Assembly: GCA_016765035.1 (NCBI GenBank)
Contig: JAESQS010000110.1
Location: forward strand, 1-33,334
Source of the DNA: Kordiimonadaceae bacterium
GTDB lineage: Bacteria; Pseudomonadota; Alphaproteobacteria; Sphingomonadales; Kordiimonadaceae
DNA length: 33,334 bases
Direction: 5' to 3'
The position numbers and the translations under genes are program-made. The notes beneath the pieces were generated by a model that was not told the origin of the DNA, ran no database searches, and saw only the letters and a list, made by a program, of their open reading frames with translations. How positions within the stretch are numbered: the stretch's first letter is position 1; each line of letters starts with the position of its first letter. This document shows, piece after piece, positions 1 to 33,334 of this stretch.

Positions 1-360
1 CTCGCCGAAGTCTATCCCCACCACGCGACAGCCCCACTCCCGCGCCAGCAGAAGCGCCGAAGTGCCACGGCCACACCCAATGTCCAGCACCCGCCGTTCC
101 AACTGTTTAGGCAAGTATTTTTCTACGGTGGTATAGCGCCGTGAAAACTCCAACTGTTTCCATTCGGCATCCTCAGCGCTTGCAGCAAGGTACTCTTTCT
201 TTTCAGACTGATAAAATTCTTGCTCGTAAAACTGCTTAAGATGCTCTTGGCTAGGTAAGGGCACAACATGCTTGTAGCCGCACTCAGTGCAGTCAATCAC
301 TTTACCGCCTTCATACGCGCTTAGAACCACTCCTGAATGTTCGCCTTTCACCGCAGACAT
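1..360 (-). CDS. Class I SAM-dependent methyltransferase, partial (runs off the left edge)
   Basis: Reverse-strand translation from ATG at 360: MSAVKGEHSG...VIDCTECGYKHVVPLP...RRVLDIGCGRGTSALLLAREWGCRVVGIDFGE. It has an N-terminal CxxC element and the glycine-rich SAM motif LDIGCGRG. Confidence 0.8.
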   Translation of the reverse strand, partial: MSAVKGEHSGVVLSAYEGGKVIDCTECGYKHVVPLPSQEHLKQFYEQEFYQSEKKEYLAASAEDAEWKQLEFSRRYTTVEKYLPKQLERRVLDIGCGRGTSALLLAREWGCRVVGIDFGE

Positions 361-362
361 GC

Positions 363-2129
363 TTATCCTACCTTTTTGATCGGGGCTGTATTTTCCATAA
401 GAGCTGCAACTTTGCGAGCAAAATGTTCCGGCCCTTGTTGTAATTTTTCTGATATATTTTCCGTGCTGGCATTTTCAACACCTTGCGACACCATCTCCAC
501 CAATTTACCAACAGCTTCATCAAGGCCAGAGGCAACAATATTGGGGAATTCTTTTTGCAAAATCGCCCATTCTGTAGGACTTGCAGCCCCAACGGGATCA
601 AACACAATTGTCGGCACGCCTGCCCTCATGCATTCAAAAAACGAGACACCAAACACGCAAAGAACCACATCATACTTACCAAATAGATGCGGTAAATTTG
701 CAGGGGCTTCTAACAGCGTAAAGTCTCGACCCTCTTCTGCATCAGGCACATTTGGTGCTGCGGCATACGGCCCTTGTACCCAGTCGATACTTATATCATC
801 TGGCAGTATGCGGCTTAAGTGCGCTGGCAAATGCTCTCCCAGCCCAGTCACATCGCTACCGCCTGTTAAAACCAGCAGTTTTTTAGAGGTGCCCCCTTGG
901 CCCCTTTGCCATAAAGGCGCGTCCCGCAGCAAAAAACAGTCCCAGCCATAATGAATATTGGCGTGAGCGGCTGCTTTTTCGCTGAGGTAAAAAGACGGCA
1001 CCCATGCCATATCTGCCACAGGCAAATGAATTTCCGGCAGATCAACCCCAATCAGCACACTGTTTGATACCTCTAGTTTCTGCCGTTCTGTCAGAAAACT
1101 ACCAGGGTCTTTCAAGTCCACAATATGGAGGGGATTATCTTTTAAAACCGTGGCTACTGCCGCGCTTGAAAAATCATCCACCCATATATGAGGGACCAGA
1201 GAAAGCTCTGGCTCTTCAATCTGTTGCCCTTTAATGACAACTGTCATTTTGGCCCCCATAAAATCCTGCATTGCGGCGGTAACAGCCAACATGCGCATCA
1301 AATGCCCCAATCCCACATCAGCGCCAGATTCTGTAATAATTACAGCTTTTAAAGGGGTGTCATTCAGACCTTTTTGATACACATGCCGATTGATATTTCT
1401 GAGAGCCGGTTCTGCACACAGCCGCGCAATGACATGCTTGAGGTCTACAATGCTGTCTGGCGCATTGTCAGCATACCAATCTGCGTAAACTTTATTCATA
1501 AAGCGATAATCGCTGGGCGTGTCTACGGAAATGCGGTGCTCAAGGCGGCTGAAGGCAACAGGCTCTTTCACATACGCGATGCCCTTTGGCGTTACCTTGC
1601 CCAACCTATGGTACACAGCGCCCACATGTTCACGCTCAAAAGGTTCCTGTGCCGCAGTAACCATTTGGTTCCAAAAGCTGCGGCGGTAAATATCAAACCC
1701 TTCGTGGATATTCTTTTGCCCTGCCCTGCCGTTTTCCAACAGCACGCTTTCTATCTCGGGCTTATCCACCATTTCCGCTAGCATTCGAGCTATTGTTTCT
1801 GGCTCAACAAGCGGGCAATCACCACAGACATACACTAGAATGTCTGCGTTAAAATGGCCAACAGCCGCGTCCACGCGCCCGACAACATCGTCAATCCCCC
1901 CCCCGAAGGAAAAGGTGGTGCGGCCAGTTTTTTCAGCCCAGTCACGGAGCGGTGCATTATAAGCATCATCAGTAGTGGCCAGAACAATTTCGGAAAGTGC
2001 CTCTATTTTAGAAAGCCGCTGCCAAAGCCGCTCAATCAGGGGCGTGCCAGCGAGCGGCAGCAAATGCTTGCCCGGCAAGCGGGAGGAATTCAGGCGTGCA
2101 CCAACAATTGCGACTATTTTTTCGCCCAT
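363..2129 (-). CDS. Fused cytidylyltransferase (PseF/SpsF-like) plus PseG/SpsG-like nucleotide-sugar hydrolase
   Basis: N-terminal half IVAIVGARLNSSRLPGKHLLPLAGTPLIERLWQRL (cytidylyltransferase family); C-terminal half AVIITESGADVGLGHLMRMLAVTAAM (PseG-like). ATG at 2129 (MGEKIVAIV) is preferred over the longer ORF start at 2183; it slightly overlaps the upstream gene. Confidence 0.8.
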   Translation of the reverse strand: MGEKIVAIVGARLNSSRLPGKHLLPLAGTPLIERLWQRLSKIEALSEIVLATTDDAYNAPLRDWAEKTGRTTFSFGGGIDDVVGRVDAAVGHFNADILVYVCGDCPLVEPETIARMLAEMVDKPEIESVLLENGRAGQKNIHEGFDIYRRSFWNQMVTAAQEPFEREHVGAVYHRLGKVTPKGIAYVKEPVAFSRLEHRISVDTPSDYRFMNKVYADWYADNAPDSIVDLKHVIARLCAEPALRNINRHVYQKGLNDTPLKAVIITESGADVGLGHLMRMLAVTAAMQDFMGAKMTVVIKGQQIEEPELSLVPHIWVDDFSSAAVATVLKDNPLHIVDLKDPGSFLTERQKLEVSNSVLIGVDLPEIHLPVADMAWVPSFYLSEKAAAHANIHYGWDCFLLRDAPLWQRGQGGTSKKLLVLTGGSDVTGLGEHLPAHLSRILPDDISIDWVQGPYAAAPNVPDAEEGRDFTLLEAPANLPHLFGKYDVVLCVFGVSFFECMRAGVPTIVFDPVGAASPTEWAILQKEFPNIVASGLDEAVGKLVEMVSQGVENASTENISEKLQQGPEHFARKVAALMENTAPIKKVG

Positions 2130-3019
2130 TGCGCCCTCACTTCTACAGTGGGGCGCAGGCCATCTGATGGGTCTGCGCGCCAAGGCCTATCATCAATTTC
2201 AGCCGCAGTCGGGGTTTTAACACCGTCGCCGTCAGCCTCAACACCCGGTACTTTTGCCGTAGATTTTAGCCCCTCAACACCTGCTGCACATGCAGCAATA
2301 ACAGGGGCTATTTCATCCGGTAGCCAGCAATGCCCGGCTGCATATTCTGCGCCTTGTTCATCCATGTCCAAGTGAAACTCTACGGTATTTGCGGCCCAGC
2401 GGCCCACAGCACGCCTCACTACTTCCGAGTTTCTGGAATGATCTGACCAGCCGGTGGTGCAACGGGTTGCAGCGCGGATAGTTTCAATAGCTGCTAAATT
2501 ACAATGGGCTGGTAAAACGGGATAGCCCGAAACACAGTGTAATAGTTCAAGGTCTGTTCCGCCAGCATCGTAGAACACCTTAGCCGCGTGCTCTATCTCC
2601 GGCAATGTTGCCATCCCTGTCGACAAAATAAGCCGTTTGCCGGTTTTTGCACAGGCCTCAATCAACCCGTCCCACGGCAGTTCATAAGAGGCAATTTTGT
2701 AAAAATCTACGTGGTCATATAAGTGTTCCACCGCGGCCATATAAAAGGGGGTGCAGCAGAATTGAATTCCGTTATCCTTGGATGCAGCGGCAAGCTCAGG
2801 TAAAAACTCAAGCGGCAATTCCCACTCGCGTCTGCTGCGGTGTTCTTCACTGCGCACCAGTATTTCAGGGGCAAATAATTCATCAACACGAAAAAGCTGA
2901 AATTTAACTGCGTCACAGCCAATCTCAGCTGCCTTTTTTATAAAGGCAATACAGCGTCCAAGATCTCCGGCATGGTTGCTTGATACTTCCGCTATGAAGA
3001 AAGGAGTGTCAGCCATCAA
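2114..3019 (-). CDS. N-acetylneuraminate/pseudaminate synthase family protein (NeuB/PseI-like), short form
   Basis: MMADTPFFIAEVSSNHAGDLGRCIAFIKKAAEIGCDAVKFQLF...GLIEACAKTGKRLILSTGMATLPEIEHA...HCVSGYPV is typical of the NeuB TIM barrel. At 301 aa it lacks an evident C-terminal SAF domain. Confidence 0.85.
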   Translation of the reverse strand: MMADTPFFIAEVSSNHAGDLGRCIAFIKKAAEIGCDAVKFQLFRVDELFAPEILVRSEEHRSRREWELPLEFLPELAAASKDNGIQFCCTPFYMAAVEHLYDHVDFYKIASYELPWDGLIEACAKTGKRLILSTGMATLPEIEHAAKVFYDAGGTDLELLHCVSGYPVLPAHCNLAAIETIRAATRCTTGWSDHSRNSEVVRRAVGRWAANTVEFHLDMDEQGAEYAAGHCWLPDEIAPVIAACAAGVEGLKSTAKVPGVEADGDGVKTPTAAEIDDRPWRADPSDGLRPTVEVRAQWAKK

Positions 3020-4818
3020 ATCGACAATTGCTTTTCAAGGTTTGTAGCAACACGGGCCATAATGTCAGGCCATTCTATCTTGGTACCCCCGTCAACATAT
3101 GTCGCATTTTTGGCAAATTGGATAGTGGATTTATCGCCAAAACACCACCATGGCTTAACCGATGACATTAATATAGTTGGTCTACCAGTAGACAGTGCAA
3201 ACATACCTGGTGCCGAGCAAGAAGAAACCACGACAGCACAGTTAGCCATCATGGCAACGTTGGCCTCTATGTCCTGCATGAGGTCAACGCCCTCAATATC
3301 ATGCACTGTAACACCGTATTTTTCTTTAATAGCTGCCAGTTCCGACGTGCAGTCCCCATACTGTAAATTGATGAAATCTACTTTATCTGCAAAGGCCATT
3401 AATGGCCCCAGTTCGTCGATAGTGGCATACATGCCCAAGCGCTCCCCGGTAACAACACCGCTGCGCCACGCAAGACCAACTTTTGGTTTATTACTGATAG
3501 CAGAGAAGGTTTTTGCAAAATGTGCCTGCCGTTCAGGGTCCGCTTGTAAAAACCCATCGGGGTGATATTGAATTTTCTCTGCTGATGTCCATTCAAACTT
3601 AGGGGCACTTCCTACTGTGATTGCAAAATCAACAGACAGCCGTCCATCATTGATGGCATTCTCAACATTTGGGAAAGTTCTATACCGGTAGCCTTGAAGT
3701 ATTCTATCTGCACAAAAATCAACAAAGGCATTTGGAAAGCGCCTTTTGTACAGAGATTCCAGCCTATGCTGGCAACCAATAACCAGCTTATCTGCCCTGT
3801 CGTATAAATAAGGCAAGTAATTACCAAACATCACTTCGTCGCCAATACCCTGCTCTGCTGTGACAAAAAGCGTTTTCCCGGCAAGGTCTTCGCCGTTCCA
3901 AACAGGCAGCCCGTGGGTATAGACCTGCGTCTGAGAAATTTTTCGGCGACTACTAAGCCGAAATTCATAAGCTTTCCACGCCAGATCCATTTTGCCCTGA
4001 AGGAAATATATGACGGCGGCCCCAATCTGCGGCTCAGGGCTGTTTGGCTCAACCTTACTGGATTTGAGTATCAGCTCCAATGCTCTGTCATGTTGGTTGC
4101 GACGCGTGAAGGACATGGCATAATTACTAGTGGTTTTATAATTTTCAGGGTCCAACCGCAGGGATTCTTCAAAAAACACATCTGCGGCATCAACGCCGTC
4201 CCGCTCGCGCACCTGTGTTGCAAGCACATTCCATAATTCAGGGTCGTCAGGAAACATAGGCAAGATGTTTTGCAGCATATCAATGCTTTCATCCAGCATT
4301 TTTGCGCCAGTATAGGCTGTGGCCAAATTAACATAATAATTTGACTTGGTCGGTGCCATTGTCACTAAAATCAAGCCAACTTTCACGGCTATTTCAAACA
4401 TGCCCATATCAAGGGCCAGCGACAGCATAATAGAGCAAATTTCTTCGTTCGGCTCGTGAAACCGTAGGGCACGTTCCAGCACTGACACCGCATACTCACG
4501 CACACCCAAGCATGAAAGCCCGTGCGCAATAAGCGTTAAAAGCGATATATCATTGGGCATAGCCTCCCACGCTGCAATTAAATTGGGGACGGCTTTTTCC
4601 CAATCGCCCTGCTCTGCATAGCGGCTTCCCTTTTTTAGAAGCTTTTGAAGTTCCTGATCGGTCAGGCTGGAAGCATCTTCCCCCATTTCCTCTGCGGAGG
4701 GACGCACCAAGCTGCGGCTGTCCATCGATAGATCCGTTACAAGGGGCTGCTGCTGATATTTAGGCCCAATAACACCTAAGCCATCCGCCGCTTTTTGCTG
4801 GTCCTTTTCATCAGTCAT
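3016..4818 (-). CDS. TPR-containing glycosyltransferase, candidate FlmG-like flagellin glycosyltransferase
   Basis: N-terminal TPR-type repeats (e.g. YYVNLATAYTGAKMLDESIDMLQNILPMFPDDPELWNVLA) and a C-terminal GT-B-like region (TLFVTAEQGIGDEVMFGNYLPYL...KVGLAWRSG...CAVVVSSCSAPGMFALSTGRPTILM). Adjacent to pse-like and flagellin genes. Confidence 0.75.
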   Translation of the reverse strand: MTDEKDQQKAADGLGVIGPKYQQQPLVTDLSMDSRSLVRPSAEEMGEDASSLTDQELQKLLKKGSRYAEQGDWEKAVPNLIAAWEAMPNDISLLTLIAHGLSCLGVREYAVSVLERALRFHEPNEEICSIMLSLALDMGMFEIAVKVGLILVTMAPTKSNYYVNLATAYTGAKMLDESIDMLQNILPMFPDDPELWNVLATQVRERDGVDAADVFFEESLRLDPENYKTTSNYAMSFTRRNQHDRALELILKSSKVEPNSPEPQIGAAVIYFLQGKMDLAWKAYEFRLSSRRKISQTQVYTHGLPVWNGEDLAGKTLFVTAEQGIGDEVMFGNYLPYLYDRADKLVIGCQHRLESLYKRRFPNAFVDFCADRILQGYRYRTFPNVENAINDGRLSVDFAITVGSAPKFEWTSAEKIQYHPDGFLQADPERQAHFAKTFSAISNKPKVGLAWRSGVVTGERLGMYATIDELGPLMAFADKVDFINLQYGDCTSELAAIKEKYGVTVHDIEGVDLMQDIEANVAMMANCAVVVSSCSAPGMFALSTGRPTILMSSVKPWWCFGDKSTIQFAKNATYVDGGTKIEWPDIMARVATNLEKQLSI

Positions 4819-4882
4819 GTAACCGGTCCATGTATTTTCTCACTACTCATAATTACCTGTGGGCACTTAATTAATAGACACA

Positions 4883-4897
4883 GCAAAACTAATGCCA
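4883..4897 (-). promoter_or_regulatory. Candidate sigma-54 promoter of the glycosylation operon
   Basis: Minus strand TGGCATTAGTTTTGC: GG-N10-GC spacing matching TGGCAC-N5-TTGC, about 65 nt upstream of the start at 4818. Confidence 0.6.
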
Positions 4898-5023
4898 AGA
4901 AAAAGTGCTAGCCCTACCTTTTATGATATCCTTATAGTATAATGAGTTAAATGGAAATTTGCCCATGCTGGTTACCATTTATTATTATATAAGTGATACT
5001 CATTAAGAAACGGGGAGAAGGTT

Positions 5024-5413
5024 ATGGCTCTTAAACTATCTTTAAAACCAGATGAAAAGCTGGTCATAAATGGCGCGGTAATTGCAAATGGTGATAGAAG
5101 GTCGACTTTAATCATCCATAATAAGGCGTCGATCTTAAGAGAAAAAGACATAATGCAGGAAGAGGAAATTAACAGTCCTGCCGCGCGGATCTACTTTCCC
5201 ATTATGCTTATGTATATGGATGGTAAAGCCACGAACAAATATTATGACGAGTTTGTCTTGCGCATGACAGAATTCATGAGTGCGATTAGCACGCCAGAAG
5301 CAATTGAAAACTGCGTTAGGATAAGCCGTGATGTGATGGACCAAAACTATTATAAAGCCTTGAATAACTGCAAAAAACTTATGGTTTTTGAAAAAAGCAG
5401 GATGGGTGGCTAA
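5024..5413 (+). CDS. flbT: Flagellar biosynthesis repressor FlbT
   Basis: MALKLSLKPDEKLVINGAVIANGDRRSTLIIHNKASILREKDIM... is characteristic of FlbT; RBS-like GGGGAGAAGG upstream; next to flaF and flagellins. Confidence 0.95.
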   Translation: MALKLSLKPDEKLVINGAVIANGDRRSTLIIHNKASILREKDIMQEEEINSPAARIYFPIMLMYMDGKATNKYYDEFVLRMTEFMSAISTPEAIENCVRISRDVMDQNYYKALNNCKKLMVFEKSRMGG

Positions 5414-5491
5414 GCACCAAGGGCAATATTGGTCCAATATTGGCCCAATATTAACTACGAGTAAAATTGCGTAACTAGACCGGAAACAGGA

Positions 5492-5908
5492 ATGTCGTAT
5501 CAAGCATACCAAAAAGCACAAACATCTGCAGAAAGTCCGAGCCAAGTAGAATATAGACTATTTGCACAAGTTACCAATACCTTGATGCGTATCAAGGAAC
5601 GCGGCATACGCGACAATGACATGGTTAAGGCCTTGGATTGGAACCGGCGCATGTGGTCTGTTTTTTCCTCTGATTGCGGGGCAGAAGGCAATGCATTGCC
5701 TGACCAATTGAGAGCCAGCATCATCTCTCTTTCCATATGGGTATCCAAGCATTCCTCAGCTGTTATGCGCGGCACAGAAGATATTGGCGACCTGATTAGT
5801 ATCAACCGAACCATCATGGAAGGCCTCGCTGCACAGCACAAGTTGCAGCAGGAAGCTTCTGAAAATGATAAAAATACACCATCAAAACCAATAGACTCCA
5901 TTCTTTAG
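5492..5908 (+). CDS. flaF: Flagellar biosynthesis regulator FlaF
   Basis: MSYQAYQKAQTSAESPSQVEYRLFAQVTNTLMRI...ALDWNRRMWSVFSSDCGAEGNALPDQLRASIISLSIWVSKHSSAVMRG matches the FlaF family; downstream of flbT. Confidence 0.95.
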   Translation: MSYQAYQKAQTSAESPSQVEYRLFAQVTNTLMRIKERGIRDNDMVKALDWNRRMWSVFSSDCGAEGNALPDQLRASIISLSIWVSKHSSAVMRGTEDIGDLISINRTIMEGLAAQHKLQQEASENDKNTPSKPIDSIL

Positions 5909-5983
5909 GCATTTATTGCCGGGTCATGGTCGGCATAATTTTCCCCTCTCGATGAAAAATCCCCGAATCCGGCAATAAGTGCC
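5908..5983 (+). repeat. Inverted repeat enclosing 46 nt, immediately downstream of flaF
   Basis: GGCATTTATTGCCGG (5908-5922) pairs with CCGGCAATAAGTGCC (5969-5983): 15 bp with one G-T pair. Confidence 0.6.
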
Positions 5984-6073
5984 GAGTCGAAGTCAAGCCA
6001 AAAAATGGCTCACTGTTATTTATTATCCTTATATAACAGCACCTTAATAATATTTTTAATGATATCCCAAAAC

Positions 6074-6088
6074 TGGCACAGTCTCTGC
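6074..6088 (+). promoter_or_regulatory. Sigma-54 promoter of flagellin 1
   Basis: TGGCACAGTCTCTGC: GG-N10-GC spacing with TGGCAC -24 element; 73 nt before the ATG at 6161. Confidence 0.8.
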
Positions 6089-6160
6089 GTGAGTCTCTGC
6101 GGAAGCAAAATGCATCCATTGAGCAAAAGGCTCTAACAACTCTCAGAATGGAGATCCATC

Positions 6161-6988
6161 ATGGCGTTCTCAGTAAACACCAATGCAGGTGCGTTTGCAG
6201 CCCTGCAAAATCTAAACAAAACAACTGCATCCCTCAATACAATCCAGACACAAATCAATACTGGCCTCAAAGTTGGGTCCGCTAAAGATGATGCTGCGAC
6301 TTTTGCTATTGCGCAAAAACTTCGCGGTGATGTTGCTGGCCTAAATGCAGTAAAATCCTCTCTAGACAGAGCCTCTTCCACACTTGACGTTGCGATTGCA
6401 GCGGGTGAAGCTGTTTCTGACCTACTCATCGAACTAAAAGAAAAAGCAGTTGCTGCAAAAGATTCAGGTCTTGATTCAGCAAGCCGGACTTCCCTGAACG
6501 ATGACTTCAAACAGTTGCGTGACCAAATCACGTCAATTGTAGACAATGCTGCCTTTAACGGTACAAATGCCGTTAAAAATAGTGGCTCGGCTATTATTGC
6601 AATCACCAATGACAGTGGCGGCAACACCATCACTGTAGCAGCCCAAGATCTGTCTTTGGCAGGTTCAACGGTTTCGTTGACAGCAGGTAGCTCTATTTCT
6701 ACCCAAGCGATTGCATCTACAGCCGTACAAAACCTAGATTCTTCAATTTCTAATGTTAATACGTCCCTTTCTGCACTGGGTTCAGGTGCCAAACGCCTAG
6801 AACTGCAGCGTAGCTTTGTGGACAAATTGTCAGATTCAATTGAAGTAGGTATCGGTAACCTAGTTGACGCCGACCTTGCCAGAACAAGTGCTAGCTTGCA
6901 GTCATTGCAAGTTAAACAGCAGCTTGGTCTTCAGGCACTGTCGATCGCCAATCAGGCACCAGGAACGGTACTTTCACTATTCCGGTAA
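6161..6988 (+). CDS. Flagellin 1 (short type, 275 aa)
   Basis: MAFSVNTNAGAFAALQNLNKT...N-terminal D0/D1 and C-terminal GIGNLVDADLARTSASLQSLQVKQQLGLQALSIANQAP...LFR; no large variable D2/D3 region. Confidence 0.97.
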   Translation: MAFSVNTNAGAFAALQNLNKTTASLNTIQTQINTGLKVGSAKDDAATFAIAQKLRGDVAGLNAVKSSLDRASSTLDVAIAAGEAVSDLLIELKEKAVAAKDSGLDSASRTSLNDDFKQLRDQITSIVDNAAFNGTNAVKNSGSAIIAITNDSGGNTITVAAQDLSLAGSTVSLTAGSSISTQAIASTAVQNLDSSISNVNTSLSALGSGAKRLELQRSFVDKLSDSIEVGIGNLVDADLARTSASLQSLQVKQQLGLQALSIANQAPGTVLSLFR

Positions 6989-7013
6989 GTGGTCCTCAGT
7001 GATCACAACTTTT

Positions 7014-7039
7014 AAGGGCCCTTCGGGGCCCTTTTTTTT
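7014..7039 (+). terminator. Rho-independent terminator after flagellin 1
   Basis: AAGGGCCC-TTCG-GGGCCC followed by a run of 8 T. Confidence 0.95.
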
Positions 7040-7045
7040 GCCTTA

Positions 7046-7175
7046 GCTAGAGCGTATCCGTTCTAATTAGAGTCATAGTCGCCCACGCGCCTGCCCCAAT
7101 TATTTGGCCCGGCCACCCGCTCGATCATATCCAATTTAATTTGCATCACCGGCCCACGCCCCGCCCACAGTAGGT
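7046..7175 (+). repeat. Two tandem degenerate copies (P3a, P3b) of a dispersed palindromic intergenic repeat
   Basis: P3a leader GCTAGAGCGTATCCGTTCTAATTAGAG... reaches CCCACGC at +36. P3b leader GCTCGATCATATCCAATTTAATTTGCATCACCGGCCCACGCCCC... CACAG. Both match copies at 22481 and 32391-32511. Confidence 0.75.
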
Positions 7176-7248
7176 AATTTCTACCCATGCGATATTACCG
7201 TCCTTAGAAAAAACTATAAAAAATCATTTAATTTCAACATGTTACCAC

Positions 7249-7263
7249 TGGCACACCCCTTGC
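7249..7263 (+). promoter_or_regulatory. Sigma-54 promoter of flagellin 2
   Basis: TGGCACACCCCTTGC, a perfect match to TGGCAC-N5-TTGC. Confidence 0.9.
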
Positions 7264-7318
7264 GAGTATGAGCCCGAGAGCTAGAATGGCTCAAATTATT
7301 CTCAAAAGGAGACGACTA

Positions 7319-8146
7319 ATGGCTTTTTCCGTAAACACAAATGCGTCCGCTTTGTCAGCACTTCAAAACCTGAACAAAACAAGCGCAAAACTCGGAATTG
7401 TACAAACTGCAATTAACACAGGGTTGAAAGTGTCCTCATCCAAAGATAACAGCGCTGTATATGCTATTGCACAGTCCTTACGGGCTGATGTAGCTGGTAT
7501 TAATGCGGCACAGTCGTCTATGGATCGGGCGTTATCAACCATTGAGGTTGCTATCGCCGCCGGTGAAGCTGTCTCAGACCTTCTAATTGAAATGAAGGAA
7601 AAGTCAGTTGCTGCAAAAGACCTCGGTCTTGACACAGCTAGTCGCGGCTCACTTAACAATGACTTTAAACAACTGCGTGATCAGATTACGTCTATCGTTT
7701 CAAACGCTGAATTCAACGGTACGAATGTGGTGAAAAACGGTGGCACGGATATTGTTGCAATAACCAATGATGACGGTTCCAGGACAATAACCATCGGAGC
7801 ACAAGATTTATCTCTGACAGGCAGTATCGTTTCCCTGAGCGCTGGTAGCTCTATTTCTACCCAACCCCTAGCATCTACTGCCGCTCAAAACCTTGAAAGT
7901 TCAATTACAAACGTAAACTCTTCGCTGTCCGCACTTGGCGCCGGGGCCAACCGTTTGGATTTACAACGAACTTTCATATCAAAACTTCGGGATACAATTG
8001 AAGTTGGCATTGGTAACCTTGTTGACGCTGATTTAGCCAGAGCCTCTGCTGACCTGCAATCTTTGCAGGTGAAGCAGCAACTTGGACTACAAGCACTGTC
8101 AATAGCGAACCAAGGCCCTCAAGCTGTGATCAGTTTGTTCCAATAA
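7319..8146 (+). CDS. Flagellin 2 (divergent paralogue)
   Basis: MAFSVNTNASALSALQNLNKTSAKLGIVQTAINTGLKV...; ATG at 7319 chosen because the ORF-track start at 7268 lies only about 5 nt after the sigma-54 -12 element; AAAGGAG RBS upstream of 7319. Confidence 0.95.
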   Translation: MAFSVNTNASALSALQNLNKTSAKLGIVQTAINTGLKVSSSKDNSAVYAIAQSLRADVAGINAAQSSMDRALSTIEVAIAAGEAVSDLLIEMKEKSVAAKDLGLDTASRGSLNNDFKQLRDQITSIVSNAEFNGTNVVKNGGTDIVAITNDDGSRTITIGAQDLSLTGSIVSLSAGSSISTQPLASTAAQNLESSITNVNSSLSALGAGANRLDLQRTFISKLRDTIEVGIGNLVDADLARASADLQSLQVKQQLGLQALSIANQGPQAVISLFQ

Positions 8147-8159
8147 GTCTACAAAACCA

Positions 8160-8194
8160 ATGCCGAGCGAGAAGGTCTTGCTCGGCATTTTTTT
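8160..8194 (+). terminator. Rho-independent terminator after flagellin 2
   Basis: ATGCCGAGC-GAGAAGGTCTT-GCTCGGCAT followed by a T run. Confidence 0.92.
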
Positions 8195-8334
8195 CCTCCC
8201 CCTCCTTATATCCTATGCAATTCCTGCCTATGCGGCAAATATTGCCCACCTCAAAAGAATCCCGATATTAGAAAAATTGTACTTTTATATATTAGTTTCA
8301 ATTAGTTACCATTATTTCTCGCCTTATACGATTA

Positions 8335-8349
8335 TGGCACACGTATTGC
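8335..8349 (+). promoter_or_regulatory. Sigma-54 promoter of flagellin 3
   Basis: TGGCACACGTATTGC, a perfect match to TGGCAC-N5-TTGC. Confidence 0.9.
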
Positions 8350-8420
8350 TTCTATAGGTTTGGGACAAAAAGTCCTAAAAGGCAAAATGCCTTATAAAAA
8401 CTCCAAAAAGGAGAAGCAAA

Positions 8421-9248
8421 ATGGCTTTCTCGGTAAACACCAATGCAGGTGCGTTTGCTGCCCTGCAAAACTTGAACAAAACTAGTAGTTCGTTACAGGG
8501 CGTTCAGTCCAGAATTAATACAGGCCTTAAAGTTGGTTCTGCAAAAGACGATGCGGCGACATTTGCAATTGCGCAAAAACTCCGTGGTGACGTTGCAGGT
8601 CTAAACGCTGTTAAGTCCTCACTAGACAGAGCCGCTTCCACTCTTGATGTTGCGATTGCAGCGGGCGAAGCAGTTTCTGACCTTCTCATTGCACTTAAAG
8701 AAAAAGCGGTTGCTTCGAAAGATTCAGGTCTTGATTCAGCAAGCCGGACTTCTTTGAACGATGATTTCAAACAGTTGCGTGACCAAATCACATCGATTGT
8801 AGACAATGCTGCGTTTAACGGCACTAATGTTGTTAAAAACAGTGGTTCTGCCGTGATTGCGCTTACCAATGACAGCGGTAGTAACACTATTACTGTTGCT
8901 GCACAGGATCTGTCTTTGGCAGGTTCAACGATTTCGCTGACTGCGGGTAGCTCAATTTCTACTCAAGCGATCGCATCTACAGCAGTACAAAACCTCGATT
9001 CTTCAATTACAAACGTAAACACCGCCCTCTCAGCATTGGGTTCTGGTTCAAAACGTCTGGAATTGCAGCGTAGTTTTGTAGACAAGCTGTCTGATACAAT
9101 CGAAGTTGGTATTGGTAACCTTGTTGATGCTGATTTGGCTAGAGAATCAGCTAACTTGCAAGCATTGCAAGTGAAACAACAACTCGGCCTACAAGCACTG
9201 TCAATCGCTAATCAAGCGCCTTCGACAGTACTCGGTCTCTTCCGATAA
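8421..9248 (+). CDS. Flagellin 3 (close paralogue of flagellin 1)
   Basis: MAFSVNTNAGAFAALQNLNKTSSSLQGVQSRINTGLKVGSAKDDAATFAIAQKLRGDVAGLNAVKSSLDRA...; same length as flagellin 1 with long identical blocks. Confidence 0.97.
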   Translation: MAFSVNTNAGAFAALQNLNKTSSSLQGVQSRINTGLKVGSAKDDAATFAIAQKLRGDVAGLNAVKSSLDRAASTLDVAIAAGEAVSDLLIALKEKAVASKDSGLDSASRTSLNDDFKQLRDQITSIVDNAAFNGTNVVKNSGSAVIALTNDSGSNTITVAAQDLSLAGSTISLTAGSSISTQAIASTAVQNLDSSITNVNTALSALGSGSKRLELQRSFVDKLSDTIEVGIGNLVDADLARESANLQALQVKQQLGLQALSIANQAPSTVLGLFR

Positions 9249-9254
9249 TAAATT

Positions 9255-9283
9255 GGAGTGAGCCGGGTTCACTGGCTCACTCC
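9255..9283 (+). terminator. Hairpin downstream of flagellin 3 (possible terminator/attenuator, no U tract)
   Basis: GGAGTGAGCC-GGGTTCACT-GGCTCACTCC, perfect 10-bp stem, followed by CTCTATCG. Confidence 0.5.
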
Positions 9284-9350
9284 CTCTATCGGGATGTGAT
9301 CAAGGCATCTCTTGAAAAAAAAGCAATTGAATTTGCTTGGAGTTAGAACG

Positions 9351-9755
9351 ATGACGGAAATTAGCAACATTAAAGGCGGAGGCCAAGTTATTAGCCTTGA
9401 TGCCTCACGTGTGCGAAGCCCTGAATCGAATGGCAGTGGACAATTTTCCGCAGGCGGTAACGTCGCAGCTGCAGTGGCTATTAGCCCAGTGCAAAGCGCC
9501 AACCCGCAGGAAAGTCTGAATATTGGGGAAGATCCTTTGGAAAAGGCAGCCAAAGTGATCGAAGAATTTGTGCCAAACGATGGGCCAAGTACAAAGCTAC
9601 GCATAGACAAAGACGAAGAAACAGGACGTTTTGTCTATAAAAGTATTGATACGGAATCAGGCGAAGTCATAAAACAATTTCCTCCTGAGACCATTCTTGC
9701 AATCATTTCACATTACCGTAGCCTTGAAGGCTTGGTTGTGGATGATGACGCCTAA
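9351..9755 (+). CDS. FlaG-like flagellar protein
   Basis: C-terminus STKLRIDKDEETGRFVYKSIDTESGEVIKQFPPETILAIISHYRSLEGLVVD matches the FlaG-like signature (IDxETGExVxQxPPE). ATG at 9351 has GGAG upstream; the ORF track starts at 9312. Confidence 0.8.
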   Translation: MTEISNIKGGGQVISLDASRVRSPESNGSGQFSAGGNVAAAVAISPVQSANPQESLNIGEDPLEKAAKVIEEFVPNDGPSTKLRIDKDEETGRFVYKSIDTESGEVIKQFPPETILAIISHYRSLEGLVVDDDA

Positions 9756-10015
9756 GGCGCGGCTTTAGCAAGCAAAGTTTCTGTTTACGCAGGTCTGTAC
9801 GTCTGTACAAAACCAGCCAGTCATTACCCTCTATTGTTTTCCTTTTTATAGGTAACGGTAGGGGTTGTTTTTGTGTGGATGGCGTTTTTTGGCCTGATTT
9901 TTATGCTCATCAGTATGGCATGGCACGTCACCAACACAGCGCTTTAGTTGTTGGACTTCTGCCTGCCATGCTCTATGTCACCAGTAGAAGAAATTTACAC
10001 ACTGATGGTTAGGAG

Positions 10016-10870
10016 ATGCGTCCCGTGAAGTTTACAGGCACTGATCAATATGTAGCGACTGAAGACCTTATGGTAGCCGTGAATGCAGCTGCACTGCTGC
10101 GGCGCCCTCTCCTTATAAAGGGCGAACCCGGCACAGGAAAAACTGTGTTGGCCCATGAAGTAGCCCAAGCATTTGATATGGAGCTGATTGAGTGGCACAT
10201 CAAGTCTACGACAAAAGCACAGCAGGGCCTATATGAGTATGATGCGGTTTCCCGGTTAAGGGACAGCCAGCTTGGCGATAAAAAAGTCAAAGACATTAAA
10301 AACTACGTTAAACGCGGTAAATTGTGGGACGCTTTTGAGAGTGACAAACCTGTCGTTCTCCTGATTGATGAAATTGACAAAGCGGATATTGAATTCCCCA
10401 ATGACCTGTTGCTTGAACTAGACCGGATGGAATTCCACGTTTATGAAACGGGGGAAACAGTTAAAGCAAAAAACCGCCCTATCATCATCATCACATCCAA
10501 TAATGAAAAAGAACTGCCAGACGCTTTTTTGCGCCGCTGTTTCTTCCATTTTATCAAATTCCCCGACCCGGACACTATGCGCACCATCATTGATGTGCAT
10601 TACCCCAACATTCAGCATGATCTGGTAAAAAAGGCGCTGAGTATCTTTTTTGATATTCGGGATGTGCCGGGCATGAAGAAAAAACCATCCACCAGTGAAT
10701 TGCTGGATTGGTTAAAACTGTTGATGGCGGAAGATCTTCCTCTCGATGTCCTTCAGTCCAAGGACCCGTCCAGTCTTATCCCCCCCTTGCACGGGGCTCT
10801 GTTGAAAAACGAGCAAGATGTACATCTGTTTGAAAGGTTGGCATTTTTAAACAAACGTCAGTCCCGCTAG
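10016..10870 (+). CDS. MoxR-family AAA+ ATPase (CoxD-like)
   Basis: Walker A IKGEPGTGKTVLAHEVA, Walker B VVLLIDEIDKAD, PIIIITSNNEKELPDAFLRRCFFHFIKFPD. Confidence 0.9.
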   Translation: MRPVKFTGTDQYVATEDLMVAVNAAALLRRPLLIKGEPGTGKTVLAHEVAQAFDMELIEWHIKSTTKAQQGLYEYDAVSRLRDSQLGDKKVKDIKNYVKRGKLWDAFESDKPVVLLIDEIDKADIEFPNDLLLELDRMEFHVYETGETVKAKNRPIIIITSNNEKELPDAFLRRCFFHFIKFPDPDTMRTIIDVHYPNIQHDLVKKALSIFFDIRDVPGMKKKPSTSELLDWLKLLMAEDLPLDVLQSKDPSSLIPPLHGALLKNEQDVHLFERLAFLNKRQSR

Positions 10871-10900
10871 CCGCCCTATGAATTTTATATCGAGCTGCCA

Positions 10901-12073
10901 ATGTTTGTAAAATTTTTCTATGAAATGAAAGAAAGTGGCTTGCCCGTCAGCATCAAGGAATATTTGATGCTGCTGGAGGCGCTCAAAGCTGGCTGCTCTG
11001 ATTTCAGCGTGGATAATTTCTATTATCTATCCCGGTCCATTTTTGTCAAAGACGAAACCAAGCTGGATAAATTCGACAGAGTGTTTGCCAAAGTTTTTGA
11101 AGGCATCGAATTCATTGCAGAGGATGAAGGGGCTGAAATTCCGGACGAATGGCTCAAAAAAATGGCAGAGCTATACCTCAGCAAAGAAGAGATGGAAAAA
11201 ATCAACTCTCTAGGTGACTGGGATGAAATCATGGAAACCCTGAAAAAGCGCCTTGAAGAGCAGAAGGAGCGCCACCAAGGCGGCAATAAATGGATAGGCA
11301 CAGCCGGGAAAAGCCCCTTTGGCGCTTATGGCTATAACCCAGAAGGCGTGCGCATTGGCCAAAAGGAAGGCCGGCATGGCCGCGCTATAAAGGTGTGGGA
11401 TAAACGCGAGTTTAAAAACCTCGATGATTCAGTCGAACTTGGCACCCGCAACATTAAGCTTGCCCTTAAAAAGCTGCGGCAATTCGCCCGCCAGGGGGAA
11501 GCAGACCAACTAGACTTGGATGGAACGATCAAAGCCACAGCCCACAATGGGTATCTGGACATTAAAATGCGCCCAGAGCGCCACAATGCGGTGAAAGTCC
11601 TGATATTTTTTGATGTTGGCGGTTCTATGGACCCTCATATCAAAATGTGTCAGGAACTCTTTTCCGCAGCCCGTACCGAATTCAAGCATCTGGAATTTTT
11701 CTATTTCCATAACTGCTTATACGAGCAGGTATGGAAAGATAATGCCCGCCGCCAAACAGAAACCATTCCAACCATGGATGTGCTGCACACCTACCCTCAT
11801 GATTATAAGCTTATATTTATTGGGGACGCTTCCATGAGCCCTTATGAAATTAGCTATCCCGGTGGGTCAGTTGAGCATTGGAATGAAGAAGCAGGCGAAA
11901 TCTGGATGAAACGCATCACCAATGTTTACCAAAAAGCAGTGTGGTTAAACCCAGTACCAGAAGAACATTGGTCTTACAGCCAGTCCACCCAAATGCTTAA
12001 AAGCTTAATGGACGACAGGATGCATCCGCTAACACTCAGCGGCATTGACAGTGCAGTTAAACAGTTACGGTAA
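10901..12073 (+). CDS. VWA domain protein, CoxE-like, partner of the MoxR ATPase
   Basis: MFVKFFYEMKESGLPVSIKEYLMLLEAL...VKVLIFFDVGGSMDPHIKMC (MIDAS-like DxGxS)...; directly downstream of the moxR-like gene. Confidence 0.88.
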   Translation: MFVKFFYEMKESGLPVSIKEYLMLLEALKAGCSDFSVDNFYYLSRSIFVKDETKLDKFDRVFAKVFEGIEFIAEDEGAEIPDEWLKKMAELYLSKEEMEKINSLGDWDEIMETLKKRLEEQKERHQGGNKWIGTAGKSPFGAYGYNPEGVRIGQKEGRHGRAIKVWDKREFKNLDDSVELGTRNIKLALKKLRQFARQGEADQLDLDGTIKATAHNGYLDIKMRPERHNAVKVLIFFDVGGSMDPHIKMCQELFSAARTEFKHLEFFYFHNCLYEQVWKDNARRQTETIPTMDVLHTYPHDYKLIFIGDASMSPYEISYPGGSVEHWNEEAGEIWMKRITNVYQKAVWLNPVPEEHWSYSQSTQMLKSLMDDRMHPLTLSGIDSAVKQLR

Positions 12074-12090
12074 ATGGTTAGCACTGCTCG

Positions 12091-12108
12091 GTGTCAAAAC
12101 AGTGTTAA
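12091..12108 (+). promoter_or_regulatory. Candidate Pho-box-like direct repeat upstream of alkaline phosphatase
   Basis: GTGTCAA-AACA-GTGTTAA: 7-bp repeats with 11-nt period, about 134 nt upstream of the phosphatase ATG. Confidence 0.35.
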
Positions 12109-12241
12109 AATCCACAAGCAAGGTCGACGTCTTCACTTTTCCTTGGGAATACAATAGGACACTTGACATCGCCCCTACTAAAGGCTTGTTTAAGCCATCT
12201 TTAAATCTTGACCAAACAGTCCAATTTTTGAAAGTGGCAAA

Positions 12242-13741
12242 ATGAAAAAATATGCTCTGTTAATGGCAGCTCTCCTTACCGGGTGTGCAGGCGTACCGAA
12301 AGAGCCCATTTCCTCTGCTGTGCCTCACAGCACGGTAGGCACAACAGATTCATGGCTTGCCCAAGGCGATGCCACAGTCAAAAACCTTGCGGCCCAACGC
12401 CAGAACAAACGGCGCGCAAAAAATGTCATTCTTTTTGTTGGCGATGGCATGGGTATATCCACCTTAACGGCTGGGCGCATATATGAAGGGCAGCTTCGCG
12501 GCGAAACCGGCGAAGAAAACCTTCTTAGCTTTGAAAATTTCCCCTATTCTGCGCTGGTTAAAACATACAATGTTAATGCGCAGGTTTCAGATTCTGCGGG
12601 CACCGCTACAGCCCTTAACACCGGCACAAAAACCCGAATTGGCGTTATCAACACCGCCCCAACACACCCGAGCTACATTTGTAAGGGCATGGAAAAAGAT
12701 GCCCCTGTCCCCCTTGCCTATTATGCTGAAAAAATTGGCATGAGCACAGGCGTTGTCAGCACAGCAGGCTTAACACATGCAACACCAGCAGCCGTTTATG
12801 CGCACAGCCCCGGCCGTACATGGGAAGCAGATGTCCATTTGACAGAAGAAGCCAAAGCCAACGGCTGCACTGATATTGCCTCTCAGATTGTTTCAGACAT
12901 GGATGGGAACGGGCTTGAAGTTGCTCTTGGCGGGGGCCTGTCTCACTTTTTGCCGATTGGCGAAGCATCTGGCATTCGTGCAGATGGCAAAAATATAGCC
13001 AAAGAATGGACAGATGGCAGGCCAACAGCCAAATTTGTACAATCCAGTGCAGAACTCGCTGCCGTAGACCATGGCTCTACTGACCATCTTTTGGGCCTTT
13101 TCAGCGATAACCACATGCAATTCAACGCGATACGCCCGAAAGAGCAGCCCAGCCTTTCTGAGATGACGGAAGCCGCCATCAAAGTGCTTTCAAAAAACAA
13201 AAAAGGCTATTATCTGATGGTCGAAGCGGGCCGTATTGACCATGGCCATCATGCGGGTAGTGCTTTTGCCGCCCTCACTGAAACGGCTGCATTGTCTGCC
13301 GCTGTTAAAAAAGCGCTTTCAATGGTTGATACCAAAGATACCCTTATTTTGGTTACAGCAGACCATAGCCACACACTGACCATATCAGGGTACCCGAAAC
13401 GCGGAAATCCTATTTTAGGATTGTCTTCCGCGCATGACATCCCTGAAAATGAATATTCTCTTGCAGAAGACGGCAAGCCCTATACGACATTAGGCTACCA
13501 AAATGGCCCAGGGGCAATCGCAGGCGAACGCAAGACACTGACCCAAGAAGAAGTTCTATCGCCAAGGTTCCAACAACAAGCGGCATACCCGCTTAAATCT
13601 GAAACCCATGGGGGTGAAGATGTTGCTTTATTCGCAGTTGGTCCATGGGCACACCTTGCGCGTGGCACCATTGAGCAAAATGTCATTTTTCATATTATGG
13701 ACCACGCATTGGGACTTAGAAAACGCGCTGCCAAAAAGTAA
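12242..13741 (+). CDS. Alkaline phosphatase (PhoA family), predicted lipoprotein
   Basis: Lipobox-like MKKYALLMAALLTGCAG; NVILFVGDGMGISTLTAGRIY, SDSAGTATALNTGTKT, VEAGRIDHGHHAG, TADHSHTLTISGYPKRG. Confidence 0.93.
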   Translation: MKKYALLMAALLTGCAGVPKEPISSAVPHSTVGTTDSWLAQGDATVKNLAAQRQNKRRAKNVILFVGDGMGISTLTAGRIYEGQLRGETGEENLLSFENFPYSALVKTYNVNAQVSDSAGTATALNTGTKTRIGVINTAPTHPSYICKGMEKDAPVPLAYYAEKIGMSTGVVSTAGLTHATPAAVYAHSPGRTWEADVHLTEEAKANGCTDIASQIVSDMDGNGLEVALGGGLSHFLPIGEASGIRADGKNIAKEWTDGRPTAKFVQSSAELAAVDHGSTDHLLGLFSDNHMQFNAIRPKEQPSLSEMTEAAIKVLSKNKKGYYLMVEAGRIDHGHHAGSAFAALTETAALSAAVKKALSMVDTKDTLILVTADHSHTLTISGYPKRGNPILGLSSAHDIPENEYSLAEDGKPYTTLGYQNGPGAIAGERKTLTQEEVLSPRFQQQAAYPLKSETHGGEDVALFAVGPWAHLARGTIEQNVIFHIMDHALGLRKRAAKK

Positions 13742-13779
13742 AGTCTTTCCCAATATCCCGTAACCAAATACCCCATAAA

Positions 13780-13807
13780 AAAGGGCTGCATAAACATGCA
13801 GCCCTTT
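13780..13807. terminator. Bidirectional terminator between phosphatase and TonB-like gene
   Basis: AAAGGGCTGCA-TAAACA-TGCAGCCCTTT preceded by an A run; sits between convergent genes. Confidence 0.85.
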
Positions 13808-13839
13808 CTCACGACTGGATCAAACACACTGGGGATACA

Positions 13840-14328
13840 TCAGTCTGCTTGATCGAGGATTTTTAGAGTAGCGCCAGTTGCTGAACGATTTTCTGCAACC
13901 TGACGACCAGTTACAGTTCCGACCCGCTGAAGCTTTCGTGCCTCTTCTGCGCTATTCGCTATGGCATAATTCATCCGTAAGGAAAAAGTAAGTTCTTCGC
14001 CTTCGTAACCACTTGGAAGCTCAGGAAAGTCCACCCGCTTCAGCGCACGTTTAGCGGCTGAATTTAAAATCCCGCTCCGATTTTTCTGTGTAAGTGTTGA
14101 TTTTGTGATGTCACCTTCACGGTTCACTGTGATGTGAAAGACTGATGCACCTTCTCTATTTTGGCGATAAGCCGCCGTAGGATACCGCATGGCATTGCTA
14201 ATCGTGTTGCTAGCTGATGTTGCCCAAGATTTCATGTCAGTGCTCTCGCCAGCATTCGCTGCCGTTCCAAAAGAGAAGCCCATCGCCAATACGGCCATTG
14301 CTGCAAGAGTTTTTTGTGTCTTTTTCAT
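13840..14328 (-). CDS. Secreted energy-transducer TonB-like C-terminal domain protein
   Basis: From ATG 14328: signal peptide MKKTQKTLAAMAVLAMGFSFGTAANA; MRYPTAAYRQNREGASVFHITVNREGDITKSTLTQKNRSGILNSAAKRALKRVDFPELP is a TonB_C-like pattern. The longer ORF start at 14505 is not preferred. Confidence 0.75.
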   Translation of the reverse strand: MKKTQKTLAAMAVLAMGFSFGTAANAGESTDMKSWATSASNTISNAMRYPTAAYRQNREGASVFHITVNREGDITKSTLTQKNRSGILNSAAKRALKRVDFPELPSGYEGEELTFSLRMNYAIANSAEEARKLQRVGTVTGRQVAENRSATGATLKILDQAD

Positions 14329-14622
14329 TTTTCTATTCCTCGCTTTAAATCCGCCTGTCGTGGCGTCGATAAGTAAAGAATAAGAAACATTGGCGATTTT
14401 AAAAGGTTCCCTGCGGCCAACAGACCGCATTATGCGATAAGTTGATAAGCCTTGCGGTGAAGTGTTTTCCCCGTAAGGTGAACGGATAAACCAAGTTAAA
14501 CACACGGTAAACTTAAGTCTTAAAGTGCATGGAAAATGAGAATCGGCACTGTGCGGTAAAGGCCAGACGGCAAAAGCATACCGCCTGAAATGAAGGAGCC
14601 TATAAGGCGGGCCTTCTACCGA

Positions 14623-15129
14623 TTACTCGGCTTCGTAACTTTCAATCGCAGCGCCAAGGCTTTCTGTCAGCTTCAAGCCTATCTCGCCACCATCACCGCT
14701 TACACGGCCTCTAATAACGGCACGCATCGCGTCTAGGTGGGCTTTGATAAGCTCCACTTGGCTGTCAGAAATTTCGCCAGCAACTGACGTAGTAAACCCA
14801 TACAGGCTATCTGCAAATGATGTGATAAGCGGATAACCAAAAGTGCCACCCTGCCCTTTCATATCATGGGCCATATGGTTAATTTCTTCAAAACAGTCCC
14901 TGCGCATCTCAGGCGTATCAACACAGCGCCCATGCTGTTCCTGCAATTTCATAATGATGGAAGAAACCCAGTCTGGGTAATCTTCTGACATTTTACTTAG
15001 GGCTTCTTGTGCCGCTTCAAGTGCTTCAACAGAAATAGAGGCATTGCCGGGGGCAAGCCCAGCTGTTTTTTCTTTCAGCTTATTCTGGAAACGGTAAAAA
15101 CGGACAATGACGGGAGTATTGCTAGCCAC
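14623..15129 (-). CDS. Hpt-like phosphotransfer protein
   Basis: CFEEINHMAHDMKGQGGTFGYPLITSFADSLYGF contains an H-x-x-K-G motif (AHDMKGQGGTFG). Start uncertain: GTG at 15129 or ATG at 15150; both overlap or abut the upstream response regulator. Confidence 0.7.
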   Translation of the reverse strand: MASNTPVIVRFYRFQNKLKEKTAGLAPGNASISVEALEAAQEALSKMSEDYPDWVSSIIMKLQEQHGRCVDTPEMRRDCFEEINHMAHDMKGQGGTFGYPLITSFADSLYGFTTSVAGEISDSQVELIKAHLDAMRAVIRGRVSGDGGEIGLKLTESLGAAIESYEAE

Positions 15130-15673
15130 GGATAACCTCCACACCTTCACTTTTGTCAGTCAGAAGGCGGCGTTCTGCCCCTTTAATTTCAAGCTTTTGA
15201 CGGCGTCTGTCAGGACCAAAAAATTCACTGGTATGAACAAACTGCCGGGGCCGTTCGATGATAGATACAAGCTTTTCACCGATATTTTTAATGGTAAAAG
15301 GCTTTGCTAAAATATCTGAAATGCCCATTTCCCGTGCCTGCTTAATTCGCTCTGGTTCCGTGTAACTTGTAATCATGACAAAGGGGACAAACCTGTTAGG
15401 GCTATCTTTATGTCGCCGGACCCAGCGCAAAAACATCATGCCATCAATGGGGTGCATATCCCAATTAGAGATCACAATATCAATATTTTGCACGCCAATT
15501 TTCATTGGCTCGTTTTTCACACGCTGCAAAAACGTAATGGCATCGCCACCATGCTCCACCGGGTATACATTGCCGACACCCAGCACTTTCAAAGAATTCA
15601 CAAGAAGAGATCGTATAAATTGGCTATCCTCAGCCAAAAGAATATTCACTCGATCAAAATCATAGTCACTCAT
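15122..15673 (-). CDS. Response regulator, CheY-like receiver protein
   Basis: VNILLAEDSQFIRSLLVNSLKVLG...IDIVISNWDMHPIDGMMFLRWVR...VPFVMITSYTEPERIKQAREMGISDILAKPFTIKNIGEKL: acidic pocket, phosphoacceptor Asp and conserved KPF. Confidence 0.92.
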   Translation of the reverse strand: MSDYDFDRVNILLAEDSQFIRSLLVNSLKVLGVGNVYPVEHGGDAITFLQRVKNEPMKIGVQNIDIVISNWDMHPIDGMMFLRWVRRHKDSPNRFVPFVMITSYTEPERIKQAREMGISDILAKPFTIKNIGEKLVSIIERPRQFVHTSEFFGPDRRRQKLEIKGAERRLLTDKSEGVEVIRG

Positions 15674-15772
15674 AAATTCGCCTATATAAAGCTATGATGT
15701 AGGTTAACCGTAAGTCTTCTTACTCTGGCGCAGTTAAAAACTCCAATGTTTTCACTACATTACAAAAAATCT

Positions 15773-16135
15773 TTATGCTCGAGCATTGCGTTCGTCAATA
15801 AACGCGGTCAGTTGCCCTAAGCGCACAGTCAGCTCTTTCAACGCTTTGCCGCGTTTAGGCTCAACTTGGCATAGAGCACCCATTTGCTCGGCCCTTTCGG
15901 CTTCCCGAGCTAACCTCCACGCCCCGATGCTCCGGGCGGCCCCTTTTAACTTGTGGGCCATTGTGTGCCAGCCGTCGGCACCGGACTGCTCCAGTTGCCT
16001 CAGATACCCCGGCGCATGGTCCATAAAAAGCCCTAATATCTGCCGCTCAAAGTCCGCATCTCCACCAGTAAATTCTTTCAAATGGGCTTCATCCAGCACC
16101 ACGTGTTCATTCCAATTAGATTCCGTCCCCGCCAT
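15773..16135 (-). CDS. Hpt domain protein
   Basis: LGLFMDHAPGYLRQLEQSGADGWHTMAHKLKGAARSIGAWRLAREAERAEQMG; AHKLKGAARSIGA is the Hpt active-site motif. Confidence 0.85.
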   Translation of the reverse strand: MAGTESNWNEHVVLDEAHLKEFTGGDADFERQILGLFMDHAPGYLRQLEQSGADGWHTMAHKLKGAARSIGAWRLAREAERAEQMGALCQVEPKRGKALKELTVRLGQLTAFIDERNARA

Positions 16136-16162
16136 ATATTACTCTGACTCTTAACCTATGCT

Positions 16163-16438
16163 TTATGCCAAATGCTCTACGATATTGCGCCCATCATCAG
16201 TCAGCTTACAAACCAGCCATGATGGGTCAATTGAGTTGTGATACCATGGCTTACACCAACCATGCGCAATACAAGCCCGAATCGTTTGTTCCTTGATTCG
16301 CTGCCCACTGTTATCAAACAAAGGTAATTTACCACCCGGCTCAGATACACCGCGCGCTAGATATCGTATTTGAGCATGACTCGGCTTGCTATGGTTGCTT
16401 TTGCCGCTAAACTCTTTTTTTCCTATAGTTTCAGCCAT
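16163..16438 (-). CDS. Hypothetical small protein
   Basis: ORF from MAETIGKKEFSGKSNHSKPSHAQIRYLARGVSEPGGKLPLFDNSGQRI...; plausible folded composition, no family recognised with confidence. Confidence 0.55.
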   Translation of the reverse strand: MAETIGKKEFSGKSNHSKPSHAQIRYLARGVSEPGGKLPLFDNSGQRIKEQTIRACIAHGWCKPWYHNSIDPSWLVCKLTDDGRNIVEHLA

Positions 16439-16606
16439 GTATGGCTCCATTTTATAGGTATTTATTATACTTCAGTTAACCAATATTGTCATATGTTCCC
16501 TAACGGGCGATTAATGCACAGTGTCTTGGTACTGGCATTTAAGCGATAAACTATCGTAATCATAAGGTAAACCTGTCCTTAAATCATGGGTAGCTAAGGG
16601 ACCGCG

Positions 16607-19396
16607 ATGTCAAAAGCAGAAATAAATTTCCCATCCGTGGAAAAATCAGTGGAAAACGAAGCCGTACCATCCGATGAAACGGCTGGCACAGCTGCCGCAG
16701 AGAGGGCGCAGGCCCGCAATATACGGCGGTTTGTCCCTGTTATCGTTGCGGGTGTGCTTAGTCTCTTATGGACAGCAGGCAGTTTTATCTTTCTAACAAC
16801 TGCGGGCGAAGCCTTTAACAACACAGCATCCATCACTGATATTGCTGCCTTACTGGCTGGTTATACGACCCCTATTGCAATTTTCTGGCTCGTAGCTCTC
16901 GCCTTCCAGCGCACAGACCCCCTTTTGGAGCGCAGGCTTGCCATGGCGCAAAATCTACACCGCGCTATCTCCCCGGTTGAAGTGGCCGAACAGCGCCTTG
17001 CTGTATTGAACCGTACCTTGCGGAAAGAACTTGAAAGTGTTGATGCTGTGGCTGATTTAGCAGCCGACCGCATTGGCAATTTGGAAAATCGGTTTCAAGA
17101 ACAAATCAGCAGTTTGTTTTCCGCCGCTGCTGACACAGAAGCCAGAACAACCAGTATTTGTGACCTGCTAGAGCGCGAGCGTAACGCCATTGGCGGATTA
17201 ACCACAGATGTTGAAAGCCGTTTTAATGCGTTGGAAGCAATGGTTGGCCGTATTGCGGAAAAGCTTGAAAGCGCAGGCGAAAATGCGGCCAGCACAGCTG
17301 ACCACGCCAAAGACCGCGTTGATGGCAGCCTGCAATCCTTCAGTAAAGCAACAGAAGAATTTGAAACACGGCTAGAAGTCGCTGGCGAAAAAGTAACAAC
17401 CCATGCAGAGGGCGTGCAAAAAATAGCCATAGAGGTTGAAGAACGCCTGCTTGCCTCCACGGAAAATTCACAGAGCAAAATTGAGCGTTTCCATGACAGC
17501 GCAGTAGAACTGGAAAGCCGCTCTGCTGAATTGGCCGAGACAATGGTCAAGCAAGGGGTGCTCTTGGAAAATATGGCTGACCATGCAGCGACAGAATCCG
17601 CCAAAATCAACGCGACACTGAAATCTCATGTCGGTGAAGTCAATACAGCAGCCACTGAAGCTCTTGAGCATACAAAAGACGTTAGTGCTTCTGTGGCAGA
17701 GCAAGCCAAGGGCATGACCGAGCTTGTTTCAGAGACTGTAGAAAAAGCCAAAGCCCTACTTGATGAAGCTGGCACATCACTGGAGCAACATTGCGAAGCA
17801 GCGCTTACAACTAGCGAACAAGTGAATAAGCGCACGCTGGAAACCACTGCCGAAACTGGTGCTGCTATTACAGACCATGCCGAGCGTGCTGACAGATTGC
17901 TGTTGGATGGGCTGGACCGGGCGAAACAAGCCTTAAATTCAACCATGGATTCCATCACTGAGCATAGTGACACAGCCGTGCGTCAGGCCGAGGACACAGC
18001 CCTGCGCACCCTCCAGCATATCCGACAACTGCGGGCTGGGGTGGAAGACCAGATGGATGAACTTGCCAAAGCGGGTGCCGCCGTAGGGGAAAACCTTGCC
18101 CTCTCCGCCAATAGTATCGCGGATAAATCCACCGAGCTAACAGACACATCGAATATAATGGCAACAGACCTTTCAGCCATACAGGCCCAAATGACGATAC
18201 AAAGCGATGTTATTGCTGATGTATTGAACGAAACCCGTATGAAACTGGCCCATCTGGAAAATGACCTTACAAACCAGCGTAATGTCTTGAATGCCACATC
18301 TACAGAAGCCGCAGACAGAGTAATTGAAGCCTCAGAGCGGTTTGCAAAACAGGGCCGTGCCCTGCAAGACACTGCCGATGACATACAAAACAACCTTGGC
18401 CATAAAAGTGGTGAACTTGTCTCCCTTATCGACCAAATAGGTGTTGTGGGTGAAACATCCCAAAGCCAGCTTGGGGTTGCAGTAGAGGACTTAACCAGCA
18501 AATCAAAAGATCTTCGCGAAGAATTGGGCGATTCTGGCGCGGCCTTAGGCGCTGCCGCAGAAGCCTTTGCCGGTGAACGCCAGATTATCCAAGAAGAAAC
18601 CGACAGTGTTATTGGCGAACTCAACAAGGCATCTGACACCATGAGCCAAGAGGTTTCAAAGTTTGCTGACCAATCCATGGAAGCTGCCAACCGCATGGAT
18701 GCCGCCAGCCAGCAATTGATGGACCAAACTGAGCGCGCCAATACAGGGCTTAAAAAATCCGTTGAAGAAGCCAATTTGGAACTTTCCGGTTCCATTGAAG
18801 CAATAAGCAACAAAGCCAATGAACGCATTACAGTTATGCAGGAAGACATGCAAAGCACCCTGTCTCGTGTTCTGACTGATTATCAGGAAACGGCTGATCA
18901 GGCCGAAAAGGAAAGTGCGCTGCTAGCCATGCGCCTTGGCACTCAATCCGACAAAATAGCCCAACAGGCCGAGCAGTTTATTTCTAAAACTGCTGACATT
19001 GAAAAACGCATCGCTGCTGCAACGAAAAATGACTTTGCGCGTACATCGCAGTTATTGATGGAAAGCCTGCAATCCGCATCCATCGATGTGCATAAAGCCT
19101 TGTCTGACGATTTGCCAAAAGATGTGTGGGATGCGTATCAGGCAGGTGACAAATCTGTCTTCATGCGCCGTACACTCAAAATTGGGAACAGGAAAACGCG
19201 CAAATCCATCGGTGAAAAATATCAGTCCAATAGTGAATTCCGCGAAAATGTCGTGCGCTATTGTCGTGATTTTGAAGGCATGATGGAACGGGCTATGATG
19301 GGCGATAAAGGCAACACCATGTCTGTGACGCTGGTTTCGTCCGACATGGGCAAACTCTATTTGTTACTGGGCCAATCCATCAAAAAATTTGGCTGA
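16607..19396 (+). CDS. Large membrane-anchored coiled-coil protein (TipN-like architecture)
   Basis: 929 aa: two N-terminal TM segments (FVPVIVAGVLSLLWTAGSFIFL; ITDIAALLAGYTTPIAIFWLVALAF), about 700 aa of Ala/Glu/Asp/Lys-rich coiled coil, and a distinct C-terminal region (DVWDAYQAGDKSVFMRRTLKIGNRKTRKSI...). Confidence 0.85.
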   Translation: MSKAEINFPSVEKSVENEAVPSDETAGTAAAERAQARNIRRFVPVIVAGVLSLLWTAGSFIFLTTAGEAFNNTASITDIAALLAGYTTPIAIFWLVALAFQRTDPLLERRLAMAQNLHRAISPVEVAEQRLAVLNRTLRKELESVDAVADLAADRIGNLENRFQEQISSLFSAAADTEARTTSICDLLERERNAIGGLTTDVESRFNALEAMVGRIAEKLESAGENAASTADHAKDRVDGSLQSFSKATEEFETRLEVAGEKVTTHAEGVQKIAIEVEERLLASTENSQSKIERFHDSAVELESRSAELAETMVKQGVLLENMADHAATESAKINATLKSHVGEVNTAATEALEHTKDVSASVAEQAKGMTELVSETVEKAKALLDEAGTSLEQHCEAALTTSEQVNKRTLETTAETGAAITDHAERADRLLLDGLDRAKQALNSTMDSITEHSDTAVRQAEDTALRTLQHIRQLRAGVEDQMDELAKAGAAVGENLALSANSIADKSTELTDTSNIMATDLSAIQAQMTIQSDVIADVLNETRMKLAHLENDLTNQRNVLNATSTEAADRVIEASERFAKQGRALQDTADDIQNNLGHKSGELVSLIDQIGVVGETSQSQLGVAVEDLTSKSKDLREELGDSGAALGAAAEAFAGERQIIQEETDSVIGELNKASDTMSQEVSKFADQSMEAANRMDAASQQLMDQTERANTGLKKSVEEANLELSGSIEAISNKANERITVMQEDMQSTLSRVLTDYQETADQAEKESALLAMRLGTQSDKIAQQAEQFISKTADIEKRIAAATKNDFARTSQLLMESLQSASIDVHKALSDDLPKDVWDAYQAGDKSVFMRRTLKIGNRKTRKSIGEKYQSNSEFRENVVRYCRDFEGMMERAMMGDKGNTMSVTLVSSDMGKLYLLLGQSIKKFG

Positions 19397-19437
19397 TACG
19401 CCGAGTATCAAACGCATACGGGGAGCGCGGGGGAATT

Positions 19438-20529
19438 ATGAAGTTACGGCATTATCTAACGTGCAGCCTTATCGCTGCCAGCGGGTTAGTCTCTGTTGCT
19501 TGTGGGCAACCTGAAACAGAGAAAACCGGCACTGCTAGCCCAGACGCAAGGCCGAGCACCCCTATTCAGTGGCGCACCACCAGCACATATCCTTCCACAC
19601 TTCCTCTAATCGGTACAATGGGCAAGCGTGTAACTGTAGAAATTGGCAAAGTTTCTGGTGGTAATATCACCCTCAAGTTTTATGAACCCGGTGTGCTCGC
19701 GCCCCCCTTTGAAACATTTGATGCTGTTAAATACGGCGCTGTTGAAAGTGGTTGGTCAACGCCCGGTTATTGGGCTGGAAAAGAGCCTGCTTTGCAACTT
19801 TTCGCCTCTGTTCCTTTTGGACCATCAGCGCCAGAATATATGGGCTGGTTTGACTATGGTGGCGGCAAACAACTGTTTGACGAGATTTACCATACACACG
19901 GCATTCACAGCGTTATTTGCGGCATGACACCGCCAGAAGCTGCTGGCTGGTACAAAAAAGAAATGAAAAGCATTGAGGATTTCAAAGGGCTTAAAATTCG
20001 TTTCTTTGGGCTTGGAGCCAAAGTTTTAGAAGAAATTGGCGCTGCCCCTCAGCTCATTGCTGGCGGTGAAATATACCAAGCGCTGGAACTAGGCACTATT
20101 GACGCAAGCGAATATGCAATGCCTGTGGTGGATTATAATATGGGCTTCTATGAAGTTGCAGACCATTATTATTTTCCCGGTTGGCACCAGCAGTCCACTT
20201 TCTTTGAGCTGATGTTCAATTTGGATGCTTGGAACGGCCTTAGTGAAACCCAGCAACACCAAATAAATACGGCCTGTGCAGCCAATGTTCGCTACGGTAT
20301 TTCGGAAGGCGAAGCCCTACAGCCGGATGCCATTGAAAAGCTGAAAACCAAGGGTGTTAAAATTCATATGTGGTCGCCGGAAATATTGGCCGCCCTTGAA
20401 ACCGCATGGCGCAAAGTCGCCACTGACATGGCGGAAGATGACCCCAACTTTGCCCGAGTGTGGCAATCGCTGCAAACCTTCCGCGCTCGCTATAAAAGCT
20501 GGGGCGATATTGGCTATTTGAAAGAGTAA
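19438..20529 (+). CDS. TRAP transporter substrate-binding protein (DctP family), predicted lipoprotein
   Basis: Signal LIAASGLVSVACG; WRTTSTYPSTLPLIGTMGKRVTVEIGKVSGGNITLKFYEPGVLAPPFETFDAVKYGAVE...DFKGLKIRFFGLGAKVLEEIGAAPQLIAGGEIYQALELGTIDASEY. Confidence 0.93.
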   Translation: MKLRHYLTCSLIAASGLVSVACGQPETEKTGTASPDARPSTPIQWRTTSTYPSTLPLIGTMGKRVTVEIGKVSGGNITLKFYEPGVLAPPFETFDAVKYGAVESGWSTPGYWAGKEPALQLFASVPFGPSAPEYMGWFDYGGGKQLFDEIYHTHGIHSVICGMTPPEAAGWYKKEMKSIEDFKGLKIRFFGLGAKVLEEIGAAPQLIAGGEIYQALELGTIDASEYAMPVVDYNMGFYEVADHYYFPGWHQQSTFFELMFNLDAWNGLSETQQHQINTACAANVRYGISEGEALQPDAIEKLKTKGVKIHMWSPEILAALETAWRKVATDMAEDDPNFARVWQSLQTFRARYKSWGDIGYLKE

Positions 20530-20532
20530 TCA

Positions 20533-21095
20533 GTGGATTTTCTTTTTTCTATATCCCGGAAGCTTGAAGCCATAAGTACAGGTTTTGCACGGGTTTCTGT
20601 GTGGCTGATACTGGTATTGATGCTCGTGATCATTTCCGATGTTACCTTGCGGCGCTGGTTTGTCATTGGCTCCACCAAATTGCAAGAGCTTGAATGGCAT
20701 TTACACGGCGCTTTATTTTTGCTCTGCCTAGGATGGGCCTATACTAAAAACGCCCATGTGCGCATTGAGTTATTTACGGAAAAATTCAGCAAAAAAAGAG
20801 CCGCTGCCTTTGAGATAGCAGGCTGCCTGTTTTTTTTACTGCCCTATGTCGCCGCCCTCTTGATTTTTGGGTATGACTATATGTCTTTTAGCCTTGAGTA
20901 TAACGAGGCATCTGCATCAGCCACTGCCTGCCCGCCCGCTGGATTATAAAATCAGTCCTCGTCTTGGGCTTTTTGTTACTGGGTATTGCGGCTACGGCGC
21001 GCCTTTTGGAAAGCATTGTTTTCCTGTTTGGCCCGGCCCGCCTGTCTGAGCAAACCTATTTCGCCAAAGTGACTATAGAAACGGAGCCGAGCTAA
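20533..21095 (+). CDS. TRAP transporter small permease (DctQ family), apparent -1 nt frameshift near 20926
   Basis: Frame 1 encodes 20533-20949 (GTG start; LVIISDVTLRRWFVIGSTKLQELEWHLHGALFLLCLGWAYTKNAHVRIELFTEKF) then stops. The family C-terminus LPARWIIKSVLVLGFLLLGIAATARLLESIVFLFGP...ETEPS* continues in another frame from 20928 to a stop at 21093-21095, overlapping the dctM ATG. Confidence 0.85.
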
Positions 21096-22468
21096 TGGAT
21101 CTGTTCATTGAGCTGCTGCCATTTCTAATGTTCGCGGTTCTCATTCCCCTGTTGTTTTCTGGTTTTCCCGTTGCCTTTATTTTAGGCGGCGTTGGCCTTG
21201 GTTTTTGGCTGCTTGCTGTGGCGCTTGGTGTTGAAAGCCCTAACAGTTTTTTCCTTGTGGTTAGCCGTATTTACGGCGGGGTGGTCAGCAAGCTTGTGCT
21301 GGTGGCTATCCCCATGTTTATTTTTATGGGTACGATGCTTGAGCGCAGCGGCATTGCCCGTGAAATGCTCCATACCATGCAATATCTAACACGGCGTACA
21401 CCCGGGGGGCTTGCTCTCTCGGTTACACTGCTTGGGGTGGTGCTTGCGGCCACAACAGGCATTATTGGTGCGAGCGTCGTGATGATGACACTGTTAGCCC
21501 TACCCGTCATGCTTGAGCGGGGCTATGATAAACCGCTAGCAACAGGTACCATTGCAGCGTCTGGCACGCTTGGCATTCTTCTGCCGCCGTCCATCATGCT
21601 GGTGGTTATGGCTGATTTGTTATCAACATCCGCTGGTGGGTTGTTTATGGCGGCAATTGGGCCAAGCCTTTTTCTTGCCATGCTCTATCTGCTGTACATC
21701 TATATCCGCGTTAAAATAAACCCTGCCTTAGCACCGACCCATACATCAGACGACGATAAGACAGAGCAATCTACTATGAGCTTGCTTGCTATCGCAAAAA
21801 GCTTCCTGCCCCCTATTCTGCTGATATTAAGCGTGCTTGGTTCTATTTTTGGCGGCTATGCCACCCCAACAGAGGCCAGCGGGGTTGGTGCATTTGGCGC
21901 GCTTTTGCTCGCCATAGTAAAACGCAAGCTGTCCCTGCCTATTATGCAGGATGTGCTCGAACAATCAGCGCTTACAACGACGATGATCTTCGGCTTGTTT
22001 GTGGGGGCCACGGCCTTTTCGTTCGTGTTTGCGCTGCTTGGCGGCCATGACCTTATCCTCCATGTAATGGAAACTACAGGCACAGGCCCATGGGCCACGC
22101 TGACGCTTTTGATGATTGTTGTATTTTTACTGGGATTTTTCTTCGACTGGATTGAGATAACACTGATTATCCTACCAGTGTTTGCCCCTGTAATTGCCTC
22201 GTTGGATTTTGGCAGCCACCTGCCAGACCCCAGCCTTACAGTGTCATGGTTCGCCATTATAATGGCCGTTAATTTGCAAACCAGCTTTTTAACACCGCCG
22301 TTTGGTTTTGCCCTTTTCTATATGAAAGGCGCAGCCCCTGCCGAGGTTAAGTTAAAGCACATTTACAAGGGTGTGCTGCCTTTTGTTTTGTTGCAGCTTG
22401 TTGGCCTAGCGGTGTTGCTTATGTGGCCCAAACTGGCTTTATGGCTGCCACTTTACTTAGCCCAATAG
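21095..22468 (+). CDS. TRAP transporter large permease (DctM family)
   Basis: LIPLLFSGFPVAFILGGVGLGFWL...VAIPMFIFMGTMLERSGIAREML...LLGVVLAATTGIIGASVVMMTLLALPVMLERGYDKPLATGTIAASGTLGILLPPSIMLVV. Confidence 0.95.
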   Translation: MDLFIELLPFLMFAVLIPLLFSGFPVAFILGGVGLGFWLLAVALGVESPNSFFLVVSRIYGGVVSKLVLVAIPMFIFMGTMLERSGIAREMLHTMQYLTRRTPGGLALSVTLLGVVLAATTGIIGASVVMMTLLALPVMLERGYDKPLATGTIAASGTLGILLPPSIMLVVMADLLSTSAGGLFMAAIGPSLFLAMLYLLYIYIRVKINPALAPTHTSDDDKTEQSTMSLLAIAKSFLPPILLILSVLGSIFGGYATPTEASGVGAFGALLLAIVKRKLSLPIMQDVLEQSALTTTMIFGLFVGATAFSFVFALLGGHDLILHVMETTGTGPWATLTLLMIVVFLLGFFFDWIEITLIILPVFAPVIASLDFGSHLPDPSLTVSWFAIIMAVNLQTSFLTPPFGFALFYMKGAAPAEVKLKHIYKGVLPFVLLQLVGLAVLLMWPKLALWLPLYLAQ

Positions 22469-22480
22469 AAACTCTCACAG

Positions 22481-22583
22481 GCTAGAGCGTATCCGTCTCA
22501 ACAAGAGCCATTTCCACCCACTCCTCCTAGCCAACCACCCCACAGCGTATATCCTAGCGGGTGGTTGGCTAAGAGGAGTGGGT
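22481..22583 (+). repeat. Dispersed palindromic intergenic repeat, copy P1
   Basis: Leader GCTAGAGCGTATCCGT...; arms ACCCACTCCTCCTAGCCAACCACCC (22516-22540) and GGGTGGTTGGCTAAGAGGAGTGGGT (22559-22583), 25 bp with one mismatch; loop CACAGCGTATATCCTAGC. Confidence 0.92.
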
Positions 22584-22607
22584 CGGTTTAGGCAGTTCCA
22601 TATCCAC

Positions 22608-22638
22608 AAAAAAAGGGGCCCAACCGAGCCCCTTTTTT
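22608..22638. terminator. Bidirectional rho-independent terminator
   Basis: AAAAAAAGGGGC-CCAACCGA-GCCCCTTTTTT between convergent dctM and TonB-dependent receptor genes. Confidence 0.92.
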
Positions 22639-22683
22639 ATCAGTATTTACCAAGCATGACAGTCATGCTTGATGTATTAATTT

Positions 22684-25146
22684 TTAGTCAAACCGGTATG
22701 TCATGCGCACACCAACTTGGCGCGGTGTCAGGATATTCACCTGATACGAACGCACAGTTGCACCTTCAACAGTTTGATTACTCAGGCGCGTGCTTTGCAC
22801 ACCTGTTTCAGCATATGTATTGAACATATTGTCTACATACAAAGTCGCTGTCCAATTTTCAGCATCATAAACAACAGAGGCATTGGCGACACCAAAACCA
22901 TCTAATGTGCGGCTGAAACCACGTGCACCTGTTCTGGAAAGAACATTACCTTGCACTGCATAGCTGACGTTGTAATGCAGTGAATTGCCGTTTTCCAACG
23001 GCTGGTCATAATTCGCAAAGATCGAGAATTGTGTCTCAGGTGAACCCGGCAAGCGGTCTCCATCTTCTCCATCCTCAAATCTGGTAGCAAAACCACCATC
23101 TGTTACGATGGAGCGAATTAAAGACGGCACATCCGCTGTTAACTCAGACTTCGTATAACTGAAGGCACCACGCAGGTTAAACCTGTCAGTTACGCGCCAA
23201 CTACCGCTGACTTCGATACCTTTTGATTCAGCACCATTTGCATTGATGGTAATAGGAATACTGGCATTCACAGTGGCAGAACCAAGCTGTGGGTCATCCC
23301 ATTTAACAAGATAGATGGCAGTATTGAAGGTAACAGCACCATCCAACAATGTGGTTTTCAAACCAAGTTCATAGTTTGTTGTTTTGTCAGGGCCATATGA
23401 GCGCTCGTCAAATACAGCAACATCACCAGAGTTTGGTCCAAATGTTTGGCCCGGTGCAAGCGCACAGGCACCCTGTTGGCCGTTCGGGTCAAACTCTGCA
23501 CAAGGGCCAATGCCATTTGAATTACCAATCCGGTATCCTTGGCTAACAGTTGCATACAACAGCATATCATCGTTGAAAGCGTAAGATGTATTGATTTTAA
23601 AGAGCGTGCCACTGTCTTCCTGCCCAGAATCTGGGTCAAAGTCTAATGCCTCAAGTGCATCAAATGTAGGAATGGTAAAGCCCGGATCAAACAGCGGGAA
23701 ATCAACTAAACTTAGTGTTTTAAGTTCATATTCATAATAACGGCCACCAACCGTTACTTGCCAGTCGTCAGTAATTTGGTAAGAAATTTCACCAAAAACT
23801 GCTTTTTCAACAAGCTCTGAAGTGTCGCTTGAGAAATATTCCAAATCATCAGGACGGTCAAAACCTGCAAAGGCTGCATAGCCTGGTGTGTATTCGGCAG
23901 ATGTGCCTACAGTATTAAACTTGTTATAATACCCACCAATAATCCAGCTAAGGTCAGAATCATTCGTTGAAACCAAACGAATTTCTTGGTTAAAGAATGT
24001 TTCTTCCAAATCTTCCCGTGTACGTGATGTAAAGGTTGGGAAGCTTTCATATGAATATTCAAGGCTGATCAACAAATCAGTCTGGTCTCGTTGACCATTC
24101 ACTGTAAATTTGCCAATGCCCGTAGCAGAAGTAAGCTCGGCAAAGCCAAGGTCTGCGGTGATTTCCAGTGCAAGAAGTTCATTTTCCTGCTCGTCTGGCT
24201 CAAGCACACGGCTGGGAGATTCGTACCTGCCAGTCCTGCGGTGACCAAGGCGACCACTGGTTGGTCGGCCTTCATTATCATTATTTTGGAAATAATAGGT
24301 TAAAGTGGCATCAAAGGCATCTGCTGGTTTCCACCGCAAAGCAACACGGCCTGAAAGCGATTCCTGACCATTAGCATCTTTAACAGGGCTGAAGTTTTCA
24401 GTTTCAGACAGCGGTGCATCAGGCTCAGAAACACCAATATTAGCAACAACATTTGTATAATCAATGAAGCCTTTGTCATTCAAAAAGTCCATTGAAGAGC
24501 GAATAGCCAGTGTTTCACTGATTGGAATATTCACTGTGAAACCAATATCACTGCTAAGGCCGCTACTTTCCGAAGTAAGGTACGTATCACCGCGGACTTT
24601 AACCATCATGCCATCAAAGTTTGGCTTGTTGGGAATATAGCGAATTGCACCGCCCAGTGTACCAGCACCATATAGGGAGCCTTGTGGGCCAAGCAATGTT
24701 TCAACTCGGGCCAAATCATTCAGCTTCAAGTCGATATTAATGGGTACTTCACCAAGATACGTGGCAACTGTTCCGCCATTATCTTCAACTTCTCCCTGAC
24801 CAAGGCTATCAGCATTCAAGCCCCGAACAATAATCCGGTTACCCATCCGGCCACCGCGATTAATAGCATTAATGCCGGGCACAAATGCGAGAACATCTGT
24901 AATGTCTTTAAAGCCCTGCTCTTCAAGTTGTGTACCACTCATGGCGGCAATGTTAATGGGCACATCCTGAACTGAAGCTGCACGGCGCGTTGCGGTAACT
25001 ATAATCTCATCAAAAGTGCCAATATCGTTCGCGTCTTGTGTTTCCTGCGCGGCAGCAATTTCACCAACGCCCATTGATGCCATACAAATGGCAACTGCAC
25101 TGGCAGACCGTTTTAAAATACTTTTATGGTTTATAACTGGCTTCAT
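22684..25146 (-). CDS. TonB-dependent receptor
   Basis: From ATG 25146 (GGAGG upstream): signal peptide, plug TFDEIIVTATRRAASVQDVPINIAAMSGTQLEEQGFKDITDVLAFVPGINAINRGGRMGNRIIVRGLNADSLG, and C-terminal ...LTPRQVGVRMTYRFD ending in an aromatic residue. Confidence 0.95.
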   Translation of the reverse strand: MKPVINHKSILKRSASAVAICMASMGVGEIAAAQETQDANDIGTFDEIIVTATRRAASVQDVPINIAAMSGTQLEEQGFKDITDVLAFVPGINAINRGGRMGNRIIVRGLNADSLGQGEVEDNGGTVATYLGEVPINIDLKLNDLARVETLLGPQGSLYGAGTLGGAIRYIPNKPNFDGMMVKVRGDTYLTSESSGLSSDIGFTVNIPISETLAIRSSMDFLNDKGFIDYTNVVANIGVSEPDAPLSETENFSPVKDANGQESLSGRVALRWKPADAFDATLTYYFQNNDNEGRPTSGRLGHRRTGRYESPSRVLEPDEQENELLALEITADLGFAELTSATGIGKFTVNGQRDQTDLLISLEYSYESFPTFTSRTREDLEETFFNQEIRLVSTNDSDLSWIIGGYYNKFNTVGTSAEYTPGYAAFAGFDRPDDLEYFSSDTSELVEKAVFGEISYQITDDWQVTVGGRYYEYELKTLSLVDFPLFDPGFTIPTFDALEALDFDPDSGQEDSGTLFKINTSYAFNDDMLLYATVSQGYRIGNSNGIGPCAEFDPNGQQGACALAPGQTFGPNSGDVAVFDERSYGPDKTTNYELGLKTTLLDGAVTFNTAIYLVKWDDPQLGSATVNASIPITINANGAESKGIEVSGSWRVTDRFNLRGAFSYTKSELTADVPSLIRSIVTDGGFATRFEDGEDGDRLPGSPETQFSIFANYDQPLENGNSLHYNVSYAVQGNVLSRTGARGFSRTLDGFGVANASVVYDAENWTATLYVDNMFNTYAETGVQSTRLSNQTVEGATVRSYQVNILTPRQVGVRMTYRFD

Positions 25147-25390
25147 ATGCCCCTCCATGAACCCATGCTGTCTCCCACACAGGTATAATTTCCATTCATC
25201 CTCGGTCGGGTACCAACATCTTTGGCCCATCAACCGGGATAACCCCCATAATATGCGTGCTAAGGAAAAGTCTGCGTCAACTCAAAGGTATGACCAACTA
25301 TAAACTGAACGAAAATTATATGTTTAGGGTATTTTTCTATAAACTTATTGCCAAAATGCCGCACAATTGCCTAAAAATGCATAGTGCGCA

Positions 25391-26980
25391 GTGATATATA
25401 CTGTGCCAATCAAGCAAAGGTCCTTCTTTTTGATTGAAATACTTAAAAAAATTAAATCTAAAAGATATGAAGAAGCCCATAAATTATGCATCGACTTAAT
25501 TCATAAGGATGTGAATGATGCCCGTGCTTATTATGGGTTAGGCATCATTACTTTTGATCATAAGAATTTTACCAAAGCCGCTGAGCTTTATGGCAAAGCA
25601 ACAGAGCTAGAACCAAAGCGCGCAGCTTTTTGGGCGGCATATGGGAAGACCTTGTCACTATTAGGTCGTCAAAGCGAAGCTCATACTGCCATCGAAAATG
25701 CGGCCAAGCTCCCTATTCAGGATGCTATAACAGCCGATACAATAGCTGTTGTCTATAGCAGAACAGGGTTTCATGAGCGCGCCATACCCTTTTTTCAAAA
25801 AGCCATAGCGCTCGACCCCCAACCTGCCAATTTCTATTATAACCTTGGGTCTTCCTTGCAATTTTCAGGGCGTTTCGAAGAAGCAGCCGAGGCTTATCAA
25901 AGTGCAATTTCGCGGGAACCAAACTCCTATAAAGCCTATTCTGGGCTTGTTGCGCTTCGTAAGCAAACCAAAGACACCAGCACATTAGAAAAGCTAACAA
26001 CCCTGTTTGAGAAAAACCATAAAGATGCAGATGCCACGCTGCACTTGGGGCACGCCATTGCCAAAACATACGAAGACCTAGGTGAACACGACCAAAGCTT
26101 GCACTGGCTAACCCGTGCCAAGACGATGAATGCTGCTAAATTCGCTGTGGATATACAGGCGCAAAGCGCCCTTTTTGAAGCCTCTAAAAAGACCTTTACT
26201 GCAAAGAGCAGTGAGGACACTGATTTTGACACAAGCGCGCCTATATTTGTCGTTGGATTGCCGCGTACGGGCACAACACTGGTAGACAGAATTTTATCTT
26301 CTCACCCGGAAGTGACCGCCGCAGGGGAAACCAATGTTTTTGCAGGCTTGGTCAAGGGGGCGACACAAACAACAGACAATATGGTGTTGGATGCTAAAAC
26401 ACTGCTTGCGGCAACCTCTGTAAACATGGCCCCAATTGGCAGGCATTATGTGGCCAACACCAAAGCGCTCGCCCGCGGTGCACCGCGTTTTACAGATAAA
26501 ATGCCCTTGAATTTTTTCTATGCAGGGCTGATCCACAAAGCGCTGCCCAATGCACGTATTATTGTGTTACGCCGTGGGGCTATGGATAGCTGCATTAGCA
26601 ATTACCGGCAGTTATTTTCCACGCAATATTCCTATTATAACTATACATATAACTTGGAAAGTACGGGGCATTTTTACCGGGGCTTTGATGACCTGATAGC
26701 CCATTGGAAAGCGACTTTACCAGCCAACCGTTTCATGGAAGTTCACTATGAAGACATTGTCTTTGATCAAGAAGCCCAAACGCGGAAGCTGCTTGAGTTT
26801 TGTGACTTAAGTTGGGACGAAGCCTGCTTGCGCTTTCATGAAAATGATACACCTGTTTCCACCGCCAGTTCGGTGCAAGTGCGCCAACCACTTTATGCCG
26901 GGTCTATTGGACGCTGGAAAAAATACAGCACAGGCCTGACATCCCTCAGAAAAGCCCTTGGGGATCTGGCAGAAACCTAG
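25391..26980 (+). CDS. TPR-containing sulfotransferase family protein
   Basis: TPR repeats (ARAYYGLGIITFDHKNFTKAAELYGKATELEPKRAAFWAAYGK) and PAPS-binding-like IFVVGLPRTGTTLVDRILSSHPEVTAAGET; GTG or internal start uncertain. Confidence 0.9.
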   Translation: MIYTVPIKQRSFFLIEILKKIKSKRYEEAHKLCIDLIHKDVNDARAYYGLGIITFDHKNFTKAAELYGKATELEPKRAAFWAAYGKTLSLLGRQSEAHTAIENAAKLPIQDAITADTIAVVYSRTGFHERAIPFFQKAIALDPQPANFYYNLGSSLQFSGRFEEAAEAYQSAISREPNSYKAYSGLVALRKQTKDTSTLEKLTTLFEKNHKDADATLHLGHAIAKTYEDLGEHDQSLHWLTRAKTMNAAKFAVDIQAQSALFEASKKTFTAKSSEDTDFDTSAPIFVVGLPRTGTTLVDRILSSHPEVTAAGETNVFAGLVKGATQTTDNMVLDAKTLLAATSVNMAPIGRHYVANTKALARGAPRFTDKMPLNFFYAGLIHKALPNARIIVLRRGAMDSCISNYRQLFSTQYSYYNYTYNLESTGHFYRGFDDLIAHWKATLPANRFMEVHYEDIVFDQEAQTRKLLEFCDLSWDEACLRFHENDTPVSTASSVQVRQPLYAGSIGRWKKYSTGLTSLRKALGDLAET

Positions 26981-27010
26981 ATCATATCCGTTTTAATTTC
27001 ATCACCAGCC
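26977..27010 (+). repeat. Leader-only copy (P5) of the dispersed intergenic repeat
   Basis: CCTAGATCATATCCGTTTTAATTTCATCACCAGCC closely matches P3b GCTCGATCATATCCAATTTAATTTGCATCACCGGCC; overlaps the stop codon of the sulfotransferase gene. Confidence 0.65.
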
Positions 27011-27012
27011 AT

Positions 27013-27034
27013 AAAAAAAGGCGCACAGGGCGCC
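27013..27034 (-). terminator. Rho-independent terminator for the DUF2336 gene (minus strand)
   Basis: A run followed by GGCGC-ACAGG-GCGCC; on the minus strand the hairpin is followed by a T run. Confidence 0.75.
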
Positions 27035-27077
27035 TTCATTATTCATTGTAAATCGGCCATATCCGCCGGGTCTTTCC

Positions 27078-28202
27078 TTAAGGAGCGCTAGCCGCAGATG
27101 GTTCTACTTTTTGCAGCTTGCCAGTTAGATAATCCAGATTTTCTGTATCCACACTATCTTCCACGCTGGTAAGCACCCGTTCAATCATCAGCTGCTTGAA
27201 TGTCTCTCTGTCGTCGCCGCCTGTCAGAACCATTTCATCAGCGACATCCAGCGCTGCCCGCGCCATGCTGAAAAACTGTTGGGGCATTTTTGCGGCATCA
27301 AATAGGCGTTGTAGCCCCAAGTTGCCTTTATCATGAACAAGGGCATAGGCATTTAGGACTGGAATACCAACCCGTGCAGCCAAAGCCACTTCGAAGAAAG
27401 TTGTGTCGCCAAGGCAAAGCGCCCGCAACATAAGTGTTGGTGTCAGCCGCCCATTTTCGTGCAACTGCTTCACAAGTTCTTCTACAGTCGAGCGCGTTTC
27501 GCCTTCTGCAAGCGAAACAATTGCTTTTTCCCGGCTGCCAAGAAGCAAGTCACTTGCAAGCCCCGGTGACACTTCATGGTGCGTCATAATATGGTCCCGT
27601 AGCTGCTCGGACACTAATGTCACCAGCCGTTCAGCAACACCGATCGGTAGTTCGCTTCGCTTCGCCAAAGGTTGGTTCACCAGCTCATTGTCGCCGTATT
27701 TATCGAGGACTTTGTCTAAAGTGCTTTCCTTAAGCACTGCCCCTTCATTGCTAACCAGTTTTGCAACGGCTATTTCGTCACCGCTTTCAACAAGCGCATC
27801 GGCCAGCCCTTCAGAAACACTTTCCCTGCCAGCAACTGCCTGCTGCACACTGGACCCACGGGTGCGTACCAGCTCTATCAAATCGCTATCTGTTAAGACG
27901 ATAGAAGTTTCAATGAAGGGCATTGCCACTTCATCTACATCTTTGGCAAGAGACTGCGCCACATCATGCGGAACTTCGGGGTTATCTTTAAGGCTGTCGG
28001 CCAGAGCATGACGTACACGCACTTCAGCATCTTTCAGCATGTGCCGAAAAATACTTTCCGCTAAAGATCGTTCTTCTGCTGTCAGACTGGCGTTACCGAA
28101 GGTCGCAGCTACTTTTACTGCCGCCGCCGCACGGTTTTCACCATTAGGGTCTTGAAGAAGTTTAGAAACATCTGCGCTTGATAATATAGTGCTGTCCGAC
28201 AA
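27078..28202 (-). CDS. DUF2336 domain-containing protein (HEAT-like helical repeats)
   Basis: EIFRHMLKDAEVRVRHALADSLKDNPEVPHDVAQSLAKDVDEVAMPFIETSIVLTDSDLIELVRTRGSSVQQAVAGRESVSEGLADALVE-type region (actual read SIFRHMLKDAEVRVRHALADSL...) is characteristic of DUF2336; apparent TTG start. Confidence 0.87.
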   Translation of the reverse strand: MSDSTILSSADVSKLLQDPNGENRAAAAVKVAATFGNASLTAEERSLAESIFRHMLKDAEVRVRHALADSLKDNPEVPHDVAQSLAKDVDEVAMPFIETSIVLTDSDLIELVRTRGSSVQQAVAGRESVSEGLADALVESGDEIAVAKLVSNEGAVLKESTLDKVLDKYGDNELVNQPLAKRSELPIGVAERLVTLVSEQLRDHIMTHHEVSPGLASDLLLGSREKAIVSLAEGETRSTVEELVKQLHENGRLTPTLMLRALCLGDTTFFEVALAARVGIPVLNAYALVHDKGNLGLQRLFDAAKMPQQFFSMARAALDVADEMVLTGGDDRETFKQLMIERVLTSVEDSVDTENLDYLTGKLQKVEPSAASAP

Positions 28203-28249
28203 GGGCTACATCCTGTTACATGAGTGTTCAATTTACACGCTAAGGCAAA

Positions 28250-28268
28250 CTGGTTAACCGTAAGTTAA
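28250..28268 (-). promoter_or_regulatory. Candidate CtrA binding site upstream of DUF2336 gene
   Basis: Minus strand TTAACTTACGGTTAACC = TTAA-N7-TTAAC, a full match to the CtrA consensus, about 50 nt upstream of the start. Confidence 0.6.
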
Positions 28269-28452
28269 ATTATACTGCGTATTTTTTCTATTAGTATACA
28301 ATGTTTACGGTATTTTAGATAGGTTTTCATTGAGCCAGAGCCAAATAACCGTTAGCATACCGCATATATTTAATCGGGTAGTTTCACTGCCCAAAGGGTA
28401 ATCTAGAAAAGTAACAGCACAATTTCCAACATATTGTATTCGGGGGAATAAC

Positions 28453-30135
28453 ATGAAACGCCTCATGGCATTTTTGGCATGTTTTTTATTGGTGTCACAA
28501 GCATCAAACGCAGCCACAATTCAAGACGACCTTACCATAGCACTATGCCAAAACGGTATAACTGCAGAACAATTACCAGCTAATCTTGCGGCTGAATTGG
28601 CAAAGATAACCAGCGCTGGCAGCAGTTTTATGTGCCCGGTCGCAGAGCCAACTTTTTCTGATTCGGTCAATGCCGTTATGGCACCGATCAGTAAATTCAT
28701 CTCAGACATCGTCTTTTTTGGTGCCCCAATGGGTTGGCTAATTGAAGGCGCCCCTGATTTACCGCTCATTGCTATCTGGCTTATTGGCGGGGCTATCTTT
28801 TTCACATTCTACATGGGCTTCCCCAATATTTGGGGCTTTAAGCAATCCATGAGAATTGTAAAAGGCACCTATGACGACCCTAATGACCCTGGTGAAGTCA
28901 CCCACTTCCAAGCCCTTTCTGCCGCTGTTTCAGGCACAGTGGGTTTGGGGAATATAGCAGGTGTCGCCATTGCCGTTTCAATTGGTGGGCCGGGCGCTAC
29001 ATTCTGGATGATACTAAGTGGCCTCTTTGGCATGACCAGCAAATTTGTTGAATGTACACTTGGTGTTAAATACCGCGAGATTGACGAAAACGGTGTGGTT
29101 TCCGGTGGTCCCATGCATTATCTTTCAAAAGGATTAGCAAACAGGGGCCTGCCCAGCCTAGGCAAAATTCTAGCAGTGCTGGCTGCTATTATGTGCATTG
29201 GTGGCGCTTATGGTGCTGGTGCCATGTTCCAAGTAAACCAATCTGCTCTCCAGTTCACAAACCAGATAACAGCCCTAACAGGCGGCAATGAAAGCTTCTT
29301 CTTCGGTAAGGGCTGGATTTTCGGTATTATTTTTGCTGCTGTTGTCGGCTTGGTTATCATTGGCGGCATTCGGAAAATCACCCATGTGACAGAACTTTTG
29401 GTGCCTATTATGGCCATCATTTATATTTCTGCGTCTCTGGTTGTGATCTTGGCTCATTTCGACCAAATCCCATCAGCCATTGGCCAAATTATAAATGGTG
29501 CTTTCACTGGCGAAGGTGTTCAGGGCGGTATTATCGGTGTATTGATACAAGGCTTGCGCCGCGCTTCCTTCTCGAACGAAGCGGGCCTTGGGTCTGCCTC
29601 CATTGCGCACGCTGCAGCAAAAACCAAAGAACCTGTGGCAGAAGGCCTTGTTGCCTTGCTAGAGCCATTCATCGACACAGTTGTTATATGCACAATCACT
29701 GCGTTGGTTATCATACTCACGGGTTCGTTTGATCCGGATGCGTCCGGCACAGCGGCTGGTATTGCACTCACGTCAAATGCCTTTGGCAGCGTGATTAGCT
29801 GGTTCCCATACATTCTCACCATTGCCGTGATTATGTTTGCATTCTCAACGTCTCTTACATGGTTCTACTACGGTCAACGCTCCTTCCTGTGGCTCGTAGG
29901 CGACAAGCCGGGGGCAGATTTCCTGTTTAAGCTTTCATACCTGCTGACACTGGTTATTGGCTCCGCCATGTCCCTTGCACCGGTTATGGATATGGCAGAT
30001 GCCTTGCTTCTCGCGATGGGTATTCCAAACATCCTAGGGCTTATCTTGCTACGCAAAGAAGTCAAAGCCATGCTGATTGATTATATGGCCCGCGTGAAGT
30101 CTGGCGTGATTAAACCCTATGTAGATAAAGGGTAA
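28453..30135 (+). CDS. Alanine/glycine:cation symporter family (AGCS) protein
   Basis: FQALSAAVSGTVGLGNIAGVAIAVSIGGPGATFWMILSGLFGMTSKFVECTLGVKYRE and RRASFSNEAGLGSASIAHAAAKTKEPVAEG are AGCS signatures. Confidence 0.95.
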   Translation: MKRLMAFLACFLLVSQASNAATIQDDLTIALCQNGITAEQLPANLAAELAKITSAGSSFMCPVAEPTFSDSVNAVMAPISKFISDIVFFGAPMGWLIEGAPDLPLIAIWLIGGAIFFTFYMGFPNIWGFKQSMRIVKGTYDDPNDPGEVTHFQALSAAVSGTVGLGNIAGVAIAVSIGGPGATFWMILSGLFGMTSKFVECTLGVKYREIDENGVVSGGPMHYLSKGLANRGLPSLGKILAVLAAIMCIGGAYGAGAMFQVNQSALQFTNQITALTGGNESFFFGKGWIFGIIFAAVVGLVIIGGIRKITHVTELLVPIMAIIYISASLVVILAHFDQIPSAIGQIINGAFTGEGVQGGIIGVLIQGLRRASFSNEAGLGSASIAHAAAKTKEPVAEGLVALLEPFIDTVVICTITALVIILTGSFDPDASGTAAGIALTSNAFGSVISWFPYILTIAVIMFAFSTSLTWFYYGQRSFLWLVGDKPGADFLFKLSYLLTLVIGSAMSLAPVMDMADALLLAMGIPNILGLILLRKEVKAMLIDYMARVKSGVIKPYVDKG

Positions 30136-30220
30136 CTTTGGCTCAATTCAGCCCGGAAAGAGGGCGTTTTGGCGCGAACTTATTGCATTAGGTTCATCCT
30201 ACATTAAGTAGAAAACAGCT

Positions 30221-30246
30221 AACTGGCGGACATGGTTCCGCCAGTT
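30221..30246 (+). terminator. Hairpin after AGCS gene (possible terminator, weak T tract)
   Basis: AACTGGCGGA-CATGGT-TCCGCCAGTT, perfect 10-bp stem. Confidence 0.5.
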
Positions 30247-30263
30247 TCAGTATTTAAAGCACT

Positions 30264-30719
30264 ATGTGGCTCAGGGGAAAGACTTCCGTGTTAAAACACC
30301 AGATACTATTAGCCCCTATTTTATGGGTCGCGGCAAGTATGCTGACGCCGCAGGTTCTTGCTGCACCGAAGGAAACCGGTTTTTCAGAATCGGGGGACGC
30401 CGCCAAGGGGCGCAGAATCTTTAACCGCTGCAAAGCCTGCCATAACTTGACGGCAACAAACCGCACGCGGCTCGGCCCTAATCTAGACTCATTATTTGGG
30501 CGGCAAGCAGGGTCTGCACACAATTACAAATTCTCCAAAGCACTGGCAGAAGCCACATTCAACTGGACAGAAAACTCCCTGAATGAATGGCTGACAAAGC
30601 CAAACACGTTCCTTCCGGGGAACAAAATGCAGTTCGCAGGCATTCGGCAAAAACAAGATCGCAATGATTTGATCGCGTATTTACGCCAAGCTACTGTATC
30701 AAGTACCAAGAAAAAATAA
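30264..30719 (+). CDS. Class I c-type cytochrome
   Basis: N-terminal export signal; GDAAKGRRIFNRCKACHNLT (CxxCH), RLGPNLDSLFGRQAGSAHNYKFSKAL, PGNKMQFAGIRQKQDRNDLIAYLRQ. Confidence 0.93.
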   Translation: MWLRGKTSVLKHQILLAPILWVAASMLTPQVLAAPKETGFSESGDAAKGRRIFNRCKACHNLTATNRTRLGPNLDSLFGRQAGSAHNYKFSKALAEATFNWTENSLNEWLTKPNTFLPGNKMQFAGIRQKQDRNDLIAYLRQATVSSTKKK

Positions 30720-30740
30720 ATTAGGCGGTGAGGCAATAAA

Positions 30741-31355
30741 ATGAAAAAACTACTAGCAGTGATAGCAACAGCGTTTGCATTCAGCACATCAGTCGTCTCG
30801 CAAGATAAAGCGCTCGATGACCCAAGTGGCGCGATTGCCTTCATCCAAGCTGTGTCTGATGATACAGTTGTAGCTTGGAGCGACAGCAAACTAACGAAAG
30901 CAGATCGTGCGACAGCGTTTCGCTCTATTTTCCGCGAAGCAACAGATATCAACCTTTTGGCTCGCGGTATGCTTGGCCGCCACTATAAAACCATCAGCGT
31001 TGAAGAGCGTAAAAGCTATATGGCAGCCATGCGCGATTATATCGTTGCTGAATTTGACAAACGCATGGAACAAGTGGGCTTTAAAACTCTGGAAGTCTAT
31101 GGCACCCGCCCCGCTTCTGGCAGGCGCGGCCACATATTTGTGCTGACGAAGATTAAACGCGAGAAAGGGGAACCAATCCTTGCCGATTGGCGTGTCCGCA
31201 AGAAAAAAGGCGCTTTTCAGATTGTTAATCTAGACTTTGAAGGCATCAACCTAATGATCACCAACCGGGATTTATTCTCAGCCAAAATAAAATCTGGCGG
31301 CATAGATGGCCTGATCGAGTGGTTGAAACGGCAAACCAATGCCCGTAAGCACTAG
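30741..31355 (+). CDS. MlaC/Ttg2D-family phospholipid-binding ABC transporter auxiliary protein
   Basis: Signal peptide; ATAFRSIFREATDINLLARGMLGRHYKTISVEERKSYMAAMRDYIVAEFDKRMEQ...ILADWRVRKKKGAFQIVNLDFEGINLMITNRDLFSAKI. Confidence 0.88.
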   Translation: MKKLLAVIATAFAFSTSVVSQDKALDDPSGAIAFIQAVSDDTVVAWSDSKLTKADRATAFRSIFREATDINLLARGMLGRHYKTISVEERKSYMAAMRDYIVAEFDKRMEQVGFKTLEVYGTRPASGRRGHIFVLTKIKREKGEPILADWRVRKKKGAFQIVNLDFEGINLMITNRDLFSAKIKSGGIDGLIEWLKRQTNARKH

Positions 31356-31408
31356 CCAAAAGTAATACGTCAGAAGAGACATCAATTTACGCTTATCTGA
31401 GTAAAAAA

Positions 31409-31435
31409 GGCGAGGACAGCAACTTTATCCTCGCC
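31409..31435 (-). terminator. Terminator hairpin for the minus-strand ACT-domain gene
   Basis: A run (31403-31408), then GGCGAGGA-CAGCAACTTTA-TCCTCGCC; on the minus strand a T run follows the stem. Confidence 0.65.
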
Positions 31436-31442
31436 GCTACTG

Positions 31443-31517
31443 GCTCGATCGTTTCCGTTTTAGGAAGAAGCAAGTCCACCCACTCTCTGTACTAGCCCTA
31501 GGCCCACCAATAAGGGC
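31443..31517 (+). repeat. Dispersed intergenic repeat, divergent copy P4
   Basis: GCTCGATCGTTTCCGTTTTAGGAAGAAGCAAGTCCACCCACTC aligns without gaps to P1 (GCTAGAGCGTATCCGT...TTTCCACCCACTC, same 36-nt spacing), followed by the hairpin AGCCCTA...TAAGGGCT. Confidence 0.65.
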
Positions 31518-32053
31518 TAAGTCTTCTCAACCTTACAGTCCAGCCCCAAACTGCCTGCTGTATTATAGAGAGCAGCCTCTAGCGCTATAAACCTGTCTGC
31601 GGGGATATTGGTAGCGATCCGCGTTCTATAATCAAATCCCCCTTCTATGCTAACGCGCCGGCTGCTCATGCGTACAATATTGGCGTTATAGTCCACAAGA
31701 ACATCACTGAGCCGAGACACAAGGCCCGGCTGGTCCCCTCCTGTTACTTCAACCACATGGGTAATTTCACCGCCCTGCCCGCGCAATAGTTCAAACGGAA
31801 AGCTGCTTACAGTGATTCTGGCCCCTTCCAGCAAATTAATCGAGTTTAAGCCTGATTCAATTTCCTCTGTCTGGCTGCCTGCACTGAATTCCGCAACACA
31901 CGAGAATTCAAACCCTTCCCCCAACACAGCATAGGAGCAATCCGCAAGGTTTGCCCCAGTTTCAAATAAATAACCAGTAACCGCAGACACAACGCCCACC
32001 CGGTCTTTCCCTGTTATTGAGAGAAGGTACGTATCAAATTGTTGCTGGTTCAT
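31517..32053 (-). CDS. ACT-domain protein, GcvR-like (glycine cleavage system transcriptional repressor family)
   Basis: Two ACT-like units: YLLSITGKDRVGVVSAVTGYLFETGANLADCSYAVLGEGFEFSCV and HVVEVTGGDQPGLVSRLSDVLVDYNANIVRMSSR. Confidence 0.85.
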   Translation of the reverse strand: MNQQQFDTYLLSITGKDRVGVVSAVTGYLFETGANLADCSYAVLGEGFEFSCVAEFSAGSQTEEIESGLNSINLLEGARITVSSFPFELLRGQGGEITHVVEVTGGDQPGLVSRLSDVLVDYNANIVRMSSRRVSIEGGFDYRTRIATNIPADRFIALEAALYNTAGSLGLDCKVEKT

Positions 32054-32149
32054 AATAAACTCCTAAGAAATGGGTGACGAATTGATCTGAGTTTGATAAA
32101 AAACAAACACTCTAACAACCCTATAATTTTTATACAGGATCCCCAATCA

Positions 32150-32368
32150 ATGGCAGACGAACAACTTCTTCATCTTGTTTTTGGTGGCCAAGTGGAAGAC
32201 CCACAAGCGCTAACATTTAAAGATACCAGCAAAGTTGACATTGTAGGTATCTACCCAAGTTATGCTGAAGCCGAAACCGCTTGGCGCAGTGTCAGTCAGT
32301 CTAATGTAGATGACGCGCTGACAAAATATGTGATTGTACATCTCCATAAACTAATGGAACCACACTAA
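32150..32368 (+). CDS. DUF4170 domain protein
   Basis: From ATG 32150: MADEQLLHLVFGGQVEDPQALTFKDTSKVDIVGIYPSYAEAETAWRSVSQSNVDDALTKYVIVHLHKLMEPH. Confidence 0.88.
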   Translation: MADEQLLHLVFGGQVEDPQALTFKDTSKVDIVGIYPSYAEAETAWRSVSQSNVDDALTKYVIVHLHKLMEPH

Positions 32369-32390
32369 ACCGTAGCTATATTACTTAGCT

Positions 32391-32511
32391 ACAACACCGG
32401 CCCACGCCCCCTACCCAACCACCCGCTAGGATAACTGTGGGGTGGTTGGGTAGGGGGCGTGGGCCGGTGTTGTACCTTAAACCCGATATACTTTAAGTAT
32501 ACTGGGTTTAA
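32391..32511 (-). repeat. Dispersed palindromic intergenic repeat, copy P2 (minus orientation)
   Basis: Perfect 34-bp arms ACAACACCGGCCCACGCCCCCTACCCAACCACCC (32391-32424) and its reverse complement (32440-32473), 15-nt loop; the minus-strand leader region 32474-32511 aligns gap-free to P3b. Confidence 0.93.
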
Positions 32512-32711
32512 TTTAATGCTTTATCGGCAAGTAGCTTCATGTCCGCAAAATAGCTGTCGATACCGGCATTTATAGTCGTGCCACTGGTATCATAGACCCC
32601 CATACGACCATGAATAACCCTTCTGGCCTCAGCTTTGGAGGCGGGAAGGGTGCGGGATAGTTCAAGTCTTATAAGTCTGGCCAAGCCGTCAGAATTGATG
32701 GGGTGGTTCAT
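32508..32711 (-). CDS. Small hypothetical protein (67 aa)
   Basis: MNHPINSDGLARLIRLELSRTLPASKAEARRVIHGRMGVYDTSGTTINAGIDSYFADMKLLADKALN; stop codon lies in the P2 leader. Confidence 0.5.
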   Translation of the reverse strand: MNHPINSDGLARLIRLELSRTLPASKAEARRVIHGRMGVYDTSGTTINAGIDSYFADMKLLADKALN

Positions 32712-32766
32712 ATAGTACCTGCTTCTTTCAATAGTAATACCTCCTACACATATCTATAACCTAACC

Positions 32767-32810
32767 ATGTCGGGGTAATGTCGGAACGATGTCGATTTTA
32801 TGACAATCGG
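32767..32810. promoter_or_regulatory. Four phased 11-nt direct repeats, candidate operator
   Basis: ATGTCGGGGTA-ATGTCGGAACG-ATGTCGATTTT-ATGACAATCGG: repeat starts at 32767, 32778, 32789, 32800, between divergent genes. Confidence 0.55.
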
Positions 32811-32966
32811 CCTCATTGTAGCTGAAACACCGTTAAAAAAGACTTAGGAACACCCATACCCCCCTAAAAATGCGCCCAATACGCCTTTTTACCATAATAT
32901 TACCGCATGATTATTGACAATAAGCTCAGAAATCCCTATTTGAGCCTCCAGTAAAGGAGCCTACAC

Positions 32967-33314
32967 ATGATACCGCATACGCCAGTAATAGATAAAAACG
33001 CACATTTCACGATTGGACAAGTGGTTCAACACCGTGTCTTTGCGTTCCGTGGTGTCATCTTTGATGTAGACCCAGAGTTTTCAAATTCTGAAGAATGGTG
33101 GGAAAGCATCCCTGTGGAAGTGCGCCCGGAAAAAGGGCAGCCTTTTTATCATATTTTCGCTGAAAACGAAGAGAGCAGCTATGAAGCCTATGTGTCGCAG
33201 CAAAACCTGATACCAGACACATCCGATGAGCCGGTGAACCACCCTGAGGTGCCTGAAATGTTTGGGGAACTTCATGAAGGCAAATATGAGCTTATTTCGC
33301 TCCTGCCACACTGA
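32967..33314 (+). CDS. hspQ: Heat shock protein HspQ (YccV-like hemimethylated-DNA-binding fold)
   Basis: HFTIGQVVQHRVFAFRGVIFDVDPEFSNSEEWWESIPVEVRPEKGQPFYHIFAENEESSYEAYVSQQNLIPD is characteristic of HspQ. Confidence 0.93.
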   Translation: MIPHTPVIDKNAHFTIGQVVQHRVFAFRGVIFDVDPEFSNSEEWWESIPVEVRPEKGQPFYHIFAENEESSYEAYVSQQNLIPDTSDEPVNHPEVPEMFGELHEGKYELISLLPH

Positions 33315-33334
33315 CAAATCTACAAATCCCAACA

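Follow-up and report, generated by a model that had tools for sequence, protein, structure and literature searches.

A probable TA-targeting mini-transposon of a Kordiimonadaceae bacterium with a hairpin core shared among Alphaproteobacteria

Results and discussion

Palindromic sites in the window

The window (the whole 33,334-nt stretch of Kordiimonadaceae DNA analyzed here) contains six palindromic sites, and direct reading located each of them where the original prediction had placed it. P1 (bp 22482-22589, plus strand) extends from the left terminal inverted repeat (TIR) to the right arm and has lost the right outer arm and the right TIR. P2 (bp 32365-32495, minus strand) is a near full-length copy with two degenerate ends. 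Only these two are substantially complete. The remaining four are truncated left ends on the plus strand: P3a (bp 7047-7100), which has one ORF with a flagellin-like translation on either side; P3b (bp 7120-7162), a direct repeat behind P3a; P4 (bp 31443-31492), a degenerate fragment in a convergent gap with a terminator beside it; and P5 (bp 26977-27010), the TAG of which is the stop codon of an ORF ending at bp 26980. The 36-nt spacing predicted between the leader and a CCCAC arm start was found to be correct for P1 (bp 22481 to 22517), P3a (bp 7046 to 7082) and P4 (bp 31443 to 31479), and four of the five convergent gaps of the window carry a copy, as had also been proposed.

In both P1 and P2, long arms enclose the same asymmetric loop, with arms and loop inverted together in P2. 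The P1 loop (bp 22541-22558, plus strand) is CACAGCGTATATCCTAGC, with a TAYCCT motif that is shared across the class, while the P2 loop (bp 32425-32439, minus strand) belongs to the same sequence class. The P1 hairpin has folding energies of -60.8/-70.0 kcal/mol; that of P2, with 38-bp arms that are 97% complementary, has an energy of -90.6 kcal/mol. A terminator-like inverted repeat with A/T runs (bp 22611-22640, no strand assigned), read directly from the sequence, adjoins P1 outside of the element. The start of P2 falls in the stop codon of a gene ending at bp 32368, and no clear T-run terminator follows this gene directly in the P2 gap.

Copy number and architecture

The genome from which the window is taken is a 3.36 Mb draft in 360 contigs that is 76% complete. 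A search of this genome with P1 as the query gave 49 matches and the leader pattern TMGAKCRTWTCCG occurred exactly 53 times, compared to once for a reversed control pattern (such counts per genome being lower bounds). Across 211 kb of sequence we could delimit at least 88 copies or fragments, 44 of them 115 bp or longer; pieces of a single insertion may appear separately in this total. The genome search that had been suggested for the family therefore identified further copies beyond chance. Many of the copies are located at contig ends, as would be expected of repeats that break assemblies.

The consensus of the element is CTAGAGCATATCCGTCTTAATTAGTACCATATCCGCCCACTCCCCCTACCCAACCACCC-CACAGTGTATCCTAGC-GGGTGGTTGGGTAGGGGGCGTGGGCGGATATGGTACTAATTAAGACGGATATGCTCTAG, a palindrome over its whole length of ~134 bp with the asymmetric loop inside. 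It is laid out as TA|GAGCRTATCCG, an outer arm, a long G+C hairpin with a TATCCT loop, the mirror image of these parts and CGGATAYGCTC|TA, with stems of about 25-40 bp and loops of 12-22 nt. As is characteristic of miniature inverted-repeat transposable elements (MITEs), the element is short, has no transposase gene, is present in many dispersed copies and has terminal inverted repeats (GAGCRTATCCG at both ends).

Target site and stop codons

Among 107 recognizable GAGCRTATCCG ends, 90 are bordered by TA (background TA frequency 5.5%), and in 79 of these 90 the base outside of the TA is C or T. TA is found on both sides of 21 of the 29 copies with two readable ends, which is the target duplication expected of a MITE. 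The outer bases vary between copies and between sides (CTA...TAA, TTA...TAC and others). Since most ends abut TA and the outer bases vary, the duplicated target is TA itself, with a preference for YTAR sites. Some copies are fused via one shared TA (CTCTAGAG); these are cases of one element inserted at the end of another.

In 18 cases, including P5 in the window, the TAA or TAG stop codon of a neighboring gene supplies the TA of the element, with the element's initial G restoring a TAG stop codon. This number appeared striking and a special preference for stop codons was considered. It was rejected, as these 18 insertions are among 68 copies located within 60 nt of a 3' end, where 33% of YTAR sites would be expected to be of this type; no extra targeting is needed to account for the count.

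Probable recent multiplication in the species

The genes flanking P4 and P2, which we take from their translations to be MlaC-like, ACT-domain and DUF4170-like, show conserved synteny in 18 congeneric species. In all 18 the element is absent from the P2 and P4 gaps, which contain another short sequence or a plain terminator instead. The exact TIR occurs 41 times in the window genome, whereas each of 60 relatives has 0-2 occurrences. Based on these sequence comparisons, the element appears to have multiplied recently in this species. The original prediction of a lineage-specific element thus holds for the ends; it does not hold for the core hairpin, which is distributed class-wide.

The core hairpin in other Alphaproteobacteria

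The inner hairpin is present without window-type ends in other families of the order. A 23-base exact pattern built from the window loop and stem had no matches in the species collection because the letters of the loop and stem change between lineages, while a pattern that specified the two arms and left the loop free matched species genomes in at least 116 stretches. Among the matches listed are Sphingomonadales, Hyphomicrobiales, Minwuiaceae, Sneathiellales, Pelagibius and unclassified alphaproteobacterial or pseudomonadotal MAGs. A 1.5-kb contig labelled Phycisphaerales also matched the arm pattern and is probably misbinned. Two plasmid records from sphingomonads matched with no annotated feature under the match; phages gave no match to the element, and neither did Rfam at the gathering score.

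The search pattern dictated the arm CCCAACCACCC, but it imposed neither of the sequences conserved outside of this arm, CCCRCTCCCCC and the TAYCCT loop. Stem positions 11-27 pair at 84-98% and compensatory exchanges are frequent. A covariance model built from the pattern hits detected the core in 31 of 386 sampled Alphaproteobacteria, with a patchy distribution and mostly many copies per genome; in a phylum sample of 399 genomes, all 11 genomes positive with this model were Alphaproteobacteria. Copies fetched via model hits also have CCCGACC or CCCGGCC arms and mostly keep a TATCCT or TACCCT loop, which indicates that the loop is not a product of the search pattern, even though the model itself derives from pattern hits. 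Homogenization of the arms by template switching may explain the compensatory changes, but it would leave the common sequence of arm and loop unexplained.

In other lineages the same core is found with other ends, often together with a second small hairpin. The ends are GAGTCTGTTCAAGAAT in Minwuiaceae copies, GAGTCTGTTTGGAAAA in Sphingobium/Sphingomonas copies, GAGACCGTTTGAGAAT in G087 copies and GAGCCTGTTTCGAAAA in SZUA-100 copies. The core appears to be an old module that occurs with several different terminal repeats. In most MITEs the ends are inherited from a parent insertion sequence (IS) and the middle drifts. A core that is conserved while the TIRs change is atypical of such elements and hints at a function for the hairpin. 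It is conceivable, though we would not favor it, that the core has a function, as DNA or as RNA, for which it has been preserved across Alphaproteobacteria, and that it has been combined time and again with the ends of different IS5-type transposons. If so, the stem CCCRCTCCCCC-nn-CCCAACCACCC and the TAYCCT loop would benefit the mini-transposons even as their terminal repeats change: they might, for example, bind a host factor, assist in transposition or block transcription so that insertions become harmless.

Search for a mobilizing element

An IS5-family element of Sphingobium has the ends GAGGCTGTTTGGAAAATC, and it is in Sphingobium that ends shared with an IS of the same host were found. 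Its plasmid relatives, which are annotated as IS12528, ISRm4-3, ISMdi26 or IS5 family, include elements with similar ends and TA/TNA duplications. In an anchored comparison with IS5 elements, the TIRs of the Minwuiaceae, Sphingobium, G087 and SZUA-100 copies had 13-15 identities over 16 positions, values that were equalled by only 0-25 of 5000 shuffles. The TIR of the window species had 9/16 identities with the IS5 ends examined, a score reached by 3436 of 5000 shuffles and so no better than chance; the same was true of three further end types.

No autonomous parent with window-type ends was found in the species' own genome (76% complete), where the only IS5-type sequences are remnants with other ends, and no pair of TIRs at IS spacing encloses a transposase. 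The IS427-type IS5 elements of core-rich genomes were considered as a parent and rejected, as they duplicate TA but have different ends. A partner gene beside the hairpins was likewise rejected: across 116 loci, the genes that recur as neighbors are ordinary ones in small groups, and none of the recurrent families is of the mobile-element type. The data therefore support IS5-type mobilization in some members of the family, and we only infer it for the window genome.

Comparison with known repeats

IS5-family elements of the IS1031/IS12528/ISRm4/ISMdi26 kind and their MITEs resemble the window element in that they duplicate TA or TNA at YTA sites and have ends starting with GAG. Their TIRs match same-core copies of four lineages but leave the TIR of the window species unmatched. 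The window element also differs in having no transposase, and the core hairpin is absent from the IS inspected (L309).

Several small repeats of other bacteria are comparable. Bru-RS1 and Bru-RS2 of Brucella are palindromes of 103-105 bp that serve as hot spots for IS711, an element that duplicates TA at YTAR (PMC2266754, PMC2267715). By description they are similar to the window element in size, palindromic structure, intergenic location, alphaproteobacterial host and TA/YTAR target rule; however, they are described as targets of IS711 and not as sharing its ends. CIR of Caulobacter and its relatives (Chen and Shapiro 2003, as cited in PMC2229807) is an intergenic repeat of ~110 bp which is described as having TA at its termini and as conserved between alphaproteobacteria, like the window element. 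CIR is also described as having a GANTC site in a loop and two arms, whereas GANTC is absent from the window consensus, which has a single main arm. Two other repeats, RUP of Streptococcus pneumoniae and Correia of Neisseria, are, like the window element, small, largely intergenic MITEs with TIRs and terminal TA (PMC2229807). RUP is tied to IS630, and a class-wide hairpin core is not reported for either repeat.

Placement relative to genes

Convergent and divergent gaps are expected in near-equal numbers on any chromosome. Among the 59 copies for which a gene was called on each side (by a simple codon-usage gene caller, in stretches totalling 211 kb that were chosen via the repeats themselves), 29 are in convergent gaps, 28 in tandem gaps, one in a divergent gap and one overlaps a weak ORF. 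The ratio of 29 convergent to 1 divergent (P = 6e-8) is strong because the two gap types must be about equally common. Promoter gaps are avoided, with a single divergent case among the classified copies. The enrichment in convergent 3' gaps that had been predicted from the window is thus borne out genome-wide among classifiable copies. The orientation of the loop is independent of gene direction (7:7 in convergent and 6:3 in tandem gaps).

Origin of the element

We consider it probable that the element is a ~134-bp non-autonomous DNA transposon (a MITE) that is moved in trans by a DDE transposase, most likely of the IS5 family, and that its insertions behind genes are those left by selection. 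The transposase would recognize the terminal repeats and duplicate TA at YTAR sites; the likeliest mobilizer of this genome's copies would be an enzyme similar to those of IS1031, IS12528 and ISMdi26. Copies would accumulate behind genes because selection presumably purges insertions in genes and promoters and because YTAR includes TAA and TAG stop codons, where the TA and the G of the terminal repeat would restore a TAG stop.

The original prediction had described the family as REP/MITE-like. The MITE part is supported by the TIRs, the TA duplication, the species-specific burst and the empty orthologous sites, while a strict REP assignment is not supported, as the consensus has no unpaired GTAG or CGTC tag and no REP-associated transposase (RAYT) was found: the check for RAYT that had been proposed found no Y1_Tnp match in the 76%-complete draft, although control genomes gave matches. 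REPs of the GTAG and CGTC types are 20-40 bp in length with an unpaired tag, and those of the CGTC type, which is common in Alphaproteobacteria and has no known dedicated transposase, have loops of 4-5 nt (PMC3733652). The stem and loop of the window element are much longer, and GTAG is found only within the paired stem of its consensus. Intergenic palindromes that are present in high copy number and share a conserved asymmetric loop might suggest a REP/REPIN family mobilized by a RAYT (a Y1 HUH transposase) acting on single-stranded hairpins, but TA duplication and TIRs are typical of DDE transposons and this origin is highly improbable. An IS630/Tc1-type parent would share the TA duplication and has a precedent in RUP (PMC2229807). 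However, no match to DDE_3, the IS630-type transposase, was found in the genome (76% complete) and four other lineages with the same core carry IS5-type ends, making such a parent rather improbable.

A role in bidirectional transcript insulation or mRNA 3'-end protection, for which the hairpin would be selected and kept in convergent gaps, had also been suggested. The strong hairpins at 3' ends, the convergent-gap enrichment, the conserved core with compensatory stem changes and the P2 gap are all compatible with such a role. Nevertheless, ordinary terminator-like hairpins already adjoin P1, P3a, P4 and P5, almost half of the copies that could be classified are in tandem gaps, the loop is oriented independently of gene direction, many copies are truncated and 18 congeners do without the element, with nothing or a plain terminator at their empty sites. 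We found no positive support for either function and regard selection for them as unlikely. A parasite tolerated behind genes is the economical reading of the element's role.

Conclusions

The element family is new to Rfam and to the literature searched, in which no paper describing this family was found. It accounts for contig breaks in such genomes and is a marker for recent insertions. It also shows that TA-targeting elements can enter stop codons harmlessly, since the element's own first base restores the stop. The middle of this element is conserved class-wide while its ends are lineage-specific, a pattern that needs an explanation, be it a role of the hairpin that is under selection or a passenger lineage of unusual age.

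Pairs of element copies or end fragments in the draft genome containing the window adjoin or overlap by a few bases on contigs C133, C341, C54, C222 and C200, and in C133, C341 and C54 one CTAG is common to both copies at the junction. This arrangement suggests that the element inserted into its own end. The outer arm of the copies in this genome comes in two alternative forms, ATATCCGCCCAC or CATCACCGGCCCAC; both are found combined within single copies (e.g. locus L005, 1501-1631), as if copies had recombined. On contig C71, an element of approximately 45 bp (L045, 2170-2215) consists of both terminal repeats alone (CTAGACCGTATCCG...CGGATACGATCGA), without the hairpin core.

The left-end fragments P3a (7047..7100) and P3b (7120..7162), both on the plus strand, are located between the first and second of three tandem flagellin-like ORFs (window 6161-9248), whose upstream regions resemble each other (repeats D1/D2). 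On contig C109, degenerate repeats of approximately 20 nt (GCGTAAATGANCCCCCTATA) form an array (L200, 930-1400) that looks iteron-like and is adjoined by an IS5-type DUF4096 ORF.

Among 2.9 million viral contigs, the pattern of both core-hairpin arms with a variable loop matched only L199, an IMG/VR contig filed as viral, which carries a single core hairpin plus a half copy (9174-9213). Sphingobium psychrophilum and MAG GS6 (L102 and L140) both have the element with matching flanks, apparently at the same orthologous site, which would indicate vertical inheritance of some insertions.
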